Assembly: GCF_024181725.1 (NCBI RefSeq)
Contig: NZ_CP028908.1
Coordinates: 1 to 64,000, forward strand
Length of the DNA stretch: 64,000 nucleotides
Direction: 5' to 3'
Source of the DNA: Bradyrhizobium sp. WD16
GTDB lineage: Bacteria > Pseudomonadota > Alphaproteobacteria > Rhizobiales > Xanthobacteraceae
The notes under the pieces are model-generated. The model searched no databases, was not told the DNA's origin, and was given only the letters and a program-made list of their open reading frames with translations. The position numbers and the translations under genes were made by a program. Position 1 is the first letter of the stretch; each line of letters opens with the position of its first letter. This document shows positions 1 to 64,000 of this stretch, piece after piece.

Positions 1-147
1 GTGATTTTGGATCTGACGCTCGTTCGAAGAACTCGCTGCAATACTGAAACGAGCGTCAGATCCACCACACTAGCGTGGCTTATGTCTCGCAATTGCCTAG
101 GAGAGGCTTGCCGCGAAGGCATAGGCAATTGCGAGACGCCACACTAG
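1..147. repeat. Palindromic elements A then B sharing CTAG
   Basis: Element A (1-73, 5' end cut by the window edge) is an imperfect palindrome: GGATCTGACGCTCGTT in the left arm pairs with AACGAGCGTCAGATCC in the right arm, around a loop of about 20 nt. Element B (70-147) starts on the same CTAG (70-73); its arms carry CTCGCAATTGCCT and AGGCAATTGCGAG. Both end in CCACACTAG. The same two families recur at 26.5, 43.4, 52.2, 61, 62.8 and (as a chimera) 63.6 kb. No protein is encoded; an open frame starting inside the element is judged spurious. Confidence 0.9.
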
Positions 148-536
148 GGTCCTTGGAACAAGATGCGAGGCGTGGGGCGCGCAAGCCGCTGCATTTCCCG
201 ACGGCCGCGATTGCTTTATGGTGGTATGTCGAGCCACCGGCCGATTGCCGCCCGCGATTTCGGTGCAATGCCGCCGTCCTCGCCGAGGCCAACCTGATCA
301 AGGCGCACAAGGCTCGGCAAGCGCCCGCAGACAACATTCGAAATCACTGCGGCCGGCCGCGATGCCGTCGCGCGCGCTCAACATCAAGGAAATGGAGGTC
401 GGTTGAAATGAAAAATGCCGCTCTCATTGGCTGGGACCGGCGCGGAACCGATGCGGAATCTTCGAGGTCGAGATCAACCACATCGTCCAAGCGAGGGCCG
501 ATGTAATATCTTCGCCGAGCCCAACCTCGAAAGCGG
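148..536. other. Intergenic, no supported gene
   Basis: About 390 nt between the A-B palindrome pair and the 3' end of the GT2 gene. Short open frames exist on both strands but none shows a ribosome-binding site, family resemblance or convincing composition. It may be decayed coding sequence; I cannot identify a parent gene. Confidence 0.5.
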
Positions 537-2531
537 CTACACACCTATCGCAGTTCGGCCGAAAGCCCGCTTCCACAATCCGCGTACGATCGCAAGCGTA
601 TCGAGCGTGCGAATCTCCTGCGAGTAGTCTCCGGTATAGAGCTTCACGATCAGGCGATCACGTGGTGCCGCATCCAGTTCGTGCGTGAACCGAATCGAGG
701 CCTTCCGCGCCGCCTCTCTGGTAATGCTCTCGATGCGGGACGGGAGAGGAGGAAACCCGGCCGCTTCGATGAGGATCTTGTCGCCGACGGAAAGCTGCTC
801 GTCCTGCAAAATCTCCAGAGTGCCGGATTCCAGCGACATGCTGATGAGCCGTCCCGGAACACGTCCCCGATCGGACCGTGCGCTGGCCGGTTCACCAATA
901 GAGAACGCCACTACCGGTACGCGAGGCTTCTCGAAACAAATGAGGGCAGCGATCACGAGCAGCACGACGTTTGCTCCTGCCCAATACATGGCGACGACCG
1001 AAAACTCGCCCTTGCGTATGATCGACCATTCGGGAACGATGTTGATGATGACGCCGAGCACGGTGAGCGTGACTAACACCGCGATGCAGGCAAATGTGTA
1101 CCCGTCAAAATAACCCTGGCCGGCCCCGCTGCCTTTTGGGGTGACCCTGAAGGGGGCTCCGAACGGCTTGATCAGGGCCATGATCACCGTGGGCAGCAGG
1201 CGAAACGTGGCAAACACACCGACTGCGTTCGACACGACCGGCAAATATCGCGACGGCGTGATCCATTTCATGAGGAGGAAGTAGGCCAGCAGGACTGGCA
1301 TCTGATAGTAGATGATGTCTTCGGTCGAGGTGAAAAAGAGCGGAGCAACTCCGGTCCAGAGAAAGACAATGGGAACTATCAGGAGGCAGAAGCGGACGAT
1401 GTACTGGATCAGCCAACTCGTCGGCATGAACATGATGCGCTGTAGGAGAGTCAGGCCGGGCCCATGGACGGGGCCATTTTTCACGAACAGGCTCTGGATT
1501 CCGCCGAGGCACCAGCGGCTGCGCTGGATGAAATAGCCCCTGAGATTCTCCGCGGCCAGACCCATCGACAGCCGCTCGTTCAAATAGCGTGTTTTGTAGC
1601 CCTTGTTCAGCATTTCAAGCGTCGTGAGCAGGTCCTCGGTGACGGACTCGGTGGGAATGCCTCCGATCGCCTCGATCGCTCGTCTGCGAATGATCGAGCA
1701 CGAACCGCAACAGAAGGCGACGTCCCACGCGTCCCGGCTCGCCGCCATCTCGTCGAAGAACAGTCGCTGCTCGTCCGGCCAGACGCGCTCAATGCTAAGA
1801 TTCGACTGGATGGGATCCTTGTTGAAGAAGTGCTGCGGTGTCTGCACAATGCCGATTGTTGGGTCGCGAAAGAACGGTGTCGTCCGGCGGAGAAATTGCC
1901 GGTAGGGGATGAAGTCGGCATCGAAGATCGCGACGAATTCGCCGGACGAAATTCCCAGGCCATGGTTCAGATTTCCGGCTTTTGCGTGTGAATTGTCCGG
2001 CCGAGCCACGTAGATGGCACGCTTCTCCTCGCAAAAGTCCTTCAGCCAATCCCTTTGCTTGTCGTCAAGCACATAGACCCTGAATTTGCCCTTCGGATAA
2101 TCGAGCGCGAGAGATCCGACGATGGTGCGTTCCAGCACGTCGATGGGCTCGTCATACGTTGGGATAAGGACGTCGATGGTCGGCCACTCTTCCTGTGGCT
2201 GCGCCGTGAATGCCGCCTGCAGCCGGTCAGCTTCGGCGCTGCGTTCGCAGTAACGGCTCACGATGAGGAGAAAGAGCGCAATCTCGACAAATGCCAGGAG
2301 TTCGATGACAAAAAGAAACCATACCCAGTAGAATGTCAGGCCGCCATGGGGATAGGGCAGGACGGTGTCGTGAAAGCGCCACCAAAGATACCGCAGCGAG
2401 ACCAGCAGCACAAAAGTGCATGTGATCGTCCGCACCCAGGTGCGCTGGCGCGGCGAATTCAGGACAAAAATGAAGAAGATCGCCGCAACCAGCAGCGCCG
2501 GGCCGAGTGGTTCTAGGTAATACTGAACCAT
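537..2531 (-). CDS. Family 2 glycosyltransferase with PilZ domain (cellulose/alginate-synthase-like)
   Basis: Membrane-embedded processive GT2 of about 664 aa, expected to polymerise a sugar nucleotide and extrude the polysaccharide. N-terminal hydrophobic helices are followed by a GT-A domain with the family motifs in order: DVLIPTYDE, the FDADF metal-binding motif, the TEDLLTT acid and QRSRW, the QxxRW acceptor/translocation motif. Further membrane helices follow. A C-terminal PilZ-like domain has RVPGR (the RxxxR c-di-GMP motif) and a weak SLESG in place of DxSxxG. An upstream TTG (2546) is possible, but ATG 2531 has GAGGT just 5' of it. The start overlaps the end of the HlyD-like gene, so the two are probably translationally coupled. 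The polymer made cannot be told from sequence; the HlyD-like partner and PilZ recall Alg8/Alg44 and BcsA systems. Confidence 0.88.
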   Translation of the reverse strand: MVQYYLEPLGPALLVAAIFFIFVLNSPRQRTWVRTITCTFVLLVSLRYLWWRFHDTVLPYPHGGLTFYWVWFLFVIELLAFVEIALFLLIVSRYCERSAEADRLQAAFTAQPQEEWPTIDVLIPTYDEPIDVLERTIVGSLALDYPKGKFRVYVLDDKQRDWLKDFCEEKRAIYVARPDNSHAKAGNLNHGLGISSGEFVAIFDADFIPYRQFLRRTTPFFRDPTIGIVQTPQHFFNKDPIQSNLSIERVWPDEQRLFFDEMAASRDAWDVAFCCGSCSIIRRRAIEAIGGIPTESVTEDLLTTLEMLNKGYKTRYLNERLSMGLAAENLRGYFIQRSRWCLGGIQSLFVKNGPVHGPGLTLLQRIMFMPTSWLIQYIVRFCLLIVPIVFLWTGVAPLFFTSTEDIIYYQMPVLLAYFLLMKWITPSRYLPVVSNAVGVFATFRLLPTVIMALIKPFGAPFRVTPKGSGAGQGYFDGYTFACIAVLVTLTVLGVIINIVPEWSIIRKGEFSVVAMYWAGANVVLLVIAALICFEKPRVPVVAFSIGEPASARSDRGRVPGRLISMSLESGTLEILQDEQLSVGDKILIEAAGFPPLPSRIESITREAARKASIRFTHELDAAPRDRLIVKLYTGDYSQEIRTLDTLAIVRGLWKRAFGRTAIGV

Positions 2532-3745
2532 ATCGACCTCAACCAACGCACGATCGGGAGCGAGCGGGTCTTGAACCGGACCTGGACGGAACGCCCGACC
2601 TGGCAGAAGTTTGGATAATCGGAATTCAGCGCCGATTGAGGAAGGCCGACGCGGATACGTGCGTCCTTGCCGCGGCTCTGCGGAGGTTTCGCCGCAAGCA
2701 CCACATCGTCGACCACCGCCGCGCTGCCGCGCACCGACAGGACCTTGCCCTCGAGCACATCGGAGCGACCGAACAGCCGGATCTGCGCCTCGCGTCCGGG
2801 GTAGATCTGGTCGTAATCGACTTCCGCTACGAGAATGTCGACGAACAGGTCGCGGCAGTCCAGCACCTGCATAAGCTCATTGCCCGCGATGACGTGGGAG
2901 CCCTCGACCACATTGTTGCGCCAAACGACCCCGTCGAACGGGATTCGTAGATTCACGTATCCCAATGTCCGGTTGCGTTCGTGTTCTTCCTCTTGCTGCG
3001 TGGAAAGCTGGACGATGCGGGCTTTGAGGTCTCGCTCGCTGAATTCCAATTCGGCAAGCTGGATGGAGATCTCGTCGATCCGCTGCTGGGAGTAGGGCAC
3101 ATCATTGCGACCCTCGCCGATGAAGATACCTTTCCTTACGGAATCGAGCTGCAGGGTCAGTCTGTCCAGTTCCATATCGGCGATAGTGCGTGCGTTTTCG
3201 GCGCCGACAGAGGCTGCCCGCGCCTGTTCGACCACGGATTCGGCCACGATACCTGTCACCCCCAGCCGCTGCTTTCTGGTGAGGTCGGACGCGGCCGCCA
3301 CTCGCTGCGCCATCGCCGTGGTTATTTGTTGACGTCGTATGTCGATTTGCTGGGTCAGATTCTGAATGCTGGCCTGCTGATATTCCAGCCAACGTGTATG
3401 AAGCTCCTCACGCAGCGCCATTAGTTGGGTGCGCCGGGCGTCCATGGCCTGGAGCCGCTGCCGTGCCGCCTCGAGCTCTGCGCTCATCTGGACTTCAGCC
3501 GTGCGGACGATCTGATCGTTTCGGATGCCCAGCAGTTCAGTTCCTCCCGTCAGGGCGGTCCCGATTTTGGGCGGAGTAACCGTTACAGTGCCGTCAATGG
3601 GAGCTGAGATCACCGTGATAAGTGCGTTCACGGTTCCATCAAGACTCGTATAGCCGGTCAGTGTCGGCAGGATCGCAACGACGGCGCCTCCCAACAACAA
3701 AATGCCGACTGTGATACGAACGGACCGCCGGTTCCATAAAGCCAT
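2513..3745 (-). CDS. HlyD-family membrane-fusion / periplasmic adaptor protein
   Basis: Protein of 410 aa with one N-terminal membrane helix (residues about 11-31), a long predicted coiled coil (about 80-250) and flanking biotinyl-lipoyl-like and beta-barrel segments (for example RIPFDGVVW and the region ending in QVRFKTR). This is the layout of HlyD/EmrA periplasmic adaptors and of the periplasmic part of Alg44. It is first in a two-gene operon with the GT2 synthase and probably bridges that enzyme to an outer-membrane exit or stabilises the export path. A FixK/FNR-like box lies 33 nt upstream of the ATG. No outer-membrane channel gene is nearby. Confidence 0.85.
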   Translation of the reverse strand: MALWNRRSVRITVGILLLGGAVVAILPTLTGYTSLDGTVNALITVISAPIDGTVTVTPPKIGTALTGGTELLGIRNDQIVRTAEVQMSAELEAARQRLQAMDARRTQLMALREELHTRWLEYQQASIQNLTQQIDIRRQQITTAMAQRVAAASDLTRKQRLGVTGIVAESVVEQARAASVGAENARTIADMELDRLTLQLDSVRKGIFIGEGRNDVPYSQQRIDEISIQLAELEFSERDLKARIVQLSTQQEEEHERNRTLGYVNLRIPFDGVVWRNNVVEGSHVIAGNELMQVLDCRDLFVDILVAEVDYDQIYPGREAQIRLFGRSDVLEGKVLSVRGSAAVVDDVVLAAKPPQSRGKDARIRVGLPQSALNSDYPNFCQVGRSVQVRFKTRSLPIVRWLRSIWFSIT

Positions 3746-3777
3746 AATTCATTATCGACTGATTTAGAGTGGTTCAA

Positions 3778-3791
3778 TTGATTTTGATCAA
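3778..3791. promoter_or_regulatory. FixK/FNR-type box TTGATTTTGATCAA
   Basis: Perfect TTGA-N6-TCAA dyad in the gap between the divergent HlyD-like gene (minus) and the Bug/TctC gene (plus). It matches the half-sites of the FNR/FixK family. It is 33 nt from the HlyD-like start and 55 nt from the TctC start, so either promoter could be the target. Confidence 0.65.
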
Positions 3792-3846
3792 CGTCTGATG
3801 GTGCTAATTTTGAATAGTTGGTCCGAACCGAGCGACGGGAAGTCAC

Positions 3847-4842
3847 ATGATTTCGACAGCACGGCTTCTGCTGGCTTTTGTGACCATTCTGGGTGGAGCG
3901 CTTTGGGCTACTGAGCCTCGCAGCGAGGACAGCGACTATCCCGCCCGCAGGATTACCCTCGTGGTGCCCTGGATCCCGAGCGGTCCGCGCGATGCGGTCG
4001 CGCGCGTCATTGCCAGCCACATGTCTCTCCTATTGCGACAGGAAGTGGCGGTGGAGAACATCGTGGGGGCGGCCGGCTTGACCGCTTCGCTGCGTGTAAA
4101 GCAGGCTGCGCCGGATGGATATACATTGTTGATGGGAAACACTGGCACCCATGCGGCTGCATCGGCGTTGTACCCTAACCTTGCATACGATCCTCAAATC
4201 GATTTCCAACCGATCGGGCTGGTGGCGACCTCGCCGATCATCATCCTTGGGCGAGGGGATTTCCCTGCCGCGGACCTCAACGGGTTCATCAATTACGTGA
4301 AGACGAACTCTCACAAGCTCGATGAAGGACATGCGGGCGTCGGTTCCGTTCCGTTTATCGCATGCGGTTGGCTCAATCATGTGCTCCACGCGACTCCGCG
4401 CCTTGTCCCGTACGAAAGCGCCACGGCCTTGATGGATGCGGTGGCCCGCGGCCGCATCGATTACACGTGCGATTCGACCATAATTGCAGCGCCTCAAGTC
4501 CATGCCGGCAAGGTCAAGGCCTACGCGATCGCCGCGCCGTCGCGCAGCATGACCCTGCCGGATGTCGCGACTACAAAGGAAGGTGGGTTGCCGGAATATG
4601 AGTTGTCCGTGTGGTACGCGATGTTCGCCCCGAAGGGGGTCTCAAATATCATCGTGGAAAAGCTCAATGATGCGCTGTCCAGGACGCTGGACGACGAAAC
4701 GGTGCGCAACCGGCTGATCGAGCTTGGGGGCACTGTTCCTGACCGCAAACAGCGCGGCCCGGAAGCACTGACCGGATTTGTAAGGGACGAGATGAACCTC
4801 TGGACAGACCGCATCAAGTCGGAACGTCTCGATGTAAACTAG
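3847..4842 (+). CDS. Bug/TctC-family periplasmic solute-binding protein
   Basis: Protein of 331 aa with an N-terminal signal peptide (residues about 1-20) and a mature start typical of the tripartite tricarboxylate transporter binding proteins (YPARRITLVVPW, then PAR-less GPRDAVAR, later APDGYTLLMG and FAPKGV). These proteins bind carboxylates in the periplasm and deliver them to TctAB. No tctA or tctB is present here, so it is an orphan receptor, as is common in this family. The stop codon TAG (4840-4842) lies in the first CTAG of palindrome C, so insertion of that element probably reset the C-terminus. A FixK/FNR-like box precedes the gene. Confidence 0.85.
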   Translation: MISTARLLLAFVTILGGALWATEPRSEDSDYPARRITLVVPWIPSGPRDAVARVIASHMSLLLRQEVAVENIVGAAGLTASLRVKQAAPDGYTLLMGNTGTHAAASALYPNLAYDPQIDFQPIGLVATSPIIILGRGDFPAADLNGFINYVKTNSHKLDEGHAGVGSVPFIACGWLNHVLHATPRLVPYESATALMDAVARGRIDYTCDSTIIAAPQVHAGKVKAYAIAAPSRSMTLPDVATTKEGGLPEYELSVWYAMFAPKGVSNIIVEKLNDALSRTLDDETVRNRLIELGGTVPDRKQRGPEALTGFVRDEMNLWTDRIKSERLDVN

Positions 4843-4910
4843 TGTCCCGTCTCCGAATTACCGTGCGAGGGTGAGGCAAATGAAGCGGTAATTCGGAGAC
4901 AGGACACTAG
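4839..4910. repeat. Palindromic element C between convergent genes
   Basis: A 72-bp copy of family C: CTAGTGTCC...GGACACTAG ends, with stem GTCTCCGAATTACCG pairing with CGGTAATTCGGAGAC. Its left CTAG supplies the TAG stop of the plus-strand TctC gene (4840-4842) and its right CTAG supplies the TAG stop of the minus-strand ABC ATPase (4909-4907). The hairpin could also act as a shared bidirectional terminator, although there is no T-run. Confidence 0.92.
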
Positions 4911-5995
4911 TGCGCCAGCTGCTGCGGAATGCGCCGGTCGGTCGCGGCGTCGAACAGGTGCAAATAGGCCTGATCGTAGCGAATCCGAACGGGCGTCCCG
5001 CTCGCCGGCGCGTCGCGACCGAAATGCCGCAGACACAGGCGCGTGCCGCAGCTCTCGACATGGAGTTCGGTCTCGGCGCCGAGATGCTCGACATGGCGCA
5101 CGATCCCCCCGACCGTCGACGCCCCGTCGCCGCCCTCGGCGCGATAGAGCGCCAGGTGCTCGGGCCGCAGCCCGACGACCACCTCATTGGGGGCGTCGGC
5201 GTAGCCGGGTGGCAGCGCGATCATGCCGCCGTCCGCGACACGGACGCCGTCCCCGCTGCGCGTTCCGGCGATGAAATTCATGGCCGGAGAGCCGATGAAG
5301 CCGGCGACGAAGCGATTGGCCGGACGATCATAAAGACCGAGCGGGGTGTCGACCTGCATGATCTCGCCGCCGTTGAGCAGGGCGATGCGGTCCGCGAGGC
5401 TGATCGCCTCGATCTGATCGTGGGTGACATAGATGGTCGTGACCCCGAGGCGCTCCTGCAGGGCCCTGATCTCGACCCGCATCGAGGCACGAAGCTGGGC
5501 ATCGAGGTTGGACAGCGGCTCATCGAGCAGGAAGGCGACCGGCTCGCGCACGATCGCCCGGCCCATGGCGACCCGCTGGCGCTGGCCGCCCGACAACTCG
5601 CGCGGATAGCGGTCGAGATAACGCTCGAGTTCGAGCGCCCTCACCGCCTCGGCGACACGGCGCGCGATCTCCGGTGGCGGCAGCTTCTGCTGTCGCAGAC
5701 CAAAGGCCAGATTGTCGCGCACCCGCATATGCGGATAGAGCGCATAGGACTGGAACACCATGGCGACATTGCGCGCCTGCGGCGGCCTCGCATTGACGGG
5801 CTCACCGTCGAAGGCGACGACGCCGGAGGACACCGGCTCGAGGCCCGCGATGATCCGCAGCAGCGTGGACTTGCCGCAGCCGGAGGGCCCGACCAGCGCC
5901 AGGAATTCGCCCTCGCCGATCGACAGGTTGACGTCCCTGAGAATGCGATGGCCGGCGAAGTCCTTGTTGAGGTCGACGATATCGATGCTGGCCAT
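4907..5995 (-). CDS. ABC transporter ATPase, MalK/UgpC/SmoK type
   Basis: Cytoplasmic ATPase of 362 aa that powers the sugar/polyol importer encoded just upstream. Walker A GPSGCGKST is at residues 36-44, signature LSGGQ at 134-138 and Walker B FLLDEP at 155-160, followed by the D-loop and a switch histidine (VTHDQ). The C-terminal third is the OB/TOBE regulatory domain typical of CUT1 ATPases. It is the last gene of a four-gene minus-strand operon (binding protein, two permeases, ATPase). The TAG stop comes from palindrome C at 4839-4910. Confidence 0.93.
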   Translation of the reverse strand: MASIDIVDLNKDFAGHRILRDVNLSIGEGEFLALVGPSGCGKSTLLRIIAGLEPVSSGVVAFDGEPVNARPPQARNVAMVFQSYALYPHMRVRDNLAFGLRQQKLPPPEIARRVAEAVRALELERYLDRYPRELSGGQRQRVAMGRAIVREPVAFLLDEPLSNLDAQLRASMRVEIRALQERLGVTTIYVTHDQIEAISLADRIALLNGGEIMQVDTPLGLYDRPANRFVAGFIGSPAMNFIAGTRSGDGVRVADGGMIALPPGYADAPNEVVVGLRPEHLALYRAEGGDGASTVGGIVRHVEHLGAETELHVESCGTRLCLRHFGRDAPASGTPVRIRYDQAYLHLFDAATDRRIPQQLAH

Positions 5996-6044
5996 GAAGG
6001 TCCGTCCGGTGGCGCGTGTAATAATGAAAAGTGAGTGAGGGCGG

Positions 6045-6950
6045 CTATTTCACGCCACCCGCGGTCAGACCGCCGACCAGGCGGTTCTGAAAGAACAGCG
6101 CAATCAGGTAGACCGGCACGATGCCGGCGAGCGAGGCCACCGCCATCTGTCCGAAATTCACGAAGCGATCCCCCTGAAACAGCGAGATCGCCACCGTCAG
6201 GCCGCGAACGCTGTCGTCGTGGGCGAACACCGAGGCGAACAGGAATTCGTTGTAGGCAAGAATCAGACTGACGAGACCGGTGGCCACGAGGCCAGGCGCG
6301 AGCAGCGGCAGATGGATGACAAGGAAGGTCTTGAGGAACCCCGCGCCGTCGACCCAGGCCGCCTCGTCGAGTGCCGGCGGAATCCGGCGGACGAAACCGC
6401 GCAACAGCCAGTAGGCGACCGGCACATTCATGAAGCCGTAGACCAGGATCATGCCGGCGAAGCTGTTGAGCAGGCCCAGCCATCGCATCAGAAAGAACAA
6501 CGGCAACAGCGCCACCACCGGCGGCGCGATATAGCTCGACAGCGTCAGCGAACCGAGCCATTCGCCGCTCCGCAGCCGGACCACCGCATAGGTCGCCGGC
6601 GCGGCGACCACGAGCGTCAGCACCGCCGACAGGCTCGCGATCACCAGGGAATGACCGATGAACCCGGCGAGATTGATGAATTCGAACGCCTTCCACCAGT
6701 TCTCCAGGGTCGGTTTGCTGGTGAAGAACTGACCGAGCAGCACCTCGTCCCGCGTCTTGAAGGTGAGGCTGATCAGGAACGCGACCGGCAGCAGGAAGAA
6801 GCCGACATAAAGGCTGACGCCGAGCCACCACAGGACCCGCGCCGCCGCCCGCCGCACCGTCCCCACCCGGGCGGCAATATTCGTCGGCGCGGCGTCGCGC
6901 GCATCGCTCCCGCGCGAGCGATCGATGTCCAGGACGGTCACGGTCGTCAT
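6045..6950 (-). CDS. CUT1 ABC transporter permease, MalG type
   Basis: Inner-membrane permease of 301 aa with six hydrophobic segments. The EAA loop reads DEAAWVDGAGFLKTF, the site that contacts the ATPase. The ATG overlaps the TGA of the preceding permease by 4 nt (ATGA at 6950-6947), indicating coupled translation. A much longer open frame continues upstream in this frame but is only a shadow of the first permease. Partner of the MalF-type subunit and the MalK-type ATPase. A sugar or sugar alcohol is the likely substrate class; the exact ligand cannot be read. Confidence 0.92.
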   Translation of the reverse strand: MTTVTVLDIDRSRGSDARDAAPTNIAARVGTVRRAAARVLWWLGVSLYVGFFLLPVAFLISLTFKTRDEVLLGQFFTSKPTLENWWKAFEFINLAGFIGHSLVIASLSAVLTLVVAAPATYAVVRLRSGEWLGSLTLSSYIAPPVVALLPLFFLMRWLGLLNSFAGMILVYGFMNVPVAYWLLRGFVRRIPPALDEAAWVDGAGFLKTFLVIHLPLLAPGLVATGLVSLILAYNEFLFASVFAHDDSVRGLTVAISLFQGDRFVNFGQMAVASLAGIVPVYLIALFFQNRLVGGLTAGGVK

Positions 6951-7870
6951 ATCACATTGCCCTCGATGCGACGGTGAAGCCAGAGCGCGGGCAGGATCGC
7001 GATGGAGACGAACGCAGCGAACAGCACCGTCTCGGCGGCGGCGGCCCCGACGTCGAACTCGCGCAGCGCCTTGCGCCAGATGGCAAAGCCGGCCATGTCG
7101 GTCGCGTCGCCCGGCCCGCCGAAGGTCAGGATGTAAAGGAGGTCGAAGGTCTTGAATGCCATGATCAGGCGCAGGACGAAGATCGCCAGCAGCAGCGGCG
7201 CCGCCAGCGGCAGCTGAATCTTCCGGAACACCGCGCCCTCGCTCGCACCGTCGAGCCGGGCCGCCTCGACCACATCGTCGGGGACCTGGCGCAGCGCGGC
7301 ATAGGCGAGGATCGCCACGAACGGCGTCCACTGCCACGCGTCTGCAACCATGATCGACAGCAAGGCGAGATGCTCGGTGCCGAGGAAGGACACCGGCGCG
7401 TCGACGAGACCGAAGGCCATCAGCTTGCCGTTGACCAGACCGCCGCCGGGTGCCAGCAGAAGCTTCCATGCCACGCCGACCAGCACCGGCGGCGTGATCA
7501 GCGGCAGCAGCATGACCGAGCGCACCAGCCGGCCGGCGCGGCGCATGGTCGACAGCAGCAAGGCGAGCCACAAGCCGAGCCACAGTTCGACAAGCGCGAC
7601 ACCGAAGGAGAACAGCGCCGCCCGAAACAGCGACGGCACAAACATCTCGTCGCCGCCGAGCAACAGCCAGCGATAGTTGCTCAAGCCAGTCCAGGCCTTG
7701 AACGGCTGGCCGAGGGTCGACTTGGTGAATGAAAGCCCGGCCACATAGACCGCGGGATAGACGGCGAAGGCCGCGAGCCCGAGGGCCAGCGGCAGCAGCA
7801 TCAGCCACGCGGCCCGCGACCGGCTCGTGCCCGCGCCTGCGGCCCGCAGCGTGAACGATCGGAGGGCCAT
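6947..7870 (-). CDS. CUT1 ABC transporter permease, MalF type
   Basis: Inner-membrane permease of 307 aa with about six transmembrane helices. The EAA-type loop is VEAARLDGASEGAVFRK. It starts 1 nt after the binding-protein stop and ends in a 4-nt overlap with the MalG-type permease, so the operon is tightly packed. It forms the transmembrane heterodimer of the importer. Confidence 0.92.
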   Translation of the reverse strand: MALRSFTLRAAGAGTSRSRAAWLMLLPLALGLAAFAVYPAVYVAGLSFTKSTLGQPFKAWTGLSNYRWLLLGGDEMFVPSLFRAALFSFGVALVELWLGLWLALLLSTMRRAGRLVRSVMLLPLITPPVLVGVAWKLLLAPGGGLVNGKLMAFGLVDAPVSFLGTEHLALLSIMVADAWQWTPFVAILAYAALRQVPDDVVEAARLDGASEGAVFRKIQLPLAAPLLLAIFVLRLIMAFKTFDLLYILTFGGPGDATDMAGFAIWRKALREFDVGAAAAETVLFAAFVSIAILPALWLHRRIEGNVI

Positions 7871-7871
7871 G

Positions 7872-9191
7872 TCAGACGAGCAGGCGTTCCCAGGCGCGCT
7901 GCGCGGCTTCGAGCCCCGCCTTCGGCTTGCGCTGACCGGCCAGGATCAAGGCAAGCTGCTCGGTCAACGCGTCGAGCAGCCGCGGTGCCTGCGGGACCGT
8001 CGGCCACACCAGCGCGCTGCCGAAGGCCGCGGCCGCCGCGCGCTGGACCTTGGGCGCGAAGGATTTGTACTCCGGCGCGTTCAGCGTCGAGTTGCGCGTC
8101 GGGTCGATCCCCGAATTGGAGGTCGTCAGCAGCTTCAGGCCGGTCTCGCGCGAGGAAGCCCAGCGGACGAATTCCCATGCGAGGTCCTTCTTCTTCGAGC
8201 CGGCCGAGATCGCCCAGCCATAGCCGGCGTCGAGGGCCGCCACCGACGTCTTGTTCCTGCCGCCCACCGGCAGCTGGGTCACGTCCCATTTGTCGATGAT
8301 CTTCGAATTCTGCGGGTCCTGCGAGCGGACGCCGAGATCGGTCCAGAATTCGAGAAAAGCCACCTTGCCGGACAGGAAGGCGGGTAGCGCCTGATCGAAG
8401 GCGGTCTCCGACGGCGTCGGCAAGGCATACGGCGCGACCCGCACCAGCTCCTCGGCCGCCGCGATCGACTCTTCGGACAACAGATCGGGCTGGCCGCCCT
8501 TGAGGAAACGCCCGCCGAAGCCCGCCAGGCGATTGGCGTAGCTCGAGACGATGATCACCGGGACCTTGAAGCCGAGCAGCGCTGTGCCGTAGATCCCGTT
8601 GCCCTTCTCCTTCTCGGTGACGGTCTTCACCGCCTGATAATAGGCCTCCCACGTCGCCGGAGCCTCGAGGCCGTGGCGCTTGAGAATCTCGGTGTTGTAG
8701 AACAGCACGTGGGCGTCGCCGTCGTAGGGCAGGCCCCAGCGGCGCCCGTTGACCAGCGTGTAGGCGTCGTAGATCGAGCCGATGAAATCGTCGGGACGGA
8801 TCGTCTCCTTGTCCTTCTCGATCCGATCCGTGACGTCGATCACCACCTTGTCGTCGACCAGGGCGCCGATGCTCGTATAGAGATAGTCGTGGACATCGAA
8901 ATGATTGGCCCCCGACTGCACGTCGAGGGTGGCCTGGGCATGCACCTGGTCATAGGGAATGACCGTGAAGTTCAGGGTGACGCCGGCCTGCTCCTGGAAC
9001 AGCTTCTTCAGCACTTCGCCGGCGACGGCATGCGGCTGGATGATCGTGAGGTTGAGCTCCTGGCCGGCGAAGGCGCCCGACCGCAGCAGCGGCGACAGCA
9101 GCAGCGGGCCGGCGCCCAGGGCAGCGGCCGAGGCCGCCAGCAGGGTGCGGCGGTTCAAGCCGGTCGCCGGTCGTTCAGTTCGCTCGGTCAT
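7872..9191 (-). CDS. Extracellular solute-binding protein family 1 (sugar/polyol), Tat-type signal
   Basis: Periplasmic receptor of about 439 aa, first gene of the CUT1 transporter operon. The ATG at 9191 is chosen because AGGAG lies 7-8 nt upstream; the frame stays open further upstream but without a supporting site. The N-terminus has a twin-arginine-like signal (LNRRTLLAASAAA), unusual for sugar receptors but seen in alphaproteobacterial polyol-binding proteins. The body shows the SBP_1 fold pattern (YDGDAHVLFYN, then AWEFVRWASS). The sequence resembles mannitol/sorbitol-type receptors loosely; the ligand is inferred. Confidence 0.88.
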   Translation of the reverse strand: MTERTERPATGLNRRTLLAASAAALGAGPLLLSPLLRSGAFAGQELNLTIIQPHAVAGEVLKKLFQEQAGVTLNFTVIPYDQVHAQATLDVQSGANHFDVHDYLYTSIGALVDDKVVIDVTDRIEKDKETIRPDDFIGSIYDAYTLVNGRRWGLPYDGDAHVLFYNTEILKRHGLEAPATWEAYYQAVKTVTEKEKGNGIYGTALLGFKVPVIIVSSYANRLAGFGGRFLKGGQPDLLSEESIAAAEELVRVAPYALPTPSETAFDQALPAFLSGKVAFLEFWTDLGVRSQDPQNSKIIDKWDVTQLPVGGRNKTSVAALDAGYGWAISAGSKKKDLAWEFVRWASSRETGLKLLTTSNSGIDPTRNSTLNAPEYKSFAPKVQRAAAAAFGSALVWPTVPQAPRLLDALTEQLALILAGQRKPKAGLEAAQRAWERLLV

Positions 9192-9861
9192 CGGCCTGCT
9201 CCTCATGATCACGTTGCACGCGCAGGCTCCCGTAGCTGCCTCTGCGTCCGCCATCGGCGCAAGCCGCATCGTTCGATCGAGCCGGCTCGGCCCGCCCGGT
9301 GAAGGAGACATCCGGCGCTGTGAAGCTTCGCTGGCCGCTGCTCGATTGCACGAGCGAATTGACCAACCGCGTTGCGATCATAGAACTATAGGTTCGGCGA
9401 TCGCGTCAATTATCGCCGCGCTGAATCGGCAAAATGACAATGCTTCTTCACCCAACCTGTAACTGAAAGGGCGAATCTGCCGCCGATCGCCGCCGACACG
9501 AAACTTCTCGCCTACGCTTGCAAGCGCACCGCCCGACGTTGCGCCGCGCGGCATCACGCATTGCCGCTTCTCTGTTGGCACCGCGCCTCAGCTCGGCCGC
9601 TGTTCGCGCCGTCGCCGGCCCGCCTCTCGCGCGCCTTTGACCAACAGGAAGGTCCCGCTGCCATTTCCGAAATATCCGTCATCGGGAGCCGTGCGCCGGA
9701 CAGACGGACCGGATCGGCGGCGACCTCCGGCCCTATCCTCAGGTGATTGATTTCGCTGCAGCCTGGACCGAACCCGCGGATCGCGCAGCAACTTTCGCCA
9801 TGCCGGATCTTGGCGCGCTTGCCCGATCCCGCACGGCCTCCACAGCTAAAAAAAATCCCTA
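9192..9861. other. Long non-coding gap between transporter operon and PleC-like kinase
   Basis: About 670 nt with no supported gene. It must hold the promoter of the minus-strand transporter operon. An inverted repeat GAAC-TATAG-GTTC (9383-9395), about 190 nt upstream of the binding-protein start, has the form of a small repressor operator; this is only a candidate. Open frames through this region on the minus strand are antisense shadows. Confidence 0.4.
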
Positions 9862-9919
9862 TTAACGATTCGTTGACTCTCGACACGGGGATCAAAACCG
9901 ATTCGAATGGAACTGATTC
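9862..9919 (+). promoter_or_regulatory. CtrA-like box and cluster of CcrM (GANTC) sites
   Basis: TTAA-CGATTCG-TTGA (9862-9876) is one base away from the CtrA consensus TTAA-N7-TTAA. Four GANTC sites lie at 9867-9871, 9875-9879, 9900-9904 and 9915-9919. In alphaproteobacteria CcrM methylates GANTC and CtrA/GcrA use such promoters to time genes in the cell cycle. The cluster sits 76-133 nt upstream of the PleC/DivJ-like kinase, a fitting target. Confidence 0.55.
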
Positions 9920-9994
9920 GAAGCGAGGGCTCGCTTCGGTCTTCGACGTCGATCTTCGACGTCGAGCTTGGGCTGAGCATTCCGGGGGACAAGC

Positions 9995-12328
<2,334 letters not shown>

Positions 12329-12329
12329 C

Positions 12330-12536
12330 TCATGCCTTGTCCGGGATGACCGATCTCATCTCGTCGACCAGCCACTTCTCGAGAATGCGCAGGTCGGCGC
12401 GATCGGCGAGATGCGAGGCGATCCACAGCATCAGATAGCGCTCGCCGGGCACGAAGCCGAATGGCGCGACGATACGCCCCGACTGGATCTCGCTCAACAC
12501 CAGCATATGCGGCACGACGCCGAGGCCGCAGGCGTT
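12330..12536 (-). pseudogene. LysR-type regulator, C-terminal fragment
   Basis: About 68 codons matching the end of a LysR substrate-binding domain (ACGLGVVPHMLV, SGRIVAPFG, ERYLMLW, then a helix before the stop). The DNA-binding domain and most of the effector domain are missing. The reading stops resembling LysR exactly where a 17-bp piece of palindrome A begins (12535-12551), so the gene was cut at or by that element. It converges on the PleC-like gene. Confidence 0.75.
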
Positions 12537-12551
12537 GGATCTGACGCTCGT
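12535..12551. repeat. Half-arm remnant of palindrome A
   Basis: TTGGATCTGACGCTCGT is identical to 17 bp of the left arm of family A. No loop or right arm follows. It marks the broken end of the LysR fragment, suggesting that recombination at a palindrome produced the deletion. Confidence 0.65.
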
Positions 12552-12587
12552 ATCAGCATCGGAGCCGGGCGCGCCTTCGCGAAGCAA

Positions 12588-13040
12588 TCAAGGATTGCGT
12601 CCCGCCCGCGCCAGCGCCTGCTTCAGCCGGTCGTATTCCTCGCAACCGTTCGGATAGCAAAGCAGCCGCAGCAACTCGAGATTCTTCTCCGCCCGGGCGA
12701 AATCGCCGGTGTCGACGTAGAGTTCGCCCTGATATTCGAGCGCCGGGCGGTGGCTCGGATCGTAGTAGATTGCCTCCTTGTACCACCGCGCCGCCTCGTC
12801 ATATCGCCTGAGCTTGCGCAGCGAATAGCCCAGCAGATTGTAGAGATCCGCGTGACGCACCGTGGCCGTCAGCGCCAGCAGGTCCGTGGCCGCCTTGTCG
12901 TAGTCCCCGGAATAGATCTGCGCCCGGATGACGGAGAGATCCGGCAGATCGGTCGACGGCGCCGTATCCATCGCCATCGTCCGCCCCCCCAAATCGACGA
13001 GAGATGCCGACAGCAGCAGCGCCTGCACAACGCCACGCAC
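12588..13040 (-). CDS. Small exported TPR-repeat protein
   Basis: Protein of about 150 aa (GTG start; no good alternative with a clear ribosome site). A hydrophobic N-terminus (VVQALLLSASLV) looks like a signal peptide. Two to three tetratricopeptide repeats follow (LYNLLGYSLRKLRRYDEAARWYKEA and the next helix pair; the end is Cys-containing, LLCYPNGCEEY). TPR proteins of this size serve as protein-interaction adaptors. It sits alone among gene remnants; its partner is unknown. Confidence 0.6.
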   Translation of the reverse strand: MRGVVQALLLSASLVDLGGRTMAMDTAPSTDLPDLSVIRAQIYSGDYDKAATDLLALTATVRHADLYNLLGYSLRKLRRYDEAARWYKEAIYYDPSHRPALEYQGELYVDTGDFARAEKNLELLRLLCYPNGCEEYDRLKQALARAGRNP

Positions 13041-13117
13041 CGCCCGGCGCCGTCCCCCCCTTGCAAAGCAGCCCTTCCACGCAGCGGCGGCCCGACGTCA
13101 CCGGCCCTGACGCCGCG

Positions 13118-13540
13118 TCACGCCGCTGCCGATGCGCCGGCATCTTCGCCCATGGCAGCGAGGATCTGCCGCTTGTAATTGACAAATTCCAGCGACGCGC
13201 GGTCACCCGGGCGCGGTAGCGCGATGGCGACCTCCTCGACGATCCGGCCGGGATTGCTGCCCATCACCACCACCTTGTCGCTGAGATAGATCGCTTCGTC
13301 GACATCATGGGTGACGAGGATCATGGTCACCTGCTCGACCCGCCAGATCCGCTGCAGCTCGGTCTGGAGATGAACCCGCGTCAGCGCGTCCAGCGCCCCG
13401 AGCGGCTCGTCCAGCAGCAGAATTTCCGGGCGTCCCACCAGGCCGCGGGCGATCGCAGCGCGTTGGGCCATGCCGCCGGACAGCTGGTGGGGATAGGCCT
13501 GCTCGAAGCCCTTCAGCCCGACCAGGGCGATATGCTCGAC
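13118..13540 (-). pseudogene. NrtD/SsuB/TauB-type ABC ATPase, C-terminal part
   Basis: Carries the signature [14 protein letters not shown], Walker [13 protein letters not shown], the switch region [13 protein letters not shown] and a normal C-terminus, so it belongs to the nitrate/sulfonate/taurine importer ATPases. Walker A and the first third are absent. The similarity ends near 13540, where the opposite strand becomes an AraC-type gene fragment. No permease or binding-protein gene of this transporter is present. It cannot hydrolyse ATP as it stands. Confidence 0.82.
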
Positions 13541-13762
13541 TGGCTGGCGCACCAGCGACTCGACCACGCGCAACGCCTGCTGGAAACGACCGATGATCCG
13601 ATCGACACCGTCGCGTTCCGATCCGGCTTCGGCACGGCGACGTCGCTGCGCCTGCATTTCGCCGCAAAGCTCAAGACCTCGCCGATGCAGTATCGCCGCG
13701 CCTTTTCGCAGCTCGCGGTGGCCGGCCGCGGGCCGCGTCGTGCCGCTTGCGATGCCGATTGA
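13535..13762 (+). pseudogene. AraC/FtrA-type regulator, C-terminal HTH fragment
   Basis: Plus-strand reading shows the second helix-turn-helix of an AraC-family regulator ([20 protein letters not shown], then [15 protein letters not shown] and [11 protein letters not shown]), closest in pattern to FtrA/GlxA-like regulators. The amidotransferase-like N-terminal domain and first helix-turn-helix are missing. Its broken end abuts the broken end of the minus-strand ABC ATPase fragment, head to head, which points to an inversion or deletion junction at about 13535-13545. Confidence 0.75.
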
Positions 13763-13795
13763 GCCGACGCTGACCGGGCGAGACGCCCGCCACCG

Positions 13796-14707
13796 CTACT
13801 TCAAATAGCTGGCGAGGTTGAGACCCTGGATCTTCGAAATCGCCGAATAGGACGCGGTGAGCTGGGCCTGGTAGGTCGACAGCTCCGCCGTGACCGCGGC
13901 GACGTCGACCCCGGTCAGATCGCTCGACAGCGTCTCGGCGTAGCTCTTGTAATCGCTCTGGCGCGAACTCGCCGTCTCGATCTGCGACGCCGCGTTGGAG
14001 AGCTTCGTCTGTACCGCCGAGGTGGCGTCCAGCGCGGTCTCGGCGACACCGAGCGCGTCGGTGATGGTGCTCGACGACAACGGCGAGGAGCTGTTCGCCA
14101 CCAGGCGCAGCACCCGCATCACCTGCTCGAAGGCGGCATTGTCGGCGGTGACGCCATAGGACACCGTCTGCTGGTCGGAAACGCGGACCGAGGCGATCTC
14201 GCCATCGCCCTGGTAGTAGCTGGTGTCGGCCGTCGTCGCCGACCCGGTGCTCGAGGCATAGGATGACAGGTCGACCGGCGCCGTCGTCGTCCGCGCGCCG
14301 CTGAAGACATATTGGCCGTTGTACTGGGTGTTGAGCAGGGAGGCCATCTCGTCCAGCATCTGGCCGGCCGAGTTGATCGCCGAGGCGGATCCGGTGGTGC
14401 TGCCGACGGTGGCGGCGCTGAGCTGGCTGCGCAGACTGGTGATGATGTCGGTCATCGAGCCGACCGCCGAATACATCACCTGGACCTTGCTGTCCGCCAC
14501 CTGTGCGGCGTCGATATAGGACTGCGCCCGGGTGACCGAGACCTGCAGATTGACGATCTGCTGGGACGTCGCGCCGAAGCTGCCGTAATCCTCCGACTTG
14601 ACGCCGGAGGATTCCTGCACCTGCTTCTCCGCCATCACCGCCTGGGTGCGGAGCGCGCCCGCGATCATCTGCTCGGACTGGGCAAAGGTGGCCACCCGCA
14701 TCGCCAT
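13796..14707 (-). CDS. flgL: Flagellar hook-filament junction protein FlgL
   Basis: Protein of 303 aa with flagellin-like terminal helices (N-terminal heptads to about residue 90; C-terminal helix ending GLNLASYLK) and a variable Ser/Thr-rich middle that includes QYNGQYVFSGART, a motif typical of FlgL. It joins the hook-associated FlgK to the filament. The start has AGGAGGT upstream. It is the last gene of a flagellar run on the minus strand, 11 nt after flgK. Confidence 0.88.
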   Translation of the reverse strand: MAMRVATFAQSEQMIAGALRTQAVMAEKQVQESSGVKSEDYGSFGATSQQIVNLQVSVTRAQSYIDAAQVADSKVQVMYSAVGSMTDIITSLRSQLSAATVGSTTGSASAINSAGQMLDEMASLLNTQYNGQYVFSGARTTTAPVDLSSYASSTGSATTADTSYYQGDGEIASVRVSDQQTVSYGVTADNAAFEQVMRVLRLVANSSSPLSSSTITDALGVAETALDATSAVQTKLSNAASQIETASSRQSDYKSYAETLSSDLTGVDVAAVTAELSTYQAQLTASYSAISKIQGLNLASYLK

Positions 14708-14718
14708 GGCAGACCTCC

Positions 14719-16497
14719 TCAGCCCGCCGACTGCACGGCGGTCAACAGCGCCTGGTACATCGCATTGATCGTGGTGATGAGCTGGGTCGCCGCCGAATAC
14801 TTGTTCTGCAGCGCGCTGAGCCGCGCCGATTCTTCGTCGAGATTGACCCCGGTTTCCGATGAAAGGGAATTGGCATAGGTCGACTGGGTCGTCTGCTTGA
14901 TGTCGTAGGCGCTCGACGCCGCCGAGGCCTTGGTCGCCACATTGGCGACGATCGACGAGGCGTAGTCGGTGAAGGAGCCGGTGGTGGCGCCGAGACCGCC
15001 GGCCGCGGCGAAGTCGGTCGAGCCGGTCAACGCGCCATGGAGCGCATTGGTCAGCGTCGCCGAACCGGCGCTCAGCACCTGGCTGCCAGCGGTGAGGCTC
15101 GTCGAGGCGTCGAGCATCGCCGTCGGCAAGGAAGCGCCTCCACTGAGGATATCGCTGCGCACGGCGAGAGAGCCGGCGCCGCTGCCGGTCAGCAGATCGT
15201 TGAGGCCGAAATAGTCCGAGAAGCCCTCGCCGCCGCTGCCGACCGCGCTCGACATCTGGTTGATCGAGATCCCGGTGCCCGATGCCGTCGCCTTGATCGA
15301 GAGGTGGCCGGCGGCATCGATCGCGGCGGAAACGCCGGAGATGCCGTTGAGTGCGGTCACCAGATCGCCCGCGGTGGCATAGCCGGAGAGATCGAGGTCC
15401 TGGTAGGAAACGAGGTTGCCCTTCTGGTCGGCGACGGCGATGCGGACCGTGCCGCTCGCCGACAGCGCCGCCGAGCTGCCAACGCTCGCCGTTCCGGTCA
15501 GCGCCGTCGGCGGCGGCACCGACGTGCCCTGGTTGCTGACGGCATTGACCGCGGCTTCGAGCTGGGTCGCAAGCTGGTCGAGCTGCGTCTGCGCCGCCGG
15601 CAGCGTCGTATCGCGCAAGGTGATCAACGCGCCGATGCTGCCGGAGGTGATCTGGCCGGTGACGTCGACCCCGTTCACCGTGATCGCGCTGAACCCGCTC
15701 GACGAAGACCCGGCCGAATAGGTCGTCGCCGCGGTGACGTTGGCCGCCGCCGCGTAGCTGATCTTGTGGGCATTATTGCCGTCGACCAGCACCTGCCCCG
15801 AAGTGGTATAGACCTGGAGATCGCCGTTGGACGCGGTGTAGTAGTTGATATTCATCTTCGAGGCGATGTCCTGCAGCGCGGTGTTGCGCTGGTCCTCGAG
15901 ATCGGCGGTCGACTGGCCGGATGCCGCCTGCTGCTTGATCGCGGCGTTGAGATCGGCGATCTGCTGCAGGTCGGTGTTGACGCTGCCGACCTGCGAGGCG
16001 ATGTCCTTGTCGGCATTGCCGCGCAGCTTCTGGATGCTGCCGGAGGTGTCGCGCAGCTGTGTCGCGATATTGTCGAGCGCGCTGACGACGTTGCTCTGCA
16101 GCGAAGTGCTGGAGGGCGTCGCCGCGAGCGATGTCAGCGCCGTCTCCAGCGTCGCGATGGCATCGGCGAGCGTCGTTCCGCCGGAGCTCGTACTGCTGGT
16201 CGTGCTGCCGTAGAGCTTCTGCAGCTGCGTCAGATAGCTGTTCGCGGTGTCTGCCGAGCCGAGGTCCGAGGTGGCGCCGATCAGGGATTTCAGCAGCAGC
16301 TTGTCGACCGCGCCGGAAATCCCGGTCACCGTCACCCCGGTGCCGACCCCGCCCGTGACGCTGGCCTGCTGGGTGGCGGTCTTTTCGGTGTAGCCGGTCG
16401 TGTCGGCATTGGAAATGTTCGACGACGCGACGCTGAGCCGGACCTGGGTGGCGGCAAGGCCGCTGAATGCAATGCTCTGGGCGATTTCGAGCGACAT
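14719..16497 (-). CDS. flgK: Flagellar hook-associated protein FlgK
   Basis: Protein of about 592 aa; ATG 16497 has GGAGG 8 nt upstream. It begins with the rod/hook-type N-terminal helix (the ASSNISNADTTGYTEK segment) and ends with the matching C-terminal helix (SSETGVNLDEESARLSAL, then NKYSAATQLITTINAMYQAL). FlgK forms the first junction ring between hook and filament and is exported by the flagellar type III apparatus. It lies directly downstream of a FlgN-like chaperone gene, the usual pairing. Confidence 0.93.
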   Translation of the reverse strand: MSLEIAQSIAFSGLAATQVRLSVASSNISNADTTGYTEKTATQQASVTGGVGTGVTVTGISGAVDKLLLKSLIGATSDLGSADTANSYLTQLQKLYGSTTSSTSSGGTTLADAIATLETALTSLAATPSSTSLQSNVVSALDNIATQLRDTSGSIQKLRGNADKDIASQVGSVNTDLQQIADLNAAIKQQAASGQSTADLEDQRNTALQDIASKMNINYYTASNGDLQVYTTSGQVLVDGNNAHKISYAAAANVTAATTYSAGSSSSGFSAITVNGVDVTGQITSGSIGALITLRDTTLPAAQTQLDQLATQLEAAVNAVSNQGTSVPPPTALTGTASVGSSAALSASGTVRIAVADQKGNLVSYQDLDLSGYATAGDLVTALNGISGVSAAIDAAGHLSIKATASGTGISINQMSSAVGSGGEGFSDYFGLNDLLTGSGAGSLAVRSDILSGGASLPTAMLDASTSLTAGSQVLSAGSATLTNALHGALTGSTDFAAAGGLGATTGSFTDYASSIVANVATKASAASSAYDIKQTTQSTYANSLSSETGVNLDEESARLSALQNKYSAATQLITTINAMYQALLTAVQSAG

Positions 16498-16528
16498 CGC
16501 CGCCTCCGTGACCGGCTCGATGAAGATG

Positions 16529-16993
16529 TCAGATCCGCACGCTGGTGCCGCAGGAGATCGCGCCGCGCGCCGCCTGCCGGCCGGAGGCCGCATAGGGCGA
16601 GACGCTGGTGATCTGGTCGCGGATCGCCTGCATCACCGCCTCGATGCGGCGGTTGCTGGCCTCCATCGCCGCCCGCAGGCGCAGCACGTTCTCGTCCATG
16701 GCGTCGCGCAGCGCGACGATCCGCGCCATCAATTCCTCGCGCAACGCCCGGTCCCGCACGTGGAGCGAGATCCGGCCCCCGGCGCAGTCGGCGACCTGTT
16801 TCTCGAACAGATCGGCCAGCCGTGTCTTCTCCTCGACCTGCTTGAGCCGCGACGCCGGCAGGCCCTTGGCGAGCTCGGCATTCTCCTCGGCGACCACCGC
16901 GATCAGGCTGTCGATCAGCGCGATGACCGAACGGACGCGCGTGTCGTCGGCGGATGATGCGATTGGGTTCAGATGTCGGCGAGCCTGCAACAT
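16529..16993 (-). CDS. FlgN-like flagellar export chaperone
   Basis: Mostly helical protein of 154 aa (VIALIDSLIAVVAEENAEL at the N-terminus, long helix RDRALREELMARIVALRDAM, then LRAAMEASNRRIEAVMQAIR). Pattern and position directly upstream of flgK fit FlgN, the cytosolic chaperone that keeps FlgK and FlgL export-competent. The assignment rests on helix pattern and synteny, not on a diagnostic motif. Confidence 0.65.
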   Translation of the reverse strand: MLQARRHLNPIASSADDTRVRSVIALIDSLIAVVAEENAELAKGLPASRLKQVEEKTRLADLFEKQVADCAGGRISLHVRDRALREELMARIVALRDAMDENVLRLRAAMEASNRRIEAVMQAIRDQITSVSPYAASGRQAARGAISCGTSVRI

Positions 16994-17009
16994 GTTCCTT
17001 GCTCCTGTC

Positions 17010-17273
17010 TCAATGTCTGTGGCGCGGACGGCCGCCGGCGGCCGAGGCGCTGCGTGCGTAGGCGGTCAGCGCGGTCATGGTCGTCATGGCCTGACGCATC
17101 TGGTCGTCGAGATGCCCGCATTCGCGCAGCAGTCCTTGCCGCACCGTCTCGATATCGTCGAGCAGCGCCAGCACCCTTGCCGGATCGGTAGCCAGCTCCG
17201 GCGCGGCGGCAAGCGTCGTCAGACGCCTGATCCGCACCAGCAGCGCCTCGCCGCGTTCATGATTGTCCGCCAT
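17010..17273 (-). CDS. Small helical protein of the flagellar cluster
   Basis: About 87 aa. ATG 17273 is preferred because GAGG lies 5 nt upstream; a GTG at 17279 would overlap the flgE stop (GTGA). The sequence is a two-helix protein (RVLALLDDIETVRQGLLREC, then LDDQMRQAMTTMTALTAYAR) ending in a basic tail. Size and place next to flgN suggest a secretion chaperone or FliT-like role, but I do not recognise the family. Confidence 0.55.
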   Translation of the reverse strand: MADNHERGEALLVRIRRLTTLAAAPELATDPARVLALLDDIETVRQGLLRECGHLDDQMRQAMTTMTALTAYARSASAAGGRPRHRH

Positions 17274-17275
17274 GG

Positions 17276-18538
17276 TCACCTCACCGCCGAGATCAGGGTG
17301 TCGAACATCTTGTTGACCGTCGAGATCACCTGGGACGCCGCCGAATAGGCCTGCTGCGCCGAGATCATGTCGCTGAACTGGCCGCTGGTGTCGGTCTTGC
17401 TGCCTTCGAGTTCACCGCCGTAGATCGTGCCGGCGCCGTTGGTGCCGGAGGCCTGCAGGCTGGCGTTGCCGGAATCGCTGGTCGCGGTGTACATCCCGGC
17501 GCTGTGCGCCGACAGGCCGTTGGGGTTGGTGAAGGTCGCCACCGCGATCTTGTAGATCGCGATGGTCTCGCCGTTGGAATAGGTCGCCTCCACCGTGCCG
17601 TTCTTGCCGATCGCCACGCTGCTCAGCTTGCCGTAGGCGAGACCGTCGGACGTGCTGGTGGCATTGACGCTCGGTGTCGTCGAGCCCGAGGCATATTGCG
17701 TCAGGCCGTCGGTCTTGCCGGCGGTGCCGAGGCCGATGGTGATGGTGCTGTCGGCCGCGCCGTCGGTCCAGCCGGTCACCGAGATCGTCGCCGGGCTCGG
17801 GCTGGTGCTGGCGAGCGAACCGTCGCTGTTGAAGGTGACGGCGATGGAGCCGCTGGTCGTGCCGGTGGCGACGGTGCTGTCCGAGGCCGACGTCGGATTG
17901 GCGAAGCTCGCCGACCAGGTGTTGGTGCCGGTCTTGGTCCAGGTGACCTGGATCGTATTCGAGGTGCCGAGCGAATCGAACGCCGTGATCGAGCTGGTGA
18001 AGGTGTCGCTCGTCGCCGCGTCGGCCGGCAGATTGCCCACGATCGTCGTCTTGGTCGTCGCGCTGCCGCTGGTCGCCGCCGCCTCCGTGTTGATGGTCTC
18101 GAGACTGCCGGCCCCGGCGTCGCCGATCACATTGCCGGACGCATCGGTGCGCCAGCCTTCGAGATAATAGCCGCCGTTCTGGAGATAGCCGTTCTTGTCG
18201 ATGGTGAAGGCGCCGTTGCGGGTATAGTAGGCCGCCCCGCCGGAGGCGGCATCGCTGACCGTGAAGAAGCCGCTGCCCTGGATCGCGACGTCGGTCGCAT
18301 TGCTGGTCGCCGACAGCAGTCCCTGCTGGTTGATATTCGCCCGGCCCGACACGTTGACGCCGCCGGACGAATAGGACGACGAGGTGCTCGACGCCGTCAC
18401 CATGTCCTCGAACATCGCCGACGTCGTCTTGTAGGCCGTGGTGTCCGCGTTCGCGATGTTGTCGCTGATCATCGACAGCGCCGTGCTCTGGGCGCTGAGC
18501 GCCGAGATCGCGGAGGAGAGTGCACCTGTGAGACTCAT
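17276..18538 (-). CDS. flgE: Flagellar hook protein FlgE
   Basis: Protein of 420 aa with the rod/hook signature at the N-terminus (SMISDNIANADTTAYKTT), the FlgE internal motifs (GSGFFTV, YYTRNGAF, NGYLQNGGYYLEGW) and a C-terminal helix (QQAYSAASQVISTVNKMFDT). The Ser/Thr-rich centre is the variable hook surface. It polymerises as the universal joint and is exported by the flagellar secretion system. It follows flgD, the hook-cap gene, by 16 nt. Confidence 0.93.
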   Translation of the reverse strand: MSLTGALSSAISALSAQSTALSMISDNIANADTTAYKTTSAMFEDMVTASSTSSSYSSGGVNVSGRANINQQGLLSATSNATDVAIQGSGFFTVSDAASGGAAYYTRNGAFTIDKNGYLQNGGYYLEGWRTDASGNVIGDAGAGSLETINTEAAATSGSATTKTTIVGNLPADAATSDTFTSSITAFDSLGTSNTIQVTWTKTGTNTWSASFANPTSASDSTVATGTTSGSIAVTFNSDGSLASTSPSPATISVTGWTDGAADSTITIGLGTAGKTDGLTQYASGSTTPSVNATSTSDGLAYGKLSSVAIGKNGTVEATYSNGETIAIYKIAVATFTNPNGLSAHSAGMYTATSDSGNASLQASGTNGAGTIYGGELEGSKTDTSGQFSDMISAQQAYSAASQVISTVNKMFDTLISAVR

Positions 18539-18554
18539 GACTGTGCTCCCGTGC

Positions 18555-19217
18555 TCAGGATGAAACGCCGATGATGTTGCTGGCGCTCACCGAGACGCCG
18601 TTGACGATCAGCGCCGGCGTGCTGCTCGACGCGTCGATCCCGGTCACCTTCCCGGTCACGGTGCTGTACTGGTAGACGGAGTTGCCGGCGCTGTCGGTCG
18701 CGGTCACCGACATGGTGTACTGGCCGCCGTCGGCGAGCTGGGTGCCGCCGGTGGTCTTGCCGTCCCAGATGAAGGTGTTGGAGCCGGCGTTCCCGGTGCC
18801 GCTGCCGCTCCACACCGTGTTGCCCGACGAATCCTTGATCGAGATCGCGACGTCGGACGCCGCCGAGGACAGCGAGTAGCCGTAGGTGGCGGAACTGTCG
18901 GTCAGCGTCGCCGTATCGGTCTTCGCCTCGACGGTGTGGCCGATATAGTTGACCGAGTTCAGCGTCACGAGGCTGCTGAACGAGCTCGCCAGCGAGGTCA
19001 TGCTCGAATTGAGCGACGACTGCTGGTCGTAGGTCGCATACGACGTCAGCTGGTTGATGAAATCGGTCGTGCTGGTGGCATCGAGCGGGTTCTGGTTCTT
19101 CAACTCGCTGATCAGCAGATTGAGAAAATCGCTCGAACTCAGGGTGGTGCTCGATGACGTCGAACTCGTGGACGATGTCGACGTGGTCGCGCTGGAGGTG
19201 ACGGCAGCAACGCTCAT
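18555..19217 (-). CDS. flgD: Flagellar hook assembly (capping) protein FlgD
   Basis: About 220 aa; ATG 19217 with GAGGA upstream. Shows the FlgD N-terminal motif FLNLLISELKNQNPLDAT...FINQLTSYATYDQ and a later FlgD Ig/tudor-like region (IWDGKTTGGTQLADGGQYT). It forms the temporary cap that guides FlgE addition during hook growth. The first 40 residues are almost all Ser and Thr, longer than in many homologues. Confidence 0.92.
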   Translation of the reverse strand: MSVAAVTSSATTSTSSTSSTSSSTTLSSSDFLNLLISELKNQNPLDATSTTDFINQLTSYATYDQQSSLNSSMTSLASSFSSLVTLNSVNYIGHTVEAKTDTATLTDSSATYGYSLSSAASDVAISIKDSSGNTVWSGSGTGNAGSNTFIWDGKTTGGTQLADGGQYTMSVTATDSAGNSVYQYSTVTGKVTGIDASSSTPALIVNGVSVSASNIIGVSS

Positions 19218-19465
19218 GGCGGATCCTCGCGTCTTCCGCCGGGCGTTTCGGCGAAGCACGTTGTTGATGCGAAAGATGTGGTCGTGAAGGTCGTTCGCAG
19301 ATCAAACGGCCGGCGCGGCCGGATCAGGCGCTGTTTTTCGCTGCGGAAGTATTTGATCGCTCGGCAGATTTTGCCGACTGCGCCATGCGCAGAACGACTC
19401 TCGAGCACAGCGCCGGGATCACCTGATCAATGGTGGGATGAGCGGCCGCGGCCGGCCGGCGCGGC

Positions 19466-19789
19466 TCAGCGGTCTGCCGGCTCGGCCTTCAACGGATAGC
19501 CGGGATTGCCGGCGTCGTCGGCCGGCTCCTTCAGCTCACGCGCGGCGGCGGCGATCCTGTCGGCGAGCCCCTTGGGGGCGCGGACCGCCGGCCGGGACAG
19601 CGCCCGCCGCAACACCACGGCCTCGTCGAGGAGCCCGCGCGCCTCGGCCGAGCGCGCCAGCAGCTCCGTCGCGGCGGCGAGGTCGGGCTGCGGCCATCGG
19701 GAGAGATCCTCCCCGAGCCGGTCGATCAGGTCCGAAAGTCGCGCGAGGTCCATGGGTCCGGGCCGCTCCGCTGCCGTGCGGTCCGTCAT
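19466..19789 (-). CDS. Hypothetical protein in flagellar cluster
   Basis: About 107 aa, rich in Ala, Arg and Leu. The N-terminal half reads MDLARLSDLIDRLGEDLSRW then LLARSAEARGLLDEAVVLRRAL, a pattern seen in small alphaproteobacterial proteins that often sit near sigma or regulatory genes. No catalytic motif. It lies between fliS and flgD, with gaps of 152 and 248 nt, and is probably read with the cluster. Function unknown. Confidence 0.5.
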   Translation of the reverse strand: MTDRTAAERPGPMDLARLSDLIDRLGEDLSRWPQPDLAAATELLARSAEARGLLDEAVVLRRALSRPAVRAPKGLADRIAAAARELKEPADDAGNPGYPLKAEPADR

Positions 19790-19941
19790 AGAGGATTCCG
19801 GACACAGCGAGAAACGTTTTCGCCTCAAACCGTGGCAATTGGTTGCCCGGTCGGTCGACCCGGTTCGGCGATCTGTGGAGAAGCCCCGGCGGCAGGCCGG
19901 AAACAGCGCCTCTGCGCTCGGCGCGGGAGAAGCAGGCTCCC

Positions 19942-20367
19942 TCAGCGCCGGGCGCCGACGGCAGCGCCCGGCGGCGGCACGCTGGTGGCCGCCGCCACCG
20001 CCTTCCAGGCGTCGCGCAGTTCGGCGATCGCGGCGATGATGCGCCGGTAGTTCTCCCTGGCCTGCGGCCGGCCATACGCCCGGTGCGCCGCCAGGATCAG
20101 GGCGTTGTAGGTGGTGAACAGGCGCTCGGCCACCGCCCCACCCCGGTTGCAGTCGAGATGATGGCTCAAGCCCCGCAGGATGGCGGTGGCCCGCGTCAGG
20201 TAGTCGTGCCCCTCCTCGAGGCGCCGCGCCTCCTGGCACTCCAGCGCCTTCTGCAGGAAGGTGATCGCGCCGTCGCACAACATCACCACCGCCTTGAGCG
20301 GCGGCACCGCGACCGCTGCGCCGCGGTAAGCCTGGTTGGCGCGGAACGCCATTGCATTCTGGTTCAT
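19942..20367 (-). CDS. fliS: Flagellar export chaperone FliS
   Basis: Helical protein of 141 aa with the FliS features: N-terminal YRGAAVAVPPLKAVVMLCDGAI and the bundle ILRGLSHHLDCNRGGAVAERLF. FliS binds the C-terminus of flagellin in the cytosol and prevents early polymerisation. Its ATG overlaps the TGA of fliD (TGATG), so the two are coupled. The tail, rich in Ala, Gly and Pro, is unusual in length. Confidence 0.87.
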   Translation of the reverse strand: MNQNAMAFRANQAYRGAAVAVPPLKAVVMLCDGAITFLQKALECQEARRLEEGHDYLTRATAILRGLSHHLDCNRGGAVAERLFTTYNALILAAHRAYGRPQARENYRRIIAAIAELRDAWKAVAAATSVPPPGAAVGARR

Positions 20368-22067
20368 CAGTTGTTGCTCGTGTTCAGCAGGGCCTTGAGA
20401 TAGGTCAGGGTATTGTTGGCGCTCTGGATCGCCGCCTGATACTTGGCGTACTGGGTCTGCAGCATGGTCTTGTAGCTCGAGGCGTCGGCCTGGATGTCGT
20501 CGACCTTGCTCTGCAGTTCGGTGTCGCGGGTTTGCAGACTTTCGATCAGGGTCTGCAGCGAACCGCTGGTGGTTGAGCCGTAGTTCTTGGCGAGCGCGGA
20601 GATCTGGGCGGCGAGCCCTGTGGTCGAGCTCACCGTGATCGACTGCGAGCTCGAGCCGGAATAGGTGAAGGCCATGCCGGCATAGACCGTGCCCGACTTG
20701 CCGATGATGCTGGTGCCGCTGACGGTGAACATCGAGCTGTCGCCGCCGATCGAGGCCGAGGTCAGGTTGCCGGAGCTGTCGACGGCGACGTCGAGGGTGA
20801 AGGACTGCGGCGCCGTGCCGCTATTGATCACCGAGAGCTGGCTCGACGACGTCGTGGTCTGGGCCGCAAGCAGCGTTGTCGCCCCGCTCAGATTGTTGGT
20901 CAGCATCGTCGAGAGCGCGCCGGTATCGAGCTCGAGTTCGTTCTTGGCATTGAACGACAGGCCGAGGTCGCTCATGCTCATGCCGCCGACCTGCGAACTC
21001 AGCACGCCCTGGAGCTGGTCCATGATGTCGCGCATGGTGCCGTCGCCGAACAGGACGGCGCTCGACGACGCGGTGCCGTCGGAGTTGGTCGACTGATTGC
21101 TGAGAACGGTGTCGCGGAAGCTGTTGTAGTTGGTGACGAAGGTCTGCAGCGCGGTCGAGATCTGGCTGGTGTCGGTGCCGATGCTGATATTGAGCGTCGT
21201 GCCGCTCGGGGTCGCCTGCAGCAGGTTGAAGGTGACACCGCTCAGCACATCGGCGATGTCGTTGGTGTCGCGGGTCATCGAGATGCCGTCGAGCGTGAAG
21301 CTTGCCGACTGCGCCGTCTGCAGGACGCTGGCGAAGGCCCCAGAGGAATCGGTGACGCCGAGCTTGTTGAGGATGTCGTCGCCCGACACGCTCGAGGTGG
21401 TGATGTCGGCGGCATCCCTGGTGCCGGTCAGCACCATCTCGTAGCTGCCATTCGAGACCTGCACGATCGAGGCCTGGACGCTGGTGGTCGCGGTCTGGGC
21501 GTTGACGGCGTCGACCATGTCCTGCAGCGTCATGCTGCTGGTCACGGTGATGTCGGCGGAGGTGCCGCCGGCGAGGCCGATGGAGAAGGTGCCGGCGTAG
21601 CCGAGCGCGCTGGTCTGGCTCGATTGCGACGCGCCGACCACCTTCTGCGCCTGGGCGAGCTGGCTGATCTGCAACGTGTGGTCGCCGGTGGCCGCGCCGT
21701 TGCTCACCGACATCGACAGCGCCGAGGCTGCGCTGACGTCGCCGGTCGAGCCGATGGTCGCCGCCCGGGTCGCGAACACGCTGGTCGAGAGCGAATTGAC
21801 GATCGCGGTCGAGAGCGAGGCGAGCCCCGACGACAGCGTGCCGAGCTGGGTCTGCAGCGTCTGATAGGCCGTGATCTTGGCCTCGTTGCTGGTGATCGTC
21901 GTCTGGATCGAGGTCGCGCGGTCGAGCCTGGCATTGACCTGGGTATCGATCAGCGCGGTCCAGTCGACGCTGGACGACGTCGTGGTGCCCGAGGTCGTGA
22001 CGCTGGTCGACGACGTCGATGACGTCGTGGTGCCGGTCGATGTCGAGGTAACGCTGCTCACGGCCAT
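20367..22067 (-). CDS. fliD: Flagellar filament cap protein FliD
   Basis: Protein of 566 aa. The N-terminus is Ser/Thr-rich then shows the FliD_N pattern (LIDTQVNARLDRATSIQTTI, then KITAYQTLQTQLGTL); the C-terminal part has the FliD_C coiled coil (LIESLQTRDTELQSKVDDIQ and MLQTQYAKYQAAI). FliD forms the cap under which flagellin subunits fold. A GC-rich hairpin separates it from the flagellin gene, probably lowering its expression relative to flagellin. Confidence 0.92.
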   Translation of the reverse strand: MAVSSVTSTSTGTTTSSTSSTSVTTSGTTTSSSVDWTALIDTQVNARLDRATSIQTTITSNEAKITAYQTLQTQLGTLSSGLASLSTAIVNSLSTSVFATRAATIGSTGDVSAASALSMSVSNGAATGDHTLQISQLAQAQKVVGASQSSQTSALGYAGTFSIGLAGGTSADITVTSSMTLQDMVDAVNAQTATTSVQASIVQVSNGSYEMVLTGTRDAADITTSSVSGDDILNKLGVTDSSGAFASVLQTAQSASFTLDGISMTRDTNDIADVLSGVTFNLLQATPSGTTLNISIGTDTSQISTALQTFVTNYNSFRDTVLSNQSTNSDGTASSSAVLFGDGTMRDIMDQLQGVLSSQVGGMSMSDLGLSFNAKNELELDTGALSTMLTNNLSGATTLLAAQTTTSSSQLSVINSGTAPQSFTLDVAVDSSGNLTSASIGGDSSMFTVSGTSIIGKSGTVYAGMAFTYSGSSSQSITVSSTTGLAAQISALAKNYGSTTSGSLQTLIESLQTRDTELQSKVDDIQADASSYKTMLQTQYAKYQAAIQSANNTLTYLKALLNTSNN

Positions 22068-22092
22068 GATCGGCTATCCGTCGCGATGGGAC

Positions 22093-22117
22093 GCGGGCCG
22101 GCGCGCGGCCGGCCCGC
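22093..22117. terminator. GC-rich hairpin between flagellin and fliD
   Basis: GCGGGCCGG (22093-22101) pairs perfectly with CCGGCCCGC (22109-22117) around a 7-nt loop. On the minus strand it follows the flagellin stop by 13 nt and precedes fliD. There is no T-run, so partial termination or 3'-end protection of the abundant flagellin mRNA is more likely than full termination. Confidence 0.5.
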
Positions 22118-22130
22118 CTTGGGAGAGCGC

Positions 22131-22955
22131 TTAGCCCAGCAGCTTGAGCAGATACTGCGGCATCTGGTTGGCGGCCGATTCCGCCGAGACCGATGCCTGC
22201 ATCTTGACCTCGGCCGACGACAGCTTCGACTGCTCGGCAGCGATGTCGACGTCCTTGATCGCGGAGTTGGCCGACTGCAGGTTCTGGGTCTGGGTCGAGA
22301 TCGAATCCGAGGAGAAGTTGAACCGCGACTCCTGGGCGCCAATATTGGCGCGCGCCTTGGACACGGTATCGATCGCGGTATCGAGCGTCGTCAGCGCGGT
22401 GGTGGCGCCGGCCTGGGTGCTGACGTCGAGGGTGCCGACGCCGAGCGCCGTGGAGGTCAGGGTGTCGAGCTTGATCTGGATGGTGTCGGTGGCGCTCGAG
22501 CCGACGAGGACGTTGGAGCCGGTGGCGAAGGTGCTGGTGCCGTCGAGCAGGCTCTGGCCGCTGTAGCGGGTGCCGGTGGAGATCGAGTCGATCTGGCTGA
22601 CGAGCTGGGTGAATTCCGAATTGATATAGGCGCGGCTGGCGTCCGTCACCGTGCCGGAGGCCGACTCGGAGGCCAGCGACTTCATGCGGGCGAGGATGTC
22701 GGAGATGTTGGAGGCGCCGCCGTCGGCGGTCTGCAGGATGGCGGTCGCCTGCGAGGCGTTGGTGGCGGCCTGCTGCAGCGTCGTCACGTCGGAGGAGATG
22801 CGGGTCGAGATGGCGAGGCCGGCGGCATCGTCGGAGGCCGAGGTGATGCGCGAGCCGCTTGAGAGCTTGGACAGCGAGCTCGTTTCCTGGGCGGAGTTGA
22901 TGTTGAGGTAACGCACCGCGGAATTGGCGGCGGTGTTGGTGGAAATGGCAGGCAT
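22131..22955 (-). CDS. fliC: Flagellin
   Basis: Protein of 274 aa with the conserved flagellin ends: N-terminal helix with NSAVRYLNINSAQ, LSSGSRITSASDDAAGLAIS and a C-terminal helix with RANIGAQESRFNFSSDSIST and QMPQYLLKLLG. The variable D2/D3 region is very short, as in many alphaproteobacterial flagellins. ATG 22955 has AGGAGGT 5 nt upstream, the strongest ribosome site in the cluster. Filament subunit; partner of FliS and FliD next door. Confidence 0.94.
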   Translation of the reverse strand: MPAISTNTAANSAVRYLNINSAQETSSLSKLSSGSRITSASDDAAGLAISTRISSDVTTLQQAATNASQATAILQTADGGASNISDILARMKSLASESASGTVTDASRAYINSEFTQLVSQIDSISTGTRYSGQSLLDGTSTFATGSNVLVGSSATDTIQIKLDTLTSTALGVGTLDVSTQAGATTALTTLDTAIDTVSKARANIGAQESRFNFSSDSISTQTQNLQSANSAIKDVDIAAEQSKLSSAEVKMQASVSAESAANQMPQYLLKLLG

Positions 22956-23094
22956 TTGGAGACCTCCTGGCGTGATCGGCAGTCGCTGCCGCATCGAAGA
23001 AATGGAGACGACGCGGATCCAGCCCCGTCTGTGAACTCAAACGGGGGCACGGCCGCGGATCAGGCGGCGTTCGTCGCGGAGCCGGGACTTATGG

Positions 23095-23796
23095 TTAGCG
23101 GTCGGTAAACGCGCCGCGGATGTCGCGCTCGTGCCGACGCAGCATGTCGCGAAGCTGCTGGCGCCCGCGCTTGAGCAGCGACTCCACCGCCGACACCGTG
23201 GTGTCCATCACCTCGGCGATCTCGGCGTTGCTCATGCTCTCGTGATAGGACAGGATGACGGCGATGCGCTGCTGCTCGGGCAGCCGCTGCATCGCCGCTT
23301 CCAGCAGGTCCGTCACTTCGTTGCGCTCGATCACGCGGCTGGCGTCCGGCTGGCCGTCGGCCATCTCCGGAACGGCATCGACATTTTCGGTGCGCGGCTT
23401 GCGCCGCAGATCGATGCAACGGTTGCTCACCACGCGATAGAGCCAGGTCGAGAATTTGGCGCGGCCATGCTGCCAGCGGCCGCGATGGGTCCAGACCTTG
23501 AGCATGGTGTCCTGCACCACGTCCTCGGCATCGGCGCCGTTGCCGACGATGCGCAGCGCGATCGCATAGGCGCGGTCGATATGACGCGCGACCAGGAGGC
23601 GGAAGGCGGCTTCGTCATCGGCGGCGAGGCGATCGAGCAGCTCGCGATCTTCGTCGACGATTCCGGCATCGAACGCCACCGCGTCGGGAACGGTGGTGAC
23701 GGCATCGGCGCACTGCGGCGCAGCCTCGGCCCATGGCGGCGCCGACGGGGTGATCCCGATTTCGGCGGGAACCAGGATATCCAGCGTGCAGCTCAT
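23095..23796 (-). CDS. ECF-type RNA polymerase sigma factor
   Basis: About 233 aa from ATG 23796. Region 2 is clear (AFRLLVARHIDRAYAIALRI, GNGADAEDVVQDTMLKVW, FSTWLYRVVSNRCIDLRRK) and region 4 follows (LLEAAMQRLPEQQRIAVIL, NAEIAEVMDTTVSAVESLLK). The N-terminus is about 55 residues longer than a minimal ECF sigma. No anti-sigma gene is adjacent: the flagellin gene lies downstream and a putative glycosyltransferase is divergent. Its regulon is unknown; nearness to flagellar and glycosylation genes hints at control of surface structures. Confidence 0.88.
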   Translation of the reverse strand: MSCTLDILVPAEIGITPSAPPWAEAAPQCADAVTTVPDAVAFDAGIVDEDRELLDRLAADDEAAFRLLVARHIDRAYAIALRIVGNGADAEDVVQDTMLKVWTHRGRWQHGRAKFSTWLYRVVSNRCIDLRRKPRTENVDAVPEMADGQPDASRVIERNEVTDLLEAAMQRLPEQQRIAVILSYHESMSNAEIAEVMDTTVSAVESLLKRGRQQLRDMLRRHERDIRGAFTDR

Positions 23797-24318
23797 GCCC
23801 TCACTCTCCAACCCCTTAGCTCCGCCCCCGCGCGAGACGAGGGCTTCCAGGGCTTCAACGGCCGCAGGCGGACTTCCAGGCGCTGATTTTTCGTTATTTT
23901 TCAAATGCTTAGATGGAGTTTTTTGCCCAGCACCCGGCAAAAAATGCCGTCTTGCGCCAGACGGCGCCGGGATCTGCGAAGCTGCGGGGCGTGGACGAAG
24001 CACGGCGATCATCGATCTCGAAGGGATGGCCCGGCGCTACCCAAGGCCCTGATGCGACACGCGGAAGGACAGAACGCGCGGCGCGCGATGCGCACCATGA
24101 ACGATGATTGGAATAACAACCTGAGAGCGAAATTACGAAATATTCGCCCGGCAAAATTTTCCGAATCACCGTTTCGACGTTAGCGCATTTTTTGAATCTG
24201 TCAGGCGCATGGGCGGGAATTTGAATCGCGCGCGCCTGCTTTTTTCAAGACGTTGCCGCCGCGCGCCATCACTCTGCGTCATCGCGTTTCTAATTGCGTC
24301 TGAAGATTTCCAAACCGC
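23797..24318. other. AT-richer intergenic region with three GANTC sites
   Basis: About 520 nt between the divergent ECF sigma gene and a putative glycosyltransferase gene. It is visibly richer in A and T than its surroundings and has short A/T runs (24121-24260). Three GANTC sites lie close together at 24163-24167, 24194-24198 and 24223-24227. No supported gene; short frames on both strands lack ribosome sites. Confidence 0.45.
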
Positions 24319-25890
24319 GTGTCGGCGCATAACGAGGCGAGCGACAGCTTGCACGTCATCTCATTCGGTCCCGACATCGTCAGGCAACACTTGGACATAT
24401 ACCGCAACGAAACTCGCCCGACGAGTGCAGTGCCGGCGACGCTCGCCAATGCGTTGTGCGCCGCTTCAGATCGGCCGCCTGATCCTGGCGCGTGGATCGT
24501 TCAATGGCCGATGACCATCTCCACATCGCACGACAACGCCGCCACCGCGGCGCGCGACGCAATCGATCGATTGCTGGCAGCGGGTGAACTGCGCCTCGGC
24601 GCGCGCCAGCGCGACCGGCTGGCCGCCTTGACGCGGATCTTCGGACCGGCCGTGCTGGTCGACCGCGGCGGCTTCGCGGCAAAAGGTGGCGTCGTCATCG
24701 TGGTCGAGCCGCCGACCGGTCCCGCCGCCGAACGCTTCTACCGCTCGCTCTCCTCCGGCATGGCTGTCGCCATCCCCTTCGGCGAAAATCCGGCCTTCGA
24801 CTTTCTCAAGTCCAAGCTGACCGACTTCGGCACGGTGGCGCCGTGCGGACCGGAGGCCCCGCATGCGCTGTGGTGGGGCGGCCTCGGCTGGCCCTCGCTC
24901 GCCGGCCGGCTGCCCGGCGCGACGCCGCCGCCGCTAATCGTCTCCTGCTATCCCCGCGAGACCGGCGAGGCCGCGGCGCAGCACCTCGAACGCGCGGCGG
25001 CGCGGCTCGACCTGCCGGCGATGATCGCGCCGGTCGATGCCGTGCTCGGCGATCGCCTCCTCGCCTATGAGAAGGCCGACTTCATCCTCGGCGTCTGGCA
25101 GGCGCAGCGCCGGCCGCTGTTGTTCGTCGACACCGACGCCACCTTGATCGAGCCGCCGCTGCTGCCCTCCCGCCTCGACTGCGACCTCGCGCTCCACAAG
25201 TGGAACCGCTGGGAGATGTCGGCGCGGACGCTCTATGTCGGCGCGACCGAAACCGCCGGCGCTTTCCTGCGCAACTGGCGGCATCTTGCCGCCGCCTTTC
25301 CGGCGATCTGGGACGGCTACGCCCTCGACCAGGCCTGGAGCCTCACCTCCTCGCAGCAGCCGCTCGACACGGTGTGGCTGCCCCGCGCCTATCACGCGCC
25401 CGGTGGCGAATGGCCGGGCAGGACGATGCCGCACGGCGCGGTGATCGTTCATGATCTGCCGGACACAAACGCCGATCTCGGTCCCGCGAGCGATCTTGCC
25501 CCGATCCTGCGCGGCGCGCGGCGCGCCAGCCGCGTCGCAGGCCGCGAAACGCTGATCGCGCTGCGCGCGCCGGCGGAAACGGCAGCCGGCGTCACCGTGA
25601 TCGTGCGCGGCATCGCCTCCGTCGCCGCGCGCCACCTCGCCGCCAGCATCGAGGCCGTGGCGCAGACCTTCGCCAACGATCCCGGCGAGTTCGACCGGCT
25701 CGAGATCGCGCTGTGCCCGTGGGATGACGACGCGGCCGCGACCGCCGCGGCCGCCGCAGCCGGCGGCCATCGGCTGATCGAGATCACGCCGCCGCATGCG
25801 GTCGCGAGCGACCTGTTCAGCGCGCGCGCGCAAACCCGGCCCGCCGCCGTCATCGCGCTGCCGCGGACCGGCGCCCGGCGCACGTCATGA
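24319..25890 (+). CDS. Putative glycosyltransferase-like protein near flagellin
   Basis: Open frame of 523 aa; ATG 24511 (459 aa) is an alternative and possibly the true start, since the first 64 codons look less coding. The middle contains FVDTDATLIEPP, an Asp-x-Asp motif in a setting like nucleotide-sugar-binding GT-A enzymes, followed by an aromatic stretch (LHKWNRWEMSARTLYVGATE) and WDGYALDQAWSL. I infer a sugar-transfer role, possibly flagellin or envelope glycosylation, from this motif and from the neighbourhood. It is not a close match to a family I can name. Confidence 0.45.
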   Translation: MSAHNEASDSLHVISFGPDIVRQHLDIYRNETRPTSAVPATLANALCAASDRPPDPGAWIVQWPMTISTSHDNAATAARDAIDRLLAAGELRLGARQRDRLAALTRIFGPAVLVDRGGFAAKGGVVIVVEPPTGPAAERFYRSLSSGMAVAIPFGENPAFDFLKSKLTDFGTVAPCGPEAPHALWWGGLGWPSLAGRLPGATPPPLIVSCYPRETGEAAAQHLERAAARLDLPAMIAPVDAVLGDRLLAYEKADFILGVWQAQRRPLLFVDTDATLIEPPLLPSRLDCDLALHKWNRWEMSARTLYVGATETAGAFLRNWRHLAAAFPAIWDGYALDQAWSLTSSQQPLDTVWLPRAYHAPGGEWPGRTMPHGAVIVHDLPDTNADLGPASDLAPILRGARRASRVAGRETLIALRAPAETAAGVTVIVRGIASVAARHLAASIEAVAQTFANDPGEFDRLEIALCPWDDDAAATAAAAAAGGHRLIEITPPHAVASDLFSARAQTRPAAVIALPRTGARRTS

Positions 25891-25903
25891 GGACATCGCC
25901 CCC

Positions 25904-26425
25904 ATGCTCAGGACCATCCTCCTCGTCACCGGCAACAGCAGCGAACAGGCCGTGCTCTCCGCCCTTCTGTCGGAGCACCATCCGGGGTTGATCCTGCGCG
26001 GCGCCACGACTGCGGACGAACTCGGCGACATCACGGAGGGCGATCTCGCCGACGCCCGCCTGATCGCCTTCAACGCGACCGTCGCGGTGCCCGCCGCCGT
26101 CATCGCCGCGCTCGGTCACGGCGCCTACGCCTTCGCTGCCGCCGCGGACGGCAGCGCCCTCGCCTATGCCCGCCTCGTCCCGCATGATGTCGCGTTCGAC
26201 CCGGGCAAGCACACCCCGCTCAGCTATCCGCGCCTTGCCTATCTGTTCTGGTGCCTCGCCGAGGACCTCGCCACCCGTCCGGGGCCGCTGCACGGAACGC
26301 TCATCGATCTGGTGTCGCTGACCTCGCCGTCGTCGGGCGATCGCGGCGACGCCGTCCCGCAATCGTCGCCCCTCGTGCATGCGGCTCTGGCCGCGGCGGC
26401 GCCGCCACACCGGCTGCCGTGCTGA
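25904..26425 (+). CDS. Hypothetical protein, weakly formyltransferase-like
   Basis: About 173 aa starting 13 nt after the preceding gene, so probably in one operon with it. The N-terminus (MLRTILLVTGNSSEQAVLSA) has an alternating beta/alpha pattern, and ARLIAFNATVAVPAAVIAAL followed by GAYAF resembles the N-terminal core of formyltransferase-fold proteins involved in sugar modification. The catalytic Asn-His-Asp set is not evident. The C-terminal 40 residues look unstructured. Function unknown. Confidence 0.42.
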   Translation: MLRTILLVTGNSSEQAVLSALLSEHHPGLILRGATTADELGDITEGDLADARLIAFNATVAVPAAVIAALGHGAYAFAAAADGSALAYARLVPHDVAFDPGKHTPLSYPRLAYLFWCLAEDLATRPGPLHGTLIDLVSLTSPSSGDRGDAVPQSSPLVHAALAAAAPPHRLPC

Positions 26426-26517
26426 TCGACCTCGTCGCCTCTCGGAGCATCCGCGGGGCGAGGTCGAAGACATCCGAACCCTGCGGCGCACCCCCTGTGA
26501 ACGGCGTGCAAAGACGG

Positions 26518-26683
26518 CTAGTGTGGCGTCTCGCAATTGCCTACCGCCTTTGCGGCAAGTCCCTGTAGGCAATTGCGAGACATAAGCCGCACTAGCTTTT
26601 TGATTTTGCTAGTGTCCTGATGTCTCCGAATGACCGTGCACGCGTGAGGCAAATGGAGCGGTCATTCGGAGACAGGGCACTAG
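26518..26683. repeat. Palindromic elements B and C, reverse orientation
   Basis: B (26518-26595) and C (26609-26683) joined through the 21-bp spacer CTAG-ctttttgattttg-CTAG (26592-26612), the reverse complement of the spacer seen in the other C-B pairs. In C the stem reads GAATGACC/GGTCATTC, a compensated change relative to GAATTACC/GGTAATTC in other copies. An ATG inside C is in frame with the DUF2235 gene downstream but is not thought to be its start. Confidence 0.9.
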
Positions 26684-26730
26684 CGAAAACTCCCGGTTGC
26701 AGTACCATCGGCCAACCGAGCGAGGCTCGC

Positions 26731-28614
26731 ATGGAACCGGCAGCACCAGCCATCGACGCGGCCGCCGCCGGCGAGAGCCCCACCGGCCCGGCAGTCGCCG
26801 GCCGCAACATCGTCGTCTTCTCCGACGGCACCGGCCAGCGCGGCGGGGTGTTCTTCGACGAGACCCGCACCAATATCTACAAGCTCTATCGCGCGGCGCG
26901 CTCGGCGCCGGACACCGCCATTCCGCCGGACAGGCAGCTCGCCTTCTACGACCCCGGCCTCGGCACCCAGCCGGAAGGCGGCTCCTTCACCGGCCCCTGG
27001 CGCATGGTCTACAACTACCTCAGCCAGGCGACCGGGCTCGGCCTCACCCACAACATCATCGACTGCTACGCCGCCATCATCCGGCTGTGGCGGCCGGGCG
27101 ACCGCATCTTCCTGTTCGGCTTCAGCCGCGGCGCCTATACCGTGCGCTGCCTCGCCGCCGCGCTGTGCTATTGCGGCATCCCGACGCGAAACGGCCCCGG
27201 CGGGGAATTGAAGCGCGACGAGGCCTCGAGCCATGAACTCGCCAGCGAGGCGGTCAAGCGCGTCTATCAGCATGTCTCCTCGCCGCGCGACGTGCAGTTC
27301 TTCGGCCAGCGCCAGGCCCTTGCCGCGCGCTATCGCGAGCGCCACGCCTGCGCCGAGGGGCCCGACAGCTTCCCGTTCTTCATCGGCGTCTTCGACACCG
27401 TGGCCGCGCTGTCGAATTACGGCTCGCTGGCGGTGCTCGCCGGTCTCTATGCCGCCCTGGTCGCGGCGATCACCTACGGCGTCGGCCTGCTCGGCCACGA
27501 CCGGGCGAGCTGGGCGCTGGGGCTCATCTTCGCCAGCCTGTGCATCGCGGGCGCGGCCTATGTCTACACCCACCTCAAATTCGCGTTCGGCCTGCCGGGG
27601 CATCACTGGTGGGAGACCGTGCATCTGACGACTTTCCGGCAGACATTCTACGATCAGTCGCTCGACGACCGCGTCGGCTATGCCCGCCACGCCATCTCGA
27701 TCGACGAGCGGCGGGCCGACTTCAAGCGCGTGCGCTGGAACGAGCCCTACGAGATCTTCCGGGCCGGGATGGAGCGCTTCGAGCAGGTCTGGTTCGCCGG
27801 CAATCACGCCGATATCGGCGGCGGCTATCCGGAGAACGAAGCGCGCCTGTCCGACATCGCGCTGCAATGGATGGTCGACGCCGCCGCGACGAAGCTCGGG
27901 CGCGAGGGCCTGCTGGTCGACCCGTCGGTCCTGCAGCTCCATAGCGCCGCCGACGGCATGCAGCACGACGAGACGCGCAGCCTGCTGTTCCGTCTCGCCG
28001 GCACCTCGGACCGCGATCCGGTGCCCGAGGCGCCGCTGCACCCCACCGTGGTCACGCGCTTTGATCTGCCGGGCGTGCTGCAATACGACGTCGTCGCGCC
28101 CTATCGGCCGGAGGCGCTGCGCGGCCACCACCTCTTTTCCCCCGCCTACGACAATATTCCCTTGCCGCATCAGACCTGCTGGCAGCGCATCAAGGCGTCG
28201 CGCAAGGCCTGGCGCCACGCCCATTGCGACCATCCGCTGCGGGACCGGCTGGTCACGCTGTTGAAGGAGGCCCATATGGACCGCATCGTCTCCTGCCTGG
28301 CGCTGCTGTTTCTCATCGTCGCGGTGGCGAGCGGCGTCGCGATCCTCGGCGCTCAGGTCGTCGGCTGGCTGCAGAGCAGCGCCTGGCCGCCGGTGCCGCT
28401 GGAGCGCGCCGTCGGCTTCATCCGCCATGCCGGCGCCGGCTGGGCCGGCCTGCAGCAGCTTTATGACTGGCTGCTGGCGCTGCCGCTGTCGATCGTCTGC
28501 ATCATCGTCGGCTTCATCGTGTTCTGGATCGGCGGGGTGATCTCGGCGCATCTCTATCGCCGCGCGGCGATCGCCCAGGACAAGACCGTGACCCCGGCGC
28601 AGACGCAGGCGTAA
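26731..28614 (+). CDS. DUF2235 alpha/beta-hydrolase, membrane-linked
   Basis: About 627 aa from ATG 26731 (GAGG upstream). Begins with the DUF2235 motif NIVVFSDGTGQRGG, followed by NIYKLYRA, and has the nucleophile elbow GFSRGAYT (Ser about 132), an FFIGVFDTVAAL strand and WFAGNHADIGGGYPE with the catalytic Asp/His. This is the fold of Tle1-type phospholipases and related lipid hydrolases. Two hydrophobic hairpins interrupt the domain (about 235-285) and two helices end the protein (about 525-610), so it is probably inner-membrane bound. There is no type VI secretion or immunity gene nearby, so a housekeeping lipid or ester hydrolase is more likely than a toxin. Confidence 0.82.
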   Translation: MEPAAPAIDAAAAGESPTGPAVAGRNIVVFSDGTGQRGGVFFDETRTNIYKLYRAARSAPDTAIPPDRQLAFYDPGLGTQPEGGSFTGPWRMVYNYLSQATGLGLTHNIIDCYAAIIRLWRPGDRIFLFGFSRGAYTVRCLAAALCYCGIPTRNGPGGELKRDEASSHELASEAVKRVYQHVSSPRDVQFFGQRQALAARYRERHACAEGPDSFPFFIGVFDTVAALSNYGSLAVLAGLYAALVAAITYGVGLLGHDRASWALGLIFASLCIAGAAYVYTHLKFAFGLPGHHWWETVHLTTFRQTFYDQSLDDRVGYARHAISIDERRADFKRVRWNEPYEIFRAGMERFEQVWFAGNHADIGGGYPENEARLSDIALQWMVDAAATKLGREGLLVDPSVLQLHSAADGMQHDETRSLLFRLAGTSDRDPVPEAPLHPTVVTRFDLPGVLQYDVVAPYRPEALRGHHLFSPAYDNIPLPHQTCWQRIKASRKAWRHAHCDHPLRDRLVTLLKEAHMDRIVSCLALLFLIVAVASGVAILGAQVVGWLQSSAWPPVPLERAVGFIRHAGAGWAGLQQLYDWLLALPLSIVCIIVGFIVFWIGGVISAHLYRRAAIAQDKTVTPAQTQA

Positions 28615-28725
28615 GGCGCCGGACCGTTGCGGCGGTAAAAGCCGCGCGCCGGATGCCGCCGGCTTGCCCCGGCGGGCTCCAAAAGATAAGGAGCCTCATC
28701 AACTTGCAGACTGGATCCCGAAGAT

Positions 28726-30024
28726 ATGACGCATCATGCTGTGATCATCGCCGGCGGCGGCATCGGCGGGCTGGCGACAGCCCTGACGCTCCACCAGATC
28801 GGCGTGCCCTGCCTCGTCGTCGAGGCGGTCCAGGAGATGCGCCCGCTCGGTGTCGGCATCAACCTGCAGCCCAACGCCGTGCGCGAGCTCGGTGATCTCG
28901 GCATCTCCGAGGCCGATCTCGACCGGGTCGGCGTGCCCGCCAGGGAATGGGCGCTGGTCGGGCTCAACGGCAACGACATCTATTCCGAGCCGCGCGGGCG
29001 CCTCGCCGGCTACGACTGGCCGCAATATGCGGTGCATCGTGGCCAATTCCACATGATGCTGCATGACAAGGTGGTGGAGCGCATCGGACCTGCCGCAGTC
29101 CGGCTGGGCAGCCGGGTGACCGGTTACCGGAAGAACGCCGACGGCGGCGTGACCGCGCTGATCGAACACGCCGACGGCGCGTCCTCCGAGGCGCACGGCG
29201 CGCTGCTGATCGGCGCCGACGGCATCCACTCGGCGGTCCGGGCGCAGATGCATCCCGCTCAGCCGCCGATCCACTGGGGCGGCGCGGTGATGTGGCGCGG
29301 CACGACGCTGGCAAAGCCGATCCGCACCGGCGCCTCCTTCGTCGGCCTCGGCACCCATCGCCAGCGCATGGTCATCTATCCGATCTCCCGTCCCGATCCG
29401 GCGACCGGCCTTGCGATGATCAACTGGATCGCCGAAGTGACCATGGACAACGCCGAGGGCTGGAAGCAGCGCGGCTGGTTCAGGCAGGTCGGCATCGACG
29501 ACTTCATCCACCACTTCGACAACTGGACCTGGGACTGGCTCGACGTCCCGGCGCTGATCCGGCAGGCGGACAGCGCCTATGAAAACCCGATGATCGACCG
29601 CGATCCGGTGCCGACCTGGCAGGACGGGCCGGTGGCGCTGCTCGGCGATGCCGCCCATGCGATGTATCCGACCGGATCGAATGGCGCGAGCCAGGCGATC
29701 GTCGATGCGCGCGTGCTCGGCGCCGCCATGGTCGACCATGGCGCGACGCCGGAAGCCCTCGCCGCCTACGATGCGAAGCTCTGCGGCCCGGTCTCGCAGC
29801 TGATCCTGCGCAATCGCGGCGCCGGGCCGTTCGGCCTGCTCAACATCGTCGACGAGCGTTGCGGCGGAACCTTCGACAACATCGACGACGTGATTGCGCC
29901 GCAGGAGCGCGCCGAATTCATGGCCGGCTACAAGGCCGCCGCCGGCTTTGCCATCGACCAGCTCAACAAGGCCGCGCCGACGATTGCGCCCGGCGCGCGG
30001 GCGAGCGACCTGCAGGCGGTCTGA
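28726..30024 (+). CDS. FAD-dependent monooxygenase (PHBH/salicylate-hydroxylase fold)
   Basis: Protein of 432 aa with the dinucleotide-binding GGGIGGLATAL at the N-terminus, the DG motif (GADGIHSAVRAQ, about residues 163-174) and the second FAD motif GDAAHAMYPTGSNGASQAI (about 307-325). This is a class A flavoprotein hydroxylase. It resembles the flavin-dependent oxidoreductases related to PhzS and 6-hydroxynicotinate/salicylate hydroxylases; the aromatic substrate cannot be assigned. It stands alone, with no catabolic operon around it. Confidence 0.85.
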   Translation: MTHHAVIIAGGGIGGLATALTLHQIGVPCLVVEAVQEMRPLGVGINLQPNAVRELGDLGISEADLDRVGVPAREWALVGLNGNDIYSEPRGRLAGYDWPQYAVHRGQFHMMLHDKVVERIGPAAVRLGSRVTGYRKNADGGVTALIEHADGASSEAHGALLIGADGIHSAVRAQMHPAQPPIHWGGAVMWRGTTLAKPIRTGASFVGLGTHRQRMVIYPISRPDPATGLAMINWIAEVTMDNAEGWKQRGWFRQVGIDDFIHHFDNWTWDWLDVPALIRQADSAYENPMIDRDPVPTWQDGPVALLGDAAHAMYPTGSNGASQAIVDARVLGAAMVDHGATPEALAAYDAKLCGPVSQLILRNRGAGPFGLLNIVDERCGGTFDNIDDVIAPQERAEFMAGYKAAAGFAIDQLNKAAPTIAPGARASDLQAV

Positions 30025-30129
30025 CCGCGCCCAGACCGCGCCCGGCGAGGACCTTTCCCGCACGGCTCTCGTCGCGCCCTACGGCATTGAACTTTCACGC
30101 TCTTTTTGAGCGCCGTGGTCAATTCCAGG

Positions 30130-30143
30130 TTGAGCCAGATCAA
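30130..30143 (+). promoter_or_regulatory. FixK/FNR-type box TTGAGCCAGATCAA
   Basis: Exact TTGA-N6-TCAA dyad about 113-126 nt upstream of the PAS-GGDEF start, the only gene it can plausibly control. It overlaps a 20-bp perfect palindrome (30138-30157). Confidence 0.6.
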
Positions 30144-30157
30144 GTCCGGACTTGATC
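30138..30157. promoter_or_regulatory. 20-bp perfect palindrome in PAS-GGDEF promoter region
   Basis: GATCAAGTCC followed by GGACTTGATC is a perfect dyad. It shares its first six bases with the right half of the FixK/FNR-like box, so a second regulator or a transcript hairpin could compete with the first. Its function is not known. Confidence 0.5.
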
Positions 30158-30255
30158 GGCGGTCATATGGTCAATGCCAAAACACAGGCCGATAGCGCCT
30201 CGATGCAGGCCGGTCTCGTCCGACGGCCGTTCCATGATTGAATGAGGATCTCTTG

Positions 30256-32805
30256 TTGCGTGTGCCCGCCAGCATGGATTCGACGTCCCGGCAGTCCACC
30301 GAGCAGGATGTGCAATTCGAACAGATACGGATTCTGTTCGGCTTTCCCGCGGTGATCCTCGCCAACCTCGCAAGCGCGCCGGTCACCGCCACGTTTTTCC
30401 GTCCGATCTTCCCGAGCTGGGCGCTGCTGACCTGGCTGTCTCTCGTCGCGATCGTCGTCGCGGCGAGATTGTTGCTCTGGCGCCGGTTCACGCGCTCCGT
30501 CACGGCGATCGACAGCGCCAGGCGCTGGGCATACGGCTTCACGCTCGGCTCGTTCGCGACCGGCTGCTTGTGGGGCCTGCTCGCGACGGTGGTGCTCAGG
30601 ACGGATGCCCCCGTCTATCATGTCTTCGCGTCATTCGTCGTCGGCGGCATGACGGCCGGGGCCGTCTTGCGCAACTCGGCCTTTCTGCCCGCATTTTACG
30701 GATTCGCCGCACCAACGCTGCTGCCGCTCGTCGTCACATTGTTCGTCAGGAATGCCCCCCTGTCGAATGTGATGGCCATTATGCTCTGTGTTCTGGCCGT
30801 CGTCCTGTTAATTCTCGGATACGACTACAATCAATTCATCATGCGCTATATCCGCCTCCAGCTTGACCAGACGAAAACGAACGCGGATCTGGCGCACACG
30901 GCGGCGGAATTGCAGCTGATGATCGCCGACCACGAGCAGGCTGCCGCGGCACTCATGGTGAGCAACCAGCGCCTCGCCGCGATCGGCGAGAGCGCCCAGG
31001 ACGCCTTCGTCATCGCCGGCCCAAATGGAAGCATCACGTACTGGAATCCGGCGGCGGAGCGCATGTTCGGCTACGAGGCCGCAGAGATCATCGGGCGCGA
31101 TGTCCACACCGTGCTGGCGCCGCAGCGTTATCATGCCAAGGCGCTCGACGGCCAGAAGCGCTTCGCCTCCACCGGAACGGGCGAGGTGGTCGGAAAGACC
31201 ATGGCCTTGTCCGCGCTGCGCAAGGATGGGACGGAATTTCCCGCCGACATTTCCATTTCGGCAATGCGGCTCGGCGATGCCTGGCACAGCCTCGGGGTCG
31301 TGCGCGATACCACCGACCGGCGCCGCGCCGAAGCGGAACTGCGTGAGCGGGAGACCGAGCTCCGGGAGGCGCAGGCCCTGGCGCGCTTCGGCAGCTGGAG
31401 CTGGTCGCGGGACGAAGACATCTTCAAATGGTCGAACGAGCTCTACCGGATGTTCGGGCTAGATCCGGACGTGCCGCTGCCGACGATCGCGGAATTCGCA
31501 AACATCCTCTCGCCGGAAGGCTTCAAGCGGCAAGATGACGCGTTTGTACTCTGTAAAAAGACCGGCGCCCCCTTCGAAATCGACCTGGAGGCGTCGAGGG
31601 CCGACGGCACGACGATGTGGATCACGGTTCGCGGGCGGGCCGACCACGACGCTTCCGGACGGGTCTCGCGGATCTACGGCACGGTCCAGGACATTACTGC
31701 GCGCAAGCTTGCCGAGCAAAGCATCGCAAAATTGCACCAGCAGATGACCGCCAACGTCGCTGTGCTCAAGCAGCACGAGCAGGACATGACGACGATCGCG
31801 AAGCTGAGCGATATCCTGCAGTCGTGCCGCACCACCGGGGAGGCGTATCCGATCATCGCGGCGACGGCGAACCGACTGTTTCGCGACACCAGCGGCGCGC
31901 TGGCCATCGTCATCGAGGACACCAACGAGCTGGAAGCAGTCACCCAATGGGGCACCGATCAGGCGATATTGGCCCATTTCACGTTCGACGATTGCTGGGC
32001 GCTGCGAACGGGACAACGATACGAAGTCAGGGAGGCCGGCTCCACGGTCTGCAGCCATTTCAAGTCGCCGCCCTGCGGACCCTATGTCTGCCTGCCGCTC
32101 ACCGTCCGCGGCGACACGACCGGACTGCTGCATGTCAATCTGCCGGCCGGGCAATCGTTCGATGAGGACATGTTCGTCCGGATGGCCAGCTTCGGCGACG
32201 TCGCCAAACTGTCGTTGTCCAACTCGAGGCTGCGGGAAACGCTGAGCGAGCAGGCGATCCGCGATCAGCTCACCACCCTGTTCAATCGCCACTACCTCGT
32301 GGAAACCCTGCCGCGCGAGATCCGTCGCGCCGAGCGGGACAACAGCTCGCTCTGTATCGCAATGCTGGACATCGATTACTTCAAGACCTTCAACGACACG
32401 CATGGCCACGATGCCGGCGACGCGCTCTTGAGAGAACTCGGCACGTATCTGCGCGCGTCTCTGCGCGCCGGCGACATCGCCTGCCGCTACGGCGGCGAGG
32501 AATTCCTGCTGGTGCTGCCCGAGTGCGGCATCGACGACGCCCGCAGGCGTCTTCAGCAGATCTGTCTCGATATCAGTCGAAAGACGGTCGTGTTCCACAG
32601 CCAGGATCTGCCGCGCGTGACGATCTCCGCCGGCCTCGCCGAGCTGAGCGAAGATCTTTCATCTCCCGACATGCTGATTGCAGCCGCCGACGATGCGCTC
32701 TATGCCGCCAAGCGGAACGGACGAAATCGCGTCGAGACCTACGCTGCCGACATGCAAAACGCCATCGCCCCGGTTCCGCCAGGCAACGTCGGCACGACGC
32801 ACTGA
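30256..32805 (+). CDS. Membrane PAS-PAS-GAF diguanylate cyclase (GGEEF)
   Basis: About 849 aa. Start choice: TTG 30256 has GAGGA 7 nt upstream; TTG 30238 and ATG 30274 are in-frame alternatives. Five to six membrane helices occupy the first 200 residues, then two PAS domains (about 240-355 and 365-490), a GAF-like domain (about 520-660) and a C-terminal GGDEF domain with GGEEF and an upstream RxxD inhibitory site (RAGD, five residues before). It should make c-di-GMP from two GTP with product inhibition. The FixK/FNR-like box upstream suggests oxygen control. There is no EAL domain. Its product could feed the PilZ synthase at 0.5-2.5 kb and the Tad pilus. Confidence 0.9.
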   Translation: MRVPASMDSTSRQSTEQDVQFEQIRILFGFPAVILANLASAPVTATFFRPIFPSWALLTWLSLVAIVVAARLLLWRRFTRSVTAIDSARRWAYGFTLGSFATGCLWGLLATVVLRTDAPVYHVFASFVVGGMTAGAVLRNSAFLPAFYGFAAPTLLPLVVTLFVRNAPLSNVMAIMLCVLAVVLLILGYDYNQFIMRYIRLQLDQTKTNADLAHTAAELQLMIADHEQAAAALMVSNQRLAAIGESAQDAFVIAGPNGSITYWNPAAERMFGYEAAEIIGRDVHTVLAPQRYHAKALDGQKRFASTGTGEVVGKTMALSALRKDGTEFPADISISAMRLGDAWHSLGVVRDTTDRRRAEAELRERETELREAQALARFGSWSWSRDEDIFKWSNELYRMFGLDPDVPLPTIAEFANILSPEGFKRQDDAFVLCKKTGAPFEIDLEASRADGTTMWITVRGRADHDASGRVSRIYGTVQDITARKLAEQSIAKLHQQMTANVAVLKQHEQDMTTIAKLSDILQSCRTTGEAYPIIAATANRLFRDTSGALAIVIEDTNELEAVTQWGTDQAILAHFTFDDCWALRTGQRYEVREAGSTVCSHFKSPPCGPYVCLPLTVRGDTTGLLHVNLPAGQSFDEDMFVRMASFGDVAKLSLSNSRLRETLSEQAIRDQLTTLFNRHYLVETLPREIRRAERDNSSLCIAMLDIDYFKTFNDTHGHDAGDALLRELGTYLRASLRAGDIACRYGGEEFLLVLPECGIDDARRRLQQICLDISRKTVVFHSQDLPRVTISAGLAELSEDLSSPDMLIAAADDALYAAKRNGRNRVETYAADMQNAIAPVPPGNVGTTH

Positions 32806-32875
32806 CACCCTGTTTCCACAGCTCGCCGCCCGGAAGTTTCCTCGAAGCGGCTGCATGCGCCGCGTCCGATGGCGG

Positions 32876-33403
32876 CTATGGCTCGCGCTGGATGATGCGA
32901 TAGCTCGAATTCAGCAAGCCGAGGTTGTTGTTGATGGTCGGATTGTCCGGGTCGCGCCGAAGGGCCTGTTCGAATTTCGCCCGCGCCGCGGCGAGATTGC
33001 CGCGCAGCATATAGGAATAGCCCAGGTTATTGAGGACCTGGGTGGTCTCTCCACCGAGCCGGATCGCTTGCCGATAGGCCCGATCGGCGAGGTCGAATCG
33101 CCGGGTCCGATCATAGCTCGCGGCAAGACCGATCCATGCGGCGGCGTCTTTCGGCGCCTTCTCGACCGCGTCCTGAAAGTAGCGCTCCGCGAGCCCGTAA
33201 TTGCCGCGATTGAGAAACTCCGTCCCCAGCCGCAACGGCTCGTCGGAGGGATAGTATTTGACGTCCTCGGGGTCCTGCACCACCGCGGTCGTTCTCGGCG
33301 CCGGCTCGACGACTTGCACGGGCACCGCTTCGCCGAGCGTTTCGCAGCCCGCCAGCGCGACCGCCAGCGGCCCAAGTGCCAAGAAGAGAAGGACACGCGA
33401 CAT
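32876..33403 (-). CDS. tadD: TadD-like TPR lipoprotein of the Tad pilus
   Basis: Protein of 175 aa with a lipoprotein signal (lipobox LAGC, Cys about residue 20) and three TPR units (LGTEFLNRGNYGLAERYFQDA, AWIGLAASYDRTRRFDLADRAYRQA as two adjacent blocks, then YMLRGNLAAARAKFEQAL). TadD/PilF-type lipoproteins help assemble the outer-membrane secretin. It is the last gene of the minus-strand operon with cpaC, consistent with that job. Confidence 0.8.
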   Translation of the reverse strand: MSRVLLFLALGPLAVALAGCETLGEAVPVQVVEPAPRTTAVVQDPEDVKYYPSDEPLRLGTEFLNRGNYGLAERYFQDAVEKAPKDAAAWIGLAASYDRTRRFDLADRAYRQAIRLGGETTQVLNNLGYSYMLRGNLAAARAKFEQALRRDPDNPTINNNLGLLNSSYRIIQREP

Positions 33404-33478
33404 CAGATTCCCAACAGCCGTCCAGGCCCGTGACGATGCCCGTCACACAACTTAAATCCCGGTCGCTTGCCGCACCTG

Positions 33479-33862
33479 CTATTGCCCGCCATAGCCGCCC
33501 ATTCCGCCCCCGCCACCACCGGACGTGGAGCCGGACGCACCCGCGGTCGGCAGAATGACCGGAGCGAGGGTCGGCTGGGCCGCGCCCGCTCTGCGCGGAT
33601 TCCGATAGCGCTGGATCGCGCTGACCATACGCTCGCCGTTGGCCGGGATACGCCGGTTGCCGACATAGCGCGGCCACGGATCGATGATGTGGGTGACCGC
33701 GTTCACGTCCCGCGCATCGCCGGCGCTGACCGAGATCGTGTCGAGCCGTTGAAAATAGCGTGCCATCTCGTCCAGGAACGGCTCGTCGGCGCGCGCCGCG
33801 CCGCCGTTCACGAGGATCGTCAGCAACGCCAATCCGACCATTGTCCTCATGTTGAGCTCCAT
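33479..33862 (-). CDS. Small secreted Tad-cluster protein
   Basis: About 127 aa (ATG 33862; ATG 33850 also possible). Signal peptide to about residue 25, then a conserved-looking core: SAGDARDVNAVTHIIDPWP followed by NRRIPANGERMVSAIQRYR. I have seen this SGDA/DPWP/NG-RM/RY pattern in short proteins encoded beside alphaproteobacterial pilus genes. The tail is Gly-rich. It lies between cpaC and tadD, where cpaD often sits in other Tad loci; no cpaD is recognisable in this window, so it might take over part of that role. This is inference. Confidence 0.6.
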   Translation of the reverse strand: MELNMRTMVGLALLTILVNGGAARADEPFLDEMARYFQRLDTISVSAGDARDVNAVTHIIDPWPRYVGNRRIPANGERMVSAIQRYRNPRRAGAAQPTLAPVILPTAGASGSTSGGGGGGMGGYGGQ

Positions 33863-33878
33863 ATCCCGGCCCTCATGC

Positions 33879-35474
33879 TCATTTCGGCGGCAGCGGCATG
33901 ATATAGCCGTAAGGCCCCTGCACTTCGCCTCCCGAGGTGACGTAGTCGTTATAGCGCTTACGGACTTCCGGCCGCCCCATCAGGAAGAGATCGACATCGT
34001 TGCCCGGCAGCTGCTTGTCGAACGGCGTCGCCAGAGCCTGTCCGGGAACGGCCGGCGCCGCCAGATGCGGCGTGACGATGACGACGAGTTCGGTCTCGTT
34101 CTGGTGATAGGCCGTGCTTCGGAACAAGGCTCCGAGCACGGGCACCGAGCCGATCCACGGCAGCTGCGACACGTCGCGAAGGTTATCCGACTGAAGCAGG
34201 CCGGCGATCGCGAAGCTCTGGCCGTCGCGCATTTCGATCGTCGTTCGCGCCTCGCGCTTGGTCAGGGACGGAACCGTGGTGCCGGAGATCGAGACGGCGT
34301 TGGTGTAATCCAGTTCGCTCACCGACGGCGTCAGCCTCAAGTTGATGACGCCGCTCGCCAGGACCGTCGGCACGAAGCTGAGCTGAACGCCGAACGGATG
34401 ATATTCCGTCGTGATCAGCGGCGTCGCCCCCGCCGACGGTTGCACGGTCGGCACCGGGTATTCGCCGCCGGCGAGAAAACTTGCGGTGTCGCCGGACAAG
34501 GCGACGAGGTCCGGCTCCGCCAGCCGGCGGGCCAGGCCCTTCGACTCGAGCGCGGTGAGCAGGACGTCGACGCTGATCCCCTTGTTGGCGAGATTGAGCA
34601 ACCCGACGCCGAACGGCTGCGACAGCGTGCTGCCGGCGAAGGTGCTGACCGTACTTAAGACGGGTAAACCGCCCGCCGTCGACGTCCCCGTGCCCTGAAT
34701 GGTTCGGCCGGCCTGGGTGACGCTGCCCGTCCCGACATTGACGCCGCGGCTGCCGCCATCGCCGGCAAACCACTTGACGCCGAGGTCGCGTTCCGCCTGA
34801 CGGCTGATTTCGATGAAACGAACCCGGAGAAGCACCTGCTGCGACGCAGCGATCCGCATCGCGTTCACGACATATCTGTCGGGCTCTTTGCCCTCCGGCG
34901 GCGTGACCATGCCCTTGGCGATCGTCATCGCCTTGTCGGCGTCCGCCGCATTGCGTGCTTCGCCGCTCAAGACGATCTGGTCGTTGTCGGCGGAGACCCG
35001 AATGCCCGGACTGTTGGTGCCGGTCCGAATCTTGTCCGCAATGATATTTGTGTCGATCGTCACCTGCACGTCGATGATGGCGACCACATGCTTGCTGCGA
35101 TCAAACAGCGAAATGTTGGTGGTGCCCGACTTCTTCCCCTGAACATAGATGATCCGGTCGGACATCGGCAGGACGTCGGCAATATCCGGCGCCCCGACGA
35201 CGGCCGAATCGAACGCAGCATCCACCCGGAAGGTCCGCGATTTGTTGCGGGTCACGACGATACGCCGCACCACCGTACCTTCATCCTGAATGCTGCTCTG
35301 CGATGGCGGACCGGCTGACGCTTTCGTCGCGCTGCAATACTCAACGAAGACGAAAGCTGTCGCGAAAACAAGCGACGCGATCAAGGCGCGCCGGGCGAAC
35401 TGGATCGCTCGCGAGTCACGACCTCGAACGCAGTATGAAGGCGAAGACAACAACCGACGCACGGAACCGGGCAT
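33879..35474 (-). CDS. cpaC: Tad pilus outer-membrane secretin CpaC/RcpA
   Basis: About 531 aa from ATG 35474, with an N-terminal signal, an N-domain/BON-like region (RVDAAFDSAVVGAPDIADVL, IYVQGKKSGTTNISLFD) and the secretin core (VDVLLTALESKGLARRLAEP, then LLQSDNLRDVSQLPWIGSVP, and ELVVIVTPHLAAP). It forms the outer-membrane ring through which Flp pili pass. It sits 120 nt downstream of a GGDEF-EAL gene on the same strand, so second-messenger control and secretin expression may be linked. Confidence 0.9.
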   Translation of the reverse strand: MPGSVRRLLSSPSYCVRGRDSRAIQFARRALIASLVFATAFVFVEYCSATKASAGPPSQSSIQDEGTVVRRIVVTRNKSRTFRVDAAFDSAVVGAPDIADVLPMSDRIIYVQGKKSGTTNISLFDRSKHVVAIIDVQVTIDTNIIADKIRTGTNSPGIRVSADNDQIVLSGEARNAADADKAMTIAKGMVTPPEGKEPDRYVVNAMRIAASQQVLLRVRFIEISRQAERDLGVKWFAGDGGSRGVNVGTGSVTQAGRTIQGTGTSTAGGLPVLSTVSTFAGSTLSQPFGVGLLNLANKGISVDVLLTALESKGLARRLAEPDLVALSGDTASFLAGGEYPVPTVQPSAGATPLITTEYHPFGVQLSFVPTVLASGVINLRLTPSVSELDYTNAVSISGTTVPSLTKREARTTIEMRDGQSFAIAGLLQSDNLRDVSQLPWIGSVPVLGALFRSTAYHQNETELVVIVTPHLAAPAVPGQALATPFDKQLPGNDVDLFLMGRPEVRKRYNDYVTSGGEVQGPYGYIMPLPPK

Positions 35475-35593
35475 TCCCCACCCCCTGCTCCCGTAGATTT
35501 CATTTTCCCGAGACCGCCACTTTTTCAACCTGACCACCTGTCCATTGGTTGTCAAGCTCACGTCTAAGAGCCGGCATTTGCAGGCCATTCCGC

Positions 35594-37429
35594 TCAAACA
35601 CGGTTGAGGCTCCCACGCCGCAGCACCATTTCCGTCTGTTGCGATGGAATCGCTTTGCCGAAATAATGCCCCTGGATGCAGCGGCAGCCGGCCTTGACCA
35701 GGAACTCGAGCTGCGCCGCGGTCTCGACGCCTTCGGCGACCGTCTCGATATTGAACTCGCGCGCCAGTCCGATCGTCGCGCGGACAATCGCGGCGCTGCC
35801 CCCGTCGTCGGGCAGGCCTCTGACGAACTGCTGGGCGATCTTGAGGCGGTGCACATGAAAGGCAAGCAGATACTCCAAGGAGGAGTATCCAGTTCCGAAG
35901 TCGTCAATGGCGACCCGCACGCCAAGGGCGCGCAGCCGTTCAATCGTATCGCCGCCCGCCTGACTCGTCTCCATCAGGATTGATTCGGTCAGCTCGAGCT
36001 CGATCGCTCCAGGATCGATACCGTTTTCGCGGAGCGCCGCGGCGAGGTCGCGCTCGAATTCGAACGGCGGGGCGAGTTGGACCGCCGACAGATTGAAGGA
36101 GGTGATCGGCGGCATGATGGCCATCGATCGCCACGTCCGAACCTGTCGGCAGACCTCGCCGAGCACCCAGCGTCCGAGCGGTACGATCAGCCCGCTCTTT
36201 TCCGCGGCGGCGATGAACTGACCCGGCAGCAGAAGTCCACGCCGCGGATGGTTCCAGCGTACCAGCGCCTCGAGGCCAGCGATGCGGCCGGACGGAATAT
36301 CGACCTGCGGTTGATAATGGAGCTCGAACTCGTTGCGTTCGAGCGCGCTCCGCAATTCTCCAACCAACGTGACACGTTCGCGCACCATCAGATCCAATTC
36401 GGCGGAATGGAACCGATACTGGTTGCGACCGCCATCCTTGGCCTGGCGAAGCGCGAGGTCGGCTTCCCTGAACAGCTCTTCGGCATTTGGGACGCCGGGA
36501 CGATAGATCGTGATGCCGATGCTGACCGTCACGTGGACCTCGCTGCCGAGGATCGAATACGGCCCGGCCACGCTGGACATGATCCTGGTGGCGAGAAGCG
36601 CGGCTTCGGCTGGATCGGTGAGCCCAGGCAGGAGAATTGCGAACTCGTCGCCGCTGAAGCGCGCAACGGAATCGCTTTTCCGGACGACACCCGTCAGGCG
36701 CAGTGCCAATGCCTTGAGCAGTTCATCGCCTTTTGAATGACCGAGCGTGTCGTTGACGTCCTTGAAGCGGTCGATATCCAGATAAAAGATGGCAAACGGC
36801 TCGGCGGTGCGCTTGCCAACGGCAAATGCCTGCGCCGCGAGCCCCATGAAGGCCTCCCGGTTCGGCAGCTCGGTGAGTGGATCCGTGTGCGCCTGATGCG
36901 CGAGCGCCAATTCCGCTCTCTTTCGGTCGTCGATGTCGATGAGGATGCCCTCGATCGCGAGCAGCCGCTCGTCCGTGTCATAGACGCCATGCATGCGGTT
37001 CTCGAACCAGAGATAGCGGCCATCGCTCGTACGAATGCGGTATTCGCCTCCCATCTGATGGGAATTACCACTGGAGACTATCGCGATATCGGACAACAGG
37101 CGCGGCCGATCGCGGGGATGGACACTCTCGAGATACAGCTCAGGCGCGTCCAGGAGCTCGTCCGGATCGTAACCGTAGCGTGTGACGTTGCGCGAGACAT
37201 AGATCACCCCGTGGGGTGGCAACGGCTCCAGGCGGTAGAGGATAGCCGCGACATTCTCGATGATGCGCGCGGCGACGGCGATGTCGCCGAGGTCCGCCCC
37301 CGCATTCGCGGCGCCCGGACCGGCTGCGGCTTTCGATGGCGCCGCGTCTCGGCGCACCGCCAGAAACAGCAGAGCGGCAAGCGCCGCGCCGAACGCAATC
37401 GCCACGACGATCAGCGCCGAACCGCTCAT
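35594..37429 (-). CDS. PAS-GGDEF-EAL c-di-GMP enzyme, first gene of minus-strand tad operon
   Basis: Protein of 611 aa with one N-terminal membrane helix (5-25), a PAS domain (about 55-170), a GGDEF domain whose motif is SGDEF (259-263) with an intact RxxD site (RKSD 250-253), and an EAL domain (EALVRW at 387-392, NLSAVQL, ELTES, IDDFGTGYSSL, AEGVE). The EAL metal and general-base residues appear present, and the usual LKID is LKIA with the lysine kept. I expect a working phosphodiesterase. The first Gly of GGDEF is Ser, so cyclase activity may be weak or allosteric. It heads the operon with cpaC and tadD, and two FixK/FNR-like boxes lie in its promoter gap. Confidence 0.9.
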   Translation of the reverse strand: MSGSALIVVAIAFGAALAALLFLAVRRDAAPSKAAAGPGAANAGADLGDIAVAARIIENVAAILYRLEPLPPHGVIYVSRNVTRYGYDPDELLDAPELYLESVHPRDRPRLLSDIAIVSSGNSHQMGGEYRIRTSDGRYLWFENRMHGVYDTDERLLAIEGILIDIDDRKRAELALAHQAHTDPLTELPNREAFMGLAAQAFAVGKRTAEPFAIFYLDIDRFKDVNDTLGHSKGDELLKALALRLTGVVRKSDSVARFSGDEFAILLPGLTDPAEAALLATRIMSSVAGPYSILGSEVHVTVSIGITIYRPGVPNAEELFREADLALRQAKDGGRNQYRFHSAELDLMVRERVTLVGELRSALERNEFELHYQPQVDIPSGRIAGLEALVRWNHPRRGLLLPGQFIAAAEKSGLIVPLGRWVLGEVCRQVRTWRSMAIMPPITSFNLSAVQLAPPFEFERDLAAALRENGIDPGAIELELTESILMETSQAGGDTIERLRALGVRVAIDDFGTGYSSLEYLLAFHVHRLKIAQQFVRGLPDDGGSAAIVRATIGLAREFNIETVAEGVETAAQLEFLVKAGCRCIQGHYFGKAIPSQQTEMVLRRGSLNRV

Positions 37430-37602
37430 CGCGGCAACGCCCGGCGGACTCCGCGACGACCGGCGATCGCAGGGACGATGCGATGAATGTTGCCAGCTTG
37501 CACCGATGAGCAGGCGCGCGCCATCCGCGGACCTCGTTCGACGACTTGATCTTCAGGAGGCAGGCAGGTCTGGATTGATGACAGCGGCCGCTCGCACCTG
37601 CG

Positions 37603-37616
37603 TTGACCTGCGTCAA
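37603..37616. promoter_or_regulatory. FixK/FNR-type box TTGACCTGCGTCAA
   Basis: Exact TTGA-N6-TCAA dyad in the 417-bp gap between the GGDEF-EAL gene (minus, start 37429) and flp (plus, start 37847). It is 174 nt from the first and 231 nt from the second. Confidence 0.6.
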
Positions 37617-37732
37617 AGCCACGGCTGGTGGACGTTGCGGGCTTAGACTGCACGGCAACTCGCCCGCACAGCCCGACCGGCAGCCGCAGCGGCGCACCTC
37701 GCGCACCGGTGCCGAGGGCACGTCGAGTTCCA

Positions 37733-37746
37733 TTGATACAAGTCAA
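37733..37746. promoter_or_regulatory. FixK/FNR-type box TTGATACAAGTCAA
   Basis: Second exact dyad in the same gap, 100 nt upstream of the flp start and therefore the better candidate for the pilin operon. The flp gene has GGGAG before its ATG. Confidence 0.65.
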
Positions 37747-37846
37747 ACCCGCATCCGTGGGGCCGATTACTGTATAGATAGAGTTATCGAGCACACGCTA
37801 CCTCAAGTTCCTTCATCGCTCGCGTCGAGTCATTGGGAGAATTCAC

Positions 37847-38035
37847 ATGCGTAGGCTGGCATCAAAGGTTGCGGGATACCTGTCGATCGAATCGGAGAGG
37901 GGCGTCACCGCCATCGAGTATGGGTTGATCGCATCGTTGATCGCGGTCGCGATCATCGTTGCCGTCGCGCTCGTCGGCACGAACCTGGCCGCGATTTTCA
38001 ACTACATCGCGGGAAAGCTGACTCCTCCCGCCTAG
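37847..38035 (+). CDS. flp: Flp-type pilin
   Basis: Prepilin of 62 aa with a short basic leader, the Flp motif GVTAIEYGLIASLIAVAII (Gly before the cleavage point, Glu at +5, Tyr at +6) and a hydrophobic helix, then a short tail. It is cleaved by the CpaA peptidase encoded next and polymerises into the Tad pilus fibre. First gene of the plus-strand tad operon. Confidence 0.95.
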   Translation: MRRLASKVAGYLSIESERGVTAIEYGLIASLIAVAIIVAVALVGTNLAAIFNYIAGKLTPPA

Positions 38036-38129
38036 TGCGGGTGATCGCAGCTCGGTCGCATCGCGCGGGGCAGCTCCTGGGTTTGCGACGGAACCGATGT
38101 GCGCGACCCGCAAGCCTTTCGGGGCAGTC

Positions 38130-38732
38130 ATGAGTGCGGCGATTTTGCCTGCAATCCTCTGGATCATCAGCATGGCCGCGCTCATTGCCGCCGCGATCGT
38201 CGACTTTCGACATCGCATCGTGCCCAATCGGATCGTGCTTGTGGTCGCGCTGTGCGGTGTCGGCCTCCGTCTCTGGTCCGAGCCCGGCGCGATCTGGCTG
38301 GCGCTGCTGACGGCCGCAATCATTGTCGTCGCACTCGGTCTTGTCGCCCGTCTGGGGTGGATCGGGGGCGGGGACGTCAAGCTGATCGGCGCCGTGAGCC
38401 TGCTTTTCCCATCGTCCGACATCGGCGCCTTGCTGCTGAATATCGCTGTCGCTGGAGGATTGATGGCGCTTGCTTACCTGGCGGTGCGGCCGGCGATTGT
38501 CCGCAAGCCTCGCCTGCACCTGGCGACGACGCCAGATCCCACCGCGGATGTGACAAAGAACTCCGCCCGACAACATGTCATCAGGTGGCGCGGCCATCTT
38601 TTCGACCGTGAGCGACTGCGCATCGCGGCACGCGGGCCGATGCCATACACGGTGGCCGTGCTGGGGGGAGTCGTCATTCGTCTCGTCAGCGAGGCTATCC
38701 AATGCTTGTCCGCAACCTCCTGCTTGCTCTAG
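38130..38732 (+). CDS. cpaA: Prepilin peptidase CpaA/TadV
   Basis: About 200 aa from ATG 38130 (ATG 38097 is in frame and possible). Membrane protein with the A24A aspartyl protease motifs: AAIVDFRHRIVPN (first Asp) and GWIGGGDVKLIGA (GxGD motif). It processes the Flp pilin and probably the TadE/TadF-type pseudopilins. The C-terminal 60 residues extend beyond the minimal peptidase, and the end overlaps cpaB by 31 nt. Confidence 0.9.
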   Translation: MSAAILPAILWIISMAALIAAAIVDFRHRIVPNRIVLVVALCGVGLRLWSEPGAIWLALLTAAIIVVALGLVARLGWIGGGDVKLIGAVSLLFPSSDIGALLLNIAVAGGLMALAYLAVRPAIVRKPRLHLATTPDPTADVTKNSARQHVIRWRGHLFDRERLRIAARGPMPYTVAVLGGVVIRLVSEAIQCLSATSCLL

Positions 38733-39703
38733 GCGTCCTGGCGCTGATCGCCGGAATCGCGCTCGCCGCGATCTGGTTCACCCAGTCGGCGCCCCGTCCG
38801 GCCACGGAAGTCAAAGCGCCGCCGCCCGTCCGGCAAGCCATCCTGGTTGCGGCGCAGCCAATCCGCACCGGCACGTTGCTGCGAGCCGAGGACATGACCT
38901 CGCGCGACACGCGCCCCACCGAGCTTCGGCCCGGCAGTCTCATGCGTGGCCAGGAAGCGGAATTCGTGGGGGCCATCGCCCGGCGCGATCTTGGCGCCGG
39001 CGACCCGCTCATCGCCAGCGATTTCGTCAAACCCAGCGAGCGCGGTTTCCTGGCTGCCGTGCTGAAGCCTGGAACCCGGGCCATTTCGATCACGGTCGAC
39101 GCGCCGCAGAGCTCGTCCGGCCTGATCCAGCCGGGCGACCGCGTCGATGTCATCCTCGTTCAGAGCCCGGCGCAGACCGCGGGGACCGCCGCCCGCAAGG
39201 ATGTGGTGGCGGAAACGGTGCTGGTCGACGTGCGAGCCATCGCCGTCGATCAGTCGCTCACTGCCGAGGCACGAGGCGCGCAGGCAGAGCGGCGCCCCGG
39301 CGTCGCGCCAAGTATCGTGGAATCACGACTGCCCAAGACGGTAACGCTCGAGGTGACCCCGCGGCAGGCCGAGGTGCTGCTCGTTGCCGCTCAACTTGGC
39401 CAGCTCGGCCTGGCCGTACGCGCCCTTGAAGGTCCCGCCGCCGCCGCGCCGGCCGGCCCGACCACACCGACCTGGGGAACAGATGTATCGACGGCGCTCA
39501 GGCAATCGGGTGCCCGTCCGGGCGGACCGCCGCGCTCCTTTACCACGGGAAGCAGCATCGAGAAATCGATCCGAACCGTGCCACCGCCCGGAGCGATATT
39601 GAGGGCCCCCGCCACGACCGAGCCGAGCGGCAGTGCTCCCGTCGCGGCCCAGCCAAGCGGCAATATCGGAGCTCCCGACCAAACCGACGGAGATACCCAG
39701 TGA
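38702..39703 (+). CDS. cpaB: Tad pilus assembly protein CpaB/RcpC
   Basis: Protein of 333 aa with an N-terminal membrane anchor, a SAF domain (VAAQPIRTGTLLRAEDM) and the RcpC/CpaB core (KPGTRAISITVDAPQSSSGL then IQPGDRVDVILVQSP). It acts in the periplasm with the secretin. The C-terminal 90 residues are rich in Pro, Ala and Ser. It overlaps cpaA and cpaE (GTGA at 39700-39703), so the operon is tightly coupled. Confidence 0.92.
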   Translation: MLVRNLLLALGVLALIAGIALAAIWFTQSAPRPATEVKAPPPVRQAILVAAQPIRTGTLLRAEDMTSRDTRPTELRPGSLMRGQEAEFVGAIARRDLGAGDPLIASDFVKPSERGFLAAVLKPGTRAISITVDAPQSSSGLIQPGDRVDVILVQSPAQTAGTAARKDVVAETVLVDVRAIAVDQSLTAEARGAQAERRPGVAPSIVESRLPKTVTLEVTPRQAEVLLVAAQLGQLGLAVRALEGPAAAAPAGPTTPTWGTDVSTALRQSGARPGGPPRSFTTGSSIEKSIRTVPPPGAILRAPATTEPSGSAPVAAQPSGNIGAPDQTDGDTQ

Positions 39704-40887
39704 GCGACGTTGCCTCCCGCGGCGCCGACATTGCCGCCACCACGACCGCGGCGGTCTACGTATCCGACGAGAATTCCGTGGGCGTGATACGTCAGGCCTT
39801 CAATGATCTCGGGCTGACCAATGCCAAATTCACATTGGGCAACATCCGGACGGCCACGACCGAGATGGCCCGGCAGTCCTCTCCGCGGCTGCTCATCGTC
39901 GATATCAGCGACATCGACGACCCGGGGTCGCGCATCAGTGAACTCGCTCAGGTATGCGAGCCGGAAACTGCCGTGATCGTCATCGGCGAGGCCAACGACA
40001 TCAGGCTCTACCGCGAATTGAGGACCGCCGGCGTCAGCGAATATTTCTACAAGCCGCTCGTCCGAAACGTCATGACCCACGCCTGCAATGTCGTTCTCAG
40101 CGGCGCCGAAAAGTCGCCCGGCCCCCGCGGCGGACGGCTCGTCTTCGTGCTGGGCGTACGCGGCGGTGTCGGGGCGACGACGATTGCGGTCTCGACCGCC
40201 TGGCATCTCGCCGAACAGCACAAGCGATGGACGATGCTGCTCGACCTCGACCTCAGCGCCGGGGATGCCGCCCTGCAGTTCGATGCAACGCCCGGCCGCG
40301 CATTGGCCGAATCCTTCGAGCGCCCCGAACGCGTCGACCAGTTGTTTCTCGAACGGGGCGTCGTCCACATCGCTCCCCGGCTCGACCTGCTTGCATCGCT
40401 GGAACCGCTTGAAAGCATGGTCGCGGTTCAGGAAACCGCCATGCTCTCGCTCGTCGATATGTTGCTGCGCCGTTATCGTTTCCTGTTCATCGACGTCCCG
40501 GCCATTTCGGCGCGCAAACTCAGTCAGGTGCTGCACTTGCCGAGCCTGTGCGTCCTGGTCAGCAACGGAAGCCTGACCTCCGCGCGCGACGTCGCGCGCT
40601 GGCGACAGCAAATTGGACCCAATACTCCCGAGCGCTCGACGATCCACGTCCTCAACCGGAGTGGATCCGCCGGCAGCCTGCCGGAAGCGGAATTCGTCCG
40701 GGCGGTCGGCAAGCCTCCCGATATCGTCATTCCCTACGACCGGGAGATCGGCGCAGCTTCGCTTCTCGGCATCAAGGGCCTCAAGAACTGCGCTGCGCTC
40801 AAGAGCGCCCTGGCGCCGCTCGTGAGCCAGTTGACCGGGGACGTCGCCGTCCCGACCCGTTCATTCCTCAGCCGCCTGTTTGGATAA
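39700..40887 (+). CDS. cpaE: Tad pilus localisation ATPase CpaE/TadZ
   Basis: Protein of 395 aa with GTG start. A receiver-like N-terminal domain (about 15-130; the phospho-acceptor region reads LLIVDISD) precedes a MinD/ParA-like domain with a deviant Walker A (GVRGGVGATTIA) and the LLDLDLSAGD motif. CpaE/TadZ proteins place the pilus machine at the cell pole. The lysine of the standard deviant Walker motif is replaced (GGVGATT), as in other CpaE proteins. Confidence 0.9.
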   Translation: MSDVASRGADIAATTTAAVYVSDENSVGVIRQAFNDLGLTNAKFTLGNIRTATTEMARQSSPRLLIVDISDIDDPGSRISELAQVCEPETAVIVIGEANDIRLYRELRTAGVSEYFYKPLVRNVMTHACNVVLSGAEKSPGPRGGRLVFVLGVRGGVGATTIAVSTAWHLAEQHKRWTMLLDLDLSAGDAALQFDATPGRALAESFERPERVDQLFLERGVVHIAPRLDLLASLEPLESMVAVQETAMLSLVDMLLRRYRFLFIDVPAISARKLSQVLHLPSLCVLVSNGSLTSARDVARWRQQIGPNTPERSTIHVLNRSGSAGSLPEAEFVRAVGKPPDIVIPYDREIGAASLLGIKGLKNCAALKSALAPLVSQLTGDVAVPTRSFLSRLFG

Positions 40888-40890
40888 CCC

Positions 40891-42297
40891 ATGTCCTCAT
40901 TCGGAAAAAAAGGTGAGCTGCCGCTGACCGAGGAAGACACCGTTCCTCCCCCGTCCTTGCTGGTGCCGCAACCGCCTGCGCGGGCCCGCCCCGAACCGGA
41001 GACCCTTCGACCGGGAACGACCACCAGCGATGCCATTCACGAGCAAGTCCTGCAGAAAATCGAACCCGGCGTCGCAGTGCAACTCACCCGCGAGGAGCTG
41101 ACGACCCGTGTTCAACACATGGTCGCGCAAATCGCCAGCGAGCAGCGCTTGACGCTGAACCAGCAAGAGCAGGACACCCTCGCGGTCCATATCGTCGACG
41201 AGATGGTCGGGCTCGGGCCGCTCGAACCGCTTCTCCGGGACACATCGGTCTCCGACATCCTCGTCAACGGCCCCTTCATGATCTACGTCGAGCGCCGGGG
41301 CAAGCTGGAGCTGGTCAAGCTGCAATTTCGCAACGACGCCCACGTCCTGCATGTCGCGCAGCGCATCGCGTCGTCCATCGGGCGGCGCGTCGATGGATCG
41401 AGTCCGATGCTTGACGCGCGCCTCGCCGACGGCAGCCGGGTCAACGTCATCATCGCACCGTTGAGCCTCAGGGGAACCTGCGTGTCGATCCGCAAATTTT
41501 CGCGCAACATCGTCGAATTCTCGAAATTCACCGAACTCGGGACCGTGTCGAGCGAACTCGCCCGCGCGCTCGAGATCTGCTCTCGCTGCCGCCTCAACAT
41601 CATCATCTCCGGCGGCACCGGCTCGGGCAAGACCACGGTGCTCAACGCGCTGTCGGGCATGATCGATCCGGGCGAGCGCATCATCACCATCGAGGACGCG
41701 GTCGAGCTGCAACTGCAGCAGCCTCACGTCATCCAACTCGAGACACGTCCGCCCAACATCGAGGGCCACGGTGAAGTCACCCAGCGCGACCTGATGAAGA
41801 ATTGCCTGCGCATGCGGCCCGACCGCATCATCCTCGGCGAGGTCCGAGGCGGCGAGGCGTTCGACATGATGCAGGCCATGAACACCGGCCACAGCGGCTC
41901 GATGTCGACGATCCACGCCAACTCGGCCCGCGACGCGCTGGCGCGCATCGAGAACATGATCCTGATGGCCAACGCCAATCTTCCGTTACGTGCGATCCGC
42001 GGACAGATCGTCAGCGCCATCGACCTCCTGGTTCACACCGAACGCATGCGCGACGGCGTTCGCCGGGTCGTTGAGGTCGCCTATGTGGCCGGGCTGGAGG
42101 CGGAGACGATCTCCCTGGGGACCCTGTTCCAGTTCAAATTCCTTGGCGAGAACCCCGACGGCACTCTTCGCGGCACATTCAAGGCGTCACCGGCGCGGCC
42201 GCGTTTCCTGGGGCGGATGGAATATTTCGGCCTGGCTCAGGCCTTCCTGGATACGCTCGGTACCCGTAGCGAAAACCTAGAGGAACGGGAACGCTGA
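40891..42297 (+). CDS. cpaF: Tad pilus secretion ATPase CpaF/TadA
   Basis: Hexameric VirB11-like ATPase of 468 aa. Walker [10 protein letters not shown] lies at about residues 241-249, followed by an Asp box ([11 protein letters not shown]), Walker B ([15 protein letters not shown]) and a His box ([13 protein letters not shown]). It powers pilus extension and probably retraction. Gaps to neighbours are 3-4 nt. Confidence 0.95.
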
Positions 42298-42301
42298 TCG
42301 C

Positions 42302-43261
42302 ATGCTCCAGCTTCAGATTGGCTTTGTTCTGCTATTGATCGTGAGCAGCTGCCTTCTGATCGTCGCCTACAGAATGGGGCGGTCGGACCGGTCGAGCCTG
42401 GCCCATCGCGTCGACCTGATCGCCATCACGGCTCCGGTCGCCGCCGCCGAGACTGTCACCGCGCCGCCGCGGACCAGGCCACCGGGGTGGATCGACGAGG
42501 CGACGCGGCGATTATTTTGCGTCGGCCTGCCCTATCGCTGGGGCATGCGGAGCGGCGGGGGCAAGATATTGGCGTTGGCGACGGTCGCCGCCGCCGTCGT
42601 CGGACTGCTGGCTTACCGCGCCCTCGGCCATTCCTCCCCGCTGGCAATTGCGCTCGCAGCGCTGGCCTTTGCGCTGGTTCCCCGCCAGATCCTGAAGCGC
42701 GAGCAGGCGCAGGCCGAGCGTCAGTTCATGGATCTGTTTCCCAACGCCATCGACATGATCGTCCGCATGCTGCGATCGGGCCTGCCGATCGTCTCGGCGA
42801 TGCGTGTGGTCGCCACCGAATCGCCGCCGCCGTTCAGCACGGTCTTTGCCCTGATCGCCGAACAGGTCGACGTCGGCGTGCCCTTCGAAAAGGCACTCGA
42901 CATGGTGAGCGAGCGGCTCGGCATTCAGGAATTGCGGTTCTTTTCGGTCGCGGTGACGCTGCAGTATACGACGGGCGGCAATCTCGCGGCGACGCTGGAC
43001 ATTCTCGCCGATGTCATCCGCAAGCGACGCGCCGTGCGCCTCAAGGCGATTGCGGCGACGGCGGAAGTGCGGATCTCGACTTACGTCCTCGGTGGGATGC
43101 CGATTCTGACAATCGTAGCCCTCATGGTCCTTAATCCCTCCTATGTCGCGCCGCTGCTGTACGATCCTCGCGGAAAGTTCGTCGTCGGCGCGGCCGTGGG
43201 GCTGCTCTCGACCGGGATCTTTATCATGCGCAGACTGATGCGCAGGGTGACGGAGGCTTAG
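42302..43261 (+). CDS. tadB: Tad inner-membrane platform protein TadB
   Basis: Protein of 319 aa with the T2SF/GspF-type domain (FPNAIDMIVRMLRSGLPI, then FSVAVTLQYTTGGNLAATL) and three to four membrane helices. With TadC it forms the platform on which CpaF acts. The TAG stop (43259-43261) is the first three usable bases of palindrome D, so the C-terminus has been set by the element. The long array that follows separates it from tadC by 512 nt. Confidence 0.93.
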   Translation: MLQLQIGFVLLLIVSSCLLIVAYRMGRSDRSSLAHRVDLIAITAPVAAAETVTAPPRTRPPGWIDEATRRLFCVGLPYRWGMRSGGGKILALATVAAAVVGLLAYRALGHSSPLAIALAALAFALVPRQILKREQAQAERQFMDLFPNAIDMIVRMLRSGLPIVSAMRVVATESPPPFSTVFALIAEQVDVGVPFEKALDMVSERLGIQELRFFSVAVTLQYTTGGNLAATLDILADVIRKRRAVRLKAIAATAEVRISTYVLGGMPILTIVALMVLNPSYVAPLLYDPRGKFVVGAAVGLLSTGIFIMRRLMRRVTEA

Positions 43262-43699
43262 TGTCCTGTTTCCAACGTTCGTATGCCATTGCAGCAGGCG
43301 CTCATACGAACGTTGGAAACAAGGGGACACTAGCATCATTATGATTCTAGTGTGGTTTTGGATCTGACGCTCGTTCGAAGAACTCGCTGCAATACTGAAA
43401 CGAGCGTCAGATCCACCACACTAGTGTCCCGTCTCCGAATTACCGCTACGTTTGCCTCGCGCTCGCACGGTAATTCGGAGACATAGGGACACTAGCAAAA
43501 TCAAAATGCTAGTGTGGCTTATGTCTCGCAATTGCCTACAGGGGCTTGCCGCAAAGGGCATAGGCAATTGCGAGACGCCACACTAGCTAAATGAAAGTTC
43601 TAGTGTGGCTTATGTCTCGCAATTGCCTACGAGAGGCTTGCCGCAAAGGTGGTAGGCAATTGCGAGACGCCACACTAGTGCCCGCTTTCCGAAGTTCAT
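43258..43699. repeat. Composite palindrome array D-A-C-B-B inside the tad operon
   Basis: D 43258-43333 (starts TTAG), spacer CTAG-catcattatgatt-CTAG, A 43347-43424, C 43421-43495 (shares CTAG with A), spacer CTAG-caaaatcaaaatg-CTAG, B 43509-43586, spacer CTAG-ctaaatgaaagtt-CTAG with outer CTAGs shared, B 43600-43678, then a 25-bp broken arm resembling D (to 43699). The first four units have the same order and spacers as the array at 52069-52398. It lies between tadB and tadC on the transcribed strand, where several strong hairpins could attenuate or process the mRNA. Confidence 0.93.
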
Positions 43700-43773
43700 C
43701 TGGCTTTGACGCGCTCCCTCCTGCGAACAGTCTCGCTCTGGGCCGCTCTGGCCGAACCAAGGTGTGAGATCAG

Positions 43774-44715
43774 ATGTCGACATCGTTCACCCTGGCGCCG
43801 GCGCTGCTGGCGATCTTCGCGGCGATCGCGCTCGCCGTCAGCGGCGCGATCCTGATCGCATCGAGCATTCGCATCGGCCGCGAAGCGATCGCGCGGCGCA
43901 TCGATCTGGTCAAAATCCCCGAGACGGTCGCGCCAGCGCCAAAAGCTGGCTCTCTGGAGAAGGAGAAACGACCGGCCAGCTTGCGCCGGCTCGGCCTCTC
44001 CGAGCGCGATCAGATCGAGGTGATCCGACGAGCGGCCATGCTCGGCATTCCCGCGACTTACGCGGCATCGGCCTTCATCGTGAGCAGGATCGCCACCGCG
44101 ATCGGTCTCGCTCTGCTTTTGTTTCTTGCGGTGAGACATTTCGGCTCGTCATCGTATTTCGCAGTCGGCGCGTTCGTTGCCGTCGTGATCGGCCTCGCCG
44201 TGGGGTGGCTGCTTCCGGCCATCCTGATCCAGATGAGTGCGACGCGGCGGGCCAAAGCCGTCGCCGCCTCGATGCCCGAAGCTCTGGATCTGATGGTGGT
44301 GTGCGTGGATGCCGGTCTTTCGCTCGAGAATGCGCTGGTTCGTGTGGTGAACGAACTCAGGCATTCCCGGCCGGCATTGGCGGAGGAGCTGGCGATCACG
44401 TCGGCGGACATGCAGATTCTGCCGAGCCGGGACGAGGCGCTGACGCGCCTGGCGGACCGCGTCGAGCTGCCGAGCATCAGATCGGTCGTCACGACGCTGG
44501 GCCAGTCGCTGCGCTACGGTACGCCACTTGCCCAGGCGCTCCGCGTGATCGCCGCGGAAATGCGCGCGGACGCCTTGATCCAGCTGGAAGAACGCGCCAA
44601 TCAGCTCCCTGCCCTTCTGACCGTGCCGATGATGTTGTTCATCATGCCGACCATATTTCTGGTCGTCGGCGGCCCCGCCGCCCTGCAGCTCATCGACGCG
44701 TTCTCGCGGCGCTGA
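43774..44715 (+). CDS. tadC: Tad inner-membrane platform protein TadC
   Basis: Protein of 313 aa with the T2SF domain (MPEALDLMVVCVDAGLSLENAL, written here in two halves MPEALDLMVV and CVDAGLSLENAL) and a second helix region ending in the MMLFIMPTIFLVVGGPAALQ hydrophobic tail. Paralogue of TadB and its partner in the platform. It starts 75 nt after the palindrome array. Confidence 0.93.
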   Translation: MSTSFTLAPALLAIFAAIALAVSGAILIASSIRIGREAIARRIDLVKIPETVAPAPKAGSLEKEKRPASLRRLGLSERDQIEVIRRAAMLGIPATYAASAFIVSRIATAIGLALLLFLAVRHFGSSSYFAVGAFVAVVIGLAVGWLLPAILIQMSATRRAKAVAASMPEALDLMVVCVDAGLSLENALVRVVNELRHSRPALAEELAITSADMQILPSRDEALTRLADRVELPSIRSVVTTLGQSLRYGTPLAQALRVIAAEMRADALIQLEERANQLPALLTVPMMLFIMPTIFLVVGGPAALQLIDAFSRR

Positions 44716-44727
44716 GGCACTTGCCGC

Positions 44728-45153
44728 TCAGGCCGGCGGCTTAAACGGATAGCATGAGGTCGCCCTGAGCTGGATGGTCTTCCAGGGCGGCGCGACCATT
44801 CGGAACATGATGCTGTCGAAGGCATAGCTCGCCTGAACCTGCATCCCGCACGCCGGATTGCTGACCGAAAACGCGGACACCGCGACGTTCAGTCCCCACG
44901 ATGCGGCCACGGCGTAATTCTGGGTTGCCGCGACGGTCGCGCAGGTCACGGCGGTCGGAACGGCGGCGCTGATCGCCGCGCAGCGCGCGGCGGCTTCGGC
45001 CGCCCTGGAAATCGTCGCGTAGGTCCAGAGCAACCGCCCGGTATCGATGATGCCGAGCACAAACATCAGGAGCACGGGCAGCACGATCGCGTACTCGATC
45101 GCGGCGGCCCCGCGGCGGCGAACGATCGATCGACGTCGAGATCTGCGCATCAT
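44728..45153 (-). CDS. TadE-like pseudopilin
   Basis: Protein of 141 aa with an arginine-rich leader and the TadE motif GAAAIEYAIVLPVLLMFVLG (Glu at +5 of the predicted processed form), then a Cys-containing periplasmic part (four Cys). Minor pilins of this type are needed for Tad pilus assembly. Third in a minus-strand set with another TadE-like and a TadG-like gene (gaps of 3 nt), converging on tadC. Confidence 0.85.
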   Translation of the reverse strand: MMRRSRRRSIVRRRGAAAIEYAIVLPVLLMFVLGIIDTGRLLWTYATISRAAEAAARCAAISAAVPTAVTCATVAATQNYAVAASWGLNVAVSAFSVSNPACGMQVQASYAFDSIMFRMVAPPWKTIQLRATSCYPFKPPA

Positions 45154-45156
45154 TGT

Positions 45157-45657
45157 TCAATTCAATCTGACGATCGATTTGGCCGAAAATGTCGCGGGCA
45201 GCACCAGGCCCGAGTTCGGAATCACCGACGTCCTGGTCAGTGAGGCGCTGATCTCGATATATTCGTGCTGCGGATTGCCGTTGGCGCAATTCGGGTAGCC
45301 TGTGCAGGGCGGCACCATGCCCGTATCCGCGACGTTGCTTCCGGTCGGACAGCCGCAGAAATGGGCGGGGGGCGGCGTGGCGGTCACGCCCGTGACCTGA
45401 TTTGACGGCGTGCTGCCGAAGGCCTGCTCCACCGCCGCGGCAATTCCCGTCTCGTCCCAGCCGTTCGACAGGGCGTAGAGCGCGCCCGCCTCGACGGCCG
45501 CATGCACCTGCATGCTCTGATACACCGCCATGCCGAGTTCGACCGTGCCAACGACCAGCGGAACCAGCAGAAGCGAGGCAAACGCGAATTCGATCGCGAC
45601 CGCTCCCGCTCTGCCGCGTCGCGACCGGTGTGCCGATCTGGGCGTGGCGGGACGCAT
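45157..45657 (-). CDS. TadE-like pseudopilin, Cys-rich
   Basis: Protein of 166 aa with the TadE leader (GAVAIEFAFASLLLVPLVVG) and a C-terminal part with four closely spaced Cys (HFCGCPTGSN, then PPCTGYPNCANGN), probably disulphide-bonded. It is a paralogue of the next gene and likely a minor Tad pilin. Confidence 0.83.
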   Translation of the reverse strand: MRPATPRSAHRSRRGRAGAVAIEFAFASLLLVPLVVGTVELGMAVYQSMQVHAAVEAGALYALSNGWDETGIAAAVEQAFGSTPSNQVTGVTATPPPAHFCGCPTGSNVADTGMVPPCTGYPNCANGNPQHEYIEISASLTRTSVIPNSGLVLPATFSAKSIVRLN

Positions 45658-45660
45658 GAC

Positions 45661-46962
45661 CTACTCCATCAGCTGGACGACGCCGCTGCCGCCGGCCACC
45701 GGGGTGCCGCCCACCGAAGGACACCCCGTATCGCTGAGGGTGGCGTTGTTCTGGTAGTCGATCCGCTTTGCGATCAATTGATTGCAGGCGGTCAGGTTGA
45801 TGGTCGCGTTATTGCTGAAATAGGCGGTCTGGTTCGGAAAATAGATGGCGCCGTCGACGTTCAGGATGGCGTTGTTGCTGAAGGTCTGCGTCACCGTCGG
45901 GCTCGCGGTCCGGATGCTGGCGATGGCGATGCCCTTGGTCGCCCCGCTGGTCGGCGCCGTGACGTTCAGCCGCGCATTGTTGCCGATCGAGATGGCATAG
46001 TTGCCATCGATCACCAGCGTGACCCCCCCGGTGGCGTTGACCGTGACGTTGTTCTGCAGGATGAGCTGGGTGCCGATGTAATAGGTGCCCGGCGCCAGAT
46101 TGAGGGTCTGGCGGTTGCTGTAACTCAGTCCCGCCGGATAATAGCCCGGCAGGAGATTGCAGGTGCTGCAATTGCCCGGCTGGGTTCGCGTCACCAGCCC
46201 GGCCGTCGAAAACACCACGCCGGCGTAGGGATCCGGGACGCGCGGCGCGCCTTGCGTCCTGGGCGTGCAGTTCAGCTTGGCATTACTCTTCAATTGCCAG
46301 CGCCCGTTCACCCAGACCGGTGCGTTGATCTCGGCGTTCTCGTAGACGACCAGCGCATTGTTGCAGCTCGAATTGACGGCGATGCCGCAGTGTTGACCGC
46401 ACGGCGGCGGCTGGATGATGGCATTATTCCTGATCGTGATCGCCGGCGTACTGGTGCACACGCCGCTGTCCAGCGCGATGATGCAGGAGCTGCCCGCGCG
46501 GTTTGCGCTCGCCACCGCCGTCGCCGACACCGTCCAGACGTGAGGTCCCCCGCCGTACGTGCCGGTCACCAGGTTCGCCATCGCCAATGTCTGGGGCTGC
46601 TGGACGATCACCTCGACCGCGCTCGTATCGCCGACGAGCGCGCCATGCAGCGGCGGATGGTTGACTGTGACCGCGACGCCGTCGACGCCATTGACGAAAT
46701 TCAGGCGGCCGGCAATCGAGCGCGCTTCGCCGACCGGGTCGGGCGTCGGATCGGAGAGCGCGACGGCACCGCCGGTTGCCGCAGCGTCCGCGACCGCTTG
46801 CATCTGACGCTGCTTGTAATAGACGAAGCCGATTTCAACGGCCAGCGCGCTCGCGCCGATCAGGACGACCGCGAGGATCGCGACCTGGATGGCAACGGCG
46901 CCATCGCGGGACTGCCGAAACTGCCGAGCCAGGAATGATATCCAGTCAACGCCACGAAACAT
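45661..46962 (-). CDS. TadG-like protein with beta-helix-like repeats
   Basis: About 433 aa from ATG 46962 (ATG 47019 possible). The N-terminus is TadG-type (DGAVAIQVAILAVVLIGASA, then ALAVEIGFVYYKQRQMQ). The C-terminal 280 residues contain at least six short units with a (N)NA core and alternating beta pattern, such as IRNNAIIQ, LKSNAKLN, IGNNARLNV, FSNNAILNV, FSNNATINL and YQNNATLSD, as in right-handed beta helices. There is no von Willebrand A domain, the usual TadG module. It is probably a surface or periplasmic adhesion factor of the Tad system. A FixK/FNR-like box lies 97-110 nt upstream. Confidence 0.75.
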   Translation of the reverse strand: MFRGVDWISFLARQFRQSRDGAVAIQVAILAVVLIGASALAVEIGFVYYKQRQMQAVADAAATGGAVALSDPTPDPVGEARSIAGRLNFVNGVDGVAVTVNHPPLHGALVGDTSAVEVIVQQPQTLAMANLVTGTYGGGPHVWTVSATAVASANRAGSSCIIALDSGVCTSTPAITIRNNAIIQPPPCGQHCGIAVNSSCNNALVVYENAEINAPVWVNGRWQLKSNAKLNCTPRTQGAPRVPDPYAGVVFSTAGLVTRTQPGNCSTCNLLPGYYPAGLSYSNRQTLNLAPGTYYIGTQLILQNNVTVNATGGVTLVIDGNYAISIGNNARLNVTAPTSGATKGIAIASIRTASPTVTQTFSNNAILNVDGAIYFPNQTAYFSNNATINLTACNQLIAKRIDYQNNATLSDTGCPSVGGTPVAGGSGVVQLME

Positions 46963-47058
46963 CCCGCTGTCGCCGCCTGTCGCGCGTCTCGGTTTCCATC
47001 GGCTGAGACAGATGTCCATCCGACGGCATTAATGCTATTTCACTGTGCCGGCGGCCTG

Positions 47059-47072
47059 TTGATCTGCGTCAA
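47059..47072 (-). promoter_or_regulatory. FixK/FNR-type box TTGATCTGCGTCAA
   Basis: Exact dyad in front of the tadG/tadE/tadE operon (97 nt from ATG 46962, 40 nt from ATG 47019). It shares the centre CTGCG with the box at 37603, upstream of the other two tad operons. Confidence 0.65.
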
Positions 47073-47084
47073 GCGAAACGGCGA

Positions 47085-47909
47085 TCACAACTGGATGAGT
47101 TTCGGCCGCTCCTGAAGGTCGCGCACCACCCCGATCGAACTCCATTTTCCATCGAGCTTGACTGCGGAAATCGACAACTCGACCCGGAATGGCGTGCCGC
47201 CCTTCTTCAGCGCCGTGACCTCGCGCGGCGTCCCGACCATCGGGCCTGTCCCGGTCTTCGCAAAATCGGCGAGCCCATGGACGACATACGGCAGATCCCC
47301 CGGGGCGGCCACCAGCCGGTGCAGATGGCTGCCGACCGCTTCGGCGCTCGAATAGCCGAATATCCGTTCGGCGGCCGGGTTCCAGAACGTCACCACGCCT
47401 TCCGAATCCATCGTGATGATGGCGTCGTGCGCGTAATTGGCGATGGCCCCGAGCCGCGCTTCCGCCGCGCGCGTCGCCTCCTTCTGCTTGCGGAGAGCGG
47501 CGGCATTCGCCGCCTCCGACAACGCCCGGCTCACCGCCGATGAGAGACGCGACAGCCGGTCCTTCAGGACATAATCGTTGGCACCGGACTTGATCAGGTC
47601 CACAGCCGCCTCGTCGTTCAGCACGCCGGTGACGATGATCAGCGGCAAATCCGGCGACTTCTCGTGCGCGAGGATGAGCGCCGAGAAGCCATCGAAGTTC
47701 GGGAGCTTGAAATCGGCCAGCACGATATCCGGCTTGAACTCGTCGAGCGCGGCCGTAAAGGTTTCCCTGGTTTCCACCCGCCGGGTCGCGATCGCGAGGC
47801 CATCCTTTCGAAGCGTCCGCTCCATCAGCTCGGCATCGGCGGGAGAATCCTCGAGGATCAACACTTTGACATCGGTATGGTGTATCTGATGTCCATCTGA
47901 GCTTGGCAT
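47085..47909 (-). CDS. Response regulator with REC and PAS domains
   Basis: About 274 aa from ATG 47909 (GGAGG upstream). A receiver domain (VKVLILEDSPADAELMERTL; phospho-acceptor Asp in IVLADFKLPNFDG; conserved Lys in YVLKDR) is joined by a helix to a PAS domain (ANYAHDAIITMDSEGVVTFW, then NPAAERIFGYSS). No output enzyme domain. Such proteins relay signals to partner kinases by contact. A relaxed FixK-type box lies 62 nt upstream. Confidence 0.87.
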   Translation of the reverse strand: MPSSDGHQIHHTDVKVLILEDSPADAELMERTLRKDGLAIATRRVETRETFTAALDEFKPDIVLADFKLPNFDGFSALILAHEKSPDLPLIIVTGVLNDEAAVDLIKSGANDYVLKDRLSRLSSAVSRALSEAANAAALRKQKEATRAAEARLGAIANYAHDAIITMDSEGVVTFWNPAAERIFGYSSAEAVGSHLHRLVAAPGDLPYVVHGLADFAKTGTGPMVGTPREVTALKKGGTPFRVELSISAVKLDGKWSSIGVVRDLQERPKLIQL

Positions 47910-47970
47910 TGCCCGCCTCCGCGATGGTCGATCATTCGGTGTATAGGTAGGCCGGCTTGCCTCCGCGACA

Positions 47971-47984
47971 TTGACCCAGCGCAA
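47971..47984 (-). promoter_or_regulatory. Relaxed FixK-type box TTGACCCAGCGCAA
   Basis: Fits TTG(A/C)-N6-(T/G)CAA, the form used by FixK2-type regulators, with one half-site base different from the exact dyads elsewhere in the window. It is 62 nt upstream of the REC-PAS start, a usual activator distance. Less certain than the exact boxes. Confidence 0.45.
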
Positions 47985-48151
47985 GAATTGACCCGGCGCA
48001 GGAAATGTGGCGTGCCGGGTTCCGTACGGGCCGGCTCAGCTCTCTTTGTGATCGATTAGTTATTCATCGTCAACGCGCGGTAGTATTACCGAGTACCGTT
48101 GAATTGCAACCGGACCCTGCGGCCAAGGCAACATCGGCGCCCAGTGCGACC

Positions 48152-48607
48152 TCACCGCGGCTTGGCCGGCGGACTGTTCACCTCCAGCCAGTACCGCGCG
48201 ACCACCTCGATCACGGAAGCGAACGATTCGAAATCGACCGGTTTGTTGACGTAGCTGTTGGCGCCCAGCTTGTACGCCTCCTCCTTGTCCCCGTTCACCG
48301 TGGACGAGGTCAGGACCACGACCGGCACGGACTTCAATCGCTCTTCGGTCTTTATGGTCCGCAGGACGTCCAGGCCGTCCACCTTGGGCAGCCTCATATC
48401 CAGGAAGATCACCGTGGGCCTGCTGGTCGCATCGCGCCCGGCATAAGCGCCTTGACGGAAAAAGAAATCCAGCGCTTCGCGGCCGTCCTTCAGCCAGATC
48501 AGGCGATCGGCGAGACCACGCTTCTTCAGGACGCGGATGAAGAGCTCGGCATCTGTCGCATTGTCCTCGATCAAAACGATGTCAAAGTCTGCATTCGGAT
48601 CAGGCAT
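48152..48607 (-). CDS. Single-domain response regulator, Rcp1-like
   Basis: Receiver protein of 151 aa (VLIEDNATDAELFIRVLKKR; VIFLDMRLPKVDG with the phospho-acceptor Asp; VLTSS; NKPVDF with Lys). The length and the extended loop (RQGAYAGRDATSRPTVIF) are typical of Rcp1-type regulators of phytochrome-like kinases. Its ATG overlaps the TGA of the kinase gene by 8 nt, so it is almost certainly its direct partner. Confidence 0.9.
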   Translation of the reverse strand: MPDPNADFDIVLIEDNATDAELFIRVLKKRGLADRLIWLKDGREALDFFFRQGAYAGRDATSRPTVIFLDMRLPKVDGLDVLRTIKTEERLKSVPVVVLTSSTVNGDKEEAYKLGANSYVNKPVDFESFASVIEVVARYWLEVNSPPAKPR

Positions 48608-51600
48608 CTTCAGCCTCCCTTGAAGGCAGGGCGAAATAGAAGCTGGCTCCTTCGCCCGGCCTGCCCTCCGCCCAGACCCGCCCCCCGTGCCGGGTCACGA
48701 TCTGCTTGACGATGGCAAGCCCGATTCCGGTGCCGGGGTATTCGTCAGGCCCGAGAAGCCGCTGGAACACGCCGAACAGCTTGCCGGCGTATTGCATGTC
48801 GAAGCCGATGCCGTTGTCCTTCACCCAGTAGATGGCTTCGCCGGCCTCGACCTTGCCGCCGATTTCGATGACGGCCTCGGGCTTGGGTGCGGTGAACTTG
48901 ATGCTGTTGTCGAGGAGACCGATCCAGACGCGCTGCAGCATGGCCGCATCGCCGCGCGCTTGCGGCAGCGGCTTGATGTCGATCTTCAGGTTCCGACCGG
49001 CGGTGACCGGCCTCAATTCGTCCAACGCGGAACGCGCCGATGTCTCCATATCGACCGCGACCGGGGTCATCTGCTGGCGGCTGGCGTGCGAGAATGCGAG
49101 AATGTCGTCGATCAGGCGCGACATCTTGACGGTGCCGTCGTGGACGACGCCGATGATGCGCTTGCCCTCATCGTCGAGCTTGTCGCCGTAGTCCTCGACC
49201 AGGAGGCGGGAAAAGCCGTCGATCGCCCGGAGCGGCGGCCGAAGATCGTGCGAGACCGAGTACGAAAACGCCTCGAGCTCGACGTTGGCGGCTTGCAGAT
49301 CCTGATTGGCCTTCGTGAGCTCGGCGGTGCGAACCTTCACGAGTTCTTCGAGATGCTCGCGGTGCCTGGCGAGTTCCTCGTCGACCCGCTTTCGCCCGCT
49401 GATGTCCACCACGCTGGTGACGAGGTAGGTCGGCCGTCCGTCCACGTCCCGGCCCCCGATCCGCGAACTCTCGTCGGCCCAGACCACCGAGCCGTTCTTG
49501 TGGAGGTAGCGCTTGATGAAGCGTATCGAATCTCGCGTGCCCGACACCAGCGCATCGATCTCCTTGCGGGTTGCGTCAATGTCGTCGGGGTGGGTGATGT
49601 CCTGCCATCTCCGGCCCTTGAGCTCCTCGTCGGCATAGCCGAGCATCCTGCAGAATGCGGCATTCGCCGTGATCTCCCCGGTCATGGCGGTGATCGAGTT
49701 GCCGACCGCGGCCTGCTCGAAAAGCGTCCGGAACCGGCGCTCGTTGTCGCGCAGCGCGGTCACGTCCCGTGCGGCGGCGAGGACACCGGCGACGTCGCCG
49801 TTCTCGTCGCGATAGATCGCCGCATTGAAGAGAACCTCCATGACCTTGCCCGTGGAGCTGAGCATCGCCAGCGCATGATCCGTCACGAAGCCCTTGGCGA
49901 AGGCATCGAGATAGGCCGCCCGGGCCCGTTCCGGCTCGGTAAAGACGCTGGAAGCGTCCGTCCCGATGAGCTGGGCGCGGGACCTGCCGGTAGCCTCCTC
50001 CGCCGCCTTGTTGACATCCAGGATCCGTCCGTCACGGCCGATCGCGATCATCGGATCGAGGCCCGCCTCGATCAGGCCGCGGGCATAAAGCGAGGCCCGC
50101 AGCGCCTCCTGCTTGGCCCGTTGCTCCGCGGCCTTGGCTCGTATCGCCGCCGTTCCGTAGGCGAGGTCCTCGGCAAGCTCGGTCAGCAGCCGGACCTCGT
50201 CGGCGTCGAACGCATCGGAGTCCCCCGAATAGACCATGAGCGCGCCATAGGTCTTGCCGTCCGCGCCGAGCGGCAATGTGGCGGACGAACGATACCCCTT
50301 GCGGGTGGCGTATTGCCGCCACGGCCCGAAACTGGGGTCGCTCGGAATGTCCCTGGCGACGACGACCCGCCCCGTCCGAATGGCCGTGCCGGTCGGCCCC
50401 TGTCCCCGTTCGACGTCGGCCCAGGAAATATCGGCCTGCCGGACGTAATCCTCGTCATCGCCGCCAATGGCCACCGGACGCACGGATTTTCCCACATCCT
50501 GCTGCGCGTAGCCGACCCATGCCAGCCTGTAGCCGCCGACCTCCACCATCGTCCGACAGACATCCGCCAGCAGGGCATCCTCGGAGACGGCGCGGATCAC
50601 CACGTTGTTGCAGGCGTTGATCATCCGAAGTGCCCGCACCGCGCGGAAACGGGACTCTTCGGCCCGCCGTCGCGCCGTGACATTGCGGGCGGCGGCGAAC
50701 ACCCCAGCCACCGCACCCGACTGGTCGCGGTAGACGCTGGCATTGTAAAGCACGTCCATGACGGCGCCGGATCTGTGCTGCAAGGCCAGCGGATAGTCGA
50801 CGACCTGGCCTCGGGCGAGAGCAAGCCGGTAACCGGCCCGGGCACTGTCCGGCTCGACAAAGAAATCGGCAAAATCGCGGCCGATGATCTGCTCGCGCCC
50901 GTAGCCCGTCGCCTCCTCCGTCGCCCTGTTGACGTCGGTGATCTTGCCATCGGGACTGATCGTCACCAGCGGGTCGAGGCTCGCCTCGACCAGGCTGCGG
51001 GCGTACCGCGCCGCTTCTCTCGCGTCCGATTCCACCCGCGTGCGCCCGGTGATATCCCGGACAGCGGTGGAGACCCCGACGATCTTGCCGGAGGCGTCCT
51101 TGATCGCCGACAGCGACAGGGAAACCTGGATCCGCTTACCGGCTTTGGTGATGCGTTCGGTATCGAGGCGTTCGACCGTTTCGCCGCGGACCAGCTTTTC
51201 AACCAGCGACGCGACTTCGTCCTGATGCTCCCGCGGAACGAGAATGGCGACATTGCGCCCGATCATCTCCGACGCAGCGTAGCCGTAAAGCCTCTCGGCA
51301 CCTCGATTCCAATCCGTGACATTCCCGTCGAGGTCGTTGCCGAGGACGGCGTCCTCAGTGGTTTCCACGAGGCGTGCCAGCCGCTCCCGTTCGGCCTCCA
51401 CCATCTCCAGATCGCTCAGGTCGGTGGCGACGGCGACGATCGTCTTCGCTTCGACGTCGAGCGCGCGCATCGTCAGGCGGCAGGGGAAAACCGTGCTGTC
51501 CGGTCGCTGCAATAAGACCCGGCTTTTGGCGAAGCCCCCGGCAGCCTGATTCAGCAGATGCTGCACCTTTCCGGCATCGCCACGAGCGACGAACCGGTCC

Positions 51601-51920
51601 AGCGTCGCGCCGATGACCTTGGCCAGATCGCACCCGACCATTTCGGCGAACCGGCGGCTGGCGTAAAGGATGACGCCGTCGGCGGCGAGCGTGACCGCGC
51701 CTTCGCCCATCGTGTCGACGATCGCCCGATCGCGCTGCCCGGCGCCCTTGAGCGCGGACGCCGGCTCGGCGGCGGGAGCGCTGACGGCAACGGCCTCGGC
51801 CTTGCCTGTCCTGGGCACGCGCAGCGCCTCCTCGGCCTCCCGCAGCGGGTGCTGCGATGCGGAGGATCTATTCCGCCGTCGTGTCTGTGGGTCCGGAGGC
51901 CGGGAAGAACGCCTTGTCAT
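48600..51920 (-). CDS. Multi-PAS/GAF sensor histidine kinase
   Basis: Cytosolic kinase of 1106 aa. Domains in order: PAS (about 60-170), PAS (180-300), PAS (305-430), GAF (440-610), PAS (620-735), PAS (740-870), coiled coil, HisKA with SHDLRPPLRAIDGFS (phospho-acceptor His891), HATPase_c (FGVFQRL, GTGIGLAIVKQI). The third and fourth PAS domains share LDP-DGRILDVN-AAEEATG and look like an internal duplication. No chromophore-binding Cys is obvious, so light sensing is unproven; the HisKA subtype and the Rcp1-like partner are those of phytochrome-like kinases. A D-A-C-B palindrome array and an exact FixK/FNR-type box lie upstream. Confidence 0.9.
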   Translation of the reverse strand: MTRRSSRPPDPQTRRRNRSSASQHPLREAEEALRVPRTGKAEAVAVSAPAAEPASALKGAGQRDRAIVDTMGEGAVTLAADGVILYASRRFAEMVGCDLAKVIGATLDRFVARGDAGKVQHLLNQAAGGFAKSRVLLQRPDSTVFPCRLTMRALDVEAKTIVAVATDLSDLEMVEAERERLARLVETTEDAVLGNDLDGNVTDWNRGAERLYGYAASEMIGRNVAILVPREHQDEVASLVEKLVRGETVERLDTERITKAGKRIQVSLSLSAIKDASGKIVGVSTAVRDITGRTRVESDAREAARYARSLVEASLDPLVTISPDGKITDVNRATEEATGYGREQIIGRDFADFFVEPDSARAGYRLALARGQVVDYPLALQHRSGAVMDVLYNASVYRDQSGAVAGVFAAARNVTARRRAEESRFRAVRALRMINACNNVVIRAVSEDALLADVCRTMVEVGGYRLAWVGYAQQDVGKSVRPVAIGGDDEDYVRQADISWADVERGQGPTGTAIRTGRVVVARDIPSDPSFGPWRQYATRKGYRSSATLPLGADGKTYGALMVYSGDSDAFDADEVRLLTELAEDLAYGTAAIRAKAAEQRAKQEALRASLYARGLIEAGLDPMIAIGRDGRILDVNKAAEEATGRSRAQLIGTDASSVFTEPERARAAYLDAFAKGFVTDHALAMLSSTGKVMEVLFNAAIYRDENGDVAGVLAAARDVTALRDNERRFRTLFEQAAVGNSITAMTGEITANAAFCRMLGYADEELKGRRWQDITHPDDIDATRKEIDALVSGTRDSIRFIKRYLHKNGSVVWADESSRIGGRDVDGRPTYLVTSVVDISGRKRVDEELARHREHLEELVKVRTAELTKANQDLQAANVELEAFSYSVSHDLRPPLRAIDGFSRLLVEDYGDKLDDEGKRIIGVVHDGTVKMSRLIDDILAFSHASRQQMTPVAVDMETSARSALDELRPVTAGRNLKIDIKPLPQARGDAAMLQRVWIGLLDNSIKFTAPKPEAVIEIGGKVEAGEAIYWVKDNGIGFDMQYAGKLFGVFQRLLGPDEYPGTGIGLAIVKQIVTRHGGRVWAEGRPGEGASFYFALPSREAEDA

Positions 51921-52068
51921 TTCGGCCGACCTTTGGACAACGCCCCGGGCACAAGATCAAACGCGACCAGCGCCCGCTCCTCGCCGGAACGATCGCCTCC
52001 GCGGTGCCGGATCGGCAAGGGCAGCTTCGTCACCATCATCGAAACACCAACGACTGTTCGCCTGCCTC

Positions 52069-52398
52069 CTAGTGTCCCGTTTCCAACGTTCGTATTCCTT
52101 TGCAGCAGGCGCTCATACGAACGTTGGAAACAAAGGGACACTAGCATCATTATGATTCTAGTGTGGTTTTGGATCTGACGCTCGTTCGAAGAACTCGCTG
52201 CAATATTGAAACGAGCGTCAGATCCACCACACTAGTGTCCCGTCTCCGAATTACCGCTTCGTTTGCCTCACGCTCGCACGGTCATTCGGAGACATAGGGA
52301 CACTAGCAAAATCAAAGTGCTAGTGTGGCGTATGTCTCGCAATTGCCTACGAGAGGGTTGCCGCGAAGGCGGTAGGCAATTGCGAGACGCCACACTAG
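52069..52398. repeat. Composite palindrome array D-A-C-B
   Basis: D 52069-52144, spacer CTAG-catcattatgatt-CTAG, A 52158-52235, C 52232-52306 (shares CTAG with A), spacer CTAG-caaaatcaaagtg-CTAG, B 52320-52398. Same order, orientation and spacers as the first four units at 43258-43586. C here has a stem mismatch (GAATTACC facing GGTCATTC). It sits between the large kinase start (51920, minus) and the FixK/FNR-like box at 52524. Confidence 0.93.
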
Positions 52399-52523
52399 TG
52401 GAAGGCATCGACGGTGCCTTGCGTACGGTATCGTTTCGGTCCGATCCGGCGAGGCATCGGCGGGTTCGGCCGCACCTGTCGGCAGAAGCCTGATAACGTT
52501 GCCCCGCCGAACCGGGCGCCGGA

Positions 52524-52537
52524 TTGAGGTGGATCAA
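52524..52537. promoter_or_regulatory. FixK/FNR-type box TTGAGGTGGATCAA
   Basis: Exact dyad 604 nt upstream of the large kinase start, with the D-A-C-B array in between, and 92 nt beyond the 3' end of the autotransporter gene. If it controls the kinase, the array lies in the leader transcript. It could instead drive a small transcript. Confidence 0.45.
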
Positions 52538-52628
52538 GCAGAGGTCGGCATGGATTGACCCGACGACCGGGCGCGCGAGGGAACCCGCCTGAAAAGGCGA
52601 CGAGATCATGGCCCGGCATACCCTGGAA

Positions 52629-54464
52629 TCAGAACCGCCAGCTCAGCTGGCCTCTGACGGAATTGTCCTGGGCGCGATCGGACAGGTTGCCGGAATAAGC
52701 AACGCTGACGATCACCTGCCGGCCGACCTGCAGATCGAAGCCGGCCTGGACCAGCGCGGCGTCGCGGGCCAGCGGCACGCCCGCGACCGTGAAAGGCGCG
52801 CCGTTGGCGGCGAAGGCGAGCGCGGCGGTCGGGACGAGGCCGCCGACGGTATGCTGCCAGGCGGCGGAGGCGCGCAGCGTCAGCAGCATGCCATAGGCCA
52901 GGTCGCAGGTCGTGGCGGCGCGGCTTCCAAGCGTCGTATAGCCGATATCGTCGCTGCCGCCGGAAGCCGACAGCGCGGCGAAGCCGGTGCCGCCGCTCTC
53001 GGTGAAGCCGCCGGTCTGCAGGTGCACGAAGGCGGCGCCGGCGAACGGCTCGACCGCGACCCCGCCGAACGTGGTGGCGTAGCCGATTTCGCCGAACGCC
53101 TGCGTCGTCGTCGCGCGATAGTTCGCCGCGGCGGCGTCGACGAAGCCGGTAAAGGCGATGCTGCGGCTGGCGTCGACCGCGCTGAAGCTCGCCGAGCCCG
53201 CGCCGCGCAAGCTCCAGGGACCGACGCTCGCGCCGGCATAGGTGGCGACATGCGCGGTCGCGATACCGGCGCTGCTCGTCCGGTCGCTGATGCTCAACGA
53301 CGAATTGGTGTAGCCACCGGCGATGCCGGCGAGGCCATTGCCTCCGAACCGGTGATCGAGGCCGGCGAACAGCCCGCCGAGATTGCGGCTGACGCCGGCG
53401 GCATCGCCGTCGCCCGCGATGCGGCCCCAGGCTCCGACACCCTGCGCCCAGACCATGGTCTGCGGCGCGGCAACCGCCGCGTCCGCCGCCCCCACCGCGG
53501 ACGCCGCCTCGCGATCGCCCGCATAGGCGAGCGCCGCCATCGGCGAGCCGCCACCGGCGACGAGCCCCTGCCGCAGCCGGCCGAGCACGGCCTCGCGCAG
53601 GAACAGGCTGTCGCCGAACATCACCGTCTTGACGCTGGCATGCACCTCGCCGCCGAGCTGCACCAGCGCGGCGCGCAGCGGCGCCGGATCGCCGTAGTTC
53701 AACAGGTCGAGGCTCTTGTACAATCCGTCCATGCCGGTGAACGGCACCGGATAGGGACCGCGGTCGAGCGCCGCGGCCACCGCCCCGGCATTGCCGCCGC
53801 CGGCATTCGGGCCGTACAGCAGCGCATAGGCGCCGATCGCCTGCCGGTTGATGTAGTCGGTCGCCGGCAGATATTGCAGGCCGAAGCAATTCGCCCCGCT
53901 GGGCGTGCCGGCGATCCACTCCTGGGCCGGACCGCCGCTGCCGCCGAAGGCGGGAGCGCCCATGCCGACGAGAACGCAGCTGCCCGCCGGCACCAGCACG
54001 ATGGTCTGCATCGTCGGCACCGCCGGCAGCGCCAGCACGTCCTTGATCTGCGCCGGCGTCAGGCCGCGCACGGTGCTGGGATCGGCGATGAAGGCGCGGT
54101 TGGGATCGCTCGACGGCGAGCAGGTCGGGCAGTAGAAGCGCACATACTGGGTCGGCACGCTGGTGACGACCATGGCGGCCGCGGCGCTCGCCACGAACGA
54201 CGGCACCGCCGTGCAGGACGACGGCAGAATATAGAGATTGGCATCCGCGCCGGTGGTGATCGACGGCACGAACGACGGCGGCTGACAGGCCGACGACGGC
54301 TTGTAGACGACGCCGCTGACGATCTGGCCCGGCGGCAGGGGCAGCGACGAAACCGACTGCGCCCGCGCGCCGTCGACATGGCCGGCGGCCAGCACGAGCG
54401 ACAGCGCGATCACCGCGCGCCTTGCAATCCTCCTCGAGGAAGATCCCTGCAGCATGCCGACCAT
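52629..54464 (-). CDS. Autotransporter-type outer-membrane beta-barrel protein, Cys-containing passenger
   Basis: About 611 aa from ATG 54464, with a signal peptide (RRAVIALSLVLAAGHVDGARA). The C-terminal 270 residues form an autotransporter-type beta-barrel (TMVWAQGVGAWGRIAGDGDA, then NLGGLFAGLDHRF and alternating strands), ending in ...QLSWRF with the terminal Phe recognised by the BAM complex. The passenger is only about 300 residues and holds at least six Cys (FYCPTC, SSC, GSC, NCF and others), unusual since most autotransporter passengers lack Cys. Role unknown, possibly a surface adhesin or enzyme. Confidence 0.75.
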   Translation of the reverse strand: MVGMLQGSSSRRIARRAVIALSLVLAAGHVDGARAQSVSSLPLPPGQIVSGVVYKPSSACQPPSFVPSITTGADANLYILPSSCTAVPSFVASAAAAMVVTSVPTQYVRFYCPTCSPSSDPNRAFIADPSTVRGLTPAQIKDVLALPAVPTMQTIVLVPAGSCVLVGMGAPAFGGSGGPAQEWIAGTPSGANCFGLQYLPATDYINRQAIGAYALLYGPNAGGGNAGAVAAALDRGPYPVPFTGMDGLYKSLDLLNYGDPAPLRAALVQLGGEVHASVKTVMFGDSLFLREAVLGRLRQGLVAGGGSPMAALAYAGDREAASAVGAADAAVAAPQTMVWAQGVGAWGRIAGDGDAAGVSRNLGGLFAGLDHRFGGNGLAGIAGGYTNSSLSISDRTSSAGIATAHVATYAGASVGPWSLRGAGSASFSAVDASRSIAFTGFVDAAAANYRATTTQAFGEIGYATTFGGVAVEPFAGAAFVHLQTGGFTESGGTGFAALSASGGSDDIGYTTLGSRAATTCDLAYGMLLTLRASAAWQHTVGGLVPTAALAFAANGAPFTVAGVPLARDAALVQAGFDLQVGRQVIVSVAYSGNLSDRAQDNSVRGQLSWRF

Positions 54465-54756
54465 CGCATCTTGAACGAGCTGATACCGAAACGAGCTGAT
54501 ACCGAACGGCTGATGGTCAGCCGATCGTCCCCCGAGTCTCTCCGCCCTGAGACCCGACGCGATCCTCCATGTTTTCGCGCGCATCCGCAATACTCCACAA
54601 CCGGTGGGCGGTATCACGTTCCCGCCCGGCGCCGTCGAAAGGCGTCGATCGGCGTATTACGCGGCGGGGCAGGTTCATTATCCCCGGACAAACCGTCAGC
54701 GGGAAACGCGGAATGGGCCAGGGTCGGAACGTTCCTGCGCCGCGTTTCGCGACAGC

Positions 54757-54770
54757 TTGACCCATGTCAA
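54757..54770 (+). promoter_or_regulatory. FixK/FNR-type box TTGACCCATGTCAA
   Basis: Exact dyad 44 nt upstream of the ATG of the small secreted protein and 293 nt upstream of the autotransporter start. The former is the better placed target. The rest of the 350-bp divergent gap shows no other clear signal. Confidence 0.6.
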
Positions 54771-54814
54771 CCGGCCAGCGCACAGACGTGATTGGAAGGC
54801 GGCGGAGGCCGATC

Positions 54815-55297
54815 ATGGCGAAGACATCGAGTTCGCTTGTTGCGGTAATCGCCGCCGTTGCACTCGCGGCCACCGCGGTGTCCGCGAAGGAACCGTCCCT
54901 GCTCGGCGGGAGCGTGTCCAGCCCCGGCCCTGGGACAGCCAGCACCGGCCTGATCGACGACATCGGCACAGCCGGCATCGTCAGGCCGCCAAATCCGGAC
55001 GGAATCGATCGCCTGCGGCTCGCCATCGACGTCGTGGTGCCATCGCCGCCGACCGCGGAAGAATGTATCTTGTGGGTTTTCAAGAATATCTGCGTTCCCG
55101 TCACGGTCACCGTCCTCCGGGAGGTGTGCGAAGAGGTCGCGCAGCCGGCGCCGACGCAGCAGCCGGCGCCGTCCACCACCGGAGCGCCGCCCGCCAAACC
55201 GATCGTGATCAAGGTCAAGAAGTGCAAGAAGGTGCCGCAAACGGTGACCAAGCAGCAATGCACACAGAAGCGCGTTTGCCAGAAACCCGGAAAGTAG
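54815..55297 (+). CDS. Small secreted protein with Cys and Lys-rich tail
   Basis: About 160 aa from ATG 54815 (GGAGG 8 nt upstream). A clear signal peptide (SSLVAVIAAVALAATAVSA) is followed by a Gly/Pro/Ser-rich segment, a hydrophobic strand with Cys (EECILWVFKNICVPVTVTVL, then REVCEEV), a Pro-rich linker and a basic tail with three Cys. I do not recognise the family. It is preceded by a FixK/FNR-like box and ends 8 nt before a broken palindrome C. Confidence 0.6.
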   Translation: MAKTSSSLVAVIAAVALAATAVSAKEPSLLGGSVSSPGPGTASTGLIDDIGTAGIVRPPNPDGIDRLRLAIDVVVPSPPTAEECILWVFKNICVPVTVTVLREVCEEVAQPAPTQQPAPSTTGAPPAKPIVIKVKKCKKVPQTVTKQQCTQKRVCQKPGK

Positions 55298-55305
55298 CCG
55301 TTTCG

Positions 55306-55358
55306 CTAGTGTCCCGTCTCCGAATTACCGCGTTGTTTGCCTCACGCTCGCATGGTAA
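55306..55358. repeat. Broken palindrome C
   Basis: Left arm, loop and five bases of the right arm of family C (CTAGTGTCCCGTCTCCG to CATGGTAA), then the match stops. The right arm and terminal CTAG are absent; the RAYT-type element begins within 30 bp. The insertion or a later deletion has removed the other half. Confidence 0.8.
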
Positions 55359-55387
55359 CGAATTTCGAATTTCGTAATTTCGATTTC

Positions 55388-56232
55388 GGTGACAGTGCAC
55401 TTAATTCCAATTTCGGTGACAGTGATTTCGGTGACAGTGCACTTAATTCCGACGCAATGCGCCGGGCGCCGCCGCTCTCATCGCTCCTCCCATTCCGCCG
55501 GCTTCGGCCCGCGCTTGCCCGGCTTGAGCACCCGCCCCGTCAGCTTCTCGATCCGGGTCAGGAAGCGGTCGCTTCCAAGCGGCCGGCCGATGCTCTCGGC
55601 GGCGCGCAGCTTCGCGAACAGATCATCCTCATCGTCCGGCGTCGTCGTCAGCAGCCCGGCGATGTCAGGAAAAATCTCCCGCACCGCCCCGCGTGCGGTC
55701 ACACCGTCGTCCCTGCCGCGCAGATGCGCACGCGTGCTCGACCAGCTCCAATCCTGGGCGCGCGCGACCAGCCGCGCCCGCACCGGGTTGAGGCTGACAT
55801 AACGCAACGCGGCGGCGAGATGCGCCTCGTCCATCGCCACCGCGCCGAACCGGCCCTGCCAGAAATGCCCACTGCGCTTGCGGCGCGCCTGCACGATCCC
55901 CGCATAGATGCGATGCACGCGCGACAGCGCCCGACGCAGGCCGTCCGCATCCGACGGCACCAGGATCAGGTGCACATGGTTCGGCATCAGGCACCATGCC
56001 CACACCTCGACCTCCGCGGCGCGACAATGAGTGGCGAGCAGATCGCGGTAGAGGATGTAATCGTCGTCGCTGAAGAACGTCCGCGCCCGCCCGTTACCAC
56101 GCTGGGTCACATGGTGGGGCAGACCGGGAACGACGACGCGGGCAAGACGGGCCATGGCTCATCCTGCCCGTGTCGTTCGCTGGCGTCAATTAAGTGCACT
56201 GTCACCATAATTCATAATTCGTCACCATAATT
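55388..56232. mobile_element. RAYT (REP-associated tyrosine transposase) unit with its own repeats
   Basis: Left side: GGTGACAGTGCACTTAATTCC twice (55388-55408, 55430-55450) plus a short GGTGACAGTG (55415-55424). Right side: the inverted AATTAAGTGCACTGTCACC (56188-56206) followed by a partial GTCACCATAATT (56221-56232). The transposase gene lies between on the minus strand. The repeats differ from the CTAG palindromes, so this element probably mobilises its own sequences. Confidence 0.82.
55478..56155 (-). CDS. REP-associated tyrosine transposase (RAYT, Y1/HUH family)
   Basis: Protein of 225 aa, single-domain HUH nuclease. It starts MARLARVVVPGLPHHVTQRG, has the histidine-hydrophobic-histidine motif MPNHVHLIL (His60, His62) and the catalytic tyrosine region ALRYVSLNPVRARLV (Tyr119), plus FWQGRF and a basic C-terminal tail. 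RAYTs cut and join single-stranded REP palindromes and spread them between genes. All key residues are present, so it is probably active or recently so. Confidence 0.9.
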   Translation of the reverse strand: MARLARVVVPGLPHHVTQRGNGRARTFFSDDDYILYRDLLATHCRAAEVEVWAWCLMPNHVHLILVPSDADGLRRALSRVHRIYAGIVQARRKRSGHFWQGRFGAVAMDEAHLAAALRYVSLNPVRARLVARAQDWSWSSTRAHLRGRDDGVTARGAVREIFPDIAGLLTTTPDDEDDLFAKLRAAESIGRPLGSDRFLTRIEKLTGRVLKPGKRGPKPAEWEER

Positions 56233-56285
56233 CCCGAAACCTGCGAGCCGGCTGCGGATCTGACGTGTGAATACGATAGCCGCGC

Positions 56286-56975
56286 TCAGGGCTGCGCCAT
56301 GCCGTGGCGCTCTTTTGTCGGCGCCGTCTCGGCGGAGGCGAGATAGGCGATGAAGGCGCGCGCCCGGTCGGCATCTCGCGCCTTCTGGCAGATCGCCGCG
56401 GCAAACACCGTCCCCGGCTGGATCGATGGCGGCAGCAAGCCGACGACCTCGATGCCGCCCGCGCCGACGAGTTCGCTGAGCTGCTGAAACCCGACCTCGA
56501 CCTCGCCGCGAGCCAGCAGAGCCGCGACGGGAACGCCCGGCGGCGCCTGGACGATCCGCTCGGCAACGCTCTGCTCCATGCCCCAGGCCTGCGCCAGCTT
56601 GCGGACATGGGCGCCGCTCGGCCCGGTCGAGATGCCGATCGCCCTTGCCGTCGCCATCGCCTCGCGCACCGCCGCCTCGTCCAGCACCTCGGGCCGTGCC
56701 GCTCCACTGCGCACCGCCATCGCCATCGGCGAGGCGGCGAAGGCGCGGATCGAGCCCGCCACCAGATGGCCCTCGGCCTCGAGCTTGTCCAGCGCATCGG
56801 ACGCCAGCACCGCGAAATCGAAACTCTCGCCGGAGCGGATGCGCCTCGCGGCATCGACGCCGCCGACCGATTCGATCGCCACCGCCTCGCCGGTCGCCCT
56901 GGCATAGGCCTCGCTGAGCTCGGCGAGAATTTGCTTCGTCGCCATCGACGAAATCCCTGAGACCTTGACGCCCAT
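56286..56975 (-). CDS. ModA-like substrate-binding protein without signal peptide
   Basis: About 229 aa from ATG 56975 (GGAG upstream). Pattern of the SBP_11/ModA family: VKVSGISSMATKQILAELSEAY, then SGESFDFAVLASDALDKL, ISTGPSGAHVRKL and the C-terminal AAAICQKARDADRARAFIAY. The start lacks a signal peptide, so it is probably cytosolic; a longer frame upstream does not supply a convincing one. No transporter genes are adjacent. Such soluble ModA-like proteins may bind molybdate or small oxo-ligands for regulation, or be cut off from a former transporter. Confidence 0.7.
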   Translation of the reverse strand: MGVKVSGISSMATKQILAELSEAYARATGEAVAIESVGGVDAARRIRSGESFDFAVLASDALDKLEAEGHLVAGSIRAFAASPMAMAVRSGAARPEVLDEAAVREAMATARAIGISTGPSGAHVRKLAQAWGMEQSVAERIVQAPPGVPVAALLARGEVEVGFQQLSELVGAGGIEVVGLLPPSIQPGTVFAAAICQKARDADRARAFIAYLASAETAPTKERHGMAQP

Positions 56976-57199
56976 CGACTGCTCCGCTTTCGAAAAATCC
57001 CGGCACCGTTCGCGCAGGTATAAGGGGCCGAGGCCGTCTGTCAAAGAGGTCTGCAGCGCAGCCATCGGCTGGCGGAGGAATGTCGTCCGCGACATTCGCC
57101 GGCGGAGGCGCGTCCCACAACAGTCCGTTGCCGCGGCATGCCTCCACTGCACTGGACTCGCCCCTCCTTGAGCCGCTATGGTTTACCGGGGGACAGGGC

Positions 57200-57586
57200 G
57201 TGATCACGTGGACACGACAGGCAAGAGGTTTCGCTGCGGCGGTTCTCGCGGCGGCATTTCTGTTGGTGTCGCAGATCATCGTGTCGTCGGCCATCGCTTC
57301 CCGCATGGAAGCGTCCGGCTTGATCTTCGGCGGGGCCGATCAATCGATCTGCGCCGCAGACGGAGGTCATACCGACCGCACTGATCCCCGGCCCGCGGCG
57401 CTCCACAAGACACCTTGCGACATCTGCGCGTTTGCTGCCCAGTCGGGCCTGGCGCCCGGACAAGCCGTGGCGCTGCTGGCGGGGGTGCGGTTCGCGACCG
57501 GAAAATCCGGCCGGCGGCCGGTCAGCCCCCCAACCTATCAAACCCATGATCCGCGCCTGACACGAGGCCCACCTTCGAACGCTTGA
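57200..57586 (+). CDS. DUF2946-like small membrane/exported protein
   Basis: About 128 aa from GTG 57200 (GGGGGA upstream). An N-terminal hydrophobic helix (GFAAAVLAAAFLLVSQIIVS) and a Cys pair motif TPCDICAFAAQSG fit DUF2946, short proteins usually encoded beside TonB-dependent receptors. Together with the receptor 39 nt downstream it probably serves metal or metallophore uptake. The exact role of the CDIC motif is unknown; metal contact is plausible. Confidence 0.65.
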   Translation: MITWTRQARGFAAAVLAAAFLLVSQIIVSSAIASRMEASGLIFGGADQSICAADGGHTDRTDPRPAALHKTPCDICAFAAQSGLAPGQAVALLAGVRFATGKSGRRPVSPPTYQTHDPRLTRGPPSNA

Positions 57587-57625
57587 GACGAATTCAACGT
57601 CTTTGCGTTCCAGGAGAGCATCACC

Positions 57626-59983
57626 GTGTCACGTCATCTGCCCACACTTTGTGTGGTGGCAGCAGTTGCTGTCGCCGCATCCCAATCCGCGCACTCTCAG
57701 GCCCGGCCCGATCCCACTCTTCCGCCGGTCGTGGTCAATCCGCCGGACGGCAAGAAGGGAGCAAGGCCCGCCCGGCGCGCATCGTCGGCCGCGCGGCGAA
57801 CCGCCTCACCGCAGCGGACCCAGCCCGCGGCGCCGCCCCTGGCCGGGCCGCCGCTTCCCGCGGGCGCCATCGTCAATCCGAATCTTCCGGTGACCTGGAC
57901 CACGGCCGGGCCGGTGCAGGGTTATCGCGCATTGTCGGCGCAGTCGGCGACGAAGACGGATACGGCGATCGAGCGGATCGCGCAGAACATCCAGGTCATT
58001 CCTCGACAGCTGATCGACGATCAGGGCGCGATATCGGTCAGCGAAGCCGCGTTGAATGCCAGCAACGTACAACCGGTGTATCCCTTGATCGTCGGCAATG
58101 CCGAGATGTATCCGATCAAGATCAGGGGGTTCAGCGCCGAACAATGGCGGGATGGCCTGGTCGTCCCGTACGACGCCGGCGACCGCGACGGCCTGGTGAA
58201 TGTCGAACGCATCGAGATCCTCAAAGGCCCCAACGCAATCCTGTATGGAGGCGGAGCAGGTGCGCCGATCGGCGGAACGCTCAACGTCGTCTCCAAGCTT
58301 CCGACGGACAAGGCGAGCGGCGAGTTCGGGGTCAGGCTCGGCAGTCGCCAGTACTGGAATCCGTTCTTCGACATCAATCAGCCTCTGAACGCCGACAAGA
58401 CAGCATTGTTCCGCATCACTGGAGAGTACACCGGCAACAAGAGCTTCATCGACGTCATCGAATCGAAGCGCTACAACATCAACCCGACCCTGACGCTGAC
58501 CAATCACGAAGACACCAGGCTCACCATTCAGGGACAGGTTTCAAAGCAACAGCAACAGGCCTATCAGGGCTTGCCTGTCTACGGCACTTTGCTGGGGGAT
58601 TTCAGGGTTCGGCAGGACCTCTTCATCGGTCCGTCATCGATTGAGCCGAGCTATTCGAAGACCGAAAGCGTTACGGCGACGCTTGACCACCAGTTCAACC
58701 CGATCCTCTCCGCCAACGTCAAGGCGCGATGGAGCCAGTCCAGCTTCGATCAGATGTCCCAGAACATCTGGGGAGGCGACTTCACCGGCGCGGTACCTGC
58801 CTTTCCCCCGTCGACATGGCTGCTCCAGAACATGGAGATGTATCAGGAGCAGAAGGAATTCACGATCAATCCGAGTCTTCAGGCGAAATTCGCGATCGGG
58901 CCCTCGACCCATACGCTGCTCGTCGGCGGCGACTACAGCCGCGTCAGCGATCGCGGGGCGATGACGGCGGACAGCCTGGGAAACAACTGCTTCCTGTTGG
59001 GGCTTTGTCTCTTCCCGGTGACGGTCGACCTGGCCAACCCTTCCTTCACCGTGCCATACACGCGGCCTTCCCCGGCAGCGGGTATCGAGTTCGCGAAATA
59101 TTTCGACTTCCAGAACTCGTACGAGACCAAGGGCGCCTATACCCAACTGCAATCGTCATTCTATGACCGCGTGCATCTTCTCGCCGGCGTGAGACTGGCA
59201 AATCTCGACATCTCCTATACCGAAAGCGCCCGGCCCGTTCCCACGACATTCGTTACCGATACGACCAGAGCGCTGCCACGCGCCGGCCTCGTCGTCGACC
59301 TGGTTCAGGGCTTGTCGGCCTATGCAAGCTACAGCGAAGGCATGAAATGGGCGGGGTTCACGACGGCGGTCACCCGACCCGCCCCGGAACTGTCGGACCA
59401 GGTCGAGGCCGGACTGAAGTTCAACATCAACAAGCAGTTTTCCGGAAATCTATCGGTCTTCGAAATCCATCGCACCAACGTTCCCGTCACCCTGGCGATC
59501 GGCGTCGCCGGGTTGACGATGCAAAAATCGAAAGGTTTCGAAGCTGACGCGATCTGGCAACCCGACACCAACTGGAGCTTTCTGGGCAGCTATGGCTTCA
59601 CGGATGCCGTATTTGCCGAGCCGTTTCTTGACTTCACCGGGGCGGTCATTCCAGCCGGAACCAAGCTGCCATTCGTCCCGCAACACACCGGCCGGCTGTG
59701 GGCCAACTACAAGTTCGATCCGGGGGCGCTGCCCGGCGTGAGCCTCGGAGCAGGGATCACGTTCGCGTCGAGCCAGTATGTCGACAATGCCAACCTCTGG
59801 CAGACCGCCGGCTATTACACGGTTGATGGCAAGATTGGTTATGAGACGGATCACGTTCGTGCCTTCCTGACCGTCAAGAACCTGACCGGGGAGAAGTACT
59901 TCGTCCCCTACACATGGCTTGGCGGACAGGTCGCGCCCGGTGCCCCTCGCGCGGTCTATGGTCAAATCAGCTGGTTGTATTAG
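57626..59983 (+). CDS. TonB-dependent siderophore/metallophore receptor
   Basis: Outer-membrane receptor of 785 aa; GTG start with AGGAGA upstream. Signal peptide, then a long Pro/Arg-rich stretch (to about residue 85), a plug domain (IAQNIQVIPRQLIDDQ, RIEILKGPNAILYGGGAGAP, IGGTLNVVSKLP) and a 22-strand barrel ending in GQISWLY. The plug is of the FhuA/FpvA siderophore-receptor kind. The N-terminus (IERIAQNIQVI) does not clearly show a separate signalling domain. Followed after 23 nt by an isocyanide-hydratase-like gene. Confidence 0.9.
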   Translation: MSRHLPTLCVVAAVAVAASQSAHSQARPDPTLPPVVVNPPDGKKGARPARRASSAARRTASPQRTQPAAPPLAGPPLPAGAIVNPNLPVTWTTAGPVQGYRALSAQSATKTDTAIERIAQNIQVIPRQLIDDQGAISVSEAALNASNVQPVYPLIVGNAEMYPIKIRGFSAEQWRDGLVVPYDAGDRDGLVNVERIEILKGPNAILYGGGAGAPIGGTLNVVSKLPTDKASGEFGVRLGSRQYWNPFFDINQPLNADKTALFRITGEYTGNKSFIDVIESKRYNINPTLTLTNHEDTRLTIQGQVSKQQQQAYQGLPVYGTLLGDFRVRQDLFIGPSSIEPSYSKTESVTATLDHQFNPILSANVKARWSQSSFDQMSQNIWGGDFTGAVPAFPPSTWLLQNMEMYQEQKEFTINPSLQAKFAIGPSTHTLLVGGDYSRVSDRGAMTADSLGNNCFLLGLCLFPVTVDLANPSFTVPYTRPSPAAGIEFAKYFDFQNSYETKGAYTQLQSSFYDRVHLLAGVRLANLDISYTESARPVPTTFVTDTTRALPRAGLVVDLVQGLSAYASYSEGMKWAGFTTAVTRPAPELSDQVEAGLKFNINKQFSGNLSVFEIHRTNVPVTLAIGVAGLTMQKSKGFEADAIWQPDTNWSFLGSYGFTDAVFAEPFLDFTGAVIPAGTKLPFVPQHTGRLWANYKFDPGALPGVSLGAGITFASSQYVDNANLWQTAGYYTVDGKIGYETDHVRAFLTVKNLTGEKYFVPYTWLGGQVAPGAPRAVYGQISWLY

Positions 59984-60006
59984 CAACCGAACGAGAGAGC
60001 CACGCC

Positions 60007-60819
60007 ATGTCACCGACACGAAGAGATTTGGCCGGTCTGATCGCGTTCGCCCTGTTCGGCTCGGCCGCCAGGGCGGCCGACGGCGCCAATCAGCAGGCGC
60101 TGACGCACGACACGTCGGCGACGGCGGCAAGCCGGATAGGTCGGGAACAGATCGCATTCCTGATCTACCCATCCTTCACCGCGCTCGACATGGTCGGGCC
60201 GCATTACATGTTCACCAGTCTGATGGGGGCGACGACGCACATCGTGGCGAAGTCGACGGCCCCCGTCACCAGCGACACCGGCCTCGTCATCATCCCCACG
60301 AAGTCGTTCGACGACTGCCCGAGGGACCTCGACGTCATCTGTGTGCCGGGCGGAACGTCCGGAACGCTCTCGGCGATCCGGGATGAGGCGACGCTGCGTT
60401 TCCTGGCCGACCGCGGCAGCAGAGCGCGCTACGTCACCTCGGTCTGCACCGGCTCGCTCCTGCTTGGCGCCGCCGGCCTGCTCGACGGCTACAAGGCGAC
60501 ATCGCACTGGCTGACGCGGGATCTGCTGCACATCTTCGGCGCGATCCCCGCCGAGGGCCGTGTCGTCCGCGATCGAAACCGGATCACGGGCGGCGGGGTC
60601 ACCGCGGGCCTCGATTTCGGGCTGTCGCTGGTGGGCGACCTGCGCGACCGCCAATACGCCGAGGCCGTGCAACTGCTCGCCGAATATGCCCCCGAGCCGC
60701 CGTACCAATCCGGCACCCCCGCCCTTGCATCAACCAAAACACGCAAGTTGATGAATGACATGTTCGTCGATTTCATCAAGCAAGCCGAGGCGGCCTGCCG
60801 GGCGGTGCCAATACGGTAG
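60007..60819 (+). CDS. Exported DJ-1/PfpI protein, isocyanide-hydratase-like
   Basis: Protein of 270 aa. A twin-arginine-type leader (SPTRRDLAGLIAFALFGS) precedes a DJ-1/PfpI domain with the nucleophile elbow VTSVCTGSLLLGAAGLLDG (Cys147), ICVPGGTSG and TGGGVTAGLDFGLSL, close in pattern to Pseudomonas isonitrile hydratase (InhA). At the site of its acidic partner residue (GPHD in the reference as I remember it) this protein has GPHY (Tyr67), so chemistry may differ. Being exported and next to a siderophore receptor, it may act on a metallophore outside the cytosol; this is inference. Confidence 0.75.
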   Translation: MSPTRRDLAGLIAFALFGSAARAADGANQQALTHDTSATAASRIGREQIAFLIYPSFTALDMVGPHYMFTSLMGATTHIVAKSTAPVTSDTGLVIIPTKSFDDCPRDLDVICVPGGTSGTLSAIRDEATLRFLADRGSRARYVTSVCTGSLLLGAAGLLDGYKATSHWLTRDLLHIFGAIPAEGRVVRDRNRITGGGVTAGLDFGLSLVGDLRDRQYAEAVQLLAEYAPEPPYQSGTPALASTKTRKLMNDMFVDFIKQAEAACRAVPIR

Positions 60820-60926
60820 GCCAGCGGATCTGTCGTGACGGCGATCAGGCCGCGCTTCTCATGCGGTCGCCTCCATCGGCGTTTCGGCCCCCGCCGCTCG
60901 GGGCCGCGACCGGGCGTCGGCCAAGG

Positions 60927-60940
60927 TTGATTTGCATCAA
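60927..60940 (+). promoter_or_regulatory. FixK/FNR-type box TTGATTTGCATCAA
   Basis: Exact dyad in the 522-bp gap upstream of the HisKA_2 kinase; the C-B-C-B palindrome array (60962-61291) lies between box and gene. It begins 108 nt after the stop of the DJ-1/PfpI gene. Confidence 0.5.
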
Positions 60941-60961
60941 TCCGGCCCTCTTTTTGCTGCT

Positions 60962-61291
60962 CTAGTGTCCTGTCTCCGAATTACCGCTTCGTTTGCCTCA
61001 CCCTCGCACGGTCATTCGGAGACATAAGGACACTAGAAAAATCAAAGTGCTAGTGTGGCTCATGTCTCGCGATTGCCTAGGAGAGGCTTGCCGCAAAGGC
61101 GGTAGGCAATTGCGAGACGCCACACTAGTGTCCTGTCTCCGAATTACCGCTTCGTTTGCCTCACCCTCGCACGGTCATTCGGAGACATAAGGACACTAGC
61201 AAAATCAAAGTGCTAGTGTGGCTTATGTCTCGCAATTGCCTAGGAGAGGCTTGCCGCAAAGGCGGCAGGCAATTGCGAGACGCCACACTAG
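60962..61291. repeat. Tandemly duplicated C-B palindrome pair
   Basis: C 60962-61036, spacer CTAG-aaaaatcaaagtg-CTAG, B 61050-61128, C 61125-61199 (shares CTAG), spacer CTAG-caaaatcaaagtg-CTAG, B 61213-61291. The unit repeats with a period of 163 bp with few differences, so the duplication is recent. It occupies most of the gap before the HisKA_2 kinase gene. Both C copies carry the same stem mismatch. Confidence 0.93.
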
Positions 61292-61341
61292 TTTCACCCT
61301 CCAGTTGTTTTGAGTGCGAATCTCTCACGGGGGCCCGGATC

Positions 61342-62133
61342 ATGATCGATGAAGGTTCGTCAGACGGTTCTGGCCTACCTACGGGCGTGATTTTTCGAGA
61401 ACCGGATCAATCTTTGCCCGCTGCGGAGCCGAGAGGGTACCGGCTCATCGAGATCCAATTGCGAAACGCGCTTGCGGAAAGCGAGGCGCTGCTTCTTCGA
61501 AAAGACGAACAGCTCCACAGACAAGCATTACTGAAGGCGGAATCCGATCATCGGTTGTTGAACGATCTCCAGATGACCATCAGCCTTCTTTCGCTGCAGA
61601 GCCGAAATTCAGCCAATCCCGAAGCGGCCTCGCAACTGGCCATAGCGGCCACGCGCGTTTCCATGATTGCGCGAATGCACCATCGTCTTAATTCCAACGA
61701 CGGCGTGAGAACATTCGAGTTCAGGAAATTCCTCGAGGACTTCTGCCACGATTTCTCGGCGATGTCGTCCTCCGACGGGTCGCCGGGGAAGATCGACGTC
61801 GAAGGTTGTGAAATCGATTTGCCGGCCGGCACCGCCGTTCCGCTCGGCTTCATCGCCAGCGAATTGATCACGAACGCGGCGAAGCACGGCCGACGCCGGA
61901 TCGCCATCAGCCTCGAATCGGATCCGAAACAAGGCTACGCGCTTTCGGTTGCCAATGATGGCCCGGCCTTGCCCGAGGGGTTCGACCCCGGCGCGAGCAA
62001 AGGCCTGGGGATGAGAATTATTCAATCCTTCACCAGCCAGATCGGCGGTGAGCTGCGGTTCGGCTTTGGCAACCGCGGCAAGGGCGCGCGATTTACCGTG
62101 TGGTTTCCCGCGCCGCCGGCAGCAGGCGATTAA
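61342..62133 (+). CDS. HisKA_2-type histidine kinase, short
   Basis: About 263 aa from ATG 61342 (the reading frame extends back through the palindromes but without a real start). A short helical N-terminus, then the HisKA_2 H-box ESDHRLLNDLQMTISLLSLQ (His70), a long helical pair and a HATPase_c domain (LGFIASELITNAAKHG, SKGLGMRIIQSFTSQIGG). No membrane helix or sensor domain, so it must take its signal from a partner, as do many kinases of the general stress response and light/redox relays. Confidence 0.85.
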   Translation: MIDEGSSDGSGLPTGVIFREPDQSLPAAEPRGYRLIEIQLRNALAESEALLLRKDEQLHRQALLKAESDHRLLNDLQMTISLLSLQSRNSANPEAASQLAIAATRVSMIARMHHRLNSNDGVRTFEFRKFLEDFCHDFSAMSSSDGSPGKIDVEGCEIDLPAGTAVPLGFIASELITNAAKHGRRRIAISLESDPKQGYALSVANDGPALPEGFDPGASKGLGMRIIQSFTSQIGGELRFGFGNRGKGARFTVWFPAPPAAGD

Positions 62134-62218
62134 CTGCTTTCGGGGCGGGAGGCAGGTTCAATTCGTCTCACGGGCCCCTTCGTCGATGCCGGCTCCGCCG
62201 CGAAATCGCCCGGCCATT

Positions 62219-62232
62219 TTGCGCTAAATCAA
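62219..62232 (+). promoter_or_regulatory. Relaxed FixK-type box TTGCGCTAAATCAA
   Basis: Fits TTG(A/C)-N6-(T/G)CAA; 65 nt upstream of the hsp20 ATG, a usual activator distance. Small heat-shock genes are known FixK/FNR targets in related bacteria, which supports it. Confidence 0.5.
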
Positions 62233-62297
62233 GGCCGTCAAGGCCGCGAGGAGCACGCTGCCTTTCGGATATTTCTTTTTATCCATGGAGAGACCAG

Positions 62298-62792
62298 ATG
62301 AGCCTTCCGAGATTGTGGACCACCAGCCAGGAACTTGCATCCAACCCATTCAGGGCGATGCGCCGTGAAATGGAAAACGCGCTTCGCGCTTTCGATCAGG
62401 GGTTGCCTTCTCCCAGTATCGGGGCCGGTGCGCCGGCAATCAATGTGGCGGAAACCAGGGATGCCTTCGAAGTCACGGCCGAACTTCCCGGCGTCGACGA
62501 AAAAGATATCAAGGTCAGCCTGGACGGAAACCAGCTGGTCATCTCCGGCGAGAAGAAGGCGGAGAGCACCAAGGATGAAAAGGATTGGCACGTCGAGGAG
62601 CGCAGCTACGGCTCGTTCTATCGATCGATCTCGCTGCCGTTCGAGCCGGACGAGGGAGCCGTCGAAGCTCATTTCGACAAGGGCGTGCTGCATCTCGCCA
62701 TCAAGAAGCCCGCCAAGGCCGTGAAGACCACCAAGACGATCGATGTCAAGACGGGCGCTCCACCGAGCGCGAACCCTGCTAGTGCGGCTTAG
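62298..62792 (+). CDS. Hsp20-family small heat-shock protein
   Basis: Protein of 164 aa from ATG 62298 (GGAGA upstream). Central alpha-crystallin domain (NVAETRDAFEVTAELPGVDE, KDIKVSLDGNQLVISGEKK, YGSFYRSISLP) with the GVLHLAI strand; the usual C-terminal IxI/V anchor is not evident in the Ala/Pro/Lys-rich tail. ATP-independent holdase that keeps unfolding proteins soluble. The last four codons and the TAG stop (62790-62792) come from palindrome B, so the C-terminus has been rewritten by the element. Confidence 0.92.
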   Translation: MSLPRLWTTSQELASNPFRAMRREMENALRAFDQGLPSPSIGAGAPAINVAETRDAFEVTAELPGVDEKDIKVSLDGNQLVISGEKKAESTKDEKDWHVEERSYGSFYRSISLPFEPDEGAVEAHFDKGVLHLAIKKPAKAVKTTKTIDVKTGAPPSANPASAA

Positions 62793-62930
62793 GTCTCGCA
62801 ATTGCCTACAGGGGCTTGCCGCAAAGGACAAAGGCAATTGCGAGACGCCACACTAGTGTGGTTTGGGATCTGACGCGCGTATGACGAACTCGCTCCAATG
62901 CTGAACCGAGCGTCAGATCCACCGCACTAG
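62779..62930. repeat. Palindromic elements B then A sharing CTAG
   Basis: B 62779-62856 and A 62853-62930 share the CTAG at 62853-62856. B begins inside the last codons of hsp20. A is the most diverged copy (stem GATCTGACGCGCG on the left against CGAGCGTCAGATC on the right, loop changed). Mirror order of the A-B pair at 1-147. Confidence 0.9.
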
Positions 62931-62960
62931 CGATCGCGCCGTCGTCATCGGGAGCGGAAA

Positions 62961-63302
62961 ATGGCCTTCTTGAAAAGAGAACTGCATCGTCAGGTAAGCG
63001 GCCCCGAGATCACCCACGAGGATCGCTGTTCCCTTGTCTTCGATACCGACAGCAAAAGCCTGTATGTCTTGCGAGAGGTGGCGCATCTGGAGACGGGCCT
63101 TGGGGGCTCGGTCGAATATCAAACAGCGACGATGGATATTGCGGACTATCTAACCCAAGGCGGTCAAACCGCTGGTCACCGCGAACTATGGCGTTTGCTG
63201 CGAGCGCTCTTCAATGAGGACGGCGACAACTCCGACTCCGAATGCGGGATATTACTTCGCCGCACCTCTTCACAGCCATCGGCCGATGAGCCTCGCACCT
63301 GA
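62961..63302 (+). CDS. Hypothetical protein
   Basis: Protein of 113 aa with GGGAGCGG upstream of the ATG. Reads as a small alpha/beta protein (EITHEDRCSLVFDTDSKSLY, VLREVAHLETGLGGSVEYQT), with a charged tail. No motif I recognise. Position next to hsp20 and among stress-related genes suggests a stress accessory role, but there is no direct evidence. Confidence 0.55.
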   Translation: MAFLKRELHRQVSGPEITHEDRCSLVFDTDSKSLYVLREVAHLETGLGGSVEYQTATMDIADYLTQGGQTAGHRELWRLLRALFNEDGDNSDSECGILLRRTSSQPSADEPRT

Positions 63303-63456
63303 GCCGACCGTCTTGACGCGAGACAAGCGGAACATGCTGCCGGCCCACGGCCTCGGCTTTCCCGCCCGCTGGGCCGGCTTCTTCGCGGACCTTTCCAACC
63401 GCGTTCGATCGGGGCTCGATGACCAGGCCGGCGACGCCGAGGGTCTGTTCCAATAA
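63286..63456 (+). CDS. Possible small protein overlapping the preceding gene
   Basis: ATG 63286 opens 56 codons in a different frame, overlapping the end of the previous gene by 17 nt. No ribosome site stands out and no family is recognised (core LPAHGLGFPARWAGFFADLS). Listed because translational coupling is possible; it may be chance. Confidence 0.25.
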   Translation: MSLAPEPTVLTRDKRNMLPAHGLGFPARWAGFFADLSNRVRSGLDDQAGDAEGLFQ

Positions 63457-63562
63457 CCTGACGGTGACTGGTTCGATTTATATCAACCCCGCACGAGCCG
63501 GCCGATACGAGAATTCAACCGCTACTCGTCTCCGTGAGGAGAGGCGTCGTGGGAACTTGGAA

Positions 63563-63585
63563 GCGTTTTCCCGCGAAGAAAACGC
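63563..63585. other. Hairpin in intergenic region
   Basis: GCGTTTTC (63563-63570) pairs with GAAAACGC (63578-63585) around a 7-nt loop. It is 15 nt before a chimeric palindrome. No T-run follows on either strand in the right place, so it is not a standard terminator. The rest of 63457-63599 shows no gene. Confidence 0.4.
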
Positions 63586-63599
63586 GTTAAAACAAAAAC

Positions 63600-63727
63600 C
63601 TAGTGTCCTGTCTCGTAGGCAATTGCGAGACCTAAGCCACACTTTGATTTTGCTAGCGTCCCGACGTCTCCGAATGACCGTGCGAGGGTGAGGCAAATGG
63701 GGCGATCATTCGGCGACGGGACACTAG
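63600..63727. repeat. Chimeric B/C palindrome then C, reverse orientation
   Basis: 63600-63656 starts with 15 bp of a C end (CTAGTGTCCTGTCTC), switches into the inner half of B (GTAGGCAATTGCGAG...), loses the B terminal CTAG and runs into the usual spacer. A full C follows at 63653-63727 with stem GAATGACC on the left, slightly imperfect on the right. It looks like a recombination product between a B and a C element. Confidence 0.85.
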
Positions 63728-63821
63728 CGCCTCCGCTCCGAATAGATCACAGCCGCCAATCGCATTTGTTTGCGCCCACGGAAAGCTTCGGACTATAGTA
63801 CCGCATCGTTCAACCATCCTG

Positions 63822-64000
63822 ATGGAGATCGTCGTGCTTTCATTGATCATCGGCATTTTGATTATTGTCGTCATCGGCGCGATCTTGTTCTGGGTCATCG
63901 ACAAATTCTCTCCGGATCAACGCCTGGGATATCTCTTGAAGTTGCTGGTTGTGCTGGTGTGTTTGGGAGCGATCGTGGCTCGGGTGCTTCCGCTGCTCGG
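63822..64000 (+). CDS. Small two-helix membrane protein, 3' end beyond window
   Basis: From ATG 63822 the frame stays open to the window edge (59 codons). It has a first hydrophobic helix (VLSLIIGILIIVVIGAILFW), a short polar link (VIDKFSPDQRLG) and a second helix (YLLKLLVVLVCLGAIVARVL). This layout recalls small membrane proteins of the Thivi_2564 kind, but the match is from memory and weak. Partial. Confidence 0.55.
   Translation, partial: MEIVVLSLIIGILIIVVIGAILFWVIDKFSPDQRLGYLLKLLVVLVCLGAIVARVLPLL

Follow-up and report, generated by a model that had tools for sequence, protein, structure and literature searches.

The five hairpins that separate tadB from tadC in Bradyrhizobium sp. WD16 belong to a small parasitic DNA element of which the genome carries about a thousand copies. 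The array they form is, with good probability, a cluster of non-autonomous MITEs of the IS630 type (Tc1/mariner-like DDE), mobilised by an IS630-type transposase. We document the architecture and copy number of these elements, their CTAG boundaries, nesting and stop-codon positioning, and a lineage-specific match between IS630 ends and palindrome arms. In the mechanism we infer, an IS630-type transposase would act in trans on dimer units, each of which would insert at the rare tetranucleotide CTAG and leave CTAG on both sides through duplication of either TA or CTAG; landing on a C-TAG stop codon would spare the gene. At the tadB stop, an A-B dimer would have been joined by a C-D dimer sharing its CTAG, plus an extra D, in a presumed stepwise accumulation of that order that would have pushed tadC 512 nt from tadB.

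The array lies in a plus-strand tad operon of the window, the 64,000-nt stretch of contig NZ_CP028908.1 that was analysed. The features of the tadB-tadC interval, and two comparable arrays elsewhere in the window, are as follows.

42302..43261, plus strand: tadB; the array has its left foot on the TAG stop codon at 43259-43261
43258..43333, plus strand: hairpin 1, family A, type CC (TTAGTGTCC...GGACACTAG), left half of an A-B heterodimer
43334..43346: 13-nt spacer of the A-B dimer (CATCATTATGATT)
43347..43424, plus strand: hairpin 2, family B, type GG (CTAGTGTGG...CCACACTAG)
43421..43424: CTAG common to hairpins 2 and 3, the junction of the two dimers
43421..43495, plus strand: hairpin 3, family C, type CC
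43496..43508: 13-nt spacer of the C-D dimer (CAAAATCAAAATG)
43509..43586, plus strand: hairpin 4, family D, type GG
43587..43599: 13-nt spacer of an unusual D-D junction (CTAAATGAAAGTT)
43600..43678, plus strand: hairpin 5, family D, type GG
43675 to about 43745, plus strand: what is probably a sixth, decayed copy with a stem of an older type (CTAGTGCCCGCTTTCCGAAGTTC...GCGAAC), from by-eye comparison with relatives
43774..44715, plus strand: tadC
52069..52398, plus strand: second array, with the same A-B-C-D order and spacers
60962..61291, plus strand: C-D-C-D array

The five hairpins of the tadB array span 72-79 bp, with inner arms of 15-19 bp that are 100% complementary and outer arms of 7-9 bp. 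Such palindromes are far outside chance, given the RNA fold of the array (z = -16.3), its DNA hairpins (z = -8.6 to -10.2, with no shuffle as good) and the excess of CTAGTG in the window (44 observed vs 6.3 expected). The decayed sixth element no longer folds (hairpin z +0.81). An Rfam scan of the array returned nothing above the gathering score, only sub-threshold microRNA matches.

The first-pass annotation had described an operon that is tightly packed as far as tadB and then interrupted by 512 nt carrying five hairpins, and the measured gaps and arms agree with that description. Genes from a cpaA-like gene to tadB overlap or lie 3-4 nt apart, and the 512 nt run from the tadB stop (43261) to the tadC start (43774). 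The array starts on the tadB stop codon itself (T-TAG-TGTCC, the foot now being TTAG) and not downstream of it. The gap was short (-1 to 184 nt, typically about 10) in all 30 further tadB-tadC pairs compared, among them the second tad locus of the same genome, and subtraction of the intact array and the decayed copy leaves about 28 nt, an ordinary gap size. The suggestion that the array was inserted inside the operon is supported by the near-zero gap in relatives and by the mobility of the element family. An orthologous empty site between tadB and tadC was sought in relatives and none was found; TadB is only 28-36% identical to its counterparts, so the tadB-tadC locus is unalignable with relatives, the C-terminus of TadB itself being alignable up to residue 313 of 319. 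A search for related loci using TadB gave no match. The tad cluster of the window (38097-44715) is the second, divergent one of this genome, which has another tadB-tadC pair near 2464762-2466648.

All hairpins follow one plan: an outer stem CTAGTGTSS, a one-sided asymmetry of 2-5 nt, an inner stem of 15-16 bp and a loop of ~20 nt. Each palindrome amounts in essence to a pair of terminal inverted repeats (CTAGTGTSS and the 15-16 nt stem) that face inward around the loop. The basic unit is a heterodimer of ~165 nt, in which a CC hairpin is followed by a 13-nt AT-rich spacer and an inverted GG hairpin, with the asymmetric sides facing inward; in the WD16 genome the dimers belong to families A-B and C-D, and single hairpins may be independent units or deletion products. 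Across 1.264 Mb, the 136 junctions shorter than 60 nt comprised 41 shared CTAGs and 95 spacers of 10-14 nt, the spacer being exactly 13 nt in 91 of the 95 and joining mainly C to D (50) and A to B (23). Units chain only through shared CTAG.

Between lineages, the outer six pairs are invariant, and inner pairs have changed on both sides at 14 of 15 positions in the CC type and 14 of 16 in the GG type. Paired cells amounted to 98.9% (CC) and 99.6% (GG), and on the main measures none of 500 shuffles did as well, although these figures are inflated because the cross-lineage hairpins were chosen for long perfect stems. When stems were not selected, inner arms of 15 bp were perfect in 88 of the 127 WD16 hairpins (from 464 kb) and in 120 of 154 foreign hairpins. 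Arm mismatches showed at most a weak excess of GT over AC (8:6 in the WD16 genome, 15:8 elsewhere) and hence no sign of selection at the RNA level, so it is apparently at the DNA level, not the RNA level, that the palindrome is maintained. RNA-level selection was accordingly rejected, the strict double changes being partly an effect of stem selection. Complementarity of the arms despite drift may reflect selection for a transposase that binds both ends, or arm-to-arm correction. Rare, fully symmetric hairpins without the usual asymmetry and one CC/GG chimera (L089:2015-2095, L038:3377-3453, G069:C76:2208-2281) suggest arm-to-arm correction or template switching.

The elements are non-coding, dispersed and of high copy number, with units of 72-79 bp, as is typical of IS630-type MITEs. 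Copies with perfect feet (CTAGTGT...ACACTAG) numbered 712 in 5.95 Mb, vs 0 for the reversed control pattern. With relaxed feet, 247 copies were counted in 1.264 Mb of the genome, or about 200 intact copies per Mb and ~1.5% of the DNA, which extrapolates to ~1,160 copies genome-wide. They fall into four stem families (A-D), and arrays adjoin unrelated genes at 111 places in 1.26 Mb; since the same array types recur across the genome and elsewhere in the window, the array at tadB is not specific to tad. The same architecture with other stems was present in 11 of 60 relatives, all 11 in the same bacterial family. The exact doublet pattern occurred at no fewer than 119 loci, whose labels were almost all Alphaproteobacteria or simply Proteobacteria; hosts among the matches listed were Bradyrhizobium, Afipia, Nitrobacter, Caulobacter, Phenylobacterium, magnetospirilla, Acidiphilium, Mesorhizobium, Devosia and Parvularculaceae, together with one MAG labelled Marinimicrobia. 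Spread by plasmids or phages was considered and rejected: the window dimer had no plasmid match, foreign dimers matched one plasmid site type only (in 8 Roseibium/Labrenzia plasmids), and the doublet pattern was found in 5 IMG/VR contigs. Many contigs of a Parvularculaceae MAG (G069) start ~65 nt before a GG hairpin, and arrays therefore appear to break assemblies.

IS630 elements prefer CTAG as a target. Insertion of the palindromes is at TA, preferably within CTAG, a tetranucleotide found outside the elements only 87 times in 464 kb vs 4383 times for GATC, and the foot bases are 94-99% conserved at the four CTAG positions. Nested units record such insertions. A-B dimers sit within C-D dimers at a CTAG foot as C~[A~B]/D, C~[B~A]/D, C/[A~B]~D and C/[B~A]~D, and C-D sits within A-B as A/[D~C]~B (tilde, spacer; slash, CTAG). 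Six such nested arrangements were seen, with CTAG restored on either side of the inserted dimer; C~D dimers that carry no insertion are present in many copies and represent the empty site. No orthologous empty site was found in a sister genome. CTAG flanks both IS copies and nested dimers on either side, and duplications of TA and of CTAG look alike here.

Because CTAG can be a stop codon, insertion at C-TAG leaves the gene intact. Of 56 array ends that face a gene 3' end, 14 lay exactly on a C-TAG stop and none at another negative offset or in the other two frames, counts that for the genome arrays rest on a crude gene caller; the array at tadB is one of these cases. Among the 19 called genes that end in a CTAG stop, 16 carried an element at that stop, and at foreign loci (among the matches listed) the C-TAG frame was the long open frame 39 times vs 16 and 12 for the other two. 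Precise placement on stop codons, together with the great strength of the hairpins, could also point to domesticated elements that, whatever their origin, are now kept for ending or stabilising upstream transcripts, as are REPs of E. coli. We regard this as unlikely, as no U-tract terminator was found on the plus strand, array contexts (12 convergent, 10 divergent, 32 tandem) show no clear preference for 3' ends once the CTAG-stop effect is set aside, and the rarity of CTAG is alone sufficient to explain the stop-codon bias.

Neither a sigma-70-like promoter nor a plus-strand intrinsic terminator was found around the array. REPs in E. coli reduce downstream expression or create mRNA processing sites, and the stable structured stretch analysed here could possibly lower tadC expression, for instance through polarity, or serve as an mRNA processing site.

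A candidate mobiliser was found by reading the DNA between facing hairpins. The WD16 genome holds an IS630 family of nine near-identical copies of ~1.18 kb, bounded in 9 of 9 by CTAG (CTAG followed by TGTTCCGTCTCGCAA at one end, CAATTGAGAGTCAGGACA followed by CTAG at the other) and in several instances located within palindrome arrays; the transposase matches NCBIfam transpos_IS630 (254 bits) and Pfam DDE_3. The two ends of this IS (CTAGTGTTCCGTCTCGCAAATC; CTAGTGTCCTGACTCTCAATTGCC) are similar to arms D and C. Over the 19 nt beyond CTAGTGT, they agree with the D arms of the same genome at 12-13 positions and with its C arms at 10-12, a match that is clear but partial. Related IS630s occur in G019 and in Bradyrhizobium pachyrhizi (transposase 44-46% identical, broken in the latter), and their ends, CTAGTGTCCTGAACCAGAAGTTCGC and CTAGTGTCC[C/T]GAGTCACAAGTTCGC, match the Bradyrhizobium/Afipia CC arm CTAGTGTCC[C/T]GAATCCGAAGTTCGC at 14-16 of 19 positions. 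Cross-lineage comparisons of IS ends with arms gave 7-13 of 19, mostly 7-11. The WD16 IS ends match the newer stems there, and the G019 and B. pachyrhizi ends match the older stem type found there; two more IS630 ends (from G070 and B. pachyrhizi) keep AAGTTCG 13 nt from CTAG and are otherwise different. Terminal repeats are therefore common to the palindromes and an autonomous IS630, as in IS630-type MITEs.

The distribution of the transposase in part favours this assignment. A related transposase (E <= 1e-30) was detected in 11 of the 21 distinct genomes that bear elements (with G022 and G067, apparently one genome, taken as one) vs 0 of 18 element-free genomes. Against the assignment, most other IS630s of the clade end in CTAGTGGAT or CTAGTCATC. 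In ten element-bearing genomes, including that of Afipia massiliensis with 51 copies, no close homologue of the WD16 transposase was found; elements in genomes lacking this transposase would have to be served by another IS630 clade, or else be relics. No matching IS for the A and B families was found in the WD16 genome. A recurrent transposase gene beside the elements was also sought at the foreign loci (at least 119) and discarded as a candidate, only ABC transporter, histidine-kinase and SDR families having recurred.

The pairing of inverted hairpins across a fixed spacer recalls REP/REPIN elements, in which tagged hairpins, paired in opposite orientation, are copied by a RAYT (Y1 tyrosine transposase, TnpA-REP), an HUH enzyme present in single copy. 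The window contains a RAYT-like gene (55478-56155, minus strand; NCBIfam REP_Tyr_transpos 74 bits, just under the cut-off of 80), and a second RAYT type (alignment A1) occurs more often in relatives that carry the elements (7 of 12 vs 4 of 49). We nevertheless consider a REP/RAYT origin very unlikely and rejected it. The elements are not hairpins of 20-40 bp with a 5' GTAG (or CGTC) tag, their tag being CTAG and not GTAG; no RAYT examined was flanked by them, and none of the type-2 RAYT loci (L151-L159) had CTAGTG inside about 2 kb. The RAYT-like gene of the window is flanked by different repeats of its own (GGTGACAGTGCACTTAATT) and interrupts a C element, which is truncated. Most genomes that bear elements lack Y1 transposases (Pfam Y1_Tnp absent in 12 of 17), and WD16, with the most copies, is without a type-2 RAYT. 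The inverted flanks of the window RAYT lie at 55370-55470 and 56185-56240 (GGTGACAGTGCACTTAATT / AATTAAGTGCACTGTCACC), with the truncated C-type palindrome at 55306 alongside, and homologues of this gene occur in G003 and G011. The type-2 family (~190 aa; alignment A1; L151-L159, L166-L189) is widespread in the bacterial family and co-occurs with CTAG elements above expectation, without lying next to them.

The tad-specific regulatory role implied by the first-pass annotation, as an RNA leader setting tadB:tadC stoichiometry, is extremely unlikely despite the very stable RNA structure immediately upstream of tadC, given that the same array types adjoin unrelated genes at those 111 places, that arm mismatches lack a wobble bias (8 GT vs 6 AC; 15 vs 8 elsewhere) and that the 30 other tadB-tadC pairs have short gaps.

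Among known systems, IS630-related MITEs have already been described (RUP; PMC2229807). Like the elements reported here, RUP of Streptococcus pneumoniae (related to IS630-Spn1) and other TA-bounded MITEs (Correia/NEMIS, ERIC; PMC2229807) are small, non-coding, high-copy and hairpin-forming with terminal TA, and RUP ends likewise resemble those of IS630-type ISs (PMC2229807). Unlike in RUP, Correia and ERIC, the units here are heterodimers of two near-perfect palindromes with a 13-nt spacer, their arms turn over between lineages, they chain via CTAG, and the family spans the Alphaproteobacteria. REP/REPIN with RAYT (PMC2817692, PMC3116915) and GTAG- or CGTC-tagged repeats (PMC3733652) share high-copy inverted hairpin pairs and species-specific stems, whereas the present elements have CTAG at four feet, a length of 72-79 bp, no associated RAYT and ends in common with IS630. 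CIR of Caulobacter and Brucella, in the summary given by PMC2229807, is also alphaproteobacterial, with two inverted-repeat arms and a linker; by that description alone it is set apart by a length of ~110 bp (here ~165 nt) and GANTC at the terminal loop. No GANTC occurs in the A-D stems of WD16, and GATTC/GAATC is confined to the stem base of some lineages. Br-REP1 and Br-REP2 of Bradyrhizobium (PMC5082802) are repetitive palindromes of the same bacterial family but differ in sequence and size and are without CTAG.

The full-text literature searched, which mostly does not cover subscription papers, yielded no description of CTAG-bounded palindromes of this kind, nor of a class-wide family of heterodimers between CTAGs that lands on stop codons and changes along with transposon ends; a prior description is possible. 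The family would supply a concrete mobiliser for abundant alphaproteobacterial palindromes that are easily mistaken for REPs, and a case in which MITE arms and transposon ends change together between lineages; with CTAG as its target, the transposon would use stop codons as safe sites. Such hairpins, when met in operons, should be taken for locus-specific regulation only with caution.

Evenly balanced, in our judgement, is the broader proposition that these are heterodimeric MITEs of the whole alphaproteobacterial class, whose arms co-evolve with IS630 ends in each lineage and which spread with low harm via CTAG stops, until stop-codon CTAGs are mostly occupied and become landing pads for other IS630 families. 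Two further IS630 families of the WD16 genome (201/329-aa and 243-aa frames; ~15 and ~10 copies) sit at CTAG feet of the palindromes, e.g., at L332, L333 and L334, and the palindromes thus act as landing pads or hot spots for ISs.
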